DNA of 64,000 nt from Myroides sp. JBRI-B21084 (GTDB taxonomy: Bacteria > Bacteroidota > Bacteroidia > Flavobacteriales > Flavobacteriaceae): the NCBI RefSeq assembly GCF_030545015.1, contig NZ_CP120653.1:124001-188000 (forward strand), read 5' to 3'. Below, piece by piece: positions 1-64,000 of the stretch. The translations under genes and the position numbers were made by a program. Under the pieces are notes generated by a model that saw only the letters and a list, made by a program, of their open reading frames with translations, was not told the DNA's origin and did no database searches. Position 1 is the first letter of the stretch. Every line of letters starts with the position of its first letter.

Positions 1-201
1 ATGTGTTTCTTTTCGGTTATGTGTTTCTATATAACCAATTTTAACATCAATACCACTTTTGAGTAGTGAATGTGCTTCTTGAAGCATACGATAGGATTTT
101 CCCACTCCAGCACTCATTCCTATATATACTTTAAATTTTCCTCGTCTGGATTTTTTAATCAATTCTAAAAATTGTTCTGCAGATTTTTTTTGCTCTTCCA
201 T
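1..201 (-). CDS. kdpD: KdpD sensor histidine kinase, N-terminal fragment (runs off the left edge)
   Basis: Sixty-seven codons are present, beginning at the ATG at 201, and the gene continues beyond base 1. The peptide starts MEEQKKSAEQFLELI and contains GMSAGVGKSYRML, the Walker-A-like signature of the KdpD N-terminal domain. In the family this cytoplasmic domain precedes a USP-like domain, four membrane helices and a histidine kinase, all outside the window. KdpD senses K+ limitation and turgor. It lies last in the kdp gene string. Its partner here is probably the NtrC-type regulator at 6878-8218, because no OmpR-type KdpE is seen; that pairing is inference. Confidence 0.88.
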   Translation of the reverse strand, partial: MEEQKKSAEQFLELIKKSRRGKFKVYIGMSAGVGKSYRMLQEAHSLLKSGIDVKIGYIETHNRKETH

Positions 202-270
202 AGTTGATTATACCATAAAAGTACCTAAAAATTAATTTAGGTACTTATTTAATTTTATTTTAAAAAAATA

Positions 271-1362
271 TTAAAACGAAACGGCTAAAGCTGTCACTGC
301 AATAAAACTGTTTTGAGCAGTTGTTTCATTTTGATTTAAGAAGATAGCATCTTTACTATTCAGATTTTTTATTTCAGTACGCCAAACTAAATTAGGCAAA
401 ATTTTGTAATCTGAGTTTAGAGAGAATCCAAAAGTTTTAAAGCCATTTTCTGTATCAGTAGCAATAATTACACCTGCTTTATCTTGATAATATTCACCTC
501 TAGCAGAAAAACTTAATTTGTCAGACACATTGTACTTAGCAATCAGAACAGGAGCATACCAAGTATTGTAATCACTACTTCCTTTTGTTTTCTGTTGAGC
601 TCCAATATCAAACCCAGCAATTAAAGCAAAGTTGTCGTTACATTCAAATTGACCATATAAATTATGAAAATAGCGCATCAAACGATTTGCATCTGGCTGA
701 TCATTGCCAATAAATGAGCTACTGTTTAACGTAACTTTATCAGATGGTTTATACGTAAGTTGATGCCCAAAAGCAGGGGTTGTATTACCATCAATTCTTT
801 GTATTCTTTGCCAACCATTTAAAACTAAAAATGCCATACTCCATTTTTCATTTGTTGTACTGTATGATAATTTTGCACCAGTTTCAAAATAAGGAGAATT
901 ATCGGCTAACATACTTCTGGTAAGGGTAAAACAATCTGCACCAATAGCACTTTCAAAACCAATATGCGAAGGCATGATTCCTGCATCTAGCCAAAGGTTG
1001 TGTTTTTGAGAAAGTTTTACACCTACATTAGCTTCAAAAATATTTTTTAGGACTCCTTCTTCTGCTGCATAATTTGCATTCATATAAGAACCAACACCAA
1101 AGGCAAGATTAGCTCTAAGCTTATCTTTCTCATAGTTTGCTTTAATTAAACCCAAATTTAAACTCACTTCATTATTTCTATTATGGCTGTAAACAAAATT
1201 TGGGCGTGTATTATTTAGTGGGCGATTTGCATCGTATTGGTAATATACTTCAGCATAACCACTTATTGTTAACGGTTTTTTTGTTTCTGTAACTTCTTCT
1301 TGTGCAGTTACATTTATGATGCTTCCAATTGCTAAAATTGAAGCTGTAAAAATTTTTTTCAT
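271..1362 (-). CDS. Outer-membrane beta-barrel porin of the OmpL-like (bbp2) type in the kdp operon
   Basis: The 363-residue protein has a signal peptide (MKKIFTASILAIGSIINVTAQ) followed by alternating amphipathic strands. It ends in an aromatic residue (ALAVSF), typical of outer-membrane barrels. The segment GYAEVYYQYD near the N terminus and the overall pattern fit the putative beta-barrel porin-2 family. It lies 28 bp downstream of kdpC and just before kdpD, so it is probably cotranscribed. A plausible role is letting K+ cross the outer membrane when Kdp is induced. The barrel call rests on sequence pattern, the K+ role on context only. Confidence 0.7.
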   Translation of the reverse strand: MKKIFTASILAIGSIINVTAQEEVTETKKPLTISGYAEVYYQYDANRPLNNTRPNFVYSHNRNNEVSLNLGLIKANYEKDKLRANLAFGVGSYMNANYAAEEGVLKNIFEANVGVKLSQKHNLWLDAGIMPSHIGFESAIGADCFTLTRSMLADNSPYFETGAKLSYSTTNEKWSMAFLVLNGWQRIQRIDGNTTPAFGHQLTYKPSDKVTLNSSSFIGNDQPDANRLMRYFHNLYGQFECNDNFALIAGFDIGAQQKTKGSSDYNTWYAPVLIAKYNVSDKLSFSARGEYYQDKAGVIIATDTENGFKTFGFSLNSDYKILPNLVWRTEIKNLNSKDAIFLNQNETTAQNSFIAVTALAVSF

Positions 1363-1390
1363 TTTGTTTTTATAAAATTTAAAGGTTTAT

Positions 1391-1951
1391 TTATTTTAAA
1401 TTGTTTAATGCAATATTGAGTTTTAATACATTAATTTTTTCTGTTCCAAATAATCCGAAAAGAGGCTTTTCTATATTTTTTTCAACTAATTCGTTTAATC
1501 GTTCTTCCTCAATATTACGTACTTTGGCAATTCTTTTAATTTGGATTCTTGCCGCTTGCACAGAAATATGAGGGTCTAAACCACTACCGCTGGCAGTAAC
1601 TATGTCAGAGGGAATGTCTGCTTTATCAATATCTGGATTATGTTTTAGAAAATGTTGAATACGCTCTTCTACTTCTTTTAAATAATCTGGGTTAGTAGGA
1701 CCAAGGTTGCTTCCTCCAGAACCTGCAGCATCATAATCTACAGCTGATGGTCGAGACCAAAAATAGTTGTCTTGTGTGAAACTTTGTGCCACATTAACAT
1801 GATATGTCTTGCCATTGTCTGAAATTGTGAATCCTTTTCCATTTCCAGGAGCCAATTGAGCAACTGCCCAAACGGCAAGGATGTAAATACCACAAAAGAA
1901 AACCAAACAAACCAGAGTTAATCGAATTGCTGGGATAATATTTTTTTTCAT
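1391..1951 (-). CDS. kdpC: KdpC, potassium-transporting ATPase subunit C
   Basis: This 186-residue inner-membrane protein has one N-terminal helix (about residues 10-32) and a periplasmic domain. Family hallmarks are visible: NYFWSRPSAVDYDAAGSGGSNLGPTNPDYLKEV and, further on, SGSGLDPHISVQAARIQIKRIA. KdpC stabilises the KdpFABC complex and raises its apparent ATP affinity. The length is close to that of E. coli KdpC (190). It begins 11 bp after the stop of kdpB, in operon order. Confidence 0.97.
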   Translation of the reverse strand: MKKNIIPAIRLTLVCLVFFCGIYILAVWAVAQLAPGNGKGFTISDNGKTYHVNVAQSFTQDNYFWSRPSAVDYDAAGSGGSNLGPTNPDYLKEVEERIQHFLKHNPDIDKADIPSDIVTASGSGLDPHISVQAARIQIKRIAKVRNIEEERLNELVEKNIEKPLFGLFGTEKINVLKLNIALNNLK

Positions 1952-1962
1952 TGTTTTAAATT

Positions 1963-3999
1963 TTAAATGAATAATGTAACGATAAGGTCAATTAGTTTGA
2001 TACCAATAAACGGAACTAACACACCTCCAAAACCGTAAATGAATAAATTTCTTCTCAATAATGCGCTAGCACCAATTGGTTTATAAGCAACCCCTTTTAA
2101 TGCTAAAGGAATTAGTAATGGGATAACAATGGCATTAAAAATAACTGCTGATAATATAGCGCTTTCAGGACTATGAAGATTCATAATATTTAATCCTTGA
2201 AGAGCGGGAATTGCTGTAATAAACAAAGCAGGAATGATAGCAAAGTATTTCGCAACGTCATTTGCAATGCTAAATGTTGTTAAAGTTCCTCTTGTCATTA
2301 ATAACTGCTTTCCAATTTCAACAACTTCAATAAGTTTTGTAGGATCATTGTCTAAATCAACCATATTTCCAGCTTCTTTTGCTGCTTGTGTTCCGCTATT
2401 CATTGCCACACCGACATCGGCTTGCGCTAGAGCTGGTGCATCATTGGTTCCATCACCCATCATGGCAACCAGTCTTCCTTCCGCTTGTTCTTTTTTGATG
2501 TAGTTCATTTTATCTTCGGGTTTAGCTTCTGCTATAAAATCATCAACACCTGCTTTTTCAGCAATAAATTTAGCAGTTAATGGGTTATCACCAGTTACCA
2601 TAACTGTTTTAATCCCCATTTTTCGTAAACGTTCAAATCGTTCTTGTATACCAGGCTTTATAATATCTTGTAATTCTATAACTCCTAAAACATTTTCGTT
2701 TTCCGAAACAACCAATGGCGTTCCGCCATTATTTGAAATATCTTTTACTTTTTCGTCAATTTCTTTAGGGAAAACATTTCCAGTCTTTTCTACAATATTT
2801 TTAATAGCATCTGTAGCCCCTTTTCTAATGCGTGTATTATCATAATTTATTCCTGAACTTCTAGTTTCGGCAGAGAATTTTACAAATGTTGGGTTTTGGG
2901 GACGAAAATTTAATGCACTTTCTCCAGCTAACTCAATGATGGATTTACCTTCAGGTGTATCGTCGCTTAAAGAACTTAAAACAGCCGATCTCATTAATTG
3001 TTTTTCATCTATACCATTAGCAGGATAAAAATGCGTTGCTTTTCTGTTACCAATAGTGATAGTTCCTGTTTTATCTAGTAATAAAACATCTATATCTCCA
3101 GCTGTTTCTACAGCTTTTCCACTTTTTGTAATTACATTAGCTCGCAACGCCCTGTCCATTCCAGCAATACCAATGGCAGAAAGTAACCCTCCAATAGTTG
3201 TAGGGATAAGACATACAAACAAGGCTATAAAAGAAGCAATGGTTATAGGTGCATTAGCATAATCTGCAAAGGGTTTTAAGGTAACAGTAACAATGATAAA
3301 GACTAAAGTAAAACCCGCTAGTAAAATAGTTAATGCAATTTCATTAGGAGTTTTTTGTCGTGAAGCTCCTTCTACTAAAGCAATCATTTTATCTAAAAAA
3401 CTTTCTCCAGGTTCGGTAGTAACTCTTACTTGGATTCTATCGGATAAAACTTTTGTACCTCCAGTTACTGAACTTTTATCTCCACCAGCTTCTCTAATAA
3501 CAGGAGCAGATTCACCCGTTATAGCACTTTCATCAATTGTTGCAAGCCCTTCAACTATCTCCCCATCAGCAGGGATTATATCACCTGTTTCACAAAAAAA
3601 CAAATCGCCTTTTTTCAATTCAGATGAAGATACTAATTGTATTTCATTTGAATACACTTTACCAATTTCGGCTATTTTTTTCGCAGGAGTTTCTTCTCTT
3701 GTTTTACGTAAACTATCAGCCTGTGCTTTTCCTCGTGCTTCTGCAATTGCTTCTGCAAAATTTGCAAAAAGTAAAGTAAGAAGTAGTATAAGGAAAACTG
3801 TAAAATTATACCCAAAACTTCCTTGAGATGTTTCTCCAGTTAAAGTCCATAAGGAAACCAACAGCATTATAAATGTTCCAATCTCTACCGTAAACATAAT
3901 AGGATTTAGAAACATTATTTTAGGATTCAATTTCACAAAAGATTGTTTCAACGCTTGTTGTATCATATCTTTTTGAAACAATGATTGATTTTTATTCAT
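1963..3999 (-). CDS. kdpB: KdpB, P-type ATPase subunit of the Kdp K+ pump
   Basis: The 678-residue protein couples ATP hydrolysis to K+ import through KdpA. The phosphorylated Asp lies in DKTGT (Asp about residue 309), and the actuator motif TGES is at about 161-164. [42 protein letters not shown] marks the hinge typical of KdpB. Several N- and C-terminal membrane helices are evident. The length matches the family (about 680). It sits 19 bp after kdpA and 11 bp before kdpC. In E. coli the Ser of TGES is an inhibitory phosphorylation site, and it is conserved here. Confidence 0.98.
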
Positions 4000-4018
4000 T
4001 TCTAATTAGATTATTTAG

Positions 4019-5719
4019 TTATTTCATTGAAAAATATTCAGCAATAGGACCTAAAGTTAGAGCTGGAAAGAAAGATAAAGCCGCTACAATTGTTATGATA
4101 GCAAATGTTATTAATCCAAATGTGAACGTATCTGTTTTTAATGTCCCTGCACTCTCTGGAATATATTTTTTTTGAGCCAACATACCAGCAATGACTACTG
4201 GGCCTATAATAGGAAGGTATCTACAAATAAACATTGTTATACCACACATAATATTCCAGAAAGGAGTATTGTCGCCTAGTCCTTCAAAACCACTACCATT
4301 GTTTCCAGCTGAGGAGCACATTTCATAAAGCATTTCACTAAAGCCATGGTATCCAGGATTATTTAGCCAACCGGCATAAGCTTCGGGATTTCCAGCATAT
4401 AAATGACTTGCTATTGCAGTTCCGCCTAATATCATTAATGGATGTAAAAGAGCTATAATCATAGCAATTTTCATTTCTTTAGCTTCAATTTTTTTACCAA
4501 GAAATTCAGGTGTTCTACCTACCATTAATCCACTTATGAAAACTGCCAATATTATGAAAATATAAAAGTTCAAAAATCCAACACCTACGCCTCCATAAAA
4601 ACTGTTAATCATCATTCCTAGCATGGTGAACATTCCTGAAAGCGGTGTTAAGCTATCATGCATGGCATTAACAGAGCCATTACTAGTTACTGTAGTATTT
4701 ACCGCCCAGTAGGCTGATGCTGCTGGACCAAAGCGAACTTCTTTCCCTTCCATGCTTCCTAGCGGTTGTTGGATACCCATAGTTTCAATAGCTGGATTTC
4801 CCTGCATTTCATAGAAAACAGTTGGTATAACTAAAGATAAAAAGCCAATGGTCATTACACCGTAAATTACCCATGCTAGTTTTTTTCGTTTTAAAACATA
4901 TCCTAAAGCAAATACCATAGCAATTGGTATTAGAAAAATAAAAACAGTCTCTAAGATATTTGTAAAATAATTTGGATTTTCCATTGGGTTAGTGGAATTG
5001 GGCCCATAAAAACCACCTCCATTAGTACCTAATTGTTTTATAGAAATAAAAGCGGCGGCAGGACCTCTACTAATATTTTGTTCAGCCCCTTCCAATGTTG
5101 TAATGGTATCTTTTCCTTCAAACGTCATTGGGGTTCCGTTAAATACTAATAATATCGCTCCTATAAATGCAATAGGAAATAAAATACGAGTACTTGTACG
5201 AACAAAATAGCTATAAAAGTTACCTAAAGTTGTTGTTGTTCTTTCTTTCATTGCATTGAAAACAACGGCGCAAATAGCGATACCTGTTGCAGCACTTATA
5301 AATTGCCATAACATTAAAATTAATTGTCCTAAATAAGATAAGCCTGTTTCACCAGAATAATGTTGTAAGTTGGTGTTTGAAACAAAACTTGTTGCAGTAT
5401 TAAAAGCCAAGTCAGGACTCATTGATGGATTTTGGTCTGGGTTTAATGGTAGCCAACTCATATTAGTTAATACTAACATTGAAACGATAAACCAAACGGC
5501 ATTCACTGTCAACAAAGCTACTAAATGCTGTTTCCAGTTCATTTCTTTTTCTGGATTAATACCACTTAATTTAAAGAACAAGTTGTCTAGTGGATTAAAA
5601 ATTTTATCAAGCCAAGTGTTTTCATAATTAAAAACCTTGCCTATATATCTTCCCAATGGTATAGCTAATAATACCACAATTATATACATAAGTATAATTC
5701 CTAAAATTTCTGTATTCAT
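4019..5719 (-). CDS. kdpA: KdpA, K+-binding channel-like subunit
   Basis: The 566-residue integral membrane protein selects and translocates K+ in the KdpFABC complex. Selectivity-filter-like loops are visible: NTATSFVSNTNLQHYSGE, KQLGTNGGGFYGPNSTNPMENPN and SSAGNNGSGFEGLGDNTPFWN. These correspond to repeats of the SKT-family pore. The length agrees with the family (about 557-570). The start codon at 5719 lies five bases downstream of the end of a 34-codon ORF, so that ORF is the immediate upstream neighbour. Confidence 0.98.
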   Translation of the reverse strand: MNTEILGIILMYIIVVLLAIPLGRYIGKVFNYENTWLDKIFNPLDNLFFKLSGINPEKEMNWKQHLVALLTVNAVWFIVSMLVLTNMSWLPLNPDQNPSMSPDLAFNTATSFVSNTNLQHYSGETGLSYLGQLILMLWQFISAATGIAICAVVFNAMKERTTTTLGNFYSYFVRTSTRILFPIAFIGAILLVFNGTPMTFEGKDTITTLEGAEQNISRGPAAAFISIKQLGTNGGGFYGPNSTNPMENPNYFTNILETVFIFLIPIAMVFALGYVLKRKKLAWVIYGVMTIGFLSLVIPTVFYEMQGNPAIETMGIQQPLGSMEGKEVRFGPAASAYWAVNTTVTSNGSVNAMHDSLTPLSGMFTMLGMMINSFYGGVGVGFLNFYIFIILAVFISGLMVGRTPEFLGKKIEAKEMKIAMIIALLHPLMILGGTAIASHLYAGNPEAYAGWLNNPGYHGFSEMLYEMCSSAGNNGSGFEGLGDNTPFWNIMCGITMFICRYLPIIGPVVIAGMLAQKKYIPESAGTLKTDTFTFGLITFAIITIVAALSFFPALTLGPIAEYFSMK

Positions 5720-5724
5720 ATTTT

Positions 5725-5829
5725 TTAATTAAATATTAGTATAAATAAGTAACCTAATAGTTTGATGAAACCCAAAATGAAAAGGAAGATTACACCAATT
5801 TTTGCTACACTTTTTATATCGTTTTTCAT
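5725..5829 (-). CDS. 34-residue single-pass membrane peptide between kdpF and kdpA
   Basis: ATG at 5829 and TAA at 5725 enclose the peptide MKNDIKSVAKIGVIFLFILG plus a second hydrophobic stretch ending LFILIFN. A short basic N terminus is followed by about 24 hydrophobic residues. It fits neatly between kdpF (13 bp away) and kdpA (5 bp away), so expression with the operon is likely. It is not KdpF, which is recognisable separately at 5843-5920. I do not recognise the family. It could be an extra small subunit or assembly factor, or a chance ORF in an AT-rich gap; the spacing argues for a real gene. Confidence 0.5.
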   Translation of the reverse strand: MKNDIKSVAKIGVIFLFILGFIKLLGYLFILIFN

Positions 5830-5842
5830 CACTAACTATTAG

Positions 5843-5920
5843 TTAAAATTTTTCTGGTTTAAAGAGTACATAGCCTATATAGACAAAAGCTCCAATTGCT
5901 ACAATGAATAATGCTGTCAT
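5843..5920 (-). CDS. kdpF: KdpF, small stabilising subunit of the Kdp complex
   Basis: The 25-residue ORF begins MTALFIVAIGAFVYIGYVLF and ends KPEKF. The C-terminal pattern YVLFKPEKF and the single hydrophobic helix are diagnostic of KdpF, a lipid-like stabiliser of KdpABC in the inner membrane. The gene is too short for usual ORF cut-offs. It lies 3 bp after the stop of the upstream unknown gene and 13 bp before the 34-codon ORF. Confidence 0.93.
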   Translation of the reverse strand: MTALFIVAIGAFVYIGYVLFKPEKF

Positions 5921-5923
5921 GGT

Positions 5924-6298
5924 TTAATTTTCTAAAATTGTTTTTATATATCCTTTTTTTAATTCCGAAGGGAATAGATGAATGTATTTTTTCAAGATAA
6001 TTAGAGCTTCTTCTTCTGATAAAACTGTCAAAAACTCATTTTCTATAATATTACGTGTGTATTGATTGCCTCCTTGATATAAAAGGTTGATTATTTTGAT
6101 GATTTCACGAGCGTTTTCTATTTCTTCAGTTATGCCAGAATTAATTTTCGTTACACATAGATTTGCTGTTTTATTTAGTATGATACAATCTGCAATATTG
6201 TTATCATACTTTTGTATCTCCTGTAACCATTTTTGTGATTCTGGGACCCATTGTTGAATTGAATTTAGAATTTTTGTTTTCATTTTAAATTTTTTCAA
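5924..6298 (-). CDS. DUF7674-like protein upstream of kdpF (second of a paralogous pair)
   Basis: The 124-residue cytoplasmic-type protein has no signal peptide; an alternative ATG five codons in (6283) would give 119 residues. The segment YQGGNQYTRNIIENEFL through PSELKKGYIKTILEN resembles the segment FKKGNDYSQSLIANKF through PICLKKEYHSQIY of the gene at 6395-6685, so the two are paralogues. The family assignment is from memory of the pattern and is tentative. Function is unknown. Position suggests a role in, or simple co-expression with, K+ uptake. Its start overlaps the preceding 27-codon ORF by 14 bp. Confidence 0.7.
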   Translation of the reverse strand: MKKFKMKTKILNSIQQWVPESQKWLQEIQKYDNNIADCIILNKTANLCVTKINSGITEEIENAREIIKIINLLYQGGNQYTRNIIENEFLTVLSEEEALIILKKYIHLFPSELKKGYIKTILEN

Positions 6299-6368
6299 AT
6301 AAATCGATAGACTTTAAAAAAAGTAAGAAACAGGCTATTCCTGTTGCGATTAAAATAACTGTGACCAT
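6285..6368 (-). CDS. 27-residue hydrophobic peptide in the kdp operon
   Basis: The peptide starts MVTVILIATGIACFLLFLKS and ends IDLFEKI: one hydrophobic helix followed by a charged tail, superficially like KdpF. A longer reading from 6476 would overlap the upstream gene by 82 bp and add a charged, non-conserved-looking extension, so I chose the internal ATG at 6368. That ATG lies 26 bp after the upstream stop. The ORF overlaps the next gene start by 14 bp, a sign of translational coupling. It is unrecognised. Confidence 0.5.
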   Translation of the reverse strand: MVTVILIATGIACFLLFLKSIDLFEKI

Positions 6369-6394
6369 TGTATTGAGCTTAAGTGTTTGTATAA

Positions 6395-6685
6395 TTAAAT
6401 TCCTGATGCGTAAATTTGTGAGTGGTATTCTTTTTTTAAGCAAATAGGTAACATTGTTAAATATGTTGATCCCCAACTGTAATTCATTTCTAATAATGAT
6501 GTTAAAGGATAAATGAATTTATTAGCGATTAATGATTGAGAATAATCATTTCCTTTTTTGAAAAGTTTCTCTACTTTTTTATAGAGTATTTTAACTTTTG
6601 AGTTTTCTCCGTCTTGAATGGATTGAAGTGTTTCTAGTGTAATTTTTTCAATCTCTTGTTCTGAAATATCTATTTTTTTTGACAT
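6395..6685 (-). CDS. DUF7674-like protein, first gene of the kdp transcription unit
   Basis: The 96-residue protein starts MSKKIDISEQEIEKITLETL, with no signal peptide. It shares the G-N-x-Y-(S/T)-x-x-x-I-x-x-x-F core and the later P-x-x-L-K-K-x-Y element with its neighbour at 5924-6298, but is shorter. It is the first gene after the sigma-54-like element at 6725-6740 and appears to lead the kdp operon. The function is unknown; an adaptor or regulatory role for Kdp is only a guess. Confidence 0.68.
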   Translation of the reverse strand: MSKKIDISEQEIEKITLETLQSIQDGENSKVKILYKKVEKLFKKGNDYSQSLIANKFIYPLTSLLEMNYSWGSTYLTMLPICLKKEYHSQIYASGI

Positions 6686-6724
6686 GTAAAATGGTATTTT
6701 ATTAATTTATTTTGATTTCCAAAA

Positions 6725-6740
6725 GACCAATGTTGTGCCA
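6725..6740 (-). promoter_or_regulatory. Possible sigma-54 (-24/-12) promoter of the kdp operon
   Basis: Read on the minus strand, 6740-6734 is TGGCACA, a perfect -24 element. The -12 region TTGG-T is imperfect against TTGCA. The element ends about 40 bp before the first start codon (6685), which suits a leader of roughly 30 nt. No good TAnnTTTG sigma-70-type element was found here. The neighbouring activator carries the GAFTGA motif that contacts sigma-54, which supports the call. Confidence 0.42.
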
Positions 6741-6807
6741 TAAAACAAAATACATATTTATGTTGCTGATTTTCAGAATATAACAATTTTTTACAATAGT
6801 TTTGTTT

Positions 6808-6835
6808 AAAAAAAAAGCCTATCAAAATGATAGGC
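6808..6835 (-). terminator. Rho-independent terminator after the NtrC-type regulator gene
   Basis: On the minus strand the hairpin GCCTATCA-TTT-TGATAGGC (6835-6817) is followed by nine T residues. It lies 42 bp past the stop codon of the response regulator. A second, partial copy of the same 15-mer lies at 6841-6855. Confidence 0.85.
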
Positions 6836-6877
6836 TCGTTATCAAAATGATAGGCATTTAAAAGTGTACTTTAAAAA

Positions 6878-8218
6878 TTAAGTAATTTTATATTCTTCTA
6901 ATTTTCTATAAAGGGTTGCAATACCAATTTCTAATAATCTAGCTGCTTCTGCTTTATTACCATTAGTATGGTTCATTACTTTTTGAATATGTAGTTTTTC
7001 TACACTAGCCATAGAAAATGCAGAAAGTGATTTTGTAAATGTGTTATTCGAAGATATTATATCTAAAGGAAGGGTGGAAGTATCTAGAATATTATTGTCA
7101 GAAAGAATAACACTTCTTTCAATAATATTTTTTAATTCTCTAATATTACCTTTCCAAACATTGTTTTCTAAAGCATTTATATAATCTTCAGATAGTTGTA
7201 TGTTTTGTTTGTTCATTTTTTGAGCAAAAAATGATGCAAAACTCGAAGCTAATATTTGTATATCTTTTTTACGTTCTTTTAAGGAAGGTAAATTTATTGT
7301 AAAAACAGACAATCTATAAAATAAATCACTTCGAAAGTTATGATTCAATATTTCTTCTTCTAGGTTTTTATTTGTTGCTGCAATAATACGAACATTAACT
7401 TTGACAGGCGTAGTATCTCCAACCTTTAAAAATTCGCCAGTTTCTAAAACTCTTAATAATTTTGCTTGTAATTCTAAAGCCATTTCTCCCAACTCATCAA
7501 GAAAAATGGTGCCATTATGTGCTTCTTCAAAAAGACCTTTAGTTTCTTTTACTGCTCCTGTAAATGCACCTGCTTTATGCCCAAAAAGTTCGCTTTCTAA
7601 TATTTCTTTAGTAAATGCAGAACAGTTTATTGCAACAAATTTTTTATTATTTCTGTTACTAGCTTGATGGATTGCTTGAGCAAAAACTTCCTTTCCTGTA
7701 CCTGTTTCTCCTAAAATTAAAACAGTAGTATCTGTTTTGGCTACTCGTTTTGCAAGTTCAATAGCATTGACTATTTGTTTTGATTTTCCTAAAATATTAT
7801 CAAAAGAATATTTTTCTCCAACCTGTTTTTCTAATTGATGTACTCTTTTTGCTAACTCTACTTTTTCAATAGCCTTATAAATTAAGGGTAAAATCTTGTT
7901 ATTATCGTCTCCCTTAGTGATATAATCAAAAGCTCCATTTTTAATAGCTTGCACTCCATCAGGGATATTGCCGTAAGCTGTAAGTAAAATTATTTCTAAA
8001 AGAGGATATTTCTCTTTGATATTTTTCGAAAGCTCAACTCCATTACCATCAGGTAGTTTTACATCACAAATAACGATATCAATTTCTGATTTTTCTAGTT
8101 TGCTAAATGCAGATTTACAATCATTTGCTTGAATAACTTCAAATCCTTCTAAACTAATAATTCTCGCTAGTAAAGTTCTAAGCTTTTCCTCGTCATCTAT
8201 TATTAAAATCTTTTTCAA
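6878..8218 (-). CDS. NtrC-family sigma-54-dependent response regulator
   Basis: The 446-residue protein has three domains. A receiver domain (residues 1-120) has acidic residues D8/D9, phospho-acceptor Asp at about 52 (VICDVKLPD) and Lys about 102. The AAA+ domain has Walker A GETGTGKE, the sigma-54 contact loop ELFGHKAGAFTGA, Walker B GTIFLDELGE and the arginine-finger region FRSDLFYRL. A Fis-type HTH is C-terminal (NGNKAEAARLLEIGIATLYRKLEEY). It should activate sigma-54 promoters when phosphorylated. Its place directly upstream of kdp, with kdpD in the same gene string, suggests it takes the part KdpE plays elsewhere. Confidence 0.93.
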   Translation of the reverse strand: MKKILIIDDEEKLRTLLARIISLEGFEVIQANDCKSAFSKLEKSEIDIVICDVKLPDGNGVELSKNIKEKYPLLEIILLTAYGNIPDGVQAIKNGAFDYITKGDDNNKILPLIYKAIEKVELAKRVHQLEKQVGEKYSFDNILGKSKQIVNAIELAKRVAKTDTTVLILGETGTGKEVFAQAIHQASNRNNKKFVAINCSAFTKEILESELFGHKAGAFTGAVKETKGLFEEAHNGTIFLDELGEMALELQAKLLRVLETGEFLKVGDTTPVKVNVRIIAATNKNLEEEILNHNFRSDLFYRLSVFTINLPSLKERKKDIQILASSFASFFAQKMNKQNIQLSEDYINALENNVWKGNIRELKNIIERSVILSDNNILDTSTLPLDIISSNNTFTKSLSAFSMASVEKLHIQKVMNHTNGNKAEAARLLEIGIATLYRKLEEYKIT

Positions 8219-8240
8219 AACCCAATTTATTTTTGTTAAA

Positions 8241-8248
8241 CAAAATTA
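8241..8248 (-). promoter_or_regulatory. -7 element (TAATTTTG) of the response-regulator gene
   Basis: The minus strand reads TAATTTTG, matching the Bacteroidota TAnnTTTG consensus, 22 bp before the start codon at 8218. No clear TTG -33 element lies at the usual 19-bp spacing. The site is in the short gap between the integrase stop and the regulator gene. Confidence 0.4.
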
Positions 8249-8270
8249 GTGTTTATATTATTAAAAAGCA

Positions 8271-9521
8271 TTAGATACTTGCCGTTTTGTAATCACTCTG
8301 ATTTTTAGATAATGTAAATTTATCCTTCAAAATCTTCATGTCCTCACTAACTTTTCTATCTAATACTTTTGCATAATGCTGGGTTGTTCTTAAATTTTTA
8401 TGCCCTAACATTTTGCTTACGCTTTCAATAGGAACACCATTTGTAAGTGTAACTGTTGTTGCAAAAGTATGTCGAGCAATGTGAAAGGTTAATTCTTTTT
8501 CGATTTCACAAACTCCAGCTATTTCTTTTAAATACGCATTCATCTTTTGGTTGGATAGGATAGGGAGTAGTTTGTCTTCATTGATACATTGCGGATGATT
8601 TTCGTATTTATCGATTATCATTTGAGTAACTGGAAGGATTGGGATTTTGGAAGCTGATTCTGTTTTTTGTCTACGAGTAAATATCCATTTCTCTCCATCA
8701 ATACCATAGCTTATATGGGATTTTGTTAAGTTTTTTACATCAATATAGGCTAAGCCAGTAAAGCAGCTGAAAAGGAAGATATCGCGTACTAAAGACAATC
8801 GTTCGGTTTTAAAGTCTTTTTCAATCATAGCTTGAATTTCATCCTCGTTGAGGTACAGACGTTCCACTTCTTTGACTTTTGATTTATAGTTCGCAAACGG
8901 ATTTTTATCAAGCCAATCATTAGCCAAACATATCTTGATTATTTTATTGAAATTCTTGATGTATTTGACTGCTGTATTGTTGGCACAGTTTCTAACACTT
9001 CTTAACCAGAATTCATAATCAGTTATAAAGGCATGATCAATCTTTGTAATATCAATATCAGAAATATTATATTTCCATTGCATGAATTCAATAGTATGCT
9101 TGAGCGAAGTAGTGTAGCGTTCTAATGTTCCTGGAGCGTATTCTTTTCCAACCAATTCTTTTATTTTGTTGTTGTGGTCTTGGAAGATAGGAACTAGCAT
9201 TCTTTGTCTTTCTTCAGTTCCTAATATTTTGCTTTTGAAGTTTTCGATTGTTAGTGCTTCGTTTCGGTGGAGTAGTTCCATTTGTGCTTCTAAAACTTTC
9301 GCTTTCATCAAATCAAGGTAACTATTGATTGAACGTGCTTCTTCTGAAGTACCTTTCATTTTGGATAATTCATTAGACCATTTTGTCTTTTCTACGAACT
9401 TTTTGGTACTAAACTCTAATCGTTTTCCATCAACTGTTAATCTTACATAAATAGGAAGTAGTCCGTTTGCATTGGCTTTTGTGCTTTTGGCATAAAAGTG
9501 AAGTGTGATTTTTGTTTTCAT
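8271..9521 (-). CDS. Tyrosine recombinase / site-specific integrase of Bacteroidota type
   Basis: The protein has 416 residues from the ATG at 9521; the in-frame TTG at 9533 is less likely. It has an N-terminal arm-binding domain (KITLHFYAKSTKANANGLLPIYVRLTVDGKRLEFSTKKFV), a SAM-like core-binding domain and a C-terminal catalytic domain. HIARHTFATT and LGHKNLRTTQHYAKVLD supply His, Arg and the nucleophile Tyr. The box I position reads FTGLAYIDV, with Ala where Arg is usual. In Bacteroidota integrases such as IntDOT the first Arg is also replaced. The gene begins 274 bp from the 3' end of tRNA-Ser, a classic integration target. Confidence 0.9.
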   Translation of the reverse strand: MKTKITLHFYAKSTKANANGLLPIYVRLTVDGKRLEFSTKKFVEKTKWSNELSKMKGTSEEARSINSYLDLMKAKVLEAQMELLHRNEALTIENFKSKILGTEERQRMLVPIFQDHNNKIKELVGKEYAPGTLERYTTSLKHTIEFMQWKYNISDIDITKIDHAFITDYEFWLRSVRNCANNTAVKYIKNFNKIIKICLANDWLDKNPFANYKSKVKEVERLYLNEDEIQAMIEKDFKTERLSLVRDIFLFSCFTGLAYIDVKNLTKSHISYGIDGEKWIFTRRQKTESASKIPILPVTQMIIDKYENHPQCINEDKLLPILSNQKMNAYLKEIAGVCEIEKELTFHIARHTFATTVTLTNGVPIESVSKMLGHKNLRTTQHYAKVLDRKVSEDMKILKDKFTLSKNQSDYKTASI

Positions 9522-9647
9522 TGTGGTGACCAATTAATTATTACTCAATTTAATTTCCTGATTGAAAACAAACAAGATGTTTGATGAGTGAACAAGCTAT
9601 TAAACACGTCATTAAACCGCCTATTTTCAATACTTTTGAGAGTTTAG

Positions 9648-9681
9648 CGAGACCCTAATTTTGGATTTTTTTAGGGTCTCG
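9648..9681. repeat. Inverted repeat between the integrase and tRNA-Ser
   Basis: CGAGACCCTAA at 9648-9658 and TTAGGGTCTCG at 9671-9681 are perfect complements separated by 12 bp. The repeat lies between the integrase start and the tRNA terminator, so it could be an integrase arm or accessory site, or the terminator of a lost gene. No long T tract follows directly. Confidence 0.55.
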
Positions 9682-9737
9682 ATTTTATCTCGATTTAAAT
9701 AAGATTGAATGAATAATTTGACATGATTGCAAAAGAA

Positions 9738-9771
9738 AAAACCCTGTAAATCATAAGATTTACAGGGTTTT
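9738..9771 (-). terminator. Terminator of tRNA-Ser
   Basis: A 15-bp perfect stem (9738-9752 with 9757-9771) with a four-base loop is followed on the minus strand by TTCTTTT. It lies 24 bp downstream of the tRNA-Ser 3' end. Confidence 0.85.
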
Positions 9772-9794
9772 GCTGCCGTTTAGGATTTTTTCAG

Positions 9795-9879
9795 CGGAGA
9801 AAGAGGGATTCGAACCCCCGGACCTGTTACAGTCAACAGTTTTCAAGACTGCCGCATTCGACCACTCTGCCATTTCTCC
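9795..9879 (-). tRNA. tRNA-Ser (anticodon TGA)
   Basis: The 85-nt gene has acceptor stem GGAGAAA/TTTCTCC, anticodon stem-loop CAGTCTTGAAAACTG giving TGA, a long class II variable arm and a T loop GGTTCGAATCC. CCA is not encoded. The flanking integrase suggests its 3' end serves as an attachment site. Confidence 0.95.
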
Positions 9880-9909
9880 TTAACGTTGTTTCCTTCGTTA
9901 ATTGTGGTG

Positions 9910-9939
9910 CAAATATAAATTGATTTTTTTAACTAGCAA
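9910..9939 (-). promoter_or_regulatory. Promoter of tRNA-Ser
   Basis: On the minus strand TTG (9939-9937), a 19-bp spacer and TATATTTG (9917-9910) match the Bacteroidota -33/-7 consensus exactly. The tRNA begins 31 bp downstream. Confidence 0.75.
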
Positions 9940-9956
9940 ATAAAAAATTAAAAAAA

Positions 9957-11090
9957 TTAAAAATTAATATATTCTTTTATTTCTAAGCCGTAGCCCACCA
10001 TTCCTACACGTTTGCTGTGCTGTGAGTTACTCATTAATTTTAATTTGGTAATATTTAAATCGTGTAAAATTTGAGCGCCAATTCCAAAATCTTTACTATC
10101 TAATTGTATTTTAGGTGCTTTTACAACTCCGCTTGTTTCAGTTTGTAACTCTTTTAACTCGTTTAAGCGTTTTAATAAATCAAGGGTGTTGTATTCTTGA
10201 TTGATAAATAAAATGGCACCTTTACCTTCTTTTTCTATTGCCTGAAACATTAACTCAAGTTTTTCGTCTTGATTGTTGGTTAAGTGTCCTAAAATATCGT
10301 TGTTTACTTGTGATGAGTTTATACGTGTTAAAACAGTATCGCCTGTGTTCCAAATTCCTTTAGTTAAAGCAATGTGTACTTGTTTGTTGGTTATTTGTAA
10401 ATAAGCGCGTAGGCGGTAAGTGCCAAATTTTGTTTGTATGTCAAAATCTTCTTTTTTCTGAATCAAACTGTCGTGTTTCATACGGTAAGCCACTAAATCT
10501 TCAATAGAAATTAACTTCATATCAAATTTTTTAGCAACTTCCATTAACTGTGGTAAACGGGCCATAGATCCGTCTTCATTTAAAATTTCAACCAAAATAC
10601 CAGCAGGTTTAAAACCAGCTAAACGGGCTAAATCAACAGCAGCTTCGGTATGACCGGTACGTCTTAAAACGCCTCCTTCTTTTGCAATTAGTGGAAATAT
10701 ATGTCCTGGGCGACCTAAATCTTCAGGTTTTGTATCTTCTTTTACTAAAAATTCAATGGTTTTAGAGCGATCATGTGCCGATATACCTGTTGTGCATCCA
10801 TGCCCAATTAAATCTACCGATACCGTAAAAGCAGTTTGGTGTAACACGGTGTTGTTTACTACCATGGGTTGTAAATCTAACTCTTTGCAACGTTTTTGGG
10901 TTAAAGGGGCACATATTAATCCACGGCCGTGTGTTGCCATGAAGTTAATCATTTCGGGAGTTACTTTTTCGGCAGCAGCTATAAAATCGCCTTCGTTTTC
11001 GCGGTCTTCATCATCAACCACTATAATTATTTTACCTTGACGAATGTCTTCTATAGCTTCTTCAATGGTATTTAGTTTAATATCAAGCAT
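9957..11090 (-). CDS. ribB: 3,4-dihydroxy-2-butanone-4-phosphate synthase with degenerate GTP cyclohydrolase II domain
   Basis: Of 377 residues, the first 200 form an intact RibB domain: DDEDRENEGDF metal/substrate loop, THGRGLICAPL, TTGISAHDRS, RPGHIFPL and RRTGHTEAAVDL. It makes the four-carbon unit of riboflavin from ribulose 5-phosphate. The C-terminal half has the GTP cyclohydrolase II length and fold pattern. However, the region equivalent to the three zinc cysteines (CLTGD...RCDCG) reads TRINSSQVNNDILGHLTNN, and the RQEGR motif reads NQEYN. GTP cyclohydrolase activity is therefore unlikely. Its start overlaps lptG by 8 bp. Confidence 0.92.
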   Translation of the reverse strand: MLDIKLNTIEEAIEDIRQGKIIIVVDDEDRENEGDFIAAAEKVTPEMINFMATHGRGLICAPLTQKRCKELDLQPMVVNNTVLHQTAFTVSVDLIGHGCTTGISAHDRSKTIEFLVKEDTKPEDLGRPGHIFPLIAKEGGVLRRTGHTEAAVDLARLAGFKPAGILVEILNEDGSMARLPQLMEVAKKFDMKLISIEDLVAYRMKHDSLIQKKEDFDIQTKFGTYRLRAYLQITNKQVHIALTKGIWNTGDTVLTRINSSQVNNDILGHLTNNQDEKLELMFQAIEKEGKGAILFINQEYNTLDLLKRLNELKELQTETSGVVKAPKIQLDSKDFGIGAQILHDLNITKLKLMSNSQHSKRVGMVGYGLEIKEYINF

Positions 11091-12534
11091 TGTTTGTGTT
11101 GTTTTGTTTCTTTTTAAATTTTGATTTTAAATAGCTGGTAATAGGATACAGTAAATTATCAATACTGTTTATACCGCGATCTTTTGTGGCTTTGTACGTA
11201 AATATAATAGCCAATGGCAATAATACCAAGGTTGATAACCACGCGCCTAAAAATGCTGTAATACCATTTTCTTGCGCTAGTTTTTTGCCAAAAGTATTTA
11301 TAAAATGATAGGTTATAAATATTAATACAGCAAATACCATAGGTAAACCTAAACCACCTTTTCTAATAATTGCACCTAATGGAGCGCCTATAAAAAACAT
11401 TAATAAACAAGAAAAAGCGATAACAAATTTTTCGTACAAAGCAATCCAGTGGCGGTTTATATGCTTTTCTTTTTCGGTTATAATGGTTTGATTGTTTGAT
11501 ATGTTAAACTTTATATTTTCAATTACAGCAATGGCATTTGAATATAGTTTTATTTTTTGCGAACGTTTTTTTAATTGTAAAAGCGAATCTAATGAAACGG
11601 GATAGTACTTTATTTCATATTCTTTTACAGTGTTTGATAAAAACAAACGCGCATTTTCTTTATCAGCTTCGGCATGTGCGCTATATTCGTTTTTTAAATT
11701 TGTGTTTAATGAATCTAAAGTGTAGTTTAATTGCTTTATATTCATCATATTGGCTGTGTTTGATATTTCTTGTAATTCTTCTTCGGATTTATCGAATTCA
11801 GAAACATCAATACTCATTATATAGTGTTTGAAGTCTGATTTTATGAATGGTTTTTTTACATTTGATCGTTTTGATGTTACATCTTCGTAATAATTTCCAT
11901 CAAATAAATGCAATTTTAAAATAGGACTGTTTTCGTTGGTTTCAATTTTACCTGTTTTAGCTTTTATTACTGTTTTATTTAAACTGTTTTGCTGATTTAT
12001 TACGTGCATGGTAACATTGCGCAGCTTTTCGTCGTTTTCGCCTGATTTTTCATCAACCTTAATGTTAATGGCACCTAAGCTGTTAAATTGCCCTGCAGTT
12101 ATTGCCATAGCAGGTTTGGTGTGAATAATATCACGACGCATATTAACAAACTTAAATTCTGATTTGGGAGCAACGTTGTTTATAAACCAAAACGATATGC
12201 CTGAAAGTAACAAAATGAAAACAATTAAAGAACGCATGGCTCTTTGCAATGAAATACCAGACGATTTCATGGCAGCAAATTCATAGTTTTCAGAAAAATC
12301 GCCAAACGTCATGATTGATGCTAGTAATACCGATAAGGGTAATACCATTGGTATCATTTTAGGCGAGTAAAAAAATAAAAACTTAAATATGGTAATAAAA
12401 TCAAGGTCTTTACCGGCTATATCGCCAATAAAGACCCAAATTCCTTGTAAAACAAAAATAAAGAATAAGATTGCAAATACCGATAAAAATGTTTTTACAA
12501 AACTTATTAATATGTAACGATCAAGTATTTTCAC
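11083..12534 (-). CDS. LptF/LptG-family (YjgP/YjgQ) LPS export permease
   Basis: The 483-residue inner-membrane protein has three helices at the N terminus (about 10-120), a long periplasmic beta-jellyroll-like domain (about 125-370) and three C-terminal helices. The opening MKILDRYILISFVKTFLSVF is typical. LptF and LptG form the permease of the LptB2FG transporter that extracts lipopolysaccharide. LptF and LptG cannot be told apart here, so no symbol is given. It lies 8 bp after lolA and overlaps ribB, in a unit ftsK-lolA-lptG-ribB. Confidence 0.9.
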   Translation of the reverse strand: MKILDRYILISFVKTFLSVFAILFFIFVLQGIWVFIGDIAGKDLDFITIFKFLFFYSPKMIPMVLPLSVLLASIMTFGDFSENYEFAAMKSSGISLQRAMRSLIVFILLLSGISFWFINNVAPKSEFKFVNMRRDIIHTKPAMAITAGQFNSLGAINIKVDEKSGENDEKLRNVTMHVINQQNSLNKTVIKAKTGKIETNENSPILKLHLFDGNYYEDVTSKRSNVKKPFIKSDFKHYIMSIDVSEFDKSEEELQEISNTANMMNIKQLNYTLDSLNTNLKNEYSAHAEADKENARLFLSNTVKEYEIKYYPVSLDSLLQLKKRSQKIKLYSNAIAVIENIKFNISNNQTIITEKEKHINRHWIALYEKFVIAFSCLLMFFIGAPLGAIIRKGGLGLPMVFAVLIFITYHFINTFGKKLAQENGITAFLGAWLSTLVLLPLAIIFTYKATKDRGINSIDNLLYPITSYLKSKFKKKQNNTNNA

Positions 12535-12542
12535 GTGTTACT

Positions 12543-13166
12543 TTAATCTAAATTGTTGATGTAATAATTTGGATATTTTGATTTAGCAAAGGTAAAAAGG
12601 TTTTTTGACAATGCTTGATTTGTTTTGAAAGATTTTAACGTAATTATAGTTTTACTTCCATTTTTATTTACATCGGTACGGTTGTAAATAGTTTTGTTCT
12701 TAGTATCAATACCTAAAAAAATTTCTTTTACTCCGTTTTTATTTGTTGGAATTAATTTTATGTATTGTATGCTTTTACCACCTATGGTTTGTTTTTTATC
12801 CCAAACGTAGGTGTATCCTTTTTTGTAAAACGATAATATACTGGCAATGCTTGCTGTTTGCATTTGGGTGTGTTGCGCACTGGCAATGGTGATTTCTTCT
12901 TCGTTTGGGTTAATAATGTACATTTTAGCTCCATCATACATTTGTGTAATCCCCATAAAATCAACCAAGTATTTATCGCCTTGTATAGTGGCTTTTCCGG
13001 TTGTTTCTTGTTTACCGTTGTTAAAACTAAATTGCATAACCATGTTTTTATAGGTTTTAGTTTTTGCCGAAACTTCGTCTAACAATTTTTTTGCTGCTGC
13101 TGCATTTTGTGCATGGCTGGTAATTCCTATAAATAAAATGGTAAGTAAGGTTGCTATTTTTTTCAT
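12543..13166 (-). CDS. LolA-like outer-membrane lipoprotein carrier protein
   Basis: The 207-residue periplasmic protein has a signal peptide (MKKIATLLTILFIGITSHAQ). The body, LLDEVSAKTKTYKNMVMQFSF ... GKATIQGDKYLVDFMGITQMYDGAKMYIINPNEEEITI, has the half-open barrel pattern of LolA. In the family it carries lipoproteins from the LolCDE exporter to the outer membrane. Its ATG overlaps the ftsK stop codon (TAATG). Confidence 0.88.
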   Translation of the reverse strand: MKKIATLLTILFIGITSHAQNAAAAKKLLDEVSAKTKTYKNMVMQFSFNNGKQETTGKATIQGDKYLVDFMGITQMYDGAKMYIINPNEEEITIASAQHTQMQTASIASILSFYKKGYTYVWDKKQTIGGKSIQYIKLIPTNKNGVKEIFLGIDTKNKTIYNRTDVNKNGSKTIITLKSFKTNQALSKNLFTFAKSKYPNYYINNLD

Positions 13167-15601
13167 TACATTCTTTCTTTTTCGTTGGTTAAAAATTCGT
13201 CTAAAGAAACTAAATCAGGTATGTTTACAGAGCGCGCTTTGCTGCCTTCAAACGGGCCTACAATACCAGCTGCTTCTAACTGGTCAATTAATCGGCCGGC
13301 ACGGTTGTAGCCTAATTTTAGTTTGCGTTGTAATAACGATGCCGATCCTTGTTGCGCAGTTACTATAATTTCTGCAGCTTCGCGGAACATTACATCGCGG
13401 TCTGCAATATCAATATCAAGACTTGTGCCACTTTCTTCGCCAACGTATTCTGGTAACAAATAAGCATCGCCATATCCTTTTTGTCCGCCAATAAATTCGG
13501 TGATTTTTTCAACCTCAGGCGTATCTACAAAACCACATTGTACGCGCACCATATCGTTACCTTGAGTGAATAACAAATCACCACGACCAATTAATTGATC
13601 GGCACCAGGGCCATCTAATATAGTTCGTGAATCTATTTTTGAACTTACCCTAAAGGCAATTCTTGCAGGGAAATTGGCTTTGATAATACCAGTAATTACG
13701 TTTACCGATGGACGTTGTGTGGCAATAATTAAGTGAATACCAATTGCACGTGCTAATTGTGCCAAACGGGCAATAGGGGTTTCTACTTCTTTACCTGCAG
13801 TCATAATTAAATCGGCAAATTCATCAACAACCAAAACAATATACGGTAAAAATCGATGTCCTAATTCAGGGTTTAGTTTGCGTTGTTTAAATTTTTCGTT
13901 GTATTCTTTAATGTTTCTAACCATGGCATCTTTCAATAAAGAATAACGGTTGTCCATTTCAATACATAACGAGTTTAATGTATTGATTACTTTAGTGTTA
14001 TCTGTAATTATGGCGTCTTCGGTATCGGGTAATTTTGCTAAAAAATGACGCTCTATTTTGTTAAATAAAGTTAACTCTACTTTTTTAGGATCTACTAAAA
14101 CAAATTTTACTTCGGCAGGATGTTTTTTGTATAATAACGATGTCAATACGGCATTTAAACCAACCGATTTACCTTGACCTGTAGCACCTGCCATCAATAA
14201 ATGGGGCATTTTAGCTAAATCAAATACAAATGTTTCGTTTGATATGGTTTTACCAATGGCAACTGGTAATTCCATTTCGGCGTTTTGAAATTTTGGTGAC
14301 AAAATCAACGATTTCATTGATACCGTTGTGGGTTTTGTATTTGGTACTTCTATACCAATAGTTCCTTTACCCGGAATAGGTGCTATGATACGGATTCCTA
14401 AAGCAGATAAAGACAAAGCAATGTCGTCTTCTAAACTTTTAATTTTTGAAATGCGTATGCCGGCATCGGGTACTATTTCGTACAAAGTTACGGTTGGCCC
14501 AACAGTTGCCTTAATTTGCGCAATGCCTATTTTGTAATTGTTAAGGGTTTCAACAATTCGATTTTTGTTTTCTTCTAACTCGGCTTGATTTATGGTAATG
14601 CCACCACTAGCATGTTCAAACAACAATTCGGTAGTAGGGAATTGGTATTTTGATAATTCTAAGGTAGGATCAAATAAACCAAAGTTTTCTACAATTTTGG
14701 TAGATAAATCTTCGTCTGAAATAGTTTCTTCTTGAGTAGTTTCAATGATGAATTCTTCGTGATGAGGTTCTTTTTTGCTGTTATCGTTTACAGAAAAATT
14801 TGTTGAAAAATCGTTGTTTTCTTCTTTATCAACACTAAAATCTATTTCGGTAATAGGTTCAGGTGTTGCAATAGGTTTTGCAACAGCTACAGGTGGTTGT
14901 GTAACTTTTGGTTCGTTATTTACAGTTTGTGGTTGTGGTGTTGGTACAGGTTTTACTGGTTCGGTTTTTATGATATCTTCAGCCTTTTCTAGATTGTCTT
15001 TTATTTTAGCGTGTGTATTGGTTACTACGCTTGTAAATGATTTAGGGGTCATTTTTATTCTAAAAATCAAGAAAAAAATCAACATAAAAACCACCACTAA
15101 AAGGGCGCCAATTTGTCCAATATAATCTTGTAAATAATCGTTCATTTCAAAACCTACAATTCCGCCTAAAAAAGGGTACGAAGCTCCAAAATAACCAAGT
15201 GCTATAGAAAGTACAATAATGGTAAATAAATCCCAAAAAAGCATACGGCGTAAGCTTGTTGCGTTAAAACGAATGCCAAACCAAAGGGCAATTTCGCCAA
15301 ATATTTTTACAAATAGAAACGATGCTACACCAAAACCTTCAAAAATAAAGGTATGTGCCAGCCATGCGCCCAATTTACCAACCCAATTTTGTGGCTCTAA
15401 ATCGCGGTTATTTAATTGGTTTACCATGCTTTGATCGTATGAACCGGTTGTGAAATACGATAAAAAACTGCACAATAAAATTAAGGTAAACATTAAAAAT
15501 AAAGTGCCAAATATAAAACGGATGCGTGCCCCGTTTGTAGCTGTTTCTTTAGGTTGGGCTTGCTTGGTGTTTTTTGTATCTGTTTTTTTCTTTGTGGTCA
15601 T
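13166..15601 (-). CDS. ftsK: FtsK/SpoIIIE DNA translocase
   Basis: The 811-residue protein has four N-terminal membrane helices (about residues 25-185) and a Pro/Thr/Glu-rich linker (about 210-310). The alpha-beta motor follows, with Walker A GATGQGKS, Walker B IVLVVDEFADL and IIATQRPSVNVITGIIKANFPARIAF. A C-terminal gamma winged helix (ASLLQRKLKLGYNRAGRLIDQLEAAGIVG) reads KOPS-type sites. It pumps chromosomal DNA through the septum and activates XerCD recombination at dif. It is the first gene of the unit with lolA and lptG, one base after dgkA. Confidence 0.96.
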   Translation of the reverse strand: MTTKKKTDTKNTKQAQPKETATNGARIRFIFGTLFLMFTLILLCSFLSYFTTGSYDQSMVNQLNNRDLEPQNWVGKLGAWLAHTFIFEGFGVASFLFVKIFGEIALWFGIRFNATSLRRMLFWDLFTIIVLSIALGYFGASYPFLGGIVGFEMNDYLQDYIGQIGALLVVVFMLIFFLIFRIKMTPKSFTSVVTNTHAKIKDNLEKAEDIIKTEPVKPVPTPQPQTVNNEPKVTQPPVAVAKPIATPEPITEIDFSVDKEENNDFSTNFSVNDNSKKEPHHEEFIIETTQEETISDEDLSTKIVENFGLFDPTLELSKYQFPTTELLFEHASGGITINQAELEENKNRIVETLNNYKIGIAQIKATVGPTVTLYEIVPDAGIRISKIKSLEDDIALSLSALGIRIIAPIPGKGTIGIEVPNTKPTTVSMKSLILSPKFQNAEMELPVAIGKTISNETFVFDLAKMPHLLMAGATGQGKSVGLNAVLTSLLYKKHPAEVKFVLVDPKKVELTLFNKIERHFLAKLPDTEDAIITDNTKVINTLNSLCIEMDNRYSLLKDAMVRNIKEYNEKFKQRKLNPELGHRFLPYIVLVVDEFADLIMTAGKEVETPIARLAQLARAIGIHLIIATQRPSVNVITGIIKANFPARIAFRVSSKIDSRTILDGPGADQLIGRGDLLFTQGNDMVRVQCGFVDTPEVEKITEFIGGQKGYGDAYLLPEYVGEESGTSLDIDIADRDVMFREAAEIIVTAQQGSASLLQRKLKLGYNRAGRLIDQLEAAGIVGPFEGSKARSVNIPDLVSLDEFLTNEKERM

Positions 15602-15602
15602 T

Positions 15603-15974
15603 TTAAACTATTTTTGGTATGTAAATAATAGCACCTATGATTACGGCTGTTAATGCGGCAAAGGTAACTGCACCTGCTGCGATGTCTTTAATAAAACCTA
15701 TTTTTTTATCGAAATTGGGTTGTATGTAATCGCAAATTGCTTCAATAGCAGTATTTAAACTTTCGGCGGTTAAAACTAAACCTATTGCAAAAATTTGAAA
15801 CAACCATTCTATCTTGGTTATTTTAAAATAAAAACCTGCTCCGCACATAAGCACCCCAATTATTAACTGCGTTATTATGCTATGTTCGGTTGTAATTAAA
15901 AGGTAAAAGCCTTTTAATGCGTAGGTTATACTTTTTATTCGACCCAATAGAAACGATGTTTTTTTTGGTTTCAT
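15603..15974 (-). CDS. Diacylglycerol kinase (DgkA family)
   Basis: The 123-residue membrane protein has three helices and the family signature AESLNTAIEAICDYI with the later KDIAAGAVTFAAL. In Gram-negatives DgkA recycles diacylglycerol to phosphatidic acid; related Gram-positive enzymes phosphorylate undecaprenol, so the exact substrate is uncertain. It lies directly upstream of ftsK (one base between) and is probably cotranscribed with it. Confidence 0.9.
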   Translation of the reverse strand: MKPKKTSFLLGRIKSITYALKGFYLLITTEHSIITQLIIGVLMCGAGFYFKITKIEWLFQIFAIGLVLTAESLNTAIEAICDYIQPNFDKKIGFIKDIAAGAVTFAALTAVIIGAIIYIPKIV

Positions 15975-16023
15975 TTACAAACAATTTTGGCAAAATTACA
16001 GAAAATATTTGGCTTTGCAGAAA

Positions 16024-16056
16024 TAAAAAAACCACGAGTTTTGCTCGTGGTTTTTT
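16024..16056. terminator. Bidirectional-looking hairpin terminator before dgkA
   Basis: ACCACGAG (16031-16038) pairs with CTCGTGGT (16044-16051), with A residues before and T residues after. It ends the thioredoxin/DUF6952 unit on the minus strand. Confidence 0.8.
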
Positions 16057-16071
16057 GTGTATTTTTAAGTG

Positions 16072-16329
16072 TTATTTATCAATAGACCCTAATACGCGTT
16101 GCATAAAGGTATTTAAAGCTTCTTTTTTAGGGGTGCCTTCTTTAATTAGTTTGTTTACTTCAAGTGCACCGTACATATTTGATATTAGTTCGCCAATTAC
16201 ATCTAGCTCTTCGTCTTTTAACGATGGTATTTCGGTTAATGCTTCTAACACTTCAATAGTTTCGTTAATATAATCTTGGTCGTTATCTTCAATAAATTGA
16301 GTAAGGTGTTTAATAACAGGTAGTTTCAT
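16072..16329 (-). CDS. DUF6952-like small conserved protein
   Basis: The 85-residue soluble protein MKLPVIKHLTQFIEDNDQ... is helical by pattern and lacks catalytic motifs. It resembles a flavobacterial family commonly found beside thioredoxin and peroxiredoxin genes (DUF6952, from memory). It begins 2 bp after the thioredoxin stop, so it shares that mRNA and may work in thiol redox control. Function is unknown. Confidence 0.75.
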   Translation of the reverse strand: MKLPVIKHLTQFIEDNDQDYINETIEVLEALTEIPSLKDEELDVIGELISNMYGALEVNKLIKEGTPKKEALNTFMQRVLGSIDK

Positions 16330-16331
16330 AA

Positions 16332-16643
16332 TTAGGCTAATTTGTTTACTAATTCTGCTAAAACATCGGCTTTGTTGGTTTGTGTTTCGTCAACTAAAGT
16401 ACCATTGTTGTAAATGGCAAAGGTAGGTAAGTTTGATACGTTGGCTAATTTTCTTGATTCAGGAAACTTTTCAGCGTCAACAATTACAAACGTTACGTTT
16501 TCTTTTTCGGTAGCCATTTTTTTAAATTTGGGTTTCATAATACGGCAGTTCCCGCACCACGATGCCGAAAATTGCACTGCTACTTTAGGATTTTGTGCAA
16601 TAATATCTTGTAAATTATCTTGTTCTAATTCTAATAACATCAT
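16332..16643 (-). CDS. Thioredoxin-family protein (WCGNC active site)
   Basis: The 103-residue cytoplasmic thioredoxin fold has active site SWCGNCR with Cys 30 and Cys 33. It has the cis-Pro region NLPTFAIYNNG and a usual family length. Asn in place of Pro in the CxxC motif (CGNC rather than CGPC) should alter its redox potential. It lies between peroxiredoxin and the DUF6952 gene and probably reduces the peroxiredoxin or shares its stress response. Confidence 0.9.
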   Translation of the reverse strand: MMLLELEQDNLQDIIAQNPKVAVQFSASWCGNCRIMKPKFKKMATEKENVTFVIVDAEKFPESRKLANVSNLPTFAIYNNGTLVDETQTNKADVLAELVNKLA

Positions 16644-16661
16644 TTTTTTAGTTTTTGGTTA

Positions 16662-16699
16662 AGTTCAAAGTTTAAAAACTATGTTTTAAACTTTGAACT
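16662..16699. repeat. 16-bp perfect AT-rich inverted repeat between peroxiredoxin and thioredoxin
   Basis: AGTTCAAAGTTTAAAA (16662-16677) and its complement (16684-16699) flank a six-base loop. There is no long T tract on the minus strand after the stem, so it is more likely an RNA-stabilising or processing hairpin between the two genes than a full terminator. Confidence 0.6.
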
Positions 16700-16710
16700 A
16701 TTAAGGTTGA

Positions 16711-17349
16711 TTAGTGTTTTGCTAAGTATTCTGCAGTAGAATTGCGGTTTGCATTCATTGCTTCTTTTCCTTCTTCCCAGTTAGCCGGGCAAACTTCACC
16801 ATGTGTTTGTACGTGTGTGTACGCATCAATTAAACGGATGTATTCGTTTACATTACGACCTAATGGCATATCGTTTACCGATTCGTGGAAAATTTTTCCT
16901 GTTTCATCAATTAAATAAGTTGCACGGAATGTTACGTTTGATCCTTCAATTTGTACCGAATCTAATTCTTCGTTATAAACTTCTGCAGTAACATCTAAAA
17001 TTCCTAAAACGCTAGATAAATTACGAGTAGTATCAGCTAATAAAGGATAAGTTACACCTTCAATACCACCGTTGTCTTTTGCAGTGTTTAACCAAGCAAA
17101 ATGTACTTCGTTAGTATCGCATGATGCACCAATTACCATAGTATTTCTTTTTTCAAACTCTGGTAAAGCTGCTTGAAAAGCGTGTAATTCTGTAGGACAA
17201 ACAAAAGTAAAATCTTTAGGATACCAAAATAATAATACTTTTTTGTTGTTTTTTGTAGCTTCTTCTAATACGTTAATACGTAAATCGTCACCCATTTCAG
17301 AAATTGCATCTACCGTAATGTTTGGGAATTGTTTTCCAACTAATGCCAT
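16711..17349 (-). CDS. 2-Cys peroxiredoxin (AhpC/Prx1-like)
   Basis: The 212-residue cytoplasmic peroxidase has the peroxidatic Cys 51 in DFTFVCPTELHAF and a resolving Cys 187 in HGEVCPANWEEGK. It reduces H2O2 and organic peroxides, recycled by thioredoxin-type donors such as the neighbour 67 bp downstream. A -7 element (TACTTTTG) lies 53 bp upstream. Confidence 0.95.
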   Translation of the reverse strand: MALVGKQFPNITVDAISEMGDDLRINVLEEATKNNKKVLLFWYPKDFTFVCPTELHAFQAALPEFEKRNTMVIGASCDTNEVHFAWLNTAKDNGGIEGVTYPLLADTTRNLSSVLGILDVTAEVYNEELDSVQIEGSNVTFRATYLIDETGKIFHESVNDMPLGRNVNEYIRLIDAYTHVQTHGEVCPANWEEGKEAMNANRNSTAEYLAKH

Positions 17350-17401
17350 AATAATTCTATTTTTAAGTTTGTAATTTGTTAATTATTTATTTTTTCTGAT
17401 A

Positions 17402-17409
17402 CAAAAGTA
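17402..17409 (-). promoter_or_regulatory. -7 element of the peroxiredoxin promoter
   Basis: The minus strand reads TACTTTTG, matching TAnnTTTG, 53 bp before the start codon. No matching TTG lies at 19 bp, so an activator may be needed. Confidence 0.4.
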
Positions 17410-17569
17410 CAAGCAATTTTAAGTTCTATCATAAATAATTTATTGTTAATATTTATTAGTTGATAGATTTTGTTTATTTAAACGATTTTACATTTTGTAA
17501 ACATCTTTCTGTAAAATTAAGTAGATTTACGCAATTAAAAAATAACAACGGTCATACTTTTTACATATT

Positions 17570-19483
17570 ATGAACATATTCCGAAAAAAAAATATTAACG
17601 ATATTCTTGCTGAATTAAAGCATAACGAAGGTGAAAATAACCAGTTGGGGAAATTTTTAAGTCAAAAAGATTTAATTTTTTTTGGTATTGCAGCCATTGT
17701 AGGTGCTGGCGTTTTTAGTACCATAGGGCAAGCTAGTTACGATGGTGGCCCAGCGGTTATATTTTTATTTATGTTTACGGCTTTAGCATGTGGTTTTGCG
17801 GCTATGGCTTATGCCGAATTTGCATCAATGGTACCGGTTTCGGGCAGTGCGTACACCTATAGTTATGTGGCATTTGGCGAAGTGATTGCTTGGATAATTG
17901 GGTGGTCGTTAATTATGGAATATGCTGTGGGAAACATTACCTTGGCAATTTCGTGGAGCGATTATTTTACGGGTTTACTCAGCAATATGGGTATTCATTT
18001 ACCCCAATGGATACAAATGGATTATCTTTCGGCTCATGAAGGTTTTAACAATGCAACAGCTTTAATGAGTGGTGGTAAGGCATTTGAAAATTTACCCACC
18101 GATTTACAATTAGCTTACAATGCATGGACAAATGCGCCCCAATTAATTGGTTTTCATTTTGTTGCCGATTTACCTGCTTTGGCAATTATTATTTTAATTA
18201 CCTGGTTAGTGTATCGCGGTATGAAAGAATCGCGCAACGCAAGTAACATAATGGTTTATGTAAAATTAGCTGTAATTGCACTGGTATTAATTGTGGGTGT
18301 TTTTTATGTTGATGTTGCTAATTTTAACCCATTTGCACCCAACGGTTTATCGGGCGTTTTAAAAGGTGTATCGGCTGTTTTTTTTGCATATATTGGTTTT
18401 GATGCTATTTCAACTACTGCTGAAGAATGTAAAAACCCTCAGCACGATTTGCCCCGAAGTATGATTTGGTCTATTGTTATTTGTACCATTTTGTATATTG
18501 CTATTGCTTTGGTATTAACGGGTATGGTAAATTATAAAGAGCTGCAAGTAGGTGATCCGCTAGCCTATGTTTTTGATAAAGTAAACCTAAAATGGTTTGC
18601 TGGTATTGTAGCAGTTAGTGCAGTAGTGGCAATGGCAAGTGTGCTTTTGGTTTTTCAAATGGGACAACCTAGAATTTGGATGAGTATGAGCCGCGATGGA
18701 TTACTACCACCAAAATTTGCTAAAATTCATCCTAAATATAAAACACCATCGTTTGCAACTATAGTTACCGGTTTTGTTGTAGCAATACCTGCTTTGTTTA
18801 TGAATTTAACTATGGTTACCGATTTATGTAGTATTGGCACTCTGTTTGCCTTTGCATTGGTTTGTGCAGGTGTTTTGGTTTTGCAAGATAAAGCAGTGCC
18901 GCGTGGTAAATTTAGAATACCTTATATTAATGGAAAATACATTTTAATTGTTGGTTTTTTGGTTGGTTTAACTGCTGCTTTTATGTGGAATAAAAAAGGA
19001 GTAGAAACATTTGTTTACAATACACCACAAGTTTATGAACCAACCCATTTTGTTACTCAACTTTCTAAAAAAGAGGCTTTAAAAATGGTTGATTATGTTG
19101 AAACTTCCCATCATATTAATCCAGCTGATTTTAATAATGATTTAGAAGCAATGCTTACTACAGTTAAAGAACATGCACCTGAACAATATGTGACTTTGAT
19201 TGAAAAAGCACCCATAAATAAAAAATTAAAGTTTGAAACCGGTTTTAGCCTTTTTAAACACAAAATACCTATGTGGTTGTTTTTGTTTGCAATGGTATTT
19301 TTGTGTATTTGGAGTTTTAAAAAGAACCTTTCGTTAATACCTATGTTGGGCTTAATTTGTTGTTTGTACATGATGGCCGAATTAACCATTTGGAACTGGC
19401 TATACTTTACCATTTGGTTGCTGATTGGCTTGTTAATTTACTTTAGCTACTCACGTTTTCATAGTAAATTACAAAGAAAATAA
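17570..19483 (+). CDS. APC-family amino acid permease (CAT-like)
   Basis: The 637-residue inner-membrane protein has about 14 hydrophobic segments. The first-helix motif GIAAIVGAGVFSTIG and the later FFAYIGFDAISTTAEECKNPQHDLPRSM are hallmarks of cationic or branched amino acid permeases in the APC superfamily. A soluble insertion (about residues 485-555) between two C-terminal helices is unusual for the family. The substrate cannot be read from sequence. It stands alone, divergent from peroxiredoxin and convergent with proline dehydrogenase. Confidence 0.9.
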   Translation: MNIFRKKNINDILAELKHNEGENNQLGKFLSQKDLIFFGIAAIVGAGVFSTIGQASYDGGPAVIFLFMFTALACGFAAMAYAEFASMVPVSGSAYTYSYVAFGEVIAWIIGWSLIMEYAVGNITLAISWSDYFTGLLSNMGIHLPQWIQMDYLSAHEGFNNATALMSGGKAFENLPTDLQLAYNAWTNAPQLIGFHFVADLPALAIIILITWLVYRGMKESRNASNIMVYVKLAVIALVLIVGVFYVDVANFNPFAPNGLSGVLKGVSAVFFAYIGFDAISTTAEECKNPQHDLPRSMIWSIVICTILYIAIALVLTGMVNYKELQVGDPLAYVFDKVNLKWFAGIVAVSAVVAMASVLLVFQMGQPRIWMSMSRDGLLPPKFAKIHPKYKTPSFATIVTGFVVAIPALFMNLTMVTDLCSIGTLFAFALVCAGVLVLQDKAVPRGKFRIPYINGKYILIVGFLVGLTAAFMWNKKGVETFVYNTPQVYEPTHFVTQLSKKEALKMVDYVETSHHINPADFNNDLEAMLTTVKEHAPEQYVTLIEKAPINKKLKFETGFSLFKHKIPMWLFLFAMVFLCIWSFKKNLSLIPMLGLICCLYMMAELTIWNWLYFTIWLLIGLLIYFSYSRFHSKLQRK

Positions 19484-19502
19484 TTTGTGGTTTATAAAAA
19501 AT

Positions 19503-19528
19503 AAAGCACTCTTTTTAAGGAGTGCTTT
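19503..19528. terminator. Shared terminator between the permease and proline dehydrogenase genes
   Basis: AAAGCACTC (19503-19511) pairs with GAGTGCTTT (19520-19528), followed by a broken T run, in the gap between converging genes. Confidence 0.8.
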
Positions 19529-19532
19529 GTTT

Positions 19533-20705
19533 TTATTTAGATCTTCTTCGTTTTAATTCTTTATCTAACAAATCTAATTCGCGGTTTGTTTGTCCTGCAA
19601 CCGAAGTGTTTTCGTTGGCACGGCGAATTAAATAAGGTACTACATCGTACACCGGGCCAAAAGGTAAATATTTAGCAACATTGTATTTATGGTTGGCAAG
19701 GTTGTAACTAATGTTGTCGCTCATGCCATACAATTGTCCAAACCATATACGTTTATCGGTTTGTGCAATATTGTTTTTGTGCATTAAATCAATTAATAAA
19801 TAACTGCTTTCTTCGTTATGAGTACCTGCAAATAAAGCCATTTTATTATCTAAATTTTCGGCAATATAGGTCATGGTTTTATTAAAGGTAGCGTCGGTTT
19901 GTGCTTTGGTAGCGCAAATAGGTGAAGGGTAGCCTTTTTCTTCGGCACGCGCACGTTCTTTTTCCATATAAGCTCCACGCACTACTTTAAAACCCACATG
20001 AAAACCTTCACATAATGCAATTGAATGGGTGTTTTTTACAAAATCAAAACGATCCCAACGATACGTTTGTGCGGTGTTAAAAACAATACATTTTTCTTTA
20101 TTATATGCACGCATCATATCTAAAACCAAATCATCGGCAGCATCTTGCATCCAACTTTCTTCGGCATCAATTAAAAGCAAAACATCTTTTTCGTAAGCCG
20201 TTTTACAAATGCTGTTAAAACGCTCAACAATACGGTTCCATTCAGTTTGTTCATCATCGGTAAACGGTATGTTAGCGCCTTTCTTTTCAAATAATTCAAA
20301 TCTACCAACGCCTGTTGGTTTAAATACGGCAAAAGGTATGGCATTTTTTTCTTTAGCAAATTCAATTGTTTTTAAAGTCATTTGCAAAGCATGGTCAAAT
20401 TGTGTTTCGGTTTCTTTTCCTTCCACTGAATAATCTAAAACCGACGAAACGCCTTTTGTATACATTTTATCAACCACTTTTAAGCAGTCTTCTTCGGTAA
20501 CACCTCCACAAAAATGATCAAAAACCGTAGATTTTATTAAACCTTTCACAGGCAAGTTTGCATTTATAGCAAAATTAGTTAACGATGTGCCCAATTTAAC
20601 CAACGTATTGCTGCTAATTAATTTAAATAAATAATAGGCTTTATTTAATTCGGTGTTGTTTTTTAATGCAAAAGCAACTTCGGTATTATCAAATATCTTC
20701 TCCAT
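19533..20705 (-). CDS. Proline dehydrogenase (PRODH, monofunctional)
   Basis: The 390-residue FAD enzyme oxidises proline to pyrroline-5-carboxylate. Family motifs are present: DYSVEGKETE, LLIDAEESWMQ, FKVVRGAYMEKER and FGQLYGMSDNIS, with the C-terminal RRANENTSVAGQ that binds proline. It lacks the P5C dehydrogenase domain of long PutA. The P5C dehydrogenase gene is not in this window. Confidence 0.94.
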   Translation of the reverse strand: MEKIFDNTEVAFALKNNTELNKAYYLFKLISSNTLVKLGTSLTNFAINANLPVKGLIKSTVFDHFCGGVTEEDCLKVVDKMYTKGVSSVLDYSVEGKETETQFDHALQMTLKTIEFAKEKNAIPFAVFKPTGVGRFELFEKKGANIPFTDDEQTEWNRIVERFNSICKTAYEKDVLLLIDAEESWMQDAADDLVLDMMRAYNKEKCIVFNTAQTYRWDRFDFVKNTHSIALCEGFHVGFKVVRGAYMEKERARAEEKGYPSPICATKAQTDATFNKTMTYIAENLDNKMALFAGTHNEESSYLLIDLMHKNNIAQTDKRIWFGQLYGMSDNISYNLANHKYNVAKYLPFGPVYDVVPYLIRRANENTSVAGQTNRELDLLDKELKRRRSK

Positions 20706-20780
20706 TTTGGTTTAAAGTTGTAGCGCAAAGATACAATAGTTCTAAAAATTGAATTATTTTTACAGCAAATTTTTTTAGGC

Positions 20781-21848
20781 ATGCAAATACAAGCATCTAA
20801 TTATACTGTTTTTTTTGGAACCGATGGCTATGCTTCACTTTCACAGTTTGTTAGCGAAAAAAAATACAGTAAAATTGTTTTATTGGTTGATGAAAATACC
20901 GCAGTTCACTGTTTAAATTACGTGATGCAATGGTTGGCTGTTGACGTTTTGTTTGAAATTTTAGAGATTGAAAGCGGTGAAGAAAACAAAAATTTGGAAA
21001 CTTGTACCGCTGTTTGGGAAAGCCTAACCGAATTAAATATTGACCGTAAAGCGTTATTAATTAACGTAGGCGGTGGTATGGTTTGTGATTTGGGCGGATT
21101 TGTTGCCGCAACTTATAAACGCGGAATTGATTTTGTAAACATACCAACCAGTTTATTGGCTATGGTTGATGCATCGGTTGGTACAAAAACCGGTGTAAAT
21201 TTAGGGGGATTAAAAAATATGGTAGGTAGTTTTACGGCCCCACAAATGGTTTTGATTGATACCGCTTTTTTAGAAACCTTACCCGCAAACCAAATGCGAT
21301 CAGGCTTGGCAGAAATGTATAAACACGGTTTAATTGCCGATGCATCGTACTGGAATCAACTTAAAAATTTAAGTGAATTAACAACTGAAGATTTAATGTT
21401 GTTAATTTATCATTCCGTATCAATAAAAAACGAAATTGTTTTGCAAGATCCACTAGAAAAAAACGTGCGTAAACTGTTAAATTTTGGACATACTTTAGGG
21501 CATGTTATTGAAACGTATAGTCATGCGGGTAAAGGCTTAACCCCTTTATTACATGGCGAAGCAGTTGCTGTGGGTATGATTTTAGAAGCGTATATTTCTT
21601 ACAAAAACAACTTGTTAACAAAAAAAATGTACACTGAAATAAAAGAAACTTTAAATTTGATGTACGAAAATATTGTTTTTACCGAAAATGATATTGAAAT
21701 TTGCTGCAATTTACTGATACACGACAAAAAGAACGAAAACAACAATATACAGTTTACACTTTTAAACGGAATTGGTAGCGGAATTATAAACCAAACTGTT
21801 GATAAAGCATTGATTTACGAAGCTTTCAACAATTATGTAACAAACTAA
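20781..21848 (+). CDS. aroB: 3-dehydroquinate synthase
   Basis: The 355-residue NAD- and Zn/Co-dependent enzyme carries out the second step of the shikimate pathway. Visible motifs are GGGMVCDLGGFVAATYKRG, PTSLLAMVDASVGTKTGVN and the metal ligands in GLAEMYKHG and LNFGHTLGHVIE...HGEAVAVGM. The length fits the family. The start at 20781 lies 76 bp from the divergent proline dehydrogenase. It is read alone. Confidence 0.97.
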   Translation: MQIQASNYTVFFGTDGYASLSQFVSEKKYSKIVLLVDENTAVHCLNYVMQWLAVDVLFEILEIESGEENKNLETCTAVWESLTELNIDRKALLINVGGGMVCDLGGFVAATYKRGIDFVNIPTSLLAMVDASVGTKTGVNLGGLKNMVGSFTAPQMVLIDTAFLETLPANQMRSGLAEMYKHGLIADASYWNQLKNLSELTTEDLMLLIYHSVSIKNEIVLQDPLEKNVRKLLNFGHTLGHVIETYSHAGKGLTPLLHGEAVAVGMILEAYISYKNNLLTKKMYTEIKETLNLMYENIVFTENDIEICCNLLIHDKKNENNNIQFTLLNGIGSGIINQTVDKALIYEAFNNYVTN

Positions 21849-22108
21849 TTTTAACGTTATAACATTTTGTAAGTGAACAAAAATTGTAACATTTATAGTA
21901 AAAATATTTTTAAGCCATTCATAAAAAATTTGAGATGGGTAGCAAAGCAATTGCATTTTTTTACTTTGGTTTACAAGCCTTTTAAAACGGTTACCAAAAA
22001 CCAAACGTACACTGAAAAATTATCTATTGCTTTTGCTAATTTAAGAGTTTGAAAAGGTATTCATAAATACAGAAAAAAACTCATTATTAATTTTTAAGTA
22101 AGCTTTTT
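21849..22108 (+). other. 260-bp gap between aroB and the arginine decarboxylase gene
   Basis: No clear gene is present. A 16-codon ORF at 21935-21985 encodes MGSKAIAFFYFGLQAF, rich in Phe and Tyr. An alternative GTG-start frame through the same stretch (59 codons) ends LSIAFANLRV. No strong terminator-like hairpin lies downstream of either, so neither is called as a gene. Confidence 0.4.
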
Positions 22109-23521
22109 ATGAATACAAAATATTTCGACCTAATAAACCAAACTTTTTACTTTCCACAAGAAGAATTTACATTAAATAAAGATAATTTAATGTTCCATAA
22201 TATCGATTTAATGAAATTGGTAGAACAATACGGAACACCTTTAAAATTTACTTATTTACCACAAATTTCTAACAACATTAACAAAGCAAAAGGTTGGTTT
22301 AGACAAGCAATGGAAAAACATAAGTACGAAGGTAATTATTACTATTGCTATTGTACTAAAAGTTCGCATTTTGAATATGTGATGAACGAAGCTTTTAAAA
22401 ACGATATTCACGTGGAAACGTCGTCGGCTTTTGATATTAACATTGTTGAAAATTTACTAGAAAACGGTAAAATAACAAAAAAAACCAATATTATTTGCAA
22501 TGGTTTTAAACGCGACCAATACATTGAAAATATTGCACGTTTAATTAACAATGGTCATAAAAATACCATTCCAATTATTGATAATTACGAAGAATTAGAT
22601 TTGTTACAAGAACAAATTAAAGGTAAATTTCAAATTGGTATTCGTATCGCATCAGAAGAAGAACCAAAGTTTGAGTTTTATACATCGCGTTTAGGTATCG
22701 GTTACAAAAATATTTTACCTTTTTATCGCAAAACGGTTGCCGAAAACAATAAAGTAGAACTTAAAATGTTGCACTTTTTTATTAATACTGGCATACGTGA
22801 TACCGCATATTATTGGAATGAATTAAGCAAATGTTTAAAGGTGTACACCAACCTTAAAAAAGAATGTCCTACGCTTAATAGTTTAAATATAGGTGGTGGT
22901 TTTCCTATAAAAAACTCGTTAAACTTTGATTACGATTACGCCTATATGGTAGACGAAATTATTAATCAAATAAAAATGGCGTGCGAAGAAGCCGATGTTG
23001 ATGTACCAAATATTTTTACCGAATTTGGGTCGTTTACAGTAGGTGAATCGGGTGGTGCTATTTACAAAGTATTGTATCAAAAACAACAAAACGATCGTGA
23101 AAAATGGAATATGATCGACTCATCTTTCATTACCACATTGCCAGATACATGGGCAATTAACAAACGTTTTATTATGTTAGCAGTTAACCGTTGGAACGAT
23201 TCGTATGAGCGTGTACTTTTAGGAGGTTTAACTTGCGATTCAGACGATTATTACAATTCAGAACAAAACTGGAACGCTATATATTTACCTAAATTCAATA
23301 AAGAAAAACCATTGTATTTAGGCTTTTTTAACACTGGTGCATACCAAGAAACCATTGGTGGGCAAGGTGGTATTCATCACTGTTTAATTCCGCAACCAAA
23401 GCACATTTTAATAGATCGTGACGAAAACGGAATTTTAGCAACCGAAGTATTTTCTGAACAGCAAACAGCCGATGATGTTTTAAAAATATTAGGATATTCA
23501 AACAACAAACAAACAAAATAA
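22109..23521 (+). CDS. Biosynthetic arginine decarboxylase-like PLP enzyme (short form)
   Basis: The 470-residue fold-III PLP decarboxylase probably turns arginine into agmatine, the first step of polyamine synthesis. The PLP Lys is at about 84 in YCTKSSH. The phosphate and substrate loops include LNIGGGFP, TEFGSFTVGESGGAIY and the C-terminal GLTCDSDD and FFNTGAYQETIGG. It lacks the long insert of E. coli SpeA (about 630 residues), as is usual in Bacteroidota. It is followed after 31 bp by the DHS-like gene; no agmatinase lies between. Confidence 0.85.
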   Translation: MNTKYFDLINQTFYFPQEEFTLNKDNLMFHNIDLMKLVEQYGTPLKFTYLPQISNNINKAKGWFRQAMEKHKYEGNYYYCYCTKSSHFEYVMNEAFKNDIHVETSSAFDINIVENLLENGKITKKTNIICNGFKRDQYIENIARLINNGHKNTIPIIDNYEELDLLQEQIKGKFQIGIRIASEEEPKFEFYTSRLGIGYKNILPFYRKTVAENNKVELKMLHFFINTGIRDTAYYWNELSKCLKVYTNLKKECPTLNSLNIGGGFPIKNSLNFDYDYAYMVDEIINQIKMACEEADVDVPNIFTEFGSFTVGESGGAIYKVLYQKQQNDREKWNMIDSSFITTLPDTWAINKRFIMLAVNRWNDSYERVLLGGLTCDSDDYYNSEQNWNAIYLPKFNKEKPLYLGFFNTGAYQETIGGQGGIHHCLIPQPKHILIDRDENGILATEVFSEQQTADDVLKILGYSNNKQTK

Positions 23522-23552
23522 TAAAGTAAATAATAAAGTAAATAATAAAAAC

Positions 23553-24524
23553 ATGAAGGGTCCAATTTCTCAATTTATCGAACATAATTACCGTCATTTC
23601 AATGCTGCTGCTTTAGTAGATGCTGCTAAAGGATACGAGCAACATTTGTTAGAAAATGGTAAAATGTTAATTTCATTAGGTGGTGCCATGTCAACTGCAG
23701 AGTTGGGTGTGTCGTTAGCCGAAATGATTCGTCAAGATAAAGTGCATTTTATATCGTGTACGGGTGCTAATTTAGAAGAAGATGTAATGAATTTAGTAGC
23801 ACATTCACACTACAAAAGAATACCAAACTGGAGAGATTTAACCCCAGTAGAAGAACGTGAATTATTAGACGCACACTTTAACCGTGTTACAGATACTTGC
23901 ATACCAGAAGAAGAAGCTTTTCGCCGTTTACAACAACATTTAGAAGATGTTTGGAACGCAGCCGAAGCTAAAGGCGAGCGTTACTTTCCGCACGAATTTT
24001 TATATCAAGTAGTAAATTCGGGCGTTTTAGAACAATATTATGAAATTGATCCAAAAGATTCATGGATTGTAGCTGCAGCACAAAAAAACTTGCCAATTGT
24101 ATGTCCAGGTTGGGAAGATTCAACAACAGGAAACATATTTGCTGCAAACGTAATTAAAGGAAATTTACAAGCATCTACCGTAAAATCGGGTATTGAATAC
24201 ATGATTTATTTAACAGAATGGTACCGTGCAAACTCTGGCGGTAAAGGGGTAGGTTTCTTCCAAATTGCAGGTGGTATTTCAGGTGATTTTCCAATTTGTG
24301 TTGTACCAATGATGTATCAAGATTTAGAGTGGGAAGATGTACCATTTTGGTCGTACTTCTGTCAAATTTCCGATTCAACAACATCATACGGTTCATACTC
24401 AGGTGCTGTGCCTAACGAGAAAATTACATGGGGTAAATTAGATATCGATACACCTAAATTTATGATAGAATCTGATGCTACCATAGTGGCACCACTTGTA
24501 TTTGCTTATATATTAGGACAATAA
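23553..24524 (+). CDS. Deoxyhypusine synthase-like protein
   Basis: The 323-residue protein shows clear deoxyhypusine synthase similarity: SLGGAMSTAELG, FISCTGANLEEDVMNLVAHSHY, PGWEDSTTGN and the C-terminal NEKITWGKLDIDTPK, whose Lys (about 295) matches the active-site lysine of the human enzyme. Bacteria lack eIF5A, and studied bacterial homologues transfer aminobutyl groups to polyamines (homospermidine-type products). I infer a polyamine role from this and from the decarboxylase next door. The short spacer holds two and a half copies of a TAATAAAGTAAA-like repeat. Confidence 0.85.
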   Translation: MKGPISQFIEHNYRHFNAAALVDAAKGYEQHLLENGKMLISLGGAMSTAELGVSLAEMIRQDKVHFISCTGANLEEDVMNLVAHSHYKRIPNWRDLTPVEERELLDAHFNRVTDTCIPEEEAFRRLQQHLEDVWNAAEAKGERYFPHEFLYQVVNSGVLEQYYEIDPKDSWIVAAAQKNLPIVCPGWEDSTTGNIFAANVIKGNLQASTVKSGIEYMIYLTEWYRANSGGKGVGFFQIAGGISGDFPICVVPMMYQDLEWEDVPFWSYFCQISDSTTSYGSYSGAVPNEKITWGKLDIDTPKFMIESDATIVAPLVFAYILGQ

Positions 24525-24551
24525 AAAAAATAAAAAAAAGTTTCAAAACAT

Positions 24552-24583
24552 TTGCATAATACCTTAATGCTATAGTATTTTTG
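24552..24583 (+). promoter_or_regulatory. Promoter of the acidic-tail protein gene
   Basis: TTG (24552-24554), a 21-bp spacer and TATTTTTG (24576-24583) resemble the Bacteroidota consensus. It overlaps the upstream in-frame ATG at 24581, which decides in favour of the start at 24605. Confidence 0.5.
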
Positions 24584-24604
24584 AAGCACCTAACTAGTAC
24601 AATA

Positions 24605-25048
24605 ATGAAACGAATAATTGTTGATTACGCAAAATTAACAAACGAAATTTTAACCTTATTAGTCGAGAAATTTCCAGACGGATACGATGATGCCGATGTT
24701 ATCCAATTTACCAATGCAAAAGGCGAGTTAATTGAAGCGGTTGAGGTACGTACAGAAGATACTATTTATTTAGTAAAAGTAAGTACTAAACTACAAGATC
24801 GTATTGAAAATTTTGACGAGGAAGAAGAAGAATTACCTGCAGTTGACTCTATCAACGTTAAAGACATTGATTTAGAAGAAGAAGAAGAGGAAACTAAACC
24901 TAAAAAATCGTCAAAGAAAAAAGCAAATAAAGCTAATGATGATGAAGAGCAAGACGACGACGACGATGAAGATTACGACGACGACGATGATTATGACGAT
25001 GATGAAGATTACGACGACGATGAAGATTTTGACGACGACGATAAATAA
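24605..25048 (+). CDS. Small conserved protein with long acidic C-terminal tail
   Basis: The start MKRIIVDYAKLTNEIL at 24605 is preferred to 24581, which lies inside the promoter; this gives 147 residues. The N-terminal 70 residues form a compact alpha/beta-like domain (LVEKFPDGYDDADVIQFTNAKGELIEAVEVRTEDTIYLVKVS). A Lys-rich patch (KPKKSSKKKANKA) and about 40 residues of almost only Asp, Glu and Tyr follow. Homologues are often labelled DNA primase without support. The tail could mimic nucleic acid or bind basic proteins. Function is unknown. Confidence 0.8.
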   Translation: MKRIIVDYAKLTNEILTLLVEKFPDGYDDADVIQFTNAKGELIEAVEVRTEDTIYLVKVSTKLQDRIENFDEEEEELPAVDSINVKDIDLEEEEEETKPKKSSKKKANKANDDEEQDDDDDEDYDDDDDYDDDEDYDDDEDFDDDDK

Positions 25049-25055
25049 TAAAAAA

Positions 25056-25079
25056 AATCTAACTTTTTTAAGTTAGATT
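25056..25079 (+). terminator. Terminator after the acidic-tail gene
   Basis: A 10-bp stem AATCTAACTT/AAGTTAGATT with a four-T loop is followed by eight T residues, seven bases past the stop codon. Confidence 0.85.
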
Positions 25080-25162
25080 TTTTTTATACATAAAAATACC
25101 ACTTAAACTGCTAAAAAAATTAATTATAAAATTGTAATTTTACAGCCAAACTACACATCGCT

Positions 25163-25711
25163 ATGAGTTCAAAAATATTGTTAAATTCACAAGAAGTTAA
25201 TATCATCTTACACCGTTTAGCATGCCAATTAATTGAAAAACACAACGATTTTTCAAACACTGTACTAATAGGTATGCAACCACGTGGTAAATTTTTAGCC
25301 CAAAATTTAACAGAAATACTAACAAACCATTACGGAATTGAAAACGTAGCTTTGGGTTATTTAGATATTACTTTTTTTAGAGATGATTTTCGTAGAAACG
25401 ATAAACCATTAGAAGCCAACAAAACCCAAATTGATTTTTTAGTTGAAGATAAAAACGTTGTTTTTATAGATGATGTTCTATATACTGGGCGCAGCATACG
25501 TGCAGCACTAACTGCTATACAATCGTTTGGTCGTCCTAAAGAAATTGAATTATTGGTATTGATAGATCGCCGTTTTAGCAGGCATTTGCCCATACAACCA
25601 GATTACCGCGGCAGACAAGTTGATGCTTTTAACAACGAAAAAGTTAAAGTACAATGGATAGCCGAAGGTGCATCAGCAAACGAAGTATTTTTACTTTCAA
25701 ATCCATCTTAA
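25163..25711 (+). CDS. pyrR: PyrR-type phosphoribosyltransferase
   Basis: The 182-residue PRTase-fold protein has the PRPP loop VVFIDDVLYTGRSIRAALTA and the family segments GMQPRGKFLA and LIDRRFSRHLPIQPDYRG. In Gram-positives PyrR binds pyr mRNA and attenuates transcription, and it also has uracil phosphoribosyltransferase activity. Whether the RNA role holds here is unknown, since no anti-terminator was seen in the 31-bp gap to pyrB. It heads the pyrR-pyrB unit. Confidence 0.92.
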   Translation: MSSKILLNSQEVNIILHRLACQLIEKHNDFSNTVLIGMQPRGKFLAQNLTEILTNHYGIENVALGYLDITFFRDDFRRNDKPLEANKTQIDFLVEDKNVVFIDDVLYTGRSIRAALTAIQSFGRPKEIELLVLIDRRFSRHLPIQPDYRGRQVDAFNNEKVKVQWIAEGASANEVFLLSNPS

Positions 25712-25742
25712 ATAATAAACAACATCCAACAGCAAATTCAAA

Positions 25743-26669
25743 ATGAAAGAATTAAGCGTTAACCATTTATTAGGTATTAAATACATAAACAAAAATGATA
25801 TTGATTTAATATTTGAAGCTGCAGATCAGTTTAAAGAAGTAATCAATCGTCCTATTAAAAAAGTACCTTCGTTACGCGATATAACCATTGCAAATATTTT
25901 CTTTGAAAACAGTACGCGTACTAAATTGTCGTTTGAATTAGCGCAAAAACGCTTATCTGCAGATGTTATTAGCTTTTCTGCAGCACAATCATCCGTTAAA
26001 AAAGGTGAAACGTTAATTGATACCGTAAACAATATTTTATCAATGAAGGTTGATATGGTTGTAATGCGTCACAGCACACCAGGTGCGGCTCATTTTTTAT
26101 CGCGCAATGTTAATGCAAGTATTGTAAACGCAGGCGACGGTGCACATGAACACCCTACACAAGCGCTTTTAGATAGTTTTTCTATTCGTGAACGTTTAGG
26201 TGAAGTAGGAGGTAAAAAAGTGGTGATTGTGGGCGATATTCTACATTCACGCGTGGCACTTTCTAACATTTTTGCACTACAAATGCAAGGTGCCGAAGTA
26301 ATGGTTTGTGGTCCTAAAACACTTATTCCACGTTATATAACTAGTTTAGGTGTCACATACGAACCTAATTTGCGCAAGGCTTTAGAATGGTGCGATGTTG
26401 CCAATATGTTAAGGGTACAAAATGAGCGTTTAGATGTAAATTATTTCCCATCAACACGTGAATACGCGCAACAATACGGTGTAGATAAAAATTTATTAGA
26501 ATCTTTAAACAAAGAAATTGTAATTATGCACCCAGGGCCTATAAATCGTGGAGTTGAAATAACATCAGATGTAGCCGATTCACAACAATCGGTTATATTA
26601 GATCAGGTTGAAAATGGAGTTGCAATTCGCATGGCTGTAATCTATTTACTTGCATCTAAAATAAAATAA
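25743..26669 (+). CDS. pyrB: Aspartate carbamoyltransferase, catalytic subunit
   Basis: The 308-residue enzyme joins carbamoyl phosphate and aspartate, the committed step of pyrimidine synthesis. Carbamoyl-phosphate loop FENSTRTKLSFELAQKRL, HPTQALLDSFSIRE, and the Asp-binding HPGPINRGVEI are all present. No pyrI regulatory subunit follows, as expected for class B/C forms with PyrR. Confidence 0.97.
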   Translation: MKELSVNHLLGIKYINKNDIDLIFEAADQFKEVINRPIKKVPSLRDITIANIFFENSTRTKLSFELAQKRLSADVISFSAAQSSVKKGETLIDTVNNILSMKVDMVVMRHSTPGAAHFLSRNVNASIVNAGDGAHEHPTQALLDSFSIRERLGEVGGKKVVIVGDILHSRVALSNIFALQMQGAEVMVCGPKTLIPRYITSLGVTYEPNLRKALEWCDVANMLRVQNERLDVNYFPSTREYAQQYGVDKNLLESLNKEIVIMHPGPINRGVEITSDVADSQQSVILDQVENGVAIRMAVIYLLASKIK

Positions 26670-26690
26670 TTGTATTTTTAAAAGAAAAAA

Positions 26691-27017
26691 ATGAAAGTAA
26701 AGGAAAAAAATAATGTAGTTATTTTTAAAAAAAGCGCTGAAGATTTTACAGTTTTTGCAGATAAAATAATAGAAAACGATCATGTTTTTAAAAACAAAAA
26801 TGTATTAATTGATTTAGAAGAAATAGATTTGCGACCTTCACAAATTATACCTTTTGAAGCAATTGCAGTGATGCAAAAAAAGCAAAAAAAATCGTTTGTA
26901 ATTGTTGCTAATGTTGATTTTGATGAAATTGGCGAAGAAATAATTGTAGTGCCTACCGTACAAGAAGGTTTTGATATTATTGAAATGGAAGAAATTGAAA
27001 GAGATTTAGGTTTTTAA
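26691..27017 (+). CDS. Small conserved cytosolic protein upstream of ribonuclease Z (STAS-like pattern)
   Basis: The 108-residue protein has no signal or membrane segment. Strand-helix alternation (NVVIFKKSAED, NVLIDLEEIDL, KSFVIVANVDFDEIGEEIIVVPTVQEGFDIIEMEEIERDLGF) resembles anti-sigma-antagonist STAS folds, but no phospho-Ser motif is obvious. It lies 21 bp after pyrB and 23 bp before rnz, all on one strand. Homologues are sometimes mislabelled ribonuclease Z because of this neighbour. Function is unknown. Confidence 0.75.
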   Translation: MKVKEKNNVVIFKKSAEDFTVFADKIIENDHVFKNKNVLIDLEEIDLRPSQIIPFEAIAVMQKKQKKSFVIVANVDFDEIGEEIIVVPTVQEGFDIIEMEEIERDLGF

Positions 27018-27040
27018 TCCACCTCTTTTATAAAAAAAGC

Positions 27041-27946
27041 ATGAAAGTTAGTATTTTAGGTTGCTATTCTGCAACACCACGTACCATAACAAACCCAACA
27101 GCACAGGTTTTAGAAATTAACAACCAAATGTATTTAATTGATTGTGGCGAAGGTACGCAAGTGCAGTTACGCAAGCATAAAATTAAATTCTCACGCATTA
27201 ACCACATTTTTATATCGCATTTACATGGCGATCATTTTTTTGGATTAATAGGTTTAATATCAACCTTTTCGCTTTTAAATCGCCCAAATGATTTACATGT
27301 TTATGGACCAAAAGGCATTAAAGACATTATATTACTTCAAATAAAATTAAGTAAATCGTACACCAAATACAATTTGCATTTTCATGAATTAGAAGCAACA
27401 CAATCTGAACTCATTTTTGAAGACGATAAAATAGCGGTATATACTTTACCTTTAAAACACCGTGTTTACGCCAATGGCTTTTTGTTTAAAGAAAAACCAG
27501 GTTTACGCCGAATAAATTTTGAAGAAGCTAAAAAATATCCTATCGAAGTATGTTATTTTAACAAATTAAAACAAGGTTTTAACTTAACGCAAAAAAACGG
27601 TGATGTAATTAAAAATGAATGGGTAACGTTTGACCCGTTACCAACACAATCTTACGCATTTTGTTCGGATACCATTTATAACGAAGAACTAATTCCGTTA
27701 ATTGAAAATACCGATGTGTTGTATCATGAAAGTACTTTTTTAGAAAAAGATATTGAAAAATGTATTCCTACAGGGCATTCAACTGCTAAGCAAGCGGCAA
27801 GTATTGCCAAACAAGCAAATGTAAAACATTTAATTTTAGGGCATTATTCTACCCGTTATGCAGATATTCAACTATTTAAACAAGAAGCTGAAGCAGTTTT
27901 TACCCCAGTTTTATTAGCAGACGACGGTTTGGTTTTTAAATTTTAA
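27041..27946 (+). CDS. rnz: Ribonuclease Z (tRNA 3' processing endonuclease)
   Basis: The 301-residue metallo-beta-lactamase-fold nuclease removes 3' trailers from tRNA precursors. The zinc motif HLHGDH is at residues 60-65, with further ligands in LPLKHRVYANGF, CSDTIYNEEL and GHSTAKQAA. The substrate-clamp exosite insert lies in the middle. tRNA-Ser, tRNA-Phe and others in this window lack an encoded CCA, which is the substrate class that requires RNase Z. Confidence 0.95.
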   Translation: MKVSILGCYSATPRTITNPTAQVLEINNQMYLIDCGEGTQVQLRKHKIKFSRINHIFISHLHGDHFFGLIGLISTFSLLNRPNDLHVYGPKGIKDIILLQIKLSKSYTKYNLHFHELEATQSELIFEDDKIAVYTLPLKHRVYANGFLFKEKPGLRRINFEEAKKYPIEVCYFNKLKQGFNLTQKNGDVIKNEWVTFDPLPTQSYAFCSDTIYNEELIPLIENTDVLYHESTFLEKDIEKCIPTGHSTAKQAASIAKQANVKHLILGHYSTRYADIQLFKQEAEAVFTPVLLADDGLVFKF

Positions 27947-27950
27947 AGCA

Positions 27951-28595
27951 ATGAACGATTTAAGTAATTACAGAAAATCATACGATAAAAGCGAATTGTT
28001 AGAATCGATGATTGATGAAAATCCAATGATGCAATTTCAAAAATGGTTCTACGAAACCGAGCAATTTGGTGGAGTAGATGAAGTAAATGCCATGAGTGTT
28101 TCAACAATAGGGTTAGATGGTTTTCCTAAAACGCGCATTGTTTTACTTAAAAAGTACGATGAAAACGGCTTTACTTTTGTAACTAATTACGATTCTGAAA
28201 AAGGAAAGGCTTTATTGCAAAATCCGCACATTTGCTTGTCGTTTTTCTGGCCTTCCATTGAAAGGCAGGTCATTATTAAAGGATTAGCCGAAAAACAATC
28301 TGAAGCTTATTCAGAAGGATATTTTCATTCACGCCCCAAAGGCAGTCAGTTAGGTACCGTTGTATCGCCTCAAAGTCAAGTAATTCCAAACCGAGAATTC
28401 TTAGATAACAAACTAAAAGAACTGGAAAATCAATATGAACATTCTGAAGTTAATAGACCAGAAAATTGGGGTGGTGTTTTAGTACGCCCTGTTTCAATAG
28501 AATTTTGGCAAGGTCGCCCAAACCGTTTACACGATAGAATTATTTATACATTGTTACCAACGGGCGATTGGCGTATTGAACGCTTGGCACCGTAA
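27951..28595 (+). CDS. pdxH: Pyridoxamine 5'-phosphate oxidase
   Basis: The 214-residue FMN enzyme oxidises pyridoxine or pyridoxamine 5'-phosphate to PLP. Family motifs are KTRIVLLKKYDENGFTFVTNYDSEKGKAL, FFWPSIERQVIIKG, HSRPKGSQLGTVVSPQSQVI and the C-terminal EFWQGRPNRLHDRI ... WRIERLAP. It starts 4 bp after rnz and is probably cotranscribed. Confidence 0.96.
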   Translation: MNDLSNYRKSYDKSELLESMIDENPMMQFQKWFYETEQFGGVDEVNAMSVSTIGLDGFPKTRIVLLKKYDENGFTFVTNYDSEKGKALLQNPHICLSFFWPSIERQVIIKGLAEKQSEAYSEGYFHSRPKGSQLGTVVSPQSQVIPNREFLDNKLKELENQYEHSEVNRPENWGGVLVRPVSIEFWQGRPNRLHDRIIYTLLPTGDWRIERLAP

Positions 28596-28601
28596 CTTTT
28601 T

Positions 28602-29189
28602 TTAATTAAATTGTACGTTTACAATTCGCAATTCGTTAGCATCAATAATTTTATTAGCGTTAAAATCGGTTAAAAAAATAAAAGTTAAACGGTTGGTTTT
28701 TAATTGTTGCATTGGTAAATCTTTACCATTTAAGTAGATTCTATTTATTTGCCATTCAAAAGTACCCCAATCTGTTTTGTTTGTAACCATTTCGGTGTTT
28801 CTACTCATCTCATTTTCGTAAAATAGCAAATGATGCATATAGTTATCTACTACAGCCGAAAAATAAAAACCATCTTCTTCAACAGCTATTCTGTTTGAAT
28901 TTTCAAAAAAAGGAATCAAGCTAATGGGCATGCCTTCTTCAATATTATATAAAGGCATTTTTTCTTGAATAATTGTAGCCTTTAAACCTTGATTTTCATC
29001 ATTAAATTTCCGGAAAATTTTACTTGTAAAACGTATTTTAAAAGGTTGCTTTTGCAATGTTATTGTTTCGTTTTCTTTAAAAACAACTTGTGTTTTGTTG
29101 TTTTGTATAAAAGTAATTTCGTTATCAAAATTTTGAGCAGTTGTTAGCTGAACAAAGCAAATTAAAGCAAATAAGTAAATGTTTTTCAT
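28602..29189 (-). CDS. Secreted protein of unknown function
   Basis: The 195-residue protein has a signal peptide (MKNIYLFALICFVQLTTAQ). The mature part is beta-rich (ITLQKQPFKIRFTSKIFRKFND, FYFSAVVDNYMHHLLFYEN), with no Cys and no catalytic motif. DFNANKIIDANELRIVNVQFN at the C terminus looks like a calcium-type dockerin/EF loop but is incomplete. It is convergent with pdxH and I do not recognise the family. Confidence 0.7.
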   Translation of the reverse strand: MKNIYLFALICFVQLTTAQNFDNEITFIQNNKTQVVFKENETITLQKQPFKIRFTSKIFRKFNDENQGLKATIIQEKMPLYNIEEGMPISLIPFFENSNRIAVEEDGFYFSAVVDNYMHHLLFYENEMSRNTEMVTNKTDWGTFEWQINRIYLNGKDLPMQQLKTNRLTFIFLTDFNANKIIDANELRIVNVQFN

Positions 29190-29332
29190 ATAGTTATAAA
29201 AATTACAATATACTTTAAAAAGGATGAGTTTCCAAATGAAATATAAATAAGTGTATACGTGGTGTTAAATTATATATAATGCAATAAATGTTTAATTTTA
29301 GATGTGTTTATTACATAATTTGCAATAAATAT

Positions 29333-29340
29333 TATATTTG
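29333..29340 (+). promoter_or_regulatory. -7 element of the secreted esterase gene
   Basis: TATATTTG matches TAnnTTTG and lies 15 bp before the ATG at 29356. It overlaps the upstream TTG alternative start at 29338, which is why 29356 is chosen. Confidence 0.5.
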
Positions 29341-29355
29341 TATAAATTTAGAATT

Positions 29356-30042
29356 ATGAAAATTGTATTAAAATTAGTTTTTATTTTAATAAGCACATTT
29401 GCTTATTGCCAACCCAAAGCCATATTAAACAAAACTACGTATCAATTTTGGTTAAACGAACCTAAAAAAGTAACCGATAAAATGCCTCTAATTGTTTTTT
29501 TACACGGGCGCAGTTTATCTGGAACCAACATAGAAAAAGTAAAACGATACGGTGCTTTAAAAGGGGTAGAAAAAGGGCTAGATATACCTGCTTATTTAGT
29601 GGCGCCACAATTACCTTCGGGGCCATGGAACCCAGAACGAGTTGACGAAATTGTTAATTATATGGTTAAAACGTATAATATTGATGAAGAAAGAATTTAT
29701 GTTACCGGTATGAGTTTAGGATCGTACGGTACCATGAAATACGTTGGGGCATATCCTAATAAAGTAGCTGCAGCAGTATCTATTTGCGGTGGCGGCGATG
29801 TTAACGACGCATGTAATTTAGCGCAAGTGCCTATAAAGGTAATTCACGGCGATAAAGATTTTATTGTGCCGTTATCAGAATCGCAAAAAATTGTAAATGC
29901 CGTTAAAAAGTGCAATAAAAATGCACCAATAGAATTTCAGGTAATTAAAGGGGGCAGTCACGGTAGTGTAGAAGATTTTTACCGCCATCAAGAACTTTAT
30001 AATTGGTTGTTACAACATTCTAAAACTAAAAATACATTATAA
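29356..30042 (+). CDS. Secreted alpha/beta-hydrolase (esterase-like)
   Basis: The protein has 228 residues from MKIVLKLVFILISTFAYCQ, a signal peptide. The alpha/beta-hydrolase core shows an oxyanion segment VFLHGRSLSG, nucleophile Ser in GMSLGSYG, Asp in HGDKDFIVP and His in GGSHGSVEDFY. This pattern is close to PHB-depolymerase or feruloyl-esterase-like proteins exported to the periplasm or surface. The substrate is unknown. A hairpin terminator follows. Confidence 0.82.
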   Translation: MKIVLKLVFILISTFAYCQPKAILNKTTYQFWLNEPKKVTDKMPLIVFLHGRSLSGTNIEKVKRYGALKGVEKGLDIPAYLVAPQLPSGPWNPERVDEIVNYMVKTYNIDEERIYVTGMSLGSYGTMKYVGAYPNKVAAAVSICGGGDVNDACNLAQVPIKVIHGDKDFIVPLSESQKIVNAVKKCNKNAPIEFQVIKGGSHGSVEDFYRHQELYNWLLQHSKTKNTL

Positions 30043-30046
30043 AAAA

Positions 30047-30072
30047 AGTGAACTCAAAAATGAGTTCACTTT
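30047..30072. terminator. Shared terminator between converging genes
   Basis: AAGTGAACTCA and TGAGTTCACTT pair around a short A-rich loop, with A and T runs outside. It serves the esterase gene and the converging secreted-protein gene. Confidence 0.8.
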
Positions 30073-30714
30073 TTATTTATTCATTTTCTTCCAATTTTTT
30101 ACATAATCAAAAACTTGGTTATATGAAAACTCTCCAAAATACGCATTGTAATCTCCGTTTGGAAAAATAATTACAAAGCTTGCGAATTGATGGTGAAATT
30201 CACTAAAAAAACGCTTTTCAATTTCGTGATTTGGGTCTTTTTTCCAATCAATAAATTTGTTTCCTTCATATACATTTGTTGATTCTTTTTTAAATACAAA
30301 TAATGTTTGCCCATTTATAGTTTTTTGTAATTTATTTTCAAAAACATTGGTTTCATCTTTAAAAATTTGCAAACCATTCAAATCGGGATTTCTAGATATA
30401 TTTGTAACATCAGGCCCGGGATAATAGTAAATAAATAAGGGTTTTTTAAAGTCTAATTGAGTTTTTAAATTATTGTTTAAATAAATTACAAGTTCTGTAT
30501 AATCTTTTATTTTTCCAGATTTTTCGCGGTTTTTTATCAATCTATAAACAGTACCATCGTCATTTTGACCAACCAAAACGCCTTTGTTATGATATTTTTG
30601 AAATTCATAATAACTTATTTCTTTTCCATCAAAATTTAAATAAGAAATTTTAGATTTTTGCGCAAAACACAAAACAGGAAAAATCAATAAAAGTAAAAAT
30701 GTAAAGTTTTTCAT
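30073..30714 (-). CDS. Secreted protein of unknown function (possible thioredoxin-like fold)
   Basis: The 213-residue protein has a signal peptide (MKNFTFLLLLIFPVLCFAQ). LFIYYYPGPDVTNIS resembles the first strand of a thioredoxin fold but lacks CxxC, and SFVIIFPNGDYNAYFGEFSYNQVFDYVKNW could be the later strands. The fold guess is weak. A good promoter (TTG-N19-TACATTTG, 30760-30731) lies just upstream. Confidence 0.68.
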   Translation of the reverse strand: MKNFTFLLLLIFPVLCFAQKSKISYLNFDGKEISYYEFQKYHNKGVLVGQNDDGTVYRLIKNREKSGKIKDYTELVIYLNNNLKTQLDFKKPLFIYYYPGPDVTNISRNPDLNGLQIFKDETNVFENKLQKTINGQTLFVFKKESTNVYEGNKFIDWKKDPNHEIEKRFFSEFHHQFASFVIIFPNGDYNAYFGEFSYNQVFDYVKNWKKMNK

Positions 30715-30730
30715 AATAAGTAATTTATAT

Positions 30731-30760
30731 CAAATGTATCTATTTTATTATAAAATCCAA
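30731..30760 (-). promoter_or_regulatory. Promoter of the secreted protein at 30073-30714
   Basis: The minus strand carries TTG (30760-30758), 19 bp, TACATTTG (30738-30731), the full Bacteroidota consensus, 17 bp before the start codon. Confidence 0.68.
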
Positions 30761-30799
30761 ACTGTTAGTTTATTGCTTACAAAATCCAATTAAAAACGA

Positions 30800-30807
30800 T
30801 ATATTTG
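30800..30807 (+). promoter_or_regulatory. -7 element of the ychF promoter
   Basis: TATATTTG lies 37 bp before the ychF ATG. The nearest TTG (30773-30775) is 24 bp away, longer than usual. Confidence 0.5.
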
Positions 30808-30844
30808 CACCGTTTAAAAAATCGATATAAAATAGCACAATTAT

Positions 30845-31939
30845 ATGAAAGCAGGTATTGTAGGATTACCAAACGTAGGAAAATCAACTTTGTTTAACTG
30901 TTTGTCAAACGCAAAAGCACAAAGTGCAAATTTTCCGTTTTGTACCATTGAACCAAATATTGGGGTTGTAAACGTACCAGATCCTAGAATTAATAAATTA
31001 GAAGAATTAGTAAAGCCAGAACGTGTGCAAATGGCCACTGTTGATATTGTTGATATTGCAGGTTTGGTAAAAGGTGCTAGTAAAGGCGAAGGTTTAGGTA
31101 ACCAGTTTTTAGGAAATATTCGCGAATGTAACGCTATTATTCACGTGTTACGTTGTTTTGATAACGATAATATTGTGCATGTTGATGGTAGTGTTGATCC
31201 AATACGCGATAAAGAAACCATTGATATAGAATTGCAATTAAAAGATTTAGAAACGGTTGAAAAACGCTTAGAAAAAACTAAAAAAGCGGCTAAAACGGGT
31301 AATAAAGATGCACAAGTTGAAAGTGCTTTACTAGAACGTATTCGCGAAGCTTTATTGCAAGCAAAATCGGCAAGAACGGTTGTTCCTCAAAATCAAGACG
31401 AAGAAAGTTTAATGCAAGATTTTCAGTTAATTACATCAAAACCAGTGTTGTACGTGTGTAATGTAAATGAAGAAGCTGCAGTAAACGGTAATGAATACGT
31501 TGAAAAAGTAAAAGAATTGGTAAAAGATGAAAACGCCGAAGTGATTGTTCTTTCGGTTGGTGCTGAAGCTGATATTACCGAATTAGAAAGTTACGAAGAG
31601 CGTCAAGTTTTCTTAGAAGATATGGGATTAACTGAACCAGGTTCGGCGGTATTAATTCGTGCAGCGTATAAATTATTGAATTTACAAACGTATTTTACAG
31701 CAGGTGTGAAAGAAGTACGAGCTTGGACCATTAAAATTGGCGATTCTGCTCCAAAAGCAGCTGGTGTAATTCATACCGATTTTGAAAAAGGGTTTATACG
31801 TGCCGAAGTTATTGCTTATGATGATTATGTAAATTACGGATCTGAAGCTAAAGTTAAAGAAGCAGGTAAATTACGTGTAGAAGGTAAAGAATATATTGTT
31901 AAAGACGGCGATATCATGCATTTCCGTTTTAATGTATAA
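30845..31939 (+). CDS. ychF: Redox-responsive ATPase YchF (Obg-related)
   Basis: The 364-residue cytosolic P-loop protein has G1 GLPNVGKST (residues 6-14), G3 DIAGLVKGA, and NVNEEA in place of the usual G4 NKxD, the known basis for ATP rather than GTP preference. The C-terminal TGS-like domain covers TYFTAGVKEVRAWTIKIGDSAPKAAGVIH to the end. It binds ribosomes and responds to oxidative stress in other bacteria. A strong terminator follows. Confidence 0.97.
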   Translation: MKAGIVGLPNVGKSTLFNCLSNAKAQSANFPFCTIEPNIGVVNVPDPRINKLEELVKPERVQMATVDIVDIAGLVKGASKGEGLGNQFLGNIRECNAIIHVLRCFDNDNIVHVDGSVDPIRDKETIDIELQLKDLETVEKRLEKTKKAAKTGNKDAQVESALLERIREALLQAKSARTVVPQNQDEESLMQDFQLITSKPVLYVCNVNEEAAVNGNEYVEKVKELVKDENAEVIVLSVGAEADITELESYEERQVFLEDMGLTEPGSAVLIRAAYKLLNLQTYFTAGVKEVRAWTIKIGDSAPKAAGVIHTDFEKGFIRAEVIAYDDYVNYGSEAKVKEAGKLRVEGKEYIVKDGDIMHFRFNV

Positions 31940-31947
31940 AATTTTGT

Positions 31948-31970
31948 AAGCCGAATTTTTAATTCGGCTT
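31948..31970 (+). terminator. Terminator of ychF
   Basis: AAGCCGAATT/AATTCGGCTT with a TTT loop is followed by a T run, starting 9 bp after the stop codon. Confidence 0.9.
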
Positions 31971-32004
31971 TTTTATTTAAAACACATCATAACATCCTAT
32001 TTTT

Positions 32005-32535
32005 ATGTACAATCGTTTCAACTTTTTTAAAAATACATTTGCCGTTTTTACAAAGGTACATCAGCCAAATAACTACACCAAACCGCATTATAAAAGCAAA
32101 CACAGTAGTAGCTATTTTTTTACAAACGAGGGTGTTTTTAGATTTTCGAACCATTGGGGTAGAGTAGGTAATTGCCGTTGGCGACTTGATGAATTAGATT
32201 ACAAACAACAAACATACTATTGGGGGTTTTGTAGCTGGGATAATTTTTTTGCTAATAACGAAGATGAAAAACTGTATTTTATTGAAAAAGTAGCCCAAGA
32301 TAAATATACGTTTAATCATAAAAGTAATGCAAATAACACAAATGTAGTATTTAGATCGGCAACAGAATCAGCTAAAGTTTTAAAAAAAATTAACGAGCTT
32401 AACGAAAGCGATGCTTGGGCAAAACACTTACAGTTTTCTGATTTTAATTTTTTAAAAGATTATTTTATAACGCAATTAATCACTACCAACAAATCGTTTG
32501 TTAAAATAAAACAAGATTATATAAATGATATCTAA
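32005..32535 (+). CDS. Hypothetical protein, aromatic-rich
   Basis: The 176-residue protein starts MYNRFNFFKNTFAVFTKVHQ, with no signal peptide or membrane helix. It is rich in Trp, Tyr and Phe (FSNHWGRVGNCRWRLDELDYKQQTYYWGFCSWDNFF). The pattern suggests a compact beta-barrel-like domain, followed by a helical C terminus. I do not recognise it. It lies between ychF and the TIGR02117 gene on the same strand. Confidence 0.7.
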   Translation: MYNRFNFFKNTFAVFTKVHQPNNYTKPHYKSKHSSSYFFTNEGVFRFSNHWGRVGNCRWRLDELDYKQQTYYWGFCSWDNFFANNEDEKLYFIEKVAQDKYTFNHKSNANNTNVVFRSATESAKVLKKINELNESDAWAKHLQFSDFNFLKDYFITQLITTNKSFVKIKQDYINDI

Positions 32536-32593
32536 AAAAGCTGTGTGTAAATAAAATATTTGTATCTTGTAATTCAAAAAAAATGAATTACAA

Positions 32594-33274
32594 TTGAAAA
32601 CATTTAAAAAAATTGTGACGTATTTAGCATATGTATTAGGTTTCTTTATAATTTATTTGGTTTTTGCTACAGCGGCATCATATATAGCAACAAATAAAAA
32701 CCAAGCAAAAAATGCAAACCAAAATTTATCTATTTATATAAAAACAAACGGTGTACATACCGATTTGGTACTTCCTTTTTTTAATGAAACGTATGATTGG
32801 CGTACGTATTTAAACCCAACACTTACCCCAAACAAACGCAACACTGCACAATGGGTTAGTTTTGGTTGGGGCGATAAAGGTTTTTATTTACAAACACCCG
32901 AATGGAGTGATTTAAAGCCAAGTGTTGCGTTTAAAGCAGCTTTTTGGTTAAGTGAATCGGCCATGCATGTAACGTATTACGATACGGTTAAAGTCTCGGA
33001 TGATTGCATAGAGATTAAACTAAATGAACAACAGTATAAACAACTTTGTACATTTATTTTAAATAGATTTGATAAAAATCAAGATAAACTACAGCTTATA
33101 AATACCGATCAAAACTACGGCCCTAACGATGTTTTTTACGAAGCAAAAGGTCGTTATAATTTGTTTTACACCTGTAATACTTGGGCAAATAATGGCTTAA
33201 AAGCAGCTGGTTTAAAAGCAGCATTTTTTACCCTATGGGATAAGGGTATTTTTTATCATTACAAGCAAAAATAA
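32594..33274 (+). CDS. TIGR02117/DUF2459-family protein
   Basis: The 226-residue protein uses a TTG start at 32594; the nearby ATG at 32583 is out of frame and stops at once. One N-terminal helix (about residues 8-30) anchors a periplasmic domain. The family signature SIYIKTNGVHTDLVLP, VSFGWGDKGFYLQTPEW and FYTCNTWANNGLKAAGL is present. His, Asp and the CNTW cysteine are reminiscent of NlpC/P60-type active sites, but function is unproved. Confidence 0.82.
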   Translation: MKTFKKIVTYLAYVLGFFIIYLVFATAASYIATNKNQAKNANQNLSIYIKTNGVHTDLVLPFFNETYDWRTYLNPTLTPNKRNTAQWVSFGWGDKGFYLQTPEWSDLKPSVAFKAAFWLSESAMHVTYYDTVKVSDDCIEIKLNEQQYKQLCTFILNRFDKNQDKLQLINTDQNYGPNDVFYEAKGRYNLFYTCNTWANNGLKAAGLKAAFFTLWDKGIFYHYKQK

Positions 33275-33286
33275 GGAGCAGTTTAA

Positions 33287-33643
33287 TTATTTGCGCAAAA
33301 TTTTATCCATACTTCTGCCTTTTGCTAATTCATCAATTAATTTGTCTAAATAACGTACTTTTTTAAAAATATCATCTTCAATATTTTCAATTCTATCACC
33401 GCAAATTACACCTGTAATTTTGTGAGCATTGGCATTTAATTCAGGTGCATTGTTAAAAAAATCGGCAAAAGTAGTTTCATTATTTAAAATCATTTCTAAC
33501 GCTTGAGCGTTGTACCCTGTAAGCCAAAAAATAATTTCGTCAACTTCTTCTTTCGTTTTTCCTTTGCGTTCTGCTTTTGTAACATAATGTGGGTAAACCC
33601 CTGCAAATTTCATGTTATGTACGCGTTCAACCGGACTTTTCAT
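33287..33643 (-). CDS. DUF2200-family protein
   Basis: The 118-residue soluble protein has segments KFAGVYPHYVTKAERKGKTKEEVDEIIFWLTGY and ICGDRIENIEDDIFKKVRYLDKLIDELAKG that match DUF2200. The role is unknown. It lies 31 bp after metF and may be cotranscribed with it. Confidence 0.85.
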   Translation of the reverse strand: MKSPVERVHNMKFAGVYPHYVTKAERKGKTKEEVDEIIFWLTGYNAQALEMILNNETTFADFFNNAPELNANAHKITGVICGDRIENIEDDIFKKVRYLDKLIDELAKGRSMDKILRK

Positions 33644-33674
33644 ATATAATATTTTAAGCTAAAGTACAAAATTA

Positions 33675-34631
33675 TTAAAAAACTGCGGTTGCAACATTTT
33701 TAACTGTATCCGATTTTCCCATTGAATAATAATGAACAAATGGTATACCTGCTGCAATAATTTCTTTACTTTGTTGTATACACCATTCTATACCAATTTG
33801 TTTAACGGCGTTGTTTGTTTTTGCTTTTTGAACTTCGGTAACTAACGCATCAGGTAAATCTACTTTAAAACGATATGGAATTATGTTTAATTGATTTTTT
33901 GTTGTTAATGGCTTTAACCCAGGAATAATAGGTACTTTAATACCAGCTTTTCTGCAACTTGCAACAAAATCAAAAAACTTGGTATTATCAAAAAACATTT
34001 GTGTAACTATGTAATTTGCACCTTTTTCAATTTTTTGTTTTAAAAACTGCAAATCTGTATCAAAATTAGGTGCTTCCATATGCTTTTCAGGGTATGCCCC
34101 AACCCCAATACAAAAATTAGTATTGTGCGTGTTTTCAAGTTCATCATCTAAATAAATACCATTGTTTAATTGGGATATTTGTGTAACTAATTCCGAAGCA
34201 TATTTATGTCCGTTTTTTTCAGGTTTAAAGTAAATTTCACTCTTAACAGCATCGCCACGCAAAGCAACTACGTTGTCAATACCTAAAAAATTTAAATCAA
34301 TTAAAAAATTTTCGGTATCTTCTTTAGTAAATCCCCCACACAAAATATGTGGTACTGCATCAACCTTATATTTATTTTGTATAGCAGCACAAATACCCAC
34401 CGTTCCGGGGCGTTTTTTAACAATTTTTTTCTCAAGCAATCCGTTTCCAACATCTTTGTAGGTATGTTCTTCGCGGTGATACGTTACATCAATAAACGCG
34501 GGGTTAAATTCCATTAACGGATCAATTGTATCAAAAATACACTGAATGTTTTGACCTTTTAAAGGTGGTAAAATTTCAAACGAAAATAAAGCTTTTCCGT
34601 TTGAATTTTGTATATGTTCGGTAACTTTCAT
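33675..34631 (-). CDS. metF: 5,10-methylenetetrahydrofolate reductase
   Basis: The 318-residue FAD TIM-barrel enzyme makes 5-methyl-THF, the methyl donor for MetH. Motifs present are FSFEILPPLKG, FIDVTYHREE, ILCGGFTKED, VALRGDAVKSE, and GANYIVTQMFFDNTKFFDFV. It lies downstream of metH, separated by the palindromic intergenic element at 34648-34782. It may be transcribed from metX onward or from its own promoter. Confidence 0.96.
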   Translation of the reverse strand: MKVTEHIQNSNGKALFSFEILPPLKGQNIQCIFDTIDPLMEFNPAFIDVTYHREEHTYKDVGNGLLEKKIVKKRPGTVGICAAIQNKYKVDAVPHILCGGFTKEDTENFLIDLNFLGIDNVVALRGDAVKSEIYFKPEKNGHKYASELVTQISQLNNGIYLDDELENTHNTNFCIGVGAYPEKHMEAPNFDTDLQFLKQKIEKGANYIVTQMFFDNTKFFDFVASCRKAGIKVPIIPGLKPLTTKNQLNIIPYRFKVDLPDALVTEVQKAKTNNAVKQIGIEWCIQQSKEIIAAGIPFVHYYSMGKSDTVKNVATAVF

Positions 34632-34647
34632 TTTTTATAATTATTTA

Positions 34648-34782
34648 GGCGTTACCCTTTCGGGTCGGGCAGAACTTCGTTCGCAAGTTTCGGTAAAACA
34701 ACATTTAGTTGCTTTTTCTCATTTGTGCTACTAGTTTTTGTTCATTCTTCACAAAAAGCTTTTCACTTTAATCCCTAACGCA
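34648..34782. repeat. Small intergenic element with inverted ends (Bacteroidota palindromic repeat)
   Basis: The element begins GGCGTTACCCTTTCGGGTCG and ends TAATCCCTAACGC; GCGTTA (34649-34654) and TAACGC (34776-34781) are inverted termini. On the minus strand an ACCC-GAAA-GGGT hairpin carries a GNRA tetraloop. Both ends look like interspersed elements I remember from many flavobacterial genomes. It fills the metH-metF gap and would be transcribed. Confidence 0.6.
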
Positions 34783-34807
34783 AATTTTTGTTAATACTTA
34801 AAATTCG

Positions 34808-37800
34808 TTATTCATTAATATTTGGACCAAGCCATTTGGCAGCTTCGTTAAAACTGATGCTTCTACGTTGAGCATAATCTTCCACCTGATCGTTTTTAAT
34901 TTTACCCACACCAAAATATTTAGCTTCTTTATTAGCAAAGTAATATCCCGATACCGATGAAGCTGGCCACATTGCCAAACTTTCGGTTAGTGTTACACCA
35001 ATTTCCTCAGCAACATTTAAAACGTTCCAAATAGTGTTTTTTTCTAAATGATCAGGACACGCTGGATAACCAGGAGCAGGACGAATGCCTATGTACGATT
35101 CATTAATTAAATCGTTATTGGTTAATTGTTCTGTAACAGCATACCCCCAAATTTCTTTTCGTACTTTTTCATGTAAATATTCAGCAAATGCTTCTGCAAA
35201 TCTGTCGCCCAATGCTTTAACCATTATTGCGTTATAATCGTCTTGTGCAGTTTCATATTCTTTGGCTTTTTCTTCAACTCCAAAACCAGTACTTACACAA
35301 AACAATCCAACATAATCGTTTATTCCCGTTGATTTTGGAGCAACAAAATCTGCTAACGCAATATTTGGTACATTGCCCGATTTTTGAGCCTGCTGACGCA
35401 ATGTTAACAACGTTGCTATTACTTCGTTTTTTTTATTTATCAAAGCAATATCATCATCGTTTATTTGGTTGGCTTTGTAAATTCCAATAATTCCTTTGGC
35501 TTTAAACCATTTTTCTAAAACCACTTTGTTTAACATTTTTTGAGCATCGTTAAATAAAATGGTAGCTTGTTCGCCCACAATGTTGTCGTTTAAAATATCG
35601 GGGTATTTACCAAAAAGCTGCCACGATCTAAAAAAAGGTGTCCAATCTATATACGGTACCAATTCTGATAAATCCACGTTCACCTGTTTTTTACCAAGAA
35701 AATTAGGCTTGACAATTTGTTGAGAATTCCAATCTATTTTGAATTTGTTTTTGCGGGCATCGGTTATTGAAATGTATTTTTTTTCATGAGCACGATTTAA
35801 GAAATCAAAACGTAATTTTTCGTATTCGTCTCTAATGTTTTGTTTGTAAATTTTGTTTTTATCGGGTTGTAATAAATTGTTAATTACCGTTACAGCACGC
35901 GAAGCATCGTTTACATGTACAACTGTTTGTGTATATTCGGGTGCAATTTTTACGGCAGTGTGTGCACGTGATGTTGTTGCACCGCCAATCATAATTGGAA
36001 TGTTGGTTTGTTTTTTTTCTAATTCTTTTGCTAAATGAACCATTTCATCTAATGATGGAGTAATTAAACCGCTTAAACCAATAACATCTACCTGTTCTTT
36101 TATCGCTGTTTCAATGATTTTTTCAGGTGGAACCATGACACCTAAATCAATAATTTCAAAATTATTACAAGCTAAAACTACGGCAACTATGTTTTTGCCA
36201 ATATCGTGCACATCGCCACGAACTGTTGCCATTAGTACTTTACCAGCCGATGAATTTTTTGTTACACCATTCTTTAATTTTTCTTCTTCAATAAAAGGCA
36301 ATAGATAAGCAACTGCTTTTTTCATTACCCGAGCCGATTTTACTACCTGTGGCAAAAACATTTTTCCCGAACCAAACAAATCGCCAACTACATTCATACC
36401 ATTCATTAAGTATTGTTCAATTACTTGAATAGGTCTTTCTACAGTTAGCCTTGCCTCTTCTACATCGGTGTTAATAAATTCCTCTATACCTTTAACCAAA
36501 GCATGTGTGATACGTTTTTGTAAACTTTGTGATCTCCATTCTAAAATTTTTTCTTCTTTAATTTTAGTTTCACCTTTTAAATGTTCTGCAAAATCAAGTA
36601 ATCTTTCGGTTGCATCGCTTCTACGGTTTAACAACACATCTTCAACAAAAACAAGCAATTCGGGGGTTACTTCATCGTATATTTCTAGTAGTTCAGGATT
36701 TACAATTCCCATGTTCATACCGTATTGAATTGCATGATACAAAAATGCAGCATGTAACGCTTCGCGCACACTATTGTTGCCGCGAAATGAAAAGGAAACA
36801 TTGCTTACACCGCCCGAAACATTTGTGTATGGTAGATTTTTACGAATCCATTTTGTTGCACGAAAAAAATCAACAGCATTATTATTGTGTTCTTCCATTC
36901 CTGTGGCTACTGGGAATATGTTTGGATCGAAGATGATGTCTTGTGGTGGAAAACCAACTTCGTGAACCAAAATGTCATACGATCGTTTACAAATATCAAT
37001 TCGTCTTTGATAGGTGTCTGCTTGTCCCGTTTCATCAAACGCCATAACAACAACTGCAGCGCCATAACGCTTAATTAATTGAGCTTGCTGAATAAATAGT
37101 TTTTCACCTTCTTTTAAACTAATAGAATTTACAATTCCCTTGCCTTGAATGGTTTGTAAACCAGCTTCTATAATTTCCCATTTAGAACTATCTATCATTA
37201 TAGGAACTCGGGCAATGTCTGGTTCAGATGCAATTAAGTTTAAAAAATTAACCATTGCTTCTTTGCCATCTAACATTCCTTCGTCCATATTGATGTCGAT
37301 AATCTGTGCGCCGTTTTCAACTTGTAAACGCGCAATATCTAAAGCTTCTGAGTAGTTTTCTTCGTTTATTAATCTCAGAAATTTTTTAGAACCTGTAACA
37401 TTGGTTCGTTCGCCAATATTTATAAAATTTGATTCTTTTGTTACAAAAAGAGGTTCTAAACCAGAGAGCGTTAAAATAGGTTTCGGTTTTATTTCATCAA
37501 TTTCCCTATTGTTTCTTAATGCATTGTACTGCGTAACGGTATTGGCAATTAAACGAATGTGTTCGGGATTAGTGCCACAACAACCGCCAATTATTTGTAC
37601 CAAATCTTCCTTTAAAAAATCGGCAATAAATTGTTGCATTTCGTCTGGCGATTGGTCGTATTCGCCAAAGGCATTTGGTAGACCTGCATTTGGATGCGCC
37701 GAAATATTTACAGATGTGTGCTGTGCCAACTGTTTTAAATAAGGTTTAAGTTGCTCTGCACCTAAAGCACAGTTAAAACCGATACTTAACAACGGAATAT

Positions 37801-38515
37801 GCGAAATTGAAATTAAAAAAGCATCTACTGTTTGTCCTGATAACGTTCTGCCTGAAGCATCGGTAATTGTTCCAGAAACCATGATTGGAATATCGATATT
37901 TCTTTCGATTTTTACTTCTTCAATTGCAAACAAAGCAGCTTTTGCATTTAAGGTATCAAAAATAGTTTCAACCAAAAGCAAATCACAACCACCGTCTAGC
38001 AATGCTTCAATTTGTTGTTTGTACGCTATAAGTAAATCTTTAAATGTAATAGTGCGATATCCCGGATTGTTTACATCGGGACTCATTGATGCTGTGCGGT
38101 TTGTAGGTCCAATTGATCCAGCAACAAACCGAGGTTTGTTGGGCGTGATTTTATCAAATTCATCACAAACTTCTCGTGCAATTTTAGCCGACTGATAGTT
38201 TAATTGATATACATAATCTTCTAAATAATAATCGGCCATACCTATTGTTGTAGATGAAAAGGTATTGGTTTCAATAATATCGGCACCAGCTTGTAGGTAT
38301 TTTCGGTGAACTTCTTTAACTGCTTCGGGCTGTGTTATAGAAAGTAAATCATTATTTCCTTTTAACGGATGTTTAAAATCTTGAAATTGCTTGCCACGAA
38401 AGTCATCTTCGGTAAACTGATATGCCTGTAACATGGTACCCATGGCGCCATCTAAAACCAAAGTTTTGTGTTTTATAATTTCGGTAATAGATTTTTTATT
38501 ACAAATTGTTTCCAT
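34808..38515 (-). CDS. metH: Cobalamin-dependent methionine synthase, full length
   Basis: The 1235-residue enzyme methylates homocysteine. In order: a homocysteine/zinc domain ([34 protein letters not shown]), a folate pterin-binding domain ([26 protein letters not shown]), a helical cap, a B12 domain with DVHDIGKN (base-off His), and a SAM-dependent reactivation domain with [15 protein letters not shown]. All four modules are in one chain. Its start overlaps the metZ stop by one base. Confidence 0.98.
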
Positions 38516-39672
38516 TATAAAAAGGCATTATTTAGTTCGGTTATAATATCATCAATATGCTCTAAACCAACGGAAATACGTATTAAACCTTCGGTTAAAT
38601 TAGCTTGGGCAAGTTCGGTAGCGTTTAACTTACTGTGTGTTGAGGTAGCTGGATGGGTAACAATAGTACGCGTATCGCCTAAGTTTGCCGATATTGAAAA
38701 CAATTTTGTTGAATTGATAAACTTTTTACCAGCTTCTTTACCACCTTTTAACTCAAAAGCAATAATGTTTCCACCTAATTTCATTTGTTTTTTTGCAATT
38801 TGATATTGCGGATGTGATGGTAAAAATGGATATTTCACAAAGGATACCGCCGGATGGTTTTCTAAAAATTGAGCTACTTTAAACGCGTTTTTGCAATGTT
38901 TTTCTACTCTAATAGCTAATGTTTCTAAACTTTTAGAAAAAATCCAGGCATTGAAAGGTGCAAGGGAAGGCCCTGTGTTACGCGAAAAAAGGTAAATTTC
39001 GCGTATTAAATTTTTTAAGCCAACCGTTATACCACCTAATGCTCTGCCTTGCCCGTCGATTAATTTTGTAGCCGAATGAATTACCAAATGGGCGCCAAAA
39101 TTAATAGGGTTTTGTATGATTGGGGTAGCAAATGTATTGTCAACAATTAATAAAAGGTTGTGCTTTTTAGCCAAATTGCCTAAAAATTCTAAATCAATTA
39201 ATTCAACACCAGGGTTTGTAGGTGTTTCAACAAACAAAATTTTAGTGTTTGTTTGTATTTTAGATTCAATGGTTTCAACCTTATTAATGTTGAAATATGT
39301 TGTTTCTATGTTCCATTTTGGTAGATATTTAGTGAATAAAGTGTGTGTTGAACCAAAAAGGCTACTTGCCGAAACAATATGATCGCCACTGTTTAAAAAA
39401 GGTATTAATGTATTGTAAACAGCAGCCATTCCGGTTGCAAAAGCAACACCATCTTCGGCATTTTCTAGCATTACCATTTTTTCAATAAACTCTGTTACGT
39501 TCGGGTTGCTAAAGCGTGAATAAATGTTTCTGTCTTTTTCTTCGGCAAAAGAAGCACGCATATCTTCGGCGTCTTCAAAAACAAAGCTTGATGTTAAAAA
39601 CAAAGGCGAACTATGTTCTAAATAATGTGTGCGTTCTGTTTGTTGTCTTATTGCTAATGTTTCTTTTTTCAT
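38515..39672 (-). CDS. metZ: O-succinyl/O-acetylhomoserine sulfhydrylase
   Basis: The 385-residue Cys/Met-metabolism PLP enzyme carries PLP Lys in [18 protein letters not shown] and [15 protein letters not shown]. It should form homocysteine directly from activated homoserine and sulfide, bypassing cystathionine. It follows thrA by 2 bp. Because MetX is next to it, O-acetylhomoserine is the more probable substrate; family-level sequence cannot settle this. Confidence 0.92.
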
Positions 39673-39674
39673 AA

Positions 39675-42080
39675 TTATTTTTTTTCTGCTAAACGTAAAA
39701 TATCTCCAAAAACCCCGCGAGCTGTGACATGTGCCCCCGCACCTGCACCTTGAATAATAATGGGTTTTTCGCCGTAAGATTCGGTATAAATCTCAAAAAT
39801 ACTATCTGAGCCCGATAATTGGCCAAGAGCCGAATTTTTATTAACTTTAATTAGTTTAGTTTCTAATAAGCCTTTTTGTTGTTGTAAATCGCCCGATAAT
39901 TCACCAACGTATCGCAAAACTTCGTTTGGTTGCAGTTGTTTTTTAAGATTGTTATAAAAGGCATCTAAACCATTTAATTGTTCTAAGAAATTTGAAACTG
40001 ATAGCGTTTGAAATTCGTTTGGAATTAAGTTTTGAATTGTTATATCGTGTAATTCATTTTCTAAATCTAATTCACGAGCAAGAATTAATAATTTACGTGC
40101 AACATCTGTACCCGACAAATCATCACGTGGATCGGGTTCGGTATATCCATTTTTAACAGCATCTTTTAAAACTTCTGAAAAAGGAATTTCTTCAACAGAA
40201 AATCGATTAAAAATGTAACTTAAAGTTCCAGAAAAAACACCTTTTATTTTAGTAATGTTTTCGCCGGATAAATGCAATAATTTAATATTGTCAATTAAAG
40301 GCAAACCTGCACCAACATTGGTTTCGTATAAATATTGTTTTTGATTTGTTTTTAAATTTTCGCGTAAATTTTTGTAAAAATCAAATGATAAAGTATTTGC
40401 AATTTTGTTTGATGAAACAATATCAAATCCATTACTTATAAAATTATTGTAACAATTTGGAAGTGATGCTGCAGCTGTATTATCAATTAAAATTAAATTT
40501 TCTAAATGATGTTCTTTTGCATAATTAATAATTGTTGAAAGCGAATGAGGTTGTGTTTTTTTAAAATGTTCTTGCCAGTTTTTGTTGAACCCATTTGAGT
40601 TAAAGTAAATAGACTTTGAATCTGCAATTGCAAAAATGTTTAAATCGATGTTTTTACGTTTAGAAATTTGATCTTTTGATGCAATAATTTGATCAATTAA
40701 CACGCTACCAACAGTTCCTTTACCAATTACAGCTATGTTTACCGTTTTATTTACACCAAAAATTTGTCCATGAATTACATGCAATGCTTTTTTAAATTGT
40801 TGTTTTTCTATTACTAAGCTTATGTTTTTGCCAGAAACTGAATTGTTAAATAAGATAGGAGTAATGCCGTTTTTTACCAATGCACTATAAGGTTTGTGAA
40901 ACGATTTTAAATCCTGACCAATAATTGAAACAACAGCAATATTGTTGTTAATGCTAATGTTTTCAACATCTTTGGTATAAAAGTCATACTGAAATTCTTG
41001 TTCTAGTAATTCTTTTGCTAAAAGGGCTTCTTCGTTATTCACAACAAATCCTAGACCACGTTCAGACGAACCTTGTGCAATTACGCTTACACTAATGTTG
41101 CTTTTTGCTAATGCATTAAAAATTCGGGCATCAACACCTACTTTACCAAATAAACCTTTGCCATGAAAATTAATTAAAGCCACGTTTTCAAGTACAGTTA
41201 ACGATTTTACTCCAATTGGTGTTGGTTCATCAGAAATTAACGTTCCTGTGCTTTGTTGGTTTAAAGTATTTAAAATACGTAAAGGAATTTTCTTTTCAAT
41301 TAAAGGAACAATGGTTTTTGCATGTAAAATAGATGCACCTAAAGTTGCTAATTCATTTGCATCACTGTAGTTAAGCTGTTCAATTCGTTTAGCCGATGCT
41401 ACCCATTCAGGGTTTGCGGTATAAATACCATCAACATGAGTAAAATTTAAAAATTCTTCTGCTTGAATAAAGTTTGCTATTAGTGACGCCGTTAAATTGC
41501 TGCCATTTCTGCCCAATGTTGTAATGTCGTTTTCTAAAGTACTACCAACAAATCCACCTAAAATAATTAAGTCATTGGTTGTTAATTGGTTAAATAATTT
41601 TGTGGTGGCTATTTCTGTCACCGTTTCGTTTACGTTAGCAGATCCAAAATTAGCATCGGTTTTAATTATTTGCGTACTATCTACGTAAGTGGCTTTTAAT
41701 TTGTTGTTTATTAATAATTGTGTGATTACTTTGGAGCTGATGAGTTCGCCTTGGGCTAACAATAAATCTTGTACTTTTAAGCTGTAATCTTGAATTAACG
41801 AAACGCCATGTAAAATGTTTTCAATTAATTTAAAATGCTCATCGGTATTAATTTCAGGGTAAAAGTTTAATGCTTTAAGTTTTTTTAAATCTTTGGTGTA
41901 AGTTTTGTTTTCTTTTGCTTTTTTTAGCATTTCTAATAACAAATCGGTTGTATTTCCAATTGCAGAAACAACTATAATTAATGATGATTTTTGTAAATGG
42001 CTAATTATAATATTTATAATATTTTGGTTAGTATGTAAACTAGCTAATGATTTGCCTCCAAATTTTAATACTTTGCTCAT
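39675..42080 (-). CDS. thrA: Bifunctional aspartokinase / homoserine dehydrogenase
   Basis: The 801-residue protein has an N-terminal aspartokinase (VLKFGGKSLASLHTNQNI ... NFTHVDGIYTANP), two ACT-like regulatory repeats (about 305-455) and a homoserine dehydrogenase (VAVIGKGTVGSVLIDQI-type motif, NVGAGLPLIDNIKLL, KGVFSGTLSYIFNRF, EPDPRDDLSGTDVARKLLILARE). It supplies homoserine from aspartate for methionine. Placement within the met operon suggests a Met-dedicated isozyme. Its start overlaps the metX stop (ATGA). Confidence 0.95.
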   Translation of the reverse strand: MSKVLKFGGKSLASLHTNQNIINIIISHLQKSSLIIVVSAIGNTTDLLLEMLKKAKENKTYTKDLKKLKALNFYPEINTDEHFKLIENILHGVSLIQDYSLKVQDLLLAQGELISSKVITQLLINNKLKATYVDSTQIIKTDANFGSANVNETVTEIATTKLFNQLTTNDLIILGGFVGSTLENDITTLGRNGSNLTASLIANFIQAEEFLNFTHVDGIYTANPEWVASAKRIEQLNYSDANELATLGASILHAKTIVPLIEKKIPLRILNTLNQQSTGTLISDEPTPIGVKSLTVLENVALINFHGKGLFGKVGVDARIFNALAKSNISVSVIAQGSSERGLGFVVNNEEALLAKELLEQEFQYDFYTKDVENISINNNIAVVSIIGQDLKSFHKPYSALVKNGITPILFNNSVSGKNISLVIEKQQFKKALHVIHGQIFGVNKTVNIAVIGKGTVGSVLIDQIIASKDQISKRKNIDLNIFAIADSKSIYFNSNGFNKNWQEHFKKTQPHSLSTIINYAKEHHLENLILIDNTAAASLPNCYNNFISNGFDIVSSNKIANTLSFDFYKNLRENLKTNQKQYLYETNVGAGLPLIDNIKLLHLSGENITKIKGVFSGTLSYIFNRFSVEEIPFSEVLKDAVKNGYTEPDPRDDLSGTDVARKLLILARELDLENELHDITIQNLIPNEFQTLSVSNFLEQLNGLDAFYNNLKKQLQPNEVLRYVGELSGDLQQQKGLLETKLIKVNKNSALGQLSGSDSIFEIYTESYGEKPIIIQGAGAGAHVTARGVFGDILRLAEKK

Positions 42081-43024
42081 AAATAAGGTGTTAATATGTT
42101 GTTTAATTTTTCTTGTTCTATTAAAAAAGCGTCGTGCCCGTGTGTTGAATCTAATGAATGATATGAAACATTTTTGCCGATTTTTTTAAGTGATTTAGCC
42201 CATTCTAATTGATAATTAGGATGAAACAACCAATCGGAAACGATGCTTATAATTACAAATTGCGTATGGGTATTTTGCGCTGCTTTTAAATAATGCTTTT
42301 TACTGGTTGTTTTTCCTATTGATCCTAACAAGTGGTTCATTATTTTGTATGATTTTTTAGGAAAACGTTTTTTTAAAGCTTTGCCATGGTAAAGTAGCCA
42401 CTGTTCTACAGTATTAGTATTTACTTTAAATTTATTGTTTATATCTAAAGCGTTTCGGTAGAACAACATCGACCACATTCTACTAAGTTCGTATCCCTTT
42501 TTTTGCTCTAAAAGCGCACTTTGTAAATACGTAACAGCTTTAATCCAATCATCTTTAAATGGACAAGCAGCAATACTAAACAAAGCATCAAATAAGCTAG
42601 GTTGTTCTTTCCACATTTCCCAAGCAATTACGCCGCCTAAACTGCCACCAATTATTAAAAGATCTTTTTTTAATTCTAATTCATTCAACAACCATAAGTT
42701 AATTAAAGCAATATCTTTAATTGTTACTTTTTTTATTGAATGTATATTTTCGTGGGTATTTGTTGCAAATCCGTTTCCTAAAGTATCAATACATAAAAGG
42801 TTGTATTTATTGGTATCAATAACTTTTAACGATCCCACTAATTCTTTCCACCAACCGTTTTCACCGGTAACTGTACTGTTTCCAGTTAGTGCATGTAAAA
42901 TAATGATTGTTGGTTTAGGTTTGTTATAATCACAAATCCACTGAAAACTAATTTCGCAGTTAGCATCAGAAAAGTGATTGGTAAAATTTTTAGGAATTAA
43001 TTTTTTGTTCATGGTTTGTTCCAT
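42077..43024 (-). CDS. metX: Homoserine O-acetyltransferase (short flavobacterial MetX)
   Basis: The alpha/beta-hydrolase-fold acyltransferase has nucleophile Ser in GGSLGGVIAWEMW, Asp in SDWLFHP and His in STHGHDAFL. The ATG at 43039 lies inside the attenuator hairpin, so I place the start at 43024 (MEQTMNKK, 315 residues); 43012 is also possible. It activates homoserine for sulfhydrylation by MetZ. It is the first structural gene of metX-thrA-metZ-metH and is controlled by the leader upstream. Confidence 0.93.
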   Translation of the reverse strand: MEQTMNKKLIPKNFTNHFSDANCEISFQWICDYNKPKPTIIILHALTGNSTVTGENGWWKELVGSLKVIDTNKYNLLCIDTLGNGFATNTHENIHSIKKVTIKDIALINLWLLNELELKKDLLIIGGSLGGVIAWEMWKEQPSLFDALFSIAACPFKDDWIKAVTYLQSALLEQKKGYELSRMWSMLFYRNALDINNKFKVNTNTVEQWLLYHGKALKKRFPKKSYKIMNHLLGSIGKTTSKKHYLKAAQNTHTQFVIISIVSDWLFHPNYQLEWAKSLKKIGKNVSYHSLDSTHGHDAFLIEQEKLNNILTPYL

Positions 43025-43059
43025 AAAAAAATCCTTCATGGCTATACCTGAAGGATTTT
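43025..43059 (-). terminator. Attenuator terminator of the methionine operon
   Basis: On the minus strand AAAATCCTTCA (43059-43049) pairs with TGAAGGATTTT (43038-43028) around a 10-base loop, followed by a run of seven T residues up to the metX ATG at 43024. An 11-bp perfect stem with a U tract is a strong intrinsic terminator, placed between leader peptide and metX. Confidence 0.85.
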
Positions 43060-43124
43060 ATAAAAGGTTTATAATTAGGTATAGGTCAACTTGATGCTTT
43101 ACGCATCATTCGCATTGTTGATCC
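43042..43124 (-). promoter_or_regulatory. Mutually exclusive leader-RNA pairings (antiterminator and protector) of the met attenuator
   Basis: CTATACCT (43084-43077) can pair with AGGTATAG (43049-43042), which includes the terminator loop and one base of its 5' arm: the antiterminator. GGATCAAC (43124-43117) can pair with GTTGACC (43090-43084), the protector, enclosing a small GATGC-type hairpin at 43092-43108. The protector and antiterminator compete at the leader stop codon. These complementarities are read directly; the mechanism is inferred. Confidence 0.65.
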
Positions 43125-43148
43125 CATTAGGTTTTTAGATGTTGTCAT
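43086..43148 (-). CDS. Methionine leader peptide (attenuation ORF)
   Basis: The 20-codon ORF encodes MTTSKNLMGSTMRMMRKASS. Five of 20 residues are Met, with codons 12, 14 and 15 clustered as ATG CGA ATG ATG. It lies between a consensus promoter (43171-43200) and a terminator hairpin, with its stop codon one base from the antiterminator segment. Low charged tRNA-Met should stall the ribosome in the Met cluster, open the protector, permit antitermination and let metX-thrA-metZ-metH be read. Completion of the peptide should mask the segment and allow termination. No product function is expected for the peptide itself. Confidence 0.8.
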   Translation of the reverse strand: MTTSKNLMGSTMRMMRKASS

Positions 43149-43170
43149 TATAAATATATAAATTACACTG

Positions 43171-43200
43171 CAAATGTAATGTAATATTTTCTGTGTGCAA
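43171..43200 (-). promoter_or_regulatory. Promoter of the methionine operon
   Basis: TTG (43200-43198), a 19-bp spacer and TACATTTG (43178-43171) match the consensus exactly. The predicted start site leaves about 20 nt before the leader ATG at 43148. Confidence 0.78.
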
Positions 43201-43450
43201 GTTATTTATAAGAATATTTTTCTTTTAAACAGGTTGTTGTGTTGTTTTTGTTAGAATAAAAATCTATATAAGTTGTTTATTTTAGATTTTTTTACATATA
43301 ATTTTTTTAATTACAAATAACTTAATCTATTAAAAACAATGTTATCTGAATTAATTTTTTTTTAAACGAAGTTTAAAGACATAAAAAAAAGGAGAAACTA
43401 TTAATTTTTCCCTTTATTGTAATATCGTAGACTTTAATTAAAAGCTGTCA
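43201..43450. other. AT-rich gap upstream of the met promoter
   Basis: About 250 bp with homopolymer A and T runs separate the met promoter from the decayed gene at 43451-43890. I see no ORF, hairpin terminator or repeat that I would call. Confidence 0.5.
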
Positions 43451-43890
43451 TTATTCAATTATTTTTTTTAACTCTAAAAAGTTTTTATTATCAATTTTTA
43501 TAGTTTCTAGATTTGATTTTAGGGTAAATTGCATTTCACAATCAAAACAAATTTTGGAAATAGCCACAATTGAATCATTTTTTTTGAAGATCAAAATATC
43601 TCTATAAATAGGAATACATTTTGAATCTTCAAATGAAATTTTATTTTTATAAATCCTTTTTACTTGTAAAAATAATTCTGGATTAATATGTTTCTTTTTA
43701 GGATAATTTTTTTCGATATCCTGATACGTTTTATTAATGTCTGTGATATAATTTTCACTTAATAATTTAATGAGGGCATAACTTTTATCTCTTATTTCAG
43801 CAGTTTCAATTAAATTATTAAAGGTTTCGTCTGAAATTTCTTTTTAAAAATGTTCAATAGAATCAAATTCAAGATTTTTATTTTGACATG
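43451..43890 (-). pseudogene. Decayed lipoprotein-like gene
   Basis: Read on the minus strand, one frame gives a hydrophobic leader FFILFINIAC followed by QNKNLEFDSIEHF. An in-frame TAA follows (43846-43844), and then more than 120 further codons (KEISDETFNNLIETAEIRDKSYALIKLL ... NFLELKKIIE) ending at 43451. The leader has no ATG in frame and is closed upstream by TGA. The Cys after the hydrophobic stretch looks like a lipobox. Loss of start plus a nonsense codon indicate a pseudogene. The family is unknown. Confidence 0.65.
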
Positions 43891-44241
43891 CGATATTTAT
43901 AAATAAAATAAAAAATATAAATATTCAAAGTTATAAAATAGTTTACTTTTTTCTATTAAAGGTTAGTTGCACAACTTTTAACAAATCTTAAATTTTTTTA
44001 AAGTTAATAAAATGTGAATTTTTAGCTATGTAAAAGTTTTTTTTGAGTTGTTTTAATTTTTATTTGCTTTTTTGTTAAAAATAAAAGTTATTTCGTGTTG
44101 TTTTTTGTTTAATTTTATAAAGCGTTTAATTGTTAATAATTACTTAAAATATTAAAAAGTTTAAATTTTATGAACTGTTTTTTTTCAAATGCTGTTTTGT
44201 TTTAAATTGTTCATTTACCTAGTGATTAAAAGCCCTTAAAC
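43891..44241. other. AT-rich non-coding stretch before the cco promoter
   Basis: About 350 bp, very rich in T runs. No ORF, RNA gene or good hairpin was recognised. It lies between the pseudogene and the regulatory site of the cbb3 operon. Confidence 0.5.
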
Positions 44242-44253
44242 TGATATTTATCA
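44242..44253 (+). promoter_or_regulatory. Candidate CRP/FNR-family binding site of the cbb3 operon
   Basis: TGATATTTATCA is a perfect 12-bp palindrome of the TGA-N6-TCA form. Its centre is about 41 bp before the start site predicted from the TAACTTTG element, the class II activator position. An FNR-like oxygen regulator acting on a microaerobic oxidase would make sense. Confidence 0.5.
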
Positions 44254-44276
44254 TATTTTAAACCAACACATAAAAT

Positions 44277-44284
44277 TAACTTTG
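44277..44284 (+). promoter_or_regulatory. -7 element of the cbb3 operon promoter
   Basis: TAACTTTG matches TAnnTTTG and lies 16 bp before the ccoS ATG. No TTG element is present at the normal distance, consistent with activator dependence. Confidence 0.55.
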
Positions 44285-44300
44285 AACAAAGATTTTAGGT

Positions 44301-44486
44301 ATGGGCGTAATTTACATTTTAATATGCATTAGCATATTTGTTGCAGCCATTTTTCTGGTTCTCTTCATTAAATCAGTTAAAAGTGGACAGTTCGATGATC
44401 AATATACTCCTTCTGTAAGGATGTTGTTTGACGACGAACTTCGATCAAAAAAAGAAAAAAATAACAAAAACAATCAAATTAATTAG
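44301..44486 (+). CDS. ccoS: CcoS, cbb3 oxidase maturation protein
   Basis: The 61-residue single-pass membrane protein (helix about residues 3-25) has the family pattern VKSGQFDDQYTPSVRMLFDDE. CcoS is needed to insert heme and copper cofactors into CcoN. It leads the operon, 5 bp before ccoNO. Confidence 0.93.
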   Translation: MGVIYILICISIFVAAIFLVLFIKSVKSGQFDDQYTPSVRMLFDDELRSKKEKNNKNNQIN

Positions 44487-44491
44487 TATTT

Positions 44492-46675
44492 ATGGAAGTA
44501 CAACAGTTTTATTATGACAACAAAATTGTTAAAAAATTCCTCTATGCTGCAATTCTATTCGGAGTTGTAGGTACTTTAGTGGGTTTGCTTTTAGCAGTAA
44601 TGTTTATTTTTCCGAATATTACCGATAATATTCCGTGGTTAAGTTTTGGTAGAATTAGACCATTACATACCAATGCAGTTATTTTTGCCTTTGTAGGAAA
44701 TACCATTTTTGCAGGGGTATATTATTCATTGCAACGTTTGCTTAAAACGCGTATGTACAGCGATGTTTTAAGTAATATTAATTTTTGGGGGTGGCAGTTA
44801 ATTATAGTTGCCGCTGCAATTACTTTACCGTTAGGTTTTACATCATCAAAAGAATATGCCGAATTGGAATGGCCTATTGATATTGCCATTGCCTTTATTT
44901 GGGTGGTTTTTGGTATTAATATGATTATGACCATTTTAAACCGTAGAGAGCGCCATTTATATGTAGCTATTTGGTTTTATTTAGCAACTTTTGTTACGGT
45001 AGCTGTTTTACACATTTTTAATAATTTAGAAATGCCTGTAAACTTGTTTAAATCGTATTCTGTTTACGCAGGGGTACAAGATGCTTTGGTGCAATGGTGG
45101 TATGGGCATAATGCAGTTGCATTTTTCTTAACAACACCTTTCTTAGGTTTAATGTATTATTTTTTACCTAAAATTGCCAACCGTCCCGTTTACTCTTATC
45201 GTTTATCAATTATACACTTTTGGTCGTTAATATTTTTATACATTTGGGCAGGTCCTCACCACTTATTATATACAGCATTACCAGAATGGGCACAAAATTT
45301 AGGGGTTGTATTCTCTGTAATGCTAATTGCTCCGTCTTGGGGTGGTATGATTAATGGTTTGTTAACTTTACGTGGCGCTTGGGACAAAGTAAGAACCGAA
45401 CCTGTATTAAAATTCTTTGTAGTTGCTGTTACAGGTTATGGTATGGCTACTTTTGAAGGGCCAACGTTATCTCTTAAAAATGTAAATGCCATTGCCCACT
45501 ATACCGATTGGATTGTTGCTCACGTACACGTTGGTGCGTTGGCATGGAATGGATTTATGGCTTTTGCAATCATTTATTGGTTGTTGCCACGTATGGCTAA
45601 CACGCAATTATATTCTAAAAAGTTAGCAAACTTTCACTTTTGGATTGGTACATTAGGTATTATTTTATATGCAATTCCATTATACGTTGCTGGTTTTCAA
45701 CAACACATGATGTGGAAACAATTTAACCCAGATGGTACTTTAAAATACGGTAACTTTTTAGAAACTGTAACGGCTATCATGCCAATGTATGCAATGCGTG
45801 CAATTGGTGGTACCTTATATGTAATTGGTATTTTAGTTTTGGTTTACAACATTTACAAAACAATGTCGGCAGCCGATGCAATTGAAGACGAATTAGCAGA
45901 AGCACCAGAATTAACACGTATAGCACCTAATCGCATCAAAGGAGAACGTTTCCATGCTTGGTTAGAGCGTAAACCAATTCAATTAACGGTTTTAGCAACA
46001 GTAGCCATTTTAATTGGTGGTATCATTCAAATTGTTCCTACTATTGTTGTAGATTCTAACATTCAAACTATTTCAAGTGTTAAACCTTATACACCGTTAG
46101 AATTAGAAGGACGCGATTTATACATACGTGAAGGCTGTGTAAACTGTCACTCGCAAATGGTTCGTCCGTTTAGAAGTGAAGTAGAGCGTTACGGCGAATA
46201 TTCAAAATCGGGTGAATATGTATACGATTATCCATTCTTATGGGGTTCTAAACGTACAGGTCCAGACTTACACCGTTTAGGTGCAAAATATTCAGATAAC
46301 TGGCATTTTAACCATATGTACGATCCACAAAGTACATCGCCTGGTTCTATAATGCCTGCTTACAAATGGATGTTTAAAAACCAAGCAATGGATGTTTCAG
46401 AAATTGAAACTAAAATGCGCGTTATGCAAAAATTAGGTGTGCCATACACCGATCAAGAAATTGCTAATGCTAAAACAAATATGAAGAAGCAAGCTGAAAA
46501 AATCGAGAAAAACTTAATGAATGATCCTGATTTTGTGAAATCGTACAACGAAAGTAAAAAAGCAGCAGCTGCGAGTGGCGATCAATTTGTACCAATGAGC
46601 GAACGTGAAATTACCGCACTTATTGCATATTTACAGCGATTAGGTACCGATATTAAAGTAAATGAAAAAAAATAA
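44492..46675 (+). CDS. ccoNO: Fused CcoN-CcoO subunit of cbb3-type cytochrome c oxidase
   Basis: The 727-residue protein fuses subunit I (12 helices, residues 1-about 480) to the mono-heme subunit II. CcoN ligands are visible in PLHTNAVIFAF, WWYGHNAVAFFLT, WAGPHHLLYTA and VAHVHVGALAWNG. CcoO follows one helix near 500-520, with heme motif CVNCH at residues 549-553 and the axial Met region SPGSIMPAYKWMF. It reduces O2 at high affinity. The fusion is common in Bacteroidota. Confidence 0.97.
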   Translation: MEVQQFYYDNKIVKKFLYAAILFGVVGTLVGLLLAVMFIFPNITDNIPWLSFGRIRPLHTNAVIFAFVGNTIFAGVYYSLQRLLKTRMYSDVLSNINFWGWQLIIVAAAITLPLGFTSSKEYAELEWPIDIAIAFIWVVFGINMIMTILNRRERHLYVAIWFYLATFVTVAVLHIFNNLEMPVNLFKSYSVYAGVQDALVQWWYGHNAVAFFLTTPFLGLMYYFLPKIANRPVYSYRLSIIHFWSLIFLYIWAGPHHLLYTALPEWAQNLGVVFSVMLIAPSWGGMINGLLTLRGAWDKVRTEPVLKFFVVAVTGYGMATFEGPTLSLKNVNAIAHYTDWIVAHVHVGALAWNGFMAFAIIYWLLPRMANTQLYSKKLANFHFWIGTLGIILYAIPLYVAGFQQHMMWKQFNPDGTLKYGNFLETVTAIMPMYAMRAIGGTLYVIGILVLVYNIYKTMSAADAIEDELAEAPELTRIAPNRIKGERFHAWLERKPIQLTVLATVAILIGGIIQIVPTIVVDSNIQTISSVKPYTPLELEGRDLYIREGCVNCHSQMVRPFRSEVERYGEYSKSGEYVYDYPFLWGSKRTGPDLHRLGAKYSDNWHFNHMYDPQSTSPGSIMPAYKWMFKNQAMDVSEIETKMRVMQKLGVPYTDQEIANAKTNMKKQAEKIEKNLMNDPDFVKSYNESKKAAAASGDQFVPMSEREITALIAYLQRLGTDIKVNEKK

Positions 46676-46681
46676 CGAATC

Positions 46682-46885
46682 ATGCTTAAGTTTATTAAAC
46701 ATAATATGGATACCATTTCGGGTATAGAAATCTATCCAATTATAGCGTTACTTATTTTCTTTTTATTTTTTGTTGGATTACTTTTTTGGGTATTTACCTA
46801 CAAAAAAAATACACTTAACGAATTAAGTAACTTGCCATTACAAAATAATGACGAAATACAGGGTTCAAACAAAATAAATACATAA
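46682..46885 (+). CDS. ccoQ: CcoQ-like small cbb3 subunit
   Basis: The 67-residue protein has one helix (about residues 18-38, IIALLIFFLFFVGLLFWVFTY) and a charged tail. It is placed between ccoNO and ccoP with 6- and 2-bp gaps. CcoQ stabilises the CcoP interaction in other bacteria. Identification rests on size, topology and position. Confidence 0.85.
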   Translation: MLKFIKHNMDTISGIEIYPIIALLIFFLFFVGLLFWVFTYKKNTLNELSNLPLQNNDEIQGSNKINT

Positions 46886-46887
46886 TT

Positions 46888-47844
46888 ATGAAACGATTTT
46901 TTCCAGTATATATACGCGTACCGTTACTGTTTTTTGCCTGCTACGGTATCCTTGATTACTTTATAGATTCGGGAGATAAACCAATGATTATTCAATATCC
47001 ATCGGTTTTAGCTCTTTTAGGATTGATATTATTAGTGTTAATTGCTATTGAAATTGTTGCAAATGCATCAAACAATATCATTAATCAATTAATGTCGCCA
47101 GAAGAACGTGCGCAAAAAGAAGCATTAGATAATTTGCCTCTTTCAGAATTGCCTTTCGTTAAAAATTTATTAAAAAAACTAACTAAGTCTAGATCTATCG
47201 ATGAAGAAAAAGACATCGAATTAGAACATGATTACGACGGAATTAAAGAATTAGATAACGATTTACCGCCATGGTGGGTGTATTTATTTTACGGGACAAT
47301 TATTTTTGGTGTGATTTATCTTGGTAAGTATGAATTGTTTGGTGGCGAGAACCAAATACAAGAACTTGAAAAAGACATGGCTATTGCACAAAAAGAAATT
47401 GAAGAATACAAAAAAACAGCCCCTGATATGCTTACAGCCGATAAAGTTGTATTATTAACCGATGCGGGTGATATTGCAGCTGGTAAAGCAATTTACGATA
47501 CTAACTGTGTGGCTTGTCACCGTGCCGATGGTGGTGGAGGTATTGGCCCTAACTTAACCGACGATTCTTGGATTTTAGGTGGAGATGTTAAAGAAATTTT
47601 TAATACCATTATGGAAGGTGGTCGCGATGGTAAAGGTATGGTTGCATGGAAACAGCAAATTAAACCTTCAGACATCCAAAAAGTAGCTAGTTATATTTTA
47701 ACACTACAAGGTACCAACCCACCAGATGGCAAAGCACCAGAAGGTGATAAAGTTGCAGGAGCAAGTGCTGCAGCTACACCAGCAAATGGCGCAACAAAAG
47801 ACACGTTGGCTAACACAGCCACACCTGCACCTAGTGCACCATAA
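46888..47844 (+). CDS. ccoP: CcoP, cytochrome c subunit of cbb3 oxidase (one heme)
   Basis: The 318-residue protein has N-terminal helices, a Bacteroidota-type linker, the CcoP segment LPPWWVYLFYGTIIFGVIYLGKY (about residues 125-148) and one heme motif CVACH (207-211), with Met ligand likely in GKGMVAW. Proteobacterial CcoP carries two hemes; only one CxxCH is visible here. The C-terminal 45 residues are Ala/Pro/Thr-rich and low complexity. A hairpin follows. Confidence 0.93.
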   Translation: MKRFFPVYIRVPLLFFACYGILDYFIDSGDKPMIIQYPSVLALLGLILLVLIAIEIVANASNNIINQLMSPEERAQKEALDNLPLSELPFVKNLLKKLTKSRSIDEEKDIELEHDYDGIKELDNDLPPWWVYLFYGTIIFGVIYLGKYELFGGENQIQELEKDMAIAQKEIEEYKKTAPDMLTADKVVLLTDAGDIAAGKAIYDTNCVACHRADGGGGIGPNLTDDSWILGGDVKEIFNTIMEGGRDGKGMVAWKQQIKPSDIQKVASYILTLQGTNPPDGKAPEGDKVAGASAAATPANGATKDTLANTATPAPSAP

Positions 47845-47887
47845 TATTTTCCATAAACATTTGGAGAGTTTTAGTTTTATTTTTCTT

Positions 47888-47913
47888 CCACGGCTCTTCT
47901 TTTAGAGCTGTGG
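47888..47913 (+). terminator. Terminator between ccoP and ccoG
   Basis: CCACGGCTCT/AGAGCTGTGG (one G-T pair) with a six-base loop is followed by seven T residues. It lies inside the cco cluster and would reduce expression of ccoG-fixH relative to the oxidase subunits. Confidence 0.8.
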
Positions 47914-47946
47914 TTTTTTTAAAACTAAACTAAATTAAAAAGAAAT

Positions 47947-49365
47947 ATGACTAAAGAAGAAAATAACAACTTTAGAGACAGATTAGGTACTGTTGATAAT
48001 GATGGAAAAAGGGTGTGGGTTTACCCTAAAAAACCTGTTGGTAAATTTTACAATAAACGCAAATGGGTAAGTTATATATTACTTTTAATGCTGTTTTCAG
48101 CTCCGTTTATTAAAGTAAATGGCAACCAATTATTTTTATTTAATGTACTTGAACGTAAGTTTTCCATTTTTGGATTTACCTTTTGGCCTCAAGATTTTTA
48201 TATAATGGTTATTGGAATCATTATTTGTGTACTATTTATTGCGCTTTTTACAGTTGCTTTTGGTAGGATTTTTTGCGGATGGATTTGCCCTCAAACTATT
48301 TTTATGGAAATGGTTTTTAGAAGAATTGAATATTGGATTGAAGGCGATCGTGGAGCTCAAATAAGATTAGATAAACAAAAATGGGATTCAGAAAAAATTA
48401 GAAAAAAAGGTTTAAAATGGTTTGTGTTTTTTATTGTTTCGTTTCTAATAGCTAATATATTTTTATCATACATTGTAGGTAGCGACCACGTGCTGGAAAT
48501 GATTTTAAACGGACCAACTAAAAATCTTTCAACCTTAATTTCGCTAATCATTTTTACGGCTGTTTTTTACTTTGTGTTTGCTTGGTTTCGTGAACAAGTT
48601 TGTATCATTGCTTGCCCGTATGGTAGACTTCAAGGGGTGCTTTTAGACGAAAAAACCATTGTTGTTGCTTACGATTACAAAAGGGGAGAAGCCGAAAATG
48701 GACGTGCAAAATTTAGAAAAAACGAGAACAGAACACAAAGCGGTAACGGTGATTGTATTGATTGTAATCAATGTGTAAATGTGTGTCCTACAGGAATTGA
48801 TATTCGCAATGGAACTCAATTAGAATGCGTTAACTGTACGGCTTGTATAGATGCATGTGACTTTATGATGGAATCGGTTAATTTACCTAAAGGGTTAATT
48901 AGATATGCGTCTGAAAATGAAATCGCTAAAAAAGAAAAATTTGTATTCACAGCTCGTATGAAAGGATATACCGCTGTATTAGTAATTTTAATTGGTTTAT
49001 TAAGCGGTTTGTTGTTTATGCGTAGCGATGTGGAAGCTAAAGTTTTAAGATTACCAGGGCAATTATTTGAACACAAAGGGATTAATATTAGCAACGTATA
49101 TACATATAAAATTGCTAATAAATCAAACCGAGATTTTGATAATGTAACCATAAAATTAGCACATCCTAATGGGACTATTAATTTAGTCGGAAAAACGTCT
49201 ATTAAAATTTTAAAAGAAGACATGGCACAAGGTACTTTGTTTATAGAAATTCCGCAGGCTTCTTTAAAAAGCGATAAAACAGAAATACAATTAGAAATTT
49301 ATAATAATAACGAATTAATAGATCAAACTAAAACTAATTTTATGAGCCCACGAAGCTTTAATTAA
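47947..49365 (+). CDS. ccoG: CcoG, cbb3 oxidase accessory protein (Cu2+ reductase, 4Fe-4S)
   Basis: The 472-residue membrane protein has N-terminal helices, FGRIFCGWICPQTIFMEMVFRRIEYWIEG, and the metal-type motif CIIACPYGR. Two ferredoxin clusters follow, CIDCNQCVNVCPTG and CVNCTACIDACDFM, then a C-terminal Ig-like domain after the last helix. In Rhodobacter CcoG reduces copper for delivery to CcoN. Confidence 0.95.
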   Translation: MTKEENNNFRDRLGTVDNDGKRVWVYPKKPVGKFYNKRKWVSYILLLMLFSAPFIKVNGNQLFLFNVLERKFSIFGFTFWPQDFYIMVIGIIICVLFIALFTVAFGRIFCGWICPQTIFMEMVFRRIEYWIEGDRGAQIRLDKQKWDSEKIRKKGLKWFVFFIVSFLIANIFLSYIVGSDHVLEMILNGPTKNLSTLISLIIFTAVFYFVFAWFREQVCIIACPYGRLQGVLLDEKTIVVAYDYKRGEAENGRAKFRKNENRTQSGNGDCIDCNQCVNVCPTGIDIRNGTQLECVNCTACIDACDFMMESVNLPKGLIRYASENEIAKKEKFVFTARMKGYTAVLVILIGLLSGLLFMRSDVEAKVLRLPGQLFEHKGINISNVYTYKIANKSNRDFDNVTIKLAHPNGTINLVGKTSIKILKEDMAQGTLFIEIPQASLKSDKTEIQLEIYNNNELIDQTKTNFMSPRSFN

Positions 49366-49406
49366 GAAAAATAAAAAAAACTAAAACTAAACTAAAACTA
49401 CAACAA

Positions 49407-49853
49407 ATGAAATTTAATTGGGGAACAGGCATTGTGTTTGGTATTGCTGCATTTATGATTTTCATCTTGCAATACGTAATTCGCGTACAATTAGATACGC
49501 GTTATGATAATGAATTGGTTACTGAAAAATATTACCAAAAAGAAACTGAAATTAACGGCAACCGTTTAAAACAAGAAAATGCCAATAAATTAGGTGCCGA
49601 TTTTAAAGTACAAACTACAGCTAAAGGAATTGAAATTTATTTTCCATTGGCTTTTAATCCTAAAGAAATAAAAGGAAAAGTATCCCTTTATAGGCCGTCT
49701 AACCAGGCTTTTGATCAAACAATTCCTTTGGAATTGTCGTCAAATCACTTGCTTATACCTAAATCTCGCTTGGTAGATGGCCGTTGGGATATTGCTATTG
49801 ATTTCACTTACCAAGGCATGGCCTATTTAAAACAACAAACATTGGTGTTATAA
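49407..49853 (+). CDS. FixH/CcoH-family protein
   Basis: The 148-residue protein has one N-terminal helix (about residues 7-27) and a periplasmic Ig-like domain (YFPLAFNPKEIKGKVSLYRPSNQAFD, LVDGRWDIAIDFTYQGMAYLKQQTL). FixH proteins aid cbb3 assembly. It lies between ccoG and the TauE/SafE-like gene, overlapping the latter by one base. Confidence 0.9.
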   Translation: MKFNWGTGIVFGIAAFMIFILQYVIRVQLDTRYDNELVTEKYYQKETEINGNRLKQENANKLGADFKVQTTAKGIEIYFPLAFNPKEIKGKVSLYRPSNQAFDQTIPLELSSNHLLIPKSRLVDGRWDIAIDFTYQGMAYLKQQTLVL

Positions 49854-50551
49854 TGTTAGTGCCTTTAACGCTGGGTTTATTAGCTAGTTTGCACTGCGTG
49901 GCTATGTGTGGTCCTATTGCAATGGCTTTACCTGTACACCAGTTTAATGCAGCAAAAAAAACGGTACTTATTTTGTTGTATCACTTGGGTAGAATTTTTG
50001 TCTACACCTTATTAGGCGTGTTTTTTGGCACTTTAGGAAAGGGACTTTTCTTAGCAGGTTTACAACAAAAAACGTCTGTTATTTTAGGGGTGCTATTAAT
50101 AATTAGTGTGTTTTTGTTTTACATTAAAGGTGGTACAAATGGTGCTTTAAATTTTAATTTAGCAGGTTATGCAAAATTTAAAAGTTTATTTGGTACATAT
50201 ATTCAAAAACGCAATCCTTTATCGCTTTTTGTGTTAGGGGTATTAAATGGTTTATTGCCATGTGCAATGGTTTATATGGCATTGTTTGGCGCAACTGCAA
50301 CACAGGGTGGCTTGTACGGCGGTTTGTTTATGTTTTGGTATGGTTTAGGAACGATACCTTTACTAACAGTGCTAATTTGGTTGAGTAGTTGGGTAAACAA
50401 AAATTTTAAAAATAAACTTCAAAAAGCAATACCTGTTTTTTTGCTTTTAACAGGTTGTTTGTTAATTGTTAGGGGCTTAGGACTTGCAATTCCATATGTT
50501 TCGCCTTCTACTTTACAATTATTCATTACCAGTAATCCACAATGTTCTTAA
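49853..50551 (+). CDS. Sulfite exporter TauE/SafE (DsbD-like) family membrane protein
   Basis: The 232-residue protein has six predicted helices and paired motifs LASLHCVAMCGPIAMALP and GLLPCAMVYMALFGA, typical of the CcoH-linked DsbD_2/TauE-like family. In cbb3 clusters these proteins are thought to assist copper or thiol supply to oxidase assembly; sulfite export is a generic label. It ends the cluster before a terminator. Confidence 0.85.
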   Translation: MLVPLTLGLLASLHCVAMCGPIAMALPVHQFNAAKKTVLILLYHLGRIFVYTLLGVFFGTLGKGLFLAGLQQKTSVILGVLLIISVFLFYIKGGTNGALNFNLAGYAKFKSLFGTYIQKRNPLSLFVLGVLNGLLPCAMVYMALFGATATQGGLYGGLFMFWYGLGTIPLLTVLIWLSSWVNKNFKNKLQKAIPVFLLLTGCLLIVRGLGLAIPYVSPSTLQLFITSNPQCS

Positions 50552-50557
50552 ATAAAA

Positions 50558-50589
50558 AACACCTTCTAGATATACATTTAGAAGGTGTT
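50558..50589 (+). terminator. Terminator of the cbb3 accessory genes
   Basis: An 11-bp perfect stem AACACCTTCTA/TAGAAGGTGTT with a 10-base loop lies 6 bp after the stop codon. The T run after it is short. Confidence 0.7.
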
Positions 50590-50658
50590 ATTATTTAAAA
50601 AAACGTAATCAAACTTACTTAGTAGATAAAATTAAATAGTTAATTTACTAGTTATATA

Positions 50659-51213
50659 TTATTTTTCAAACTCAAACGACAAATGGTTAATATACTTTTT
50701 GTTATTCGTTGAAATGGTGTGTTTTTTTATTATTTTCAGAACTTCATAAATCTTATGTTGATTATGATAATCTAAAATTAAGAAATCATCTGTTGAAAAT
50801 TTTGTGGAATCGTTAGCAAAATTGATTCTATATCTTTTTCCTTCACCAAACAAGTATTTTGGAGTATTCTTATCTTTCGAATAGTTAGAATTAAATTTTT
50901 TAATATCCGATATGAAATTTTTATCAAATAAAATATTAATTTCATTAAAATCCTTTTCATTAAATTTTATATATTCAAATTCAACTGAAGATTTTAATAT
51001 TTCAAAGGCGCAAGCACAATCCTCTGGAATAATAGTCATTTGAGTTAGATCACTAAATGAAATGGATTTACTTTTAAAATCTACTGTTATTGATGAAGGA
51101 ATGTGTAATTGACCAGATATAATATCAATTTTCAAGAAATTCATTTCTGTTTTAGTTTCTTTAGAATCACAACCGATAAATAAAATAAGAATTAGTATTT
51201 TAAAAAACTTCAT
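50659..51213 (-). CDS. Predicted lipoprotein of unknown function
   Basis: The 184-residue protein has a lipoprotein signal MKFFKILILILFIGC with the lipobox Cys at 15. The mature part is Lys- and Asn-rich with two further Cys (EDCACAF) and no catalytic motif. It stands alone between the cbb3 cluster and fabD and uses AT-richer codons than they do. Unrecognised. Confidence 0.72.
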   Translation of the reverse strand: MKFFKILILILFIGCDSKETKTEMNFLKIDIISGQLHIPSSITVDFKSKSISFSDLTQMTIIPEDCACAFEILKSSVEFEYIKFNEKDFNEINILFDKNFISDIKKFNSNYSKDKNTPKYLFGEGKRYRINFANDSTKFSTDDFLILDYHNQHKIYEVLKIIKKHTISTNNKKYINHLSFEFEK

Positions 51214-51227
51214 TTTTTATATAAAGA

Positions 51228-51259
51228 TAAAAAAAAAACGACTTCATTTTGAAGTCGTT
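51228..51259 (-). terminator. Terminator of fabD
   Basis: AACGACTTCA/TGAAGTCGTT with a three-base loop; the A run at 51228-51236 gives the U tract on the minus strand. Confidence 0.88.
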
Positions 51260-51265
51260 CCAATA

Positions 51266-52138
51266 TTAAGCTTTTATCGTTTCAACATCTTTATTGATTT
51301 TATTAATCAATCCCATTAAAACTTTACCTGGACCTACTTCTGTAAATGATGTTGCACCGTCGGCAATCATTTGTTGTACCGATTGTGTCCATTTTACGGG
51401 TGCAGTTAATTGTGTAATTAAGTTCTTCTTTATTTCTGAAGGATCAGATACAGCACTTGCAGTTACATTTTGATACACCGGACAAATTGGGTTGTTAAAT
51501 GTGGTAGCTTCAATAGCAGCTGCTAATTCTTCACGAGCAGGTTCCATCATTGGTGAGTGAAATGCACCACCTACAGGTAATATTAAAGCACGTTTTGCAC
51601 CTGCTTCTTTCATTTTTTCACAAGCTAATTCTACTGCTTTTGTTTCGCCCGAAATTACTAATTGCCCAGGACAATTGTAATTTGCAGCAACTACAACTCC
51701 GTCAATTGAAGCACAAATATCTTCTACTACTTTATCGTCTAAATTTAAAACAGCAGCCATTGTTGAAGGTGTAATTTCACATGCTTTTTGCATTGCTAAG
51801 GCACGTTTTGAAACTAATTGCAAGGCATCTTCAAATGATAGTGTTCCATTGGCTACTAATGCAGAAAATTCACCTAACGAGTGTCCGGCAACCATTTCTG
51901 GGTTAAAGTCAGGTAATGTTTTAGCTAATATAACCGAATGTAAAAAAACCGCAGGTTGCGTAACTTTTGTTTGTTTTAATTCTTCATCAGTTCCATTAAA
52001 CATTATTTCGGTAATGTTAAAACCTAAAATGGTGTTGGCTTTATCAAATAACTCTTTTGCTATTTCAGAAGATTCGTATAAATCTTTTCCCATTCCTACA
52101 AATTGAGCACCTTGCCCTGGAAATACGTATGCTTTCAT
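51266..52138 (-). CDS. fabD: Malonyl CoA-acyl carrier protein transacylase
   Basis: The 290-residue enzyme loads malonate on ACP for fatty acid synthesis. The first loop VFPGQGAQFVGMGKDL, nucleophile Ser 87 in GHSLGEFSALV and the His of GGAFHSPMM are visible, with the C-terminal TEVGPGKVLMGL. Separate terminators on both sides indicate its own transcript. Confidence 0.97.
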   Translation of the reverse strand: MKAYVFPGQGAQFVGMGKDLYESSEIAKELFDKANTILGFNITEIMFNGTDEELKQTKVTQPAVFLHSVILAKTLPDFNPEMVAGHSLGEFSALVANGTLSFEDALQLVSKRALAMQKACEITPSTMAAVLNLDDKVVEDICASIDGVVVAANYNCPGQLVISGETKAVELACEKMKEAGAKRALILPVGGAFHSPMMEPAREELAAAIEATTFNNPICPVYQNVTASAVSDPSEIKKNLITQLTAPVKWTQSVQQMIADGATSFTEVGPGKVLMGLINKINKDVETIKA

Positions 52139-52182
52139 TTTTTATTAGTTTGTTGTTACAAAAATAACAAATTTAGGTATAA

Positions 52183-52212
52183 AAAAAAGCCCGTTTTAAA
52201 AACGGACTTTTT
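52183..52212 (-). terminator. Terminator of the PpiD/SurA-type gene
   Basis: AAAAGCCCGTTTT and AAAACGGACTTTT form a near-perfect stem around a single A, with one C-A mismatch, and A/T runs outside, eight bases past the stop codon at 52220. Confidence 0.75.
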
Positions 52213-52219
52213 TATGTTG

Positions 52220-54337
52220 TTAGCGCAATAAAACTTTTGCGCGGTTGTCTTCAATTTTTGCGTTTTGAAACATTGCGTTAAATACCATGTTATCAATCAT
52301 TTGTCTGTTGTTAGTACCAACTTTTTGTTTGTACGTTAAATAATTAGGTAACGCTGCGGCTTTAGTAATGTTTTTAGTTTTTACCATATATACACCATTA
52401 CGACCGTTAATTAACTGCGATGTTTCATTTGCTTTTCTTCCTAAAGCATTACCAACTACTAATGGTTCTTGGAAACCGCTAACCATTGGGTTTGCTCCTG
52501 TAACATCCATTGCATTTGCAATAGCAGTTTTGGTATTTTTAGCAACTTCTTCTAATGTTTTACCGTTCATTTTTTTACGAATTAACTCGGCTTTTTTCTC
52601 ATTCATTAAAATAGGTTCAACCATTTGGCGTGCATCATCAGCATGCATTAAATCAGAATCATTAATGTTAACTAATCTTATAATTAAGTATCCATCAGCT
52701 GAGTCGAATTTTTTAATATCTCCAACACTTGTATTTTTGCTTGATGCCCAGCTAATAGCTGCAGCTTGTGTACCTTCAACACCTGTTAATTGGTCGTCAA
52801 AAGGATCAATTTTTGTAGCTGGGAAAGCTAATAAACCTTGTGTAGTTGCTTGTTTTGTGAAATCTTTACCGTTTTCAACGTTTTCTAAGAATTTGTTAGC
52901 TTGTGCATAAATTAAATCTTCTGTTTTTGTAGACGATTCTATTTTTTTAGCAACAGTAGCTAATTGAATTCCAGCTTTTTCGTTTACTTTATCAACTTTT
53001 AAAACGTGGTAACCAAATTCAGATTCTACAATACCTAATTTACCAACAGGATTGTTAAAAATGTAGTTATCAAATGAAGGTACCATTTGACCTTTTTTAA
53101 TTGCAGGATACTTACCACCCGATGCTTTTGAACCCATATCGTTAGTATTAGCAGAAGCAAGTGCAGCAAAATCGGCACCACCTTGCGCTTGTTTTAATAA
53201 CGCGTCTGCTTTAGCTTTAGCTTCATCTTTTGTTATTGTAACATTAGCATCAGCTCTTTGTGCACCTTTGTATGCAATTAAAATGTGTGATGCATCAACT
53301 GTTTCAGCTACATTCTTGTTAGCAACCACTTTTGATACTGCATAATAATCGTTAAATACATAAGGGCCATAAATACTACCTACTGGTGTGCTAAATAATT
53401 TTTCAGCATGTTCTGCAGGTAATTGATCTTTTGCATAATAAGTACTATCAAAAGGTACATCAGAATTTTGATTTACAAATGCTTTTACATCTGTAGCTTT
53501 AGCAAATCCTGAAATGGTATCGTTTTTATTTGTATTCTTGTTAAAAACAACCGATGGTTTTAATAAATCATCTATTATTTGTTTAGCAGCAACTTCGTCT
53601 TCTTTTGAAGGTTTATTTGCAATAAAAACATACTCTACCTTACGGTAAGGTGATGTTTTAAATTGTTTTGGATATTTTTTAACGTATGCGTTAATTTCGT
53701 CATCAGTTACTTTAACATCTTTATCGTTAATAGTATTGTAAGGTACGGTTACAAAATCAAACGACACTTTTGTAGCTTCGTTTTGGTAAGCCATTTTAGC
53801 TTCGGCATTAGTTGTAACAACAGCACCTTTAATCATGTTCATATACATTTGCTCTTTTGCAAACGTACTTAATTCTTGCTCGTAAGCCAACCATGCATTC
53901 CACTGTTGCGCGCCTGTAGCTTTCATTTGTGCCAAGAAAGTGTTGAACTTATTCATGTCAAACATACCAGCTTCGTTTAAAAACTGAGGGTTTTGCGAAA
54001 ATGTAGGGTGTGATTTAATTACGTTTATTAATTGATCTTTACCTAATCGTAAACCAGCATTTTCTAACTGTTCGGTAAAAAGTATGGTACGCACTTCGTT
54101 AGTCCAAACTTGGTTGTAAAGTTGCGAACCTTTTCCTTGACCATTTTTTTCTAGGTTTTGTATTTTATTAGTATAATCGGCTGCAGGAATAGCAACACCA
54201 TTTACTTCACCTACATTACGCGATGTAAAATTAATGCCTCCTTCTAATAATCCGCCAATAATAAAAGCGAATAAACTTAATCCGATTACCCCAATTAGTA
54301 ACCCAGACTTCTCTCTAATTTTCTGTAAAACTGCCAT
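52220..54337 (-). CDS. PpiD/SurA-type membrane-anchored peptidylprolyl isomerase
   Basis: The 705-residue protein has one N-terminal helix (about residues 12-32), a SurA_N chaperone region (about 40-230) and a parvulin domain around 345-455 (VDASHILIAYKG ... GGKYPAIKKGQMVPSFDNYIFNNPVGKLGIVESEFGYHVLKVDK). A second, diverged parvulin-like segment follows. It helps fold proteins leaving the Sec translocon. The next gene upstream (CNNM/CorC) is 87 bp away. Confidence 0.93.
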   Translation of the reverse strand: MAVLQKIREKSGLLIGVIGLSLFAFIIGGLLEGGINFTSRNVGEVNGVAIPAADYTNKIQNLEKNGQGKGSQLYNQVWTNEVRTILFTEQLENAGLRLGKDQLINVIKSHPTFSQNPQFLNEAGMFDMNKFNTFLAQMKATGAQQWNAWLAYEQELSTFAKEQMYMNMIKGAVVTTNAEAKMAYQNEATKVSFDFVTVPYNTINDKDVKVTDDEINAYVKKYPKQFKTSPYRKVEYVFIANKPSKEDEVAAKQIIDDLLKPSVVFNKNTNKNDTISGFAKATDVKAFVNQNSDVPFDSTYYAKDQLPAEHAEKLFSTPVGSIYGPYVFNDYYAVSKVVANKNVAETVDASHILIAYKGAQRADANVTITKDEAKAKADALLKQAQGGADFAALASANTNDMGSKASGGKYPAIKKGQMVPSFDNYIFNNPVGKLGIVESEFGYHVLKVDKVNEKAGIQLATVAKKIESSTKTEDLIYAQANKFLENVENGKDFTKQATTQGLLAFPATKIDPFDDQLTGVEGTQAAAISWASSKNTSVGDIKKFDSADGYLIIRLVNINDSDLMHADDARQMVEPILMNEKKAELIRKKMNGKTLEEVAKNTKTAIANAMDVTGANPMVSGFQEPLVVGNALGRKANETSQLINGRNGVYMVKTKNITKAAALPNYLTYKQKVGTNNRQMIDNMVFNAMFQNAKIEDNRAKVLLR

Positions 54338-54424
54338 TTTGTATAATGTGTAATTTTTTTCAATGAGCGAAAATACAATTATCTGTTAAATAAAAAAATT
54401 AGAATAAATAAAAATGTACTTTTT

Positions 54425-55657
54425 TTACTGATTTATTGTCTTTTTTGTGAGTGCTACCGTTTTTATTCGTGTATTTGTTGCCGAAAGAATTTTTATTTTA
54501 AACGATTTTATAGAAACCGTTTCTTTTGTTTTTGGATGACGTTTAAGATTGTGATAAATAAATCCACCTAATGAATTGTAATGTTCTGATGTAGGAATTT
54601 GTAGGTTGAATTTTTCGTTAATATCATCTAAATCTAATTGTGCCGAAAAAATGTAATTGTTTTCACCTATTTGTTTTGCAATTAACGTGTCGTCGTGTTC
54701 ATCGGTTATTTCACCAAAAAGCTCTTCAATGATGTCTTCTAGAGTAATTAAACCTACAATATCATTCTCTTGGTTTTTAACTAATGCAATTGATTTTTTG
54801 CGCAAAGTAAGTGTGTTTAGTAAATCTTTAATTAAAAGATCTTCGTACACATAAATAAAAGCACGAATGGTTTTGTCTATAGGTTGTTGTAGTTGTAGTA
54901 AATCGTAAGTGTGTAAGTAGCCAATGTAATGTTCGTTGGTTGTGTTTACAACAATTATTTTAGAAAAACCTGTATCAACAAATTTTTTGCGAATGATATC
55001 GATAGAATCGTTTTCATTTACATATTCAAATTCATTCTTAGGAGTCATTATTTCTTTGACTTTTACTTTTGGAAACGAAAGTGCATTTTTTAATATTTCA
55101 AATTCGTTTTCTAATTGTTCCTGCTGATTACTTGCTTTTATTTGTTGTGATATATAGGTACCTAGATCGCCCGAACTTAATAAATTAAAATTTGTAGTGC
55201 TTATTGATGTTTTTCCTGGTAGTAATTTTTCGCTTATTTTTATAAAAATAGCTGCGGTGTTACCAAAAATTTTTAATAGAATTTCTATAATTGGTTTTGA
55301 TGCAATTAACGTTTCGTTAGCAAATGGTTTAAAAAGGGTTTGTGGTATAAATTTGGTAAATAAATACGTGAAAAATATGTAAATTATTGTTAACCAAATG
55401 TTTTTGAAGGTTGATGGTTGGTAAAAATGAGTAAAAAATAATAAAGCGTGTAAGGTTACAAACACGCTAATACAAATTTTTAATGAACCAATAAATAAAT
55501 AGGGTTGTTCTGTTACAGTTTTTAAATAGTTGTTATTTGATTCCGTTTTTTTTGATTCAATATTTAAATAAATTTTATTTGCATTTGCATAAGCAACCAT
55601 TAATCCGGAACAGATTATGATGCAAATACTAAGAAAAACAAAGCCAAAAACAATCAT
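54425..55657 (-). CDS. CNNM/CorC-type transporter-associated CBS protein
   Basis: The 410-residue protein has an N-terminal DUF21/CNNM membrane domain with four hydrophobic segments (about residues 1-140) and a CBS pair (VKEIMTPKNEFEYVNEND ... FVDTGFSKIIVV, then KDLLNTLTLRKKSIALVKNQENDIVGLITLEDIIEELFGEI). A C-terminal CorC_HlyC domain follows. The usual annotation as hemolysin is misleading; a Mg2+ or Co2+ transport role is more likely. The neighbouring lptC and PpiD genes tie it to envelope functions. Confidence 0.9.
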   Translation of the reverse strand: MIVFGFVFLSICIIICSGLMVAYANANKIYLNIESKKTESNNNYLKTVTEQPYLFIGSLKICISVFVTLHALLFFTHFYQPSTFKNIWLTIIYIFFTYLFTKFIPQTLFKPFANETLIASKPIIEILLKIFGNTAAIFIKISEKLLPGKTSISTTNFNLLSSGDLGTYISQQIKASNQQEQLENEFEILKNALSFPKVKVKEIMTPKNEFEYVNENDSIDIIRKKFVDTGFSKIIVVNTTNEHYIGYLHTYDLLQLQQPIDKTIRAFIYVYEDLLIKDLLNTLTLRKKSIALVKNQENDIVGLITLEDIIEELFGEITDEHDDTLIAKQIGENNYIFSAQLDLDDINEKFNLQIPTSEHYNSLGGFIYHNLKRHPKTKETVSIKSFKIKILSATNTRIKTVALTKKTINQ

Positions 55658-55665
55658 AAAAGTGG

Positions 55666-55851
55666 TTATTGTTTATTTTGGGGCAATTTATTAATACTTC
55701 TTATTCTAAAAATAAACATAAATAGCGCCATAGCGGCTAAAGCCAATTTTAACCAATAATTTTCGTTGTTGGTGTATGCTACGTAAGCATCATAAATAAA
55801 AAATAAAACAAAAACTAAATAAACGTAGGCAATAATTTTATAAATTTTCAT
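55666..55851 (-). CDS. Small two-helix membrane protein
   Basis: The 61-residue protein has helices at about 5-25 and 35-53 and a basic tail (RIRSINKLPQNKQ). It overlaps lptC by 14 bp and ends 8 bp before the CNNM gene, so it is part of the unit. Unrecognised. Confidence 0.75.
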   Translation of the reverse strand: MKIYKIIAYVYLVFVLFFIYDAYVAYTNNENYWLKLALAAMALFMFIFRIRSINKLPQNKQ

Positions 55852-56389
55852 TAGAAACTTCTTTTAATTCTGCACGGTTTTGTTGTGCGTTTACAATTTT
55901 AAAATTTTGATCGAAATCTACACCAATTCCCTCAAAAAAACTCTTGTTTTTATCGGTAACTTTAAAGTAGTATTCTGTAAAAAACCAATTGTTTTTTTGG
56001 TCGTAATACATTTGTTGGGTTTGCATTACTTTACCGTCGTGCGATGTAATTTTTACATCGCCCATAAGGTTAATAATACCTGTTTTATTGTGTACAGTAG
56101 CTTGTTTAGCTACAATGTAATTTTTGTTTTTATTGCCGTCGTAAACTACAATTTTAACACCATTAGGAAAATGATTGTAAGGGTATTTTGCTTTGCTGTA
56201 ATCAAGCATTTTTACCGTGTATAATTCGGCTTTAATTTTTGTTGAATCAGTATATTTTACGTTAATCGAATCGGCTTCGCCCGTAGCGTACAATTGTTTT
56301 TTGTTTAGTTTTTGAATGTCTTTTAAATCATTTGAACATCCAACAAAAACAAAAGAACTAACAGCAATATAAGCAAGTAAATTTTTCAA
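55838..56389 (-). CDS. lptC: LptC-family LPS export protein
   Basis: The 183-residue protein has a lipoprotein-like signal (AVSSFVFVGC), unlike the helix-anchored E. coli LptC. The OstA/LptA-like beta fold is visible in VKMLDYSKAKYPYNHFPNGVKIVVYDGNKNKNYIVAKQATVHNKTGIINLMGDVKITSHDGKVMQTQQMYYDQKNNWFFTEYYF. It bridges the LptBFG transporter and LptA in the periplasm. The lptF/G homologue is at 11083-12534. Confidence 0.88.
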   Translation of the reverse strand: MKNLLAYIAVSSFVFVGCSNDLKDIQKLNKKQLYATGEADSINVKYTDSTKIKAELYTVKMLDYSKAKYPYNHFPNGVKIVVYDGNKNKNYIVAKQATVHNKTGIINLMGDVKITSHDGKVMQTQQMYYDQKNNWFFTEYYFKVTDKNKSFFEGIGVDFDQNFKIVNAQQNRAELKEVSNENL

Positions 56390-57658
56390 TTAATCAAATT
56401 TTCTGCGTTTAAACCAAATATCGTTAAATGAAAGCCCAATGTTAAAGCCAACGTAGTTTTCTTTAATTAAGCCCATGTTAGTATTACCTTTTTGACCGTA
56501 TTCTACACCAAAATTAATGTTAGAGTTAAATCTACCAACCGGAAATCCTAATCCAACATTTGCATTGATACCTTTAATTTCTTGATTTTTTAAAACAAGA
56601 CCTGTGTTCTCATAATTAAAACCAGCGCGATAGGTCATACGCTCAAAATAACTAGTAAATGAGTTGTATTTAGGTGTGTAAAAACCACCTAAACCAATTT
56701 TCATATAATCGTTATAACTTGCGTTTTCGTACTTATAAAAACTGTTGTATTTTGATGTTTGCGCTGTTGTGTATTCTGCACCTGCAAACCATTGTAAGTG
56801 ATTGCCAATACCTGCACCAACCGAAAAATTCATTGGCAACAACATTTCTTCGTTACTGTTTTGTGTTGTAGTTGCATTAATTTCTATTAAACCAATACGG
56901 CTGTCTACTTCAACAGTAGCTAAAGTTTTGGTTTGGTCGTTTTTTAATTTCATTTCAGGACTAAAAGTGGCACTTGTGTACAACTTTAGTTTTTTGCTTA
57001 AAGGTTGTTCGTAATTTAAACCTGCAGTAAGTGTTAATCCGCTGTAATTGTTTACATTTCTTATACGGCTCCCACGGTCAAAAATTACACCATCATTATT
57101 ATCTAATATAAATTTTGTTAAACTAGTTTCGGTATCGCCAAAAATGTACGCTCCGTTCAAACCAAAACTTAAATTTTTGTTTAGTTTGTAACTAAGACCT
57201 AAAAAAGTACGGTTTAACCCACCTTCGCCAATGAACTGGCGCGATTCTTTGTACTCACTTGTGGTATTAATGTTTTGTATGTTGTATCCAACAAAAGAGT
57301 AGGGCATAATACCCAATGCTACATTAAATTTTCCGGCAGGGAACGCAAGTGCTAAATAATCAAACGAGCCACTTGTTGTTTTTTCAGAAGTGCTTGTGTT
57401 TTTTAACTGAGTGCCTTTGTACGATGCGCCCAATGAAAAGGTTACAGTTTGTAATTTTGCGTACGATGCTGGATTTAAAGTGTTTATGTGTAAGCTGTCG
57501 CTATAAACTGCTAAGCTACCCATTGATTTTATTTCGTTTGAACCTTTAAAATGTTGGTCACCAAAGCCATAATAAGAATAAGGAGAAGCGGTACCTTGCT
57601 GCGCAAAAGTGTGACAAGTAGTTGCCAAAGCTACCCCTAATATAATTTTTTTAATCAT
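56390..57658 (-). CDS. Outer-membrane beta-barrel protein of unknown function
   Basis: The 422-residue protein has a signal peptide (MIKKIILGVALATTCHTFAQ), then SPYSYYGFGDQHFKGSNEIKSMGSLAVYS and many amphipathic strands, resembling a FadL/OmpP1-like long barrel. The start overlaps the coaX stop by 8 bp and it abuts lptC. This coaX-barrel-lptC order is one I associate with flavobacteria. Ligand unknown. Confidence 0.82.
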   Translation of the reverse strand: MIKKIILGVALATTCHTFAQQGTASPYSYYGFGDQHFKGSNEIKSMGSLAVYSDSLHINTLNPASYAKLQTVTFSLGASYKGTQLKNTSTSEKTTSGSFDYLALAFPAGKFNVALGIMPYSFVGYNIQNINTTSEYKESRQFIGEGGLNRTFLGLSYKLNKNLSFGLNGAYIFGDTETSLTKFILDNNDGVIFDRGSRIRNVNNYSGLTLTAGLNYEQPLSKKLKLYTSATFSPEMKLKNDQTKTLATVEVDSRIGLIEINATTTQNSNEEMLLPMNFSVGAGIGNHLQWFAGAEYTTAQTSKYNSFYKYENASYNDYMKIGLGGFYTPKYNSFTSYFERMTYRAGFNYENTGLVLKNQEIKGINANVGLGFPVGRFNSNINFGVEYGQKGNTNMGLIKENYVGFNIGLSFNDIWFKRRKFD

Positions 57659-58385
57659 TTGATTTTATGTATTGATGTAACAAAAATAAACTTTCTAGTA
57701 GAAAGTTTGAATTGGCAAAGATGCTATTTTTTAAACGGTTTACCAAAAATTCAGCGTTTCCGCCTGTTAAAATTACTGTTAAATTCTCATCTTGATGCCT
57801 AAAATGCTCAATAAATGCTTCAATTTCTGCAATAACTCCGTTAAGAACCCCTGAATGAATAGCTGTAGAAGTTGAATTTCCTACAAACGGATGCAATTCA
57901 GAAATTTTTTCTAAAGGTAAATTTGCAGTATAATCGTTTAAACTTTTGTATCTAAGTCCAATTCCTGGTGAAATTGCTCCACCGTGGTATTGGTTGGTGC
58001 TGTTAATAAAATCGTAAGTGATACAAGTGCCAGCATCAATTACCAATTTACTTTGTTTAGGAAATTTTAAAGTAGCACCTGCCGCTAAAACCATTCGATC
58101 GATACCTAGAGTAGTAGGGGTGGTGTATAAATTTTTAAAAGGCACAGCCGTGTTGTGTGTAACAACCATTAAATTTCCTATTTTTTTAAGTGCTTCTATG
58201 GTTTCTGTTGACAAATTTCCTACCGATGATAGGATAATATCTACACAATTTTCAATTCCTTTAATTTGTTTTGAAATATTTTTTACTAATTTTTCATTAT
58301 TGGTAATCACCAGTTGTTGCAATGTACTATTTTCATACACAGCTACTTTGGTGCGTGTGTTGCCAACATCAATACAAATAATCAT
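57651..58385 (-). CDS. coaX: Type III pantothenate kinase
   Basis: The 244-residue ASKHA-fold enzyme phosphorylates pantothenate, the first step of CoA synthesis. P-loop-like IDVGNTRTKVAVYE, LGIDRMVLAAGA and VIDAGTCITYDFI are diagnostic, with GGAISPGIGLRYKSLNDYTANLP following. It is first in the envelope operon and divergent from the tRNA-Phe cluster. Confidence 0.95.
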   Translation of the reverse strand: MIICIDVGNTRTKVAVYENSTLQQLVITNNEKLVKNISKQIKGIENCVDIILSSVGNLSTETIEALKKIGNLMVVTHNTAVPFKNLYTTPTTLGIDRMVLAAGATLKFPKQSKLVIDAGTCITYDFINSTNQYHGGAISPGIGLRYKSLNDYTANLPLEKISELHPFVGNSTSTAIHSGVLNGVIAEIEAFIEHFRHQDENLTVILTGGNAEFLVNRLKNSIFANSNFLLESLFLLHQYIKSND

Positions 58386-58461
58386 AATTTTTTAAACATG
58401 TTTAAGCAAAGGTAGCTAAAAAAAAATATGAAAATATTAGGAAATGTTTAAAAAAACGTAC

Positions 58462-58469
58462 TATATTTG
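58462..58469 (+). promoter_or_regulatory. -7 element of the tRNA-Phe cluster
   Basis: TATATTTG lies 35 bp before the first tRNA-Phe. No TTG at exactly 19 bp was found. Confidence 0.5.
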
Positions 58470-58504
58470 CAATCGCTTTTGAAAGGTAGTTCACCTTACA
58501 AAAC

Positions 58505-58577
<73 letters not shown>

Positions 58578-58602
58578 CAAAAATAATTGAGTTTTATAAC
58601 TC

Positions 58603-58675
<73 letters not shown>

Positions 58676-58701
58676 CAAAAATAAATTGAGTTTTATAACT
58701 C

Positions 58702-58774
<73 letters not shown>

Positions 58775-58782
58775 CAAAAAAT

Positions 58783-58817
58783 AATCCGTATTAAACTGTT
58801 AATGTTTTTTACGGATT
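58783..58817 (+). terminator. Terminator of the tRNA-Phe cluster
   Basis: AATCCGTA (58783-58790) pairs with TACGGATT (58810-58817), with a 19-base loop, followed by a T-rich run. Confidence 0.65.
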
Positions 58818-58856
58818 TTTATTTTTTAGAAGTTTTAATTTAAATTACAAACTATT

Positions 58857-59714
58857 TTAGACCATATCGTACTTAATTTGATGTTTATTTAATAAATCAA
58901 CTATTATTTGTGGATGAACACCAATACCTACATTTAAAAATTGATTTTCTTCTATAATTTGGTTGTTTATTATAATTGATCCTTTATAACCCAACGGAAA
59001 AGTTAAATTTTGCGACTGTATAGCATAAATAGTTCCGTTTGTATCGCAAATAGGTCCGCCACTTTGACCTTTTAATCCCGGTGAAGATGTTTCTAAAAAC
59101 AATATATCCATACTTTGATCTGCTGTTTTACCTTGATTGATGTTTCGGGTGTAAATGCCATCAATTGGAAAAAATGGTATCGGGAAAAAATTTAAGGGTA
59201 ATTCAAAGGTATTAGATTGTTCGTTAAATGTTGCTTTGGCCTCTATAAAAGGATACCCTAATTTCATTAAACTTGTACCAGGAGTTATTGTTGATGGATT
59301 AATAAATGTTGGAAAAATCTTTTGGTCTTTAACAGCTGTTTTATCTACCCTTAGTAACGCAATATCGTTTTCTTTATAAATATGGTATTCTAAAATATTA
59401 ATTGGATGCCCTGAAAAAAAAATAGAAAAATTAGTAATCCATTTTGCGTTAGGAACTGCATAAGTTTGATAATTGTTTGCTAAATTGTCTTTTTCAAGCT
59501 GTTTGGTTCTTAAATTAAACTCATTTATTTCTTCTGCGTGTTTTTGGTGCGTAAGTAATGTAGTAAGGTTGTGTGCAGCAGTTAAAAGCCAACCATCGCT
59601 ATTTATAATTATAAAAGCACCTAAGCCGGTTTCTATGGTTTTATCATAAAATCGAGTACTTACAACCAAAGGATGCGTAAATTGTGTTGCTGTTTGATAT
59701 GCTTTTGAAAACAT
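58857..59714 (-). CDS. Trypsin-like serine protease without a signal peptide
   Basis: The 285-residue S1-fold protein has catalytic His 48 (LLTAAHNL), Asp 117 (ENDIALLRVD) and Ser 218 (GLKGQSGGPI). No signal peptide, membrane helix or PDZ domain is visible, unlike DegP-type proteases. The closest match in style is the trypsin-like peptidase family found as single genes in Bacteroidota. It may be cytoplasmic or the partner of an adaptor. Substrate unknown. Confidence 0.8.
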   Translation of the reverse strand: MFSKAYQTATQFTHPLVVSTRFYDKTIETGLGAFIIINSDGWLLTAAHNLTTLLTHQKHAEEINEFNLRTKQLEKDNLANNYQTYAVPNAKWITNFSIFFSGHPINILEYHIYKENDIALLRVDKTAVKDQKIFPTFINPSTITPGTSLMKLGYPFIEAKATFNEQSNTFELPLNFFPIPFFPIDGIYTRNINQGKTADQSMDILFLETSSPGLKGQSGGPICDTNGTIYAIQSQNLTFPLGYKGSIIINNQIIEENQFLNVGIGVHPQIIVDLLNKHQIKYDMV

Positions 59715-59916
59715 AATGCGGGTTTAAATTATATAATTCACGAAATTTAATACAAATTTTGCTTATGTTTTGCGTTTGTAGTTTAAAATAAGATTTTAAA
59801 TTTACTATATTCTATAATTATAAATTAGTTAAAAGGGTTACATCCTAACTGCCATAACTATACTTTTTGGGAGCGTTTACGGTTTGTTTTTTAATAATTT
59901 AAGTTTCATCAATTAA

Positions 59917-60667
59917 TCAAGATGGATATTCATCTACATAAATCCATTTGTTTTTTTCTTTTTTTATAAAGATAAAACTTCTGCAAATTTCATTACCTCT
60001 ACAATAAAACGAAATTAAATAACAGCCTTTTGTGTTGTCATTGTTAAAAACAGCGCGATATATTTTACTTGCCTTAAAGCAAAATTCGTCTTTACAAGTT
60101 AGGTTTTCTTTTTTGAATTGATAAAATCCGTTGTTTAATTCTTCGGGTAAAAATGATTTGTTTTCTCCTTAATAGTGTATTTGTTTTTTAATTAAATCAA
60201 TATATTCTTTACCAATAATTGTATCAAATCTGGCCAAATGATTTTCTGCAAAGTCAGGAATTAAATAGGGTAGATATTGTTCCCACTCGCTTTCTTTTTG
60301 CAAATTTTTGTTTGCAGCAATGTATTTATATGCATATAGCGTATCGCTAATTTGAGCGCTGATTTTTTTTGTTTTAAGGATATTTGAAAATGAATCGGCA
60401 TAAGTATCTAAAAGCACTAATTCTTTTTTAAGATTTTCTTCATTTATAGAATCTTCTTCAATTACGAATCTCATTTTTAAACCAAATTTTAACATATGAT
60501 ATCCTTTGTTTTTTTTTGATAACTTGCTATTGAATTTGGGTTTGTATCTAGGTATTGACTTAGTGTTTACTTTATAATACTTTTTTCGGTTTCAAAATCG
60601 ATAGATTGTGAAAAGGAAACATTGAAATAAAATAGAAGAAGTAAAATAAAGGGTAGTCTTATTTTGT
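59917..60667 (-). pseudogene. Decayed secreted-protein gene
   Basis: The minus strand shows a signal-peptide-like leader (IRLPFILLLLFYFNVSFSQ, no ATG), then IDFETEKSIIK and a TAA at 60569-60567. TLSQYLDTNPNSIASYQKK follows, then a frameshift near 60490. The reading MRFVIEEDSINEENLKKEL ... KKQIHY runs to a TAA at 60171-60169, and the same frame continues GENKSFLPEELNNGFYQFKKENLTCKDEFCF ... WIYVDEYPS to 59917. The open part 60169-60495 alone would give 108 residues, but the continuity across the stops points to one broken gene. Confidence 0.72.
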
Positions 60668-60692
60668 TTTTGGTTGGTTTTTTTAAAGTGTT

Positions 60693-61082
60693 TTACTTTA
60701 AACTATTCTGTATTTCATCTTTTCTAATTGCAACCATTTGCTTAATAAGCTCTTTAGGTAAAGGTTGGTTTAGTTTAAACTTTACGGTACCTTTCCCTAA
60801 ATCAAAGCCTTTAAGTTCGTTTGTAAAATGGTCTATAGTTGCTTGAAAAGGATAAAAACTTACATGTTTTGCATAAGCCACAATCATTAATTGTTGAGCA
60901 GGTTTTGAACCAGGAATAAGCGTAAAGGAAGGAACTTTATAGTTTGGCAGTTCAATTGCTTCGGGTGCAACTTCTTTTATAAGCGAGCGTAATTCATGTA
61001 AAATAATTTGCGATTCCTTTGATTGGTTGTTTATATAGTCATCAACACACGCAAAGCTAGCCATTGCACCTTTTTTTGCCAT
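60693..61082 (-). CDS. DUF1801/YdhG-like protein
   Basis: The 129-residue soluble protein has ACVDDYINNQSKESQIILHELRSLIKEVAPEAIELPNYKVPSFTL, the DUF1801 signature, and YAKHVSFYPFQATIDHF with GKGTVKFKLNQPLPKELIKQMVAIRKDE. Some members are iron-chaperone-like (Fra/YdhG); others are uncharacterised. It lies 13 bp downstream of the hydrolase gene and is probably cotranscribed. Confidence 0.88.
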   Translation of the reverse strand: MAKKGAMASFACVDDYINNQSKESQIILHELRSLIKEVAPEAIELPNYKVPSFTLIPGSKPAQQLMIVAYAKHVSFYPFQATIDHFTNELKGFDLGKGTVKFKLNQPLPKELIKQMVAIRKDEIQNSLK

Positions 61083-61095
61083 TTTATAACTGGTT

Positions 61096-61743
61096 TTAGT
61101 TTTTTATTTTTTGGTTTAATATTTTATTTATTTCAACAGATTTGTTAAGTGTCATTAAATGACCACCTTTTTTTATTTTTAAATTACAATTTACAAAATA
61201 TAACGGTAAAATTTTGTCGTTTGTACCGTGAATATGTAATATGTCTTTGGGTTGAATTAAGTTATCCCATTTTACGATTTTATCAATGGCCCATTTTAAA
61301 AAAGTAGGGTTGGTGTTTATAAGAATCTCTTTTAGAAGTTGTTCTTCAAATTTAGAATTTGTACCAAAAAACCAATTTGTAATAAAGTTTGCGCTTTTTA
61401 AAATTTGAGTTGGTATTAGTTTATGAAGGCCTAATTGACCAGCAAAACGAAAGTAAAAAGGGATTTCATTTTTAGTTTTTGCTGAAGCAATTATAATTAC
61501 TTTTTCAGTTTCAATTTGTTTTGCAACTTCAACAGCTATAATTCCGCCAAAAGATAGCCCAATTAGTATTGGTTTTGTTGTTTTAATTTGTTTAAGAATT
61601 CGACTTGTATAATTTTCAATTGTTTCATTTTCATTTGGAATAATCCATTTTATAAAAGTTGTTTCGAATCCTGAAAAATCAAGTTTTTGAAAAACACTTT
61701 CATCGGCTCCAAGTCCACTAAATATGTAAATTTCTTTTTTCAA
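61096..61743 (-). CDS. Alpha/beta hydrolase
   Basis: The 215-residue cytoplasmic protein has the canonical nucleophile elbow GLSFGG, acid Asp in HGTNDKILP and His in KKGGHLM. No signal peptide. The opening YIFSGLGADESVFQKLDFSGFE is typical of small esterase-like hydrolases in flavobacteria. Substrate unknown. Confidence 0.85.
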   Translation of the reverse strand: MKKEIYIFSGLGADESVFQKLDFSGFETTFIKWIIPNENETIENYTSRILKQIKTTKPILIGLSFGGIIAVEVAKQIETEKVIIIASAKTKNEIPFYFRFAGQLGLHKLIPTQILKSANFITNWFFGTNSKFEEQLLKEILINTNPTFLKWAIDKIVKWDNLIQPKDILHIHGTNDKILPLYFVNCNLKIKKGGHLMTLNKSVEINKILNQKIKN

Positions 61744-62112
61744 TTTGTTTTTTCTTTTTTTTAAAATATGCTGTTTTAGTAATCTTCGTACATTTAATTT
61801 AATCTAATTGTTGAAGAAAAAAAATGGACTTCGGGTTGATGACTTTACTTTTGAGCGGTTTTGAATCACAAAACTGTCGACTAGTAATGAACTTAGATCG
61901 AAGTATATCTTAAAGTTACACTTCCTTAACTCATACAGCATAATAAGCTTCCTATGGTGGGCCTGCTTTGGGTTTATCAGAGAGTTCAATGGGCTTTACT
62001 TCACTTGTTTATTATTTGTTTTGGTGTTCAGTGATTTTCAATTCATCTAGAGCCATCGGTGCTTGACGATCCAATGACTCTGCCTGAACAGAGCGAAGTT
62101 AAAGCTTAGTTA
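61744..62112. other. Unexplained 370-bp stretch, less AT-rich than its surroundings
   Basis: No convincing gene. Minus-strand ORFs here are short and unlike any family I know. Between about 61940 and 62110 the composition is more balanced (GGTGGGCCTGCTTTGGG, GAGCCATCGGTGCTTGACG), which could mark the remnant of a mobile element or cassette. Confidence 0.4.
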
Positions 62113-62121
62113 TTGTGCGCA
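62113..62121. repeat. Left inverted repeat flanking the cassette-like gene
   Basis: TTGTGCGCA here and its exact complement TGCGCACAA at 62640-62648 bracket the gene at 62126-62608. Similarity continues inward for about five bases (GTACT versus ACACT). Confidence 0.6.
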
Positions 62122-62125
62122 GTAC

Positions 62126-62608
62126 TTATTTGAATTTGTATTTTTCTAATTCAATTGCCTCTTCATCAAAATAGTTTTTGAATTTTTCTGATAAATCTTT
62201 GCTTTTAAATTTCATAATCGTGTATGAACTATCCCAAGCTGTAATCTCGAAAATTGAATTTTTTATTTGGAAATTATTTACTTCCCATACATCGTCATTT
62301 CCTTCTACAAATGGAAAATTATGTTTGTCAAAAATTGGTTTCTCATTTTTATTAACCGCAGAAATAATTCCCCAGATTATTTGTATATCTGATTCTACAA
62401 CAGTTTTAAAATCTTCGATTGTCGGTGTAAAATAATCTTCACGAAAATCAATAGGTAAGGTTACTCCTAGGTAATCAGCATAATTGATTACGTCTAAATC
62501 TGAAAGGAACCAATTATATTCTGAAATATCTATCCAATCAGATGCTAACAGATTGTATAAGTTGGTATGATATCTTAATTTTTTAGTATTCTTTATTATC
62601 CAATTCAT
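62126..62608 (-). CDS. Hypothetical cytosolic protein, cassette-like
   Basis: The 160-residue protein starts MNWIIKNTKKLRYHTNLYNL. It is acidic and Trp-rich (WIDISEYNWFLSDLDVINYADYLG), with no signal peptide or helix. Single small genes flanked by inverted repeats often encode immunity-like proteins in Bacteroidota, but I see no motif that proves this. It is flanked by a 9-bp inverted repeat and a GC-rich folded stretch upstream. Confidence 0.68.
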   Translation of the reverse strand: MNWIIKNTKKLRYHTNLYNLLASDWIDISEYNWFLSDLDVINYADYLGVTLPIDFREDYFTPTIEDFKTVVESDIQIIWGIISAVNKNEKPIFDKHNFPFVEGNDDVWEVNNFQIKNSIFEITAWDSSYTIMKFKSKDLSEKFKNYFDEEAIELEKYKFK

Positions 62609-62639
62609 AGACGATAGTTATCAGTTAGTGAGGTAGTGT

Positions 62640-62715
62640 TGCGCACAACGGGGCGTCGGCTTTGCGAAGCTCGCGAGGAAACAAGCGCATCGTGCGGTGT
62701 AGGTGCTACATTACC
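62640..62715. repeat. Right inverted repeat and GC-rich hairpin region of the cassette-like unit
   Basis: It starts TGCGCACAACGGGGCGTCGG and holds small hairpins: GCTT-TGCG-AAGC and TGTAG-GTG-CTACA. It is far richer in GC than the surroundings and contains no ORF. Confidence 0.55.
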
Positions 62716-62815
62716 CAAATATACAAAAGTTTTTTAGGAGTTGTTAAATTAAAAAATTATGAAAGTAGGGGATAAGTGTGTTTTTTAAAACTATAAATAA
62801 GAAAGTAGTTAAAAC

Positions 62816-62847
62816 AAAAAAATCTGAAGCTTAGCTTCAGATTTTTT
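62816..62847 (-). terminator. Terminator of the tRNA Leu/Gly array
   Basis: AATCTGAAGC (62821-62830) pairs with GCTTCAGATT (62834-62843), with A and T runs outside, 24 bp past the last tRNA. Confidence 0.85.
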
Positions 62848-62870
62848 AAAACTCTATTAAATGGTCGTAG

Positions 62871-62956
62871 TACTCAAGGCGGGACTTGAACCCGCACGAA
62901 CATTACTGTTCACTGGATTTTAAGTCCAGCGTGTCTACCAATTCCACCACTCGAGC
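62871..62956 (-). tRNA. tRNA-Leu (TAA), copy 3 in transcription order
   Basis: The 86-nt class II tRNA has acceptor GCTCGAG/CTTGAGT, anticodon loop reading TAA within GGACTTAAAATCC, a long variable arm, T loop GGTTCAAGTCC. CCA is not encoded. Confidence 0.95.
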
Positions 62957-62972
62957 AAATGAATAGAATTTG

Positions 62973-63045
62973 AGCGAAAAACGGGGTTCGAACCCGCGAC
63001 CTCAACCTTGGCAAGGTTGCGCTCTACCAACTGAGCTATTTTCGC
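62973..63045 (-). tRNA. tRNA-Gly (GCC), copy 2 in transcription order
   Basis: 73 nt; acceptor GCGAAAA/TTTTCGC, anticodon stem-loop CAACC-TTGCCAA-GGTTG giving GCC, T loop GGTTCGAACCC. Confidence 0.95.
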
Positions 63046-63068
63046 AAATACATAAAAAAAAACGTTAG

Positions 63069-63154
63069 TACTCAAGGCGGGACTTGAACCCGCACGAACA
63101 TTACTGTTCACTGGATTTTAAGTCCAGCGTGTCTACCAATTCCACCACTCGAGC
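63069..63154 (-). tRNA. tRNA-Leu (TAA), copy 2 in transcription order
   Basis: Same sequence as the tRNA-Leu at 62871-62956. Confidence 0.95.
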
Positions 63155-63169
63155 AGTTGTAGTAACGTG

Positions 63170-63242
63170 AGCGAAAAACGGGGTTCGAACCCGCGACCTC
63201 AACCTTGGCAAGGTTGCGCTCTACCAACTGAGCTATTTTCGC
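63170..63242 (-). tRNA. tRNA-Gly (GCC), copy 1 in transcription order
   Basis: Same sequence as the tRNA-Gly at 62973-63045, alternating with the tRNA-Leu copies. Confidence 0.95.
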
Positions 63243-63307
63243 AATTCATATTTTTTTTTGAACGTGTTGCAAAATTATTAAAAAAAATAATATTTGCAAA
63301 TAAAAAG

Positions 63308-63393
63308 TACTCAAGGCGGGACTTGAACCCGCACGAACATTACTGTTCACTGGATTTTAAGTCCAGCGTGTCTACCAATTCCACCACTCGAGC
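63308..63393 (-). tRNA. tRNA-Leu (TAA), copy 1 in transcription order
   Basis: Same sequence as the other two tRNA-Leu genes. It is the first gene of the array after the promoter at 63436-63465. Confidence 0.95.
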
Positions 63394-63435
63394 AAAGAAC
63401 GTGCAACAAGTTTGTTTATTACTGTATTGCGAGTG

Positions 63436-63465
63436 CAAATATATAAGCTTTATTTTATTTTACAA
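63436..63465 (-). promoter_or_regulatory. Promoter of the tRNA Leu/Gly array
   Basis: TTG (63465-63463), 19 bp, TATATTTG (63443-63436) on the minus strand, a full consensus match. Confidence 0.75.
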
Positions 63466-63577
63466 GGGATTTTTTAAACTTATTTGTAATTATTTTTTAA
63501 CGTTTTGATTTTCTTGTATATATAAATTAATTTTTTTTTGTGTTGTTTGTTTTTTTTGCTGTTTGTATCAAAAAAAG

Positions 63578-63606
63578 AAGAAGCATTGCGGTGTGCAATG
63601 CTTCTT
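63578..63606 (-). terminator. Terminator of accD
   Basis: A 12-bp stem AAGAAGCATTGC/GCAATGCTTCTT with a five-base loop lies 3 bp past the accD stop. The A-rich flank gives an imperfect U tract on the minus strand. Confidence 0.8.
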
Positions 63607-63609
63607 TTT

Positions 63610-64000
63610 TTATCGGATAGGTTGGTTTAAAACCAAATCTATATAAAGGTTTACTTTGTCTTTTAGTTGTTTTCTGTGAACTACAAAATCTAAAAATCCG
63701 TGTTCTAACAAAAATTCCGATGTTTGAAAACCATCTGGTAAGTCTTTACCGGTGGTATCTTTTACAATACGTGGTCCTGCAAAACCAATCAATGCTCCTG
63801 GTTCGGCTATATTTATATCACCTAACATGGCATATGACGCAGTTGTACCACCAGTAGTTGGATCGGTACATAACGATATGTAAGGTATTTTAGCATCGGC
63901 TAACAATGATAATTTTGCCGAAGTTTTTGCCATTTGCATTAATGAATAAGCAGCTTCCATCATACGTGCTCCACCTGATTTTGATATCATCATAAACGGG
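63610..64000 (-). CDS. accD: Acetyl-CoA carboxylase carboxyltransferase subunit beta, C-terminal part (runs off the right edge)
   Basis: About 130 residues are visible and the N terminus lies beyond base 64000. [62 protein letters not shown] and the C-terminal [26 protein letters not shown] match AccD. With AccA it transfers the carboxyl group from biotin to acetyl-CoA. The zinc ribbon expected at the N terminus is not in the window. Confidence 0.95.

Follow-up and report, generated by a model that had tools for sequence, protein, structure and literature searches.

A putative methionine-specific transcription attenuator upstream of metX in Myroides and Met- and Cys-rich leaders in other Flavobacteriaceae

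Introduction

How transcription into the methionine biosynthesis genes of Myroides sp. JBRI-B21084 is controlled is a question raised by a short stretch of DNA lying upstream of metX. Leader-peptide attenuators that respond to an amino acid are known from trpL, hisL, leuL, thrL and pheL, and among the amino-acid pathways controlled in this way methionine usually stands apart, its genes being governed by SAM riboswitches, T-boxes or MetJ. A preliminary description of this stretch, made from its letters alone, proposed a methionine-specific attenuator with a Met-rich leader peptide. The present analysis covers the window, that is, the whole 64,000-nucleotide stretch at positions 124,001 to 188,000 of contig NZ_CP120653.1, together with leaders from relatives. 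The elements named in that description are all confirmed at this place on the minus strand, and two features go beyond its account: the antiterminator pairs with only part of the terminator, its upper stem and loop, and leaders of the same layout are common across the Flavobacteriaceae, often in tandem.

Anatomy of the leader and its operon

The leader and the genes that follow it comprise the following features.

43200..43198 and 43178..43171, minus strand: promoter, TTG followed by TACATTTG, read from the sequence and kept in relatives
43086..43148, minus strand: leader ORF MTTSKNLMGSTMRMMRKASS, 20 codons from ATG at 43148 to the stop TGA at 43086
43117..43127, minus strand: protector 5' arm AUGGGAUCAAC, from sequence and fold, overlapping Met codon 8
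43092..43108, minus strand: inner hairpin UGAUGC-GUAAA-GCAUCA of 6 bp, predicted by folding inside the protector
43081..43090, minus strand: protector 3' arm GUUGACCUAU, which shares bases with both the leader stop codon and the antiterminator
43077..43084, minus strand: antiterminator 5' strand CUAUACCU, from sequence comparison
43042..43049, minus strand: antiterminator 3' strand AGGUAUAG, within the upper stem and loop of the terminator
43025..43059, minus strand: intrinsic terminator, arms 43059-43049 and 43038-43028, T7 at 43031-43025
42077..43012, minus strand: metX-like homoserine acyltransferase of 311 aa; scores highest with the MetX model (147 bits; curated cut-off 331)
39675..42080, minus strand: thrA, aspartate kinase/homoserine dehydrogenase I, 742.9 bits (cut-off 726)
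38515..39672, minus strand: metZ-like sulfhydrylase; scores highest with the O-succinylhomoserine sulfhydrylase model (502 bits; cut-off 522)
34808..38515, minus strand: metH, methionine synthase, profile match
33675..34631, minus strand: metF, methylenetetrahydrofolate reductase, profile match

The promoter at 43200-43171 is of the Bacteroidetes type, for which the consensus is TTG/TANNTTTG. The leader ORF carries Met at codons 1, 8, 12, 14 and 15, which makes five of its 20 codons, and its Met run is kept in relatives. It is followed by a terminator whose 11-bp stem, with seven T residues behind it, is seen in both the sequence and the fold and is extended by a short upper stem. Two competing pairings, both of which could be located, overlap at the leader stop codon. 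The first is the protector, which was originally quoted too short and with a bulged A omitted; the pairing itself is present, as AUGGG(A)UCAAC/GUUGACCUAU, and measures 10 bp with one bulged A. The second, CUAUACCU/AGGUAUAG, is a conserved 8-bp antiterminator that touches only the upper stem and loop of the terminator, not its whole 5' arm.

Such a combination is rare by chance. The leader region folds with a z-score of -3.82, and none of 200 shuffles folded as well. A detector requiring a short ORF with at least three Met, a terminator and an antiterminator of at least 7 nt picked out this leader and nothing else when run over the two strands of the 64-kb window, at that setting and again at four or more Met, where five whole-window shuffles gave no match. 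One might suspect nothing more than a usual promoter, a terminator that leaks and an ORF present by accident, as AT-rich DNA commonly holds short ORFs; however, in 5000 dinucleotide shuffles the 186-nt leader never yielded an ORF with at least four Met together with a terminator and an antiterminator of at least 8 nt, and the leader is conserved in relatives, which leaves coincidence barely credible.

The genes downstream would be co-transcribed as metX-thrA-metZ-metH-metF. The metX and metZ scores lie under the NCBIfam curated cut-offs, so both genes are named from their highest-scoring model and their surroundings. The preliminary description also placed the first ATG of metX inside the terminator and read this as changing the metX start. 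The first in-frame ATG does lie within the terminator, at 43039, and the shift is supported by a relative (L132) in which an ATG right behind the T-run is followed one codon on by a stop; the following ATG, the equivalent of 43012 in the window, must therefore open metX in that relative. Judged from this comparison of starts, ATG 43012 is the likely true start of metX in the window.

The window's metX and thrA are separate genes that overlap by four bases. Across many genera of the family, the open frame that holds the metX match is much longer, at about 1130-1180 codons, as would be expected had metX fused with a gene next to it, perhaps thrA.

Proposed switching mechanism

The leader very probably acts as a transcription attenuator in which the translating ribosome gauges how much elongator Met-tRNA is available; ribosome stalling and termination in vivo are the presumed steps between signal and response. 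When charged Met-tRNA is ample, the ribosome would pass the Met codons, reach the leader stop and cover CUAUACCU, allowing the terminator to form. When Met-tRNA is short, the ribosome would pause at codons 12-15, masking the 5' arm of the protector and thereby freeing CUAUACCU, which could then pair with the nascent AGGUAUAG before the 3' arm of the terminator exists; the antiterminated RNA polymerase would proceed into metX-thrA-metZ-metH-metF. If the leader is untranslated, the protector would sequester CUAUACCU and the terminator would again form. Since methionine also initiates translation, severe starvation would halt initiation on the leader as well.

Folding calculations, which ignore pseudoknots, agree with a switch of this kind. 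In the stretch of RNA that a ribosome stalled at codon 15 leaves uncovered, and before the terminator 3' arm has emerged, the antiterminator has a pairing probability of 0.96-1.00 in six of six sequences of the leader family described below. Its probability falls to 0.00 once the full RNA is out; the terminator thus wins at equilibrium, and the antiterminator must act kinetically. In this model, exclusion of the terminator by the antiterminator would be both steric and kinetic.

The spacing of the leader bears on the same point, and the argument here uses the size of the ribosome footprint. In all six sequences 22 nt separate the last Met codon from the antiterminator, a placement of the regulatory codons at which a stalled ribosome would leave the antiterminator free. 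The ribosome covers about 12 nt downstream (PMC4833913).

Conservation of the leader in close relatives

Leaders of the window's kind (type A) are carried by Paenimyroides baculatum (L032), an uncultured Myroides MAG (L031) and the genomes G506 (L130) and G304 (L129). All four encode the peptide MTTTNLYKM(D/Y)MFMMMRKAS, with the same antiterminator as the window and nearly the same terminator, and the L032 leader is identical to that of L130. Two further leaders are more divergent: MIIFNNNMAMTMMMHKASG in G403 (L132), which precedes metX, and MNNIVKNQQMVMMMMHKASR in G459 (L133), which precedes metY, another methionine gene. A covariance model (R2) run against 398 genomes of the genus matched six, namely the window genome, G304, G506, G403, G459 and G413, the last of which was taken as a chance match.

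Five relatives were compared with the window, of which three (L031, L129 and L130) are near-identical to each other and the others are L132 and L133; type A accordingly comprises six sequences, three of them near-identical. The comparison with relatives that the preliminary description had suggested turned out in favour of its reading: the Met codons and the alternative stems are kept in all five, and the protector arms differ on both sides. The relatives retain four to five internal Met codons and the ending MM(R/H)KAS, and the N-terminal half of the peptide varies. Together with the fixed distance from the Met run to the antiterminator, this pattern supports the interpretation of the leader as a putative methionine attenuator.

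The protector arms differ between the window, the Paenimyroides group and G403 yet remain complementary (AUGGG.UCAAC/GUUGACCUAU, GUUUAU/AUAAAC and GACUAU/AUAGUC). Paired with its own 3' arm, the 5' arm of the window reaches -11.4 kcal/mol, against -2.2 to -6.2 kcal/mol with those of the others, and that of G403 pairs at -9.2 kcal/mol with its own partner versus -2.6 to -8.5 kcal/mol with others. The 5' arms of L130 and L133 pair better with the 3' arm of G403 than with their own. Shuffled 5' arms paired as well in 0 of 1000 trials for the window, 14 of 1000 for L132, 71 of 1000 for L130 and 142 of 1000 for L133. The protector is therefore strong in the window and L132 and weak in L130 and L133. 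In an alignment of these leaders (A5), 90.3% of helix-1 cells are paired, with the covariation score reached in 1 of 500 shuffles and the number of pairs changed on both sides in 23 of 500; an indel in A5 misplaces the window's protector arm, so the direct pairing comparison is relied on instead. The antiterminator is invariant in seven of its eight pairs across type A, for which reason covariation provides no test of it.

The exact string ATGATGCGTAAAGC occurs in 22 genomes and belongs to a leader in only three, those of the window, G506 and G304; in the remaining 19 it stands in a different reading context, and these occurrences were rejected as leaders. A search of other genera with a further model (R3) matched 15 of 199 genomes at E<=0.01. 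The 14 loci outside the window were taken as chance matches: the detector gave Met-containing ORFs at five of them, none resembling a type A leader.

A second leader family and tandem leaders

Inspection of the DNA upstream of metX in relatives revealed other Met-rich leaders. A second family (type B), with a consensus of about MNxxxCNMCCMMW, is unrelated in sequence to the window's leader. A model built from five such leaders had matches at E<=0.01 in 177 of 249 genus genomes and, at E<=1e-4, in 16 of 199 family genomes; the window's own genome gave none. A total of 110 copies from 105 loci were parsed, consisting of 48 matches plus 62 of 67 from a second set, from which the five weakest (E 0.00046-0.0091) were dropped before counting; the copies include the five model seeds, one of them by way of L108, which has the same leader, and L115, at a contig edge, was left out.

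Downstream genes were identified by profile check in ten examples and otherwise by tblastn to four of those references or by eye. By tblastn, 70 of the 110 copies lie before metY (58 of these within 350 bases), 17 before metX, four before a metB/metC-like gene and one before cysH, with 18 unassigned. In four of the 17 assigned to metX, an OsmC-like ORF stands next to the leader and metX starts 1.0-1.4 kb from it. The 18 include leaders before cysD (L176), metH (L190) and a TonB-receptor gene (L204).

Type B peptides contain 20.5% Met and 7.9% Cys. At least three Met occur in 100 of the 110, the mean being 4.5 versus the 1.5 expected from base shuffling. The antiterminator consists of TCCGCAGAGG in the leader and CCTCTGC in the terminator, with variant pairs GCAAGGGC/GCCCTTGC (L154), GCAGCG/CGCTGC (L152 and L163) and GCGAAGGC/GCCTTTGC (L158). 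Leaders pair with their own terminators at -12.4 kcal/mol, compared with -11.0 kcal/mol for swapped partners and -6.8 kcal/mol for shuffled leaders; two of the 110 copies, having no parsed terminator or leader, were skipped. The Wilcoxon P of 3.6e-8 for own versus swapped partners (105 unique pairs) is too small, as the copies are related, and since the sequence is common to most copies, the median copy still pairs no worse with 36% of foreign partners than with its own. The distance between the last Met codon and the antiterminator core is 13-14 nt in 81 of the 94 copies measured among 108.

Among 93 anchored leaders, the pairing segment is read as TCC GCA GAG in 25 and as CCG CAG AGG in 24, and its middle codon is GCA in 39 and CAG in 38. 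This reading in two frames indicates that the segment is kept as RNA; the Met codons, by contrast, keep their frame.

A second leader (type C), holding six or more Met and Cys residues in all and having a terminator of its own, follows 65 of the 110 type B copies, examples being MIFNTNTMMMAMMMMNMMMFTTPYCLKSTS and MNVIAKNMMSCMMMHMMMCCIGICYYQKRKT. At least three Met are present in 64 of the 65 and at least two Cys in 58, and in 41 the leader end and the terminator share a complement of at least 7 nt (e.g., TTACCAAAAG). Searches of 550 shuffles and 110 reverse strands produced no type C leader. Types A, B and C have a common layout and unlike sequences.

The second family also bears on what the window's leader senses. 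The sensed amino acid is also the initiator of translation, and the conserved MM(R/H)KAS ending is what a nascent-chain stall would need as well, so that the leader could respond to initiation or to an effect of the nascent chain instead of to elongator Met-tRNA. Type B, which is unrelated, has Met runs but not this ending, and the RKAS stretch of type A coincides with the inner hairpin, so RNA structure can account for its conservation. Sensing of initiation or of the nascent chain is consequently improbable, and elongator Met-tRNA is the preferred signal.

Several other leaders were observed. Two Met/Cys-rich leaders, each with a terminator, stand in series before metY at L153, L155, L158, L160, L195 and L199, among others, and this arrangement could possibly act as a two-input gate on Met and Cys. 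At L006, L049, L056, L057, L059 and L062, a leader ending in VC (e.g., MNMNKMFNVALICVRVC) with a AAACCCTTTTGG terminator lies about 740-945 bases before metX, and this kind is perhaps a cysteine leader. Met-poor leaders with the type B layout (e.g., MKSIICHTYFFMWKDSAGVTVD) occur at L198, L208, L215, L216 and L218, where the protein encoded by the gene behind the leader resembles, by eye, the OsmC-like one of L093.

Riboswitches at the same genes

The genes under discussion are controlled by riboswitches elsewhere in the family. A SAM-I riboswitch stands directly before metX in six of 20 Flavobacteriaceae loci scanned (L006, L010, L037, L049, L053 and L055) and somewhere in 49 of 61 genomes of the genus sample, and at L151 a type B leader and a SAM-I riboswitch occur in series before metX. 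The window's own genome gave no SAM-I match and one SAM-II match, about 60 bases before a gene read from its sequence as metK. At Rfam gathering thresholds, no family matched any leader from the seven type A sources (the window, L031, L032, L129, L130, L132 and L133) or from 18 type B sources; this includes the T-box, and the scan of the window returned tRNAs only.

The use of SAM-I and SAM-II at the met genes of relatives, along with the conservation of the stems, would fit a riboswitch that has escaped recognition and binds SAM, methionine or homocysteine; the stems would then form the aptamer and the ORF would be incidental. Against this, no Rfam family was matched at the leader of the window or of the scanned type A relatives. 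The Met codons persist amid changing bases, and in type B they hold their frame although the pairing segment shifts its own. The predicted structure, moreover, consists of three simple helices, in which no large conserved unpaired core is seen. A riboswitch is thus highly improbable, and attenuation by a translating ribosome remains the preferred account of the leader.

Relation to known systems

The leader resembles trpL, hisL, leuL, thrL and pheL in having an ORF rich in the regulated amino acid, a protector, an antiterminator and an intrinsic terminator before a biosynthetic operon. It differs from trpL-type leaders in its methionine specificity, in sensing the amino acid that serves as initiator, in its Bacteroidetes host, in an antiterminator that pairs with the terminator loop and upper stem, and in that many relatives carry two leaders serially. 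Methionine is best explained here as a new specificity of a known mechanism, ribosome-mediated attenuation. SAM-I and SAM-II riboswitches control the same genes in Flavobacteriaceae relatives, although none precedes metX in the window genome; they sense SAM without translation.

A methionine leader peptide, metL, has been proposed before metNIQ in Streptomyces lividans and differs in its peptide (MSTTSDRTPATEATTTPGARCMCRRMCAF, with two internal Met), in reportedly being without a typical Rho-independent terminator and in preceding a transporter rather than biosynthesis genes (PMC8079986). For Met operons of Actinobacteria, no conserved RNA structure is reported upstream (PMC1262725). Within the Flavobacteriaceae, strong clues for leader attenuation before amino-acid operons are reported for Flavobacterium psychrophilum, a member of the same family, with methionine absent from the main text of that report (PMC9723704). 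The open-access passages covered, including ones from PMC2965389 and PMC7366714, describe no methionine leader attenuator in Bacteroidetes.

On a wider scale, it seems likely that the sulfur/methionine regulon of the Flavobacteriaceae (metY, metX, a metB/metC-like gene, metH, cysH, cysD and, apparently, OsmC-like and TonB-receptor genes) is under at least three sequence-unrelated kinds of Met/Cys leader-peptide attenuators, very often with two serially per gene as a Met-tRNA/Cys-tRNA two-input gate, which replace or supplement SAM riboswitches. If so, the long Met runs, with up to 11 Met in a leader, would let a shortage of elongator Met-tRNA register before initiation fails. A well-supported Met leader that is common in one family and matches no Rfam model in the scanned loci would extend attenuation to the amino acid that initiates proteins, would make the conflict between sensing elongator and initiator Met-tRNA testable, and would provide a case of one sensing system standing in for another at the same genes, with tandem leaders that look like two-input gates.

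Neither hisG nor ilvD was found in the window's own 2.5-Mb genome, which probably does without histidine or branched-chain amino-acid synthesis and yet keeps its methionine synthesis genes. The window also holds closely spaced tRNA genes repeated in tandem at 58505-58774 and 62871-63393.
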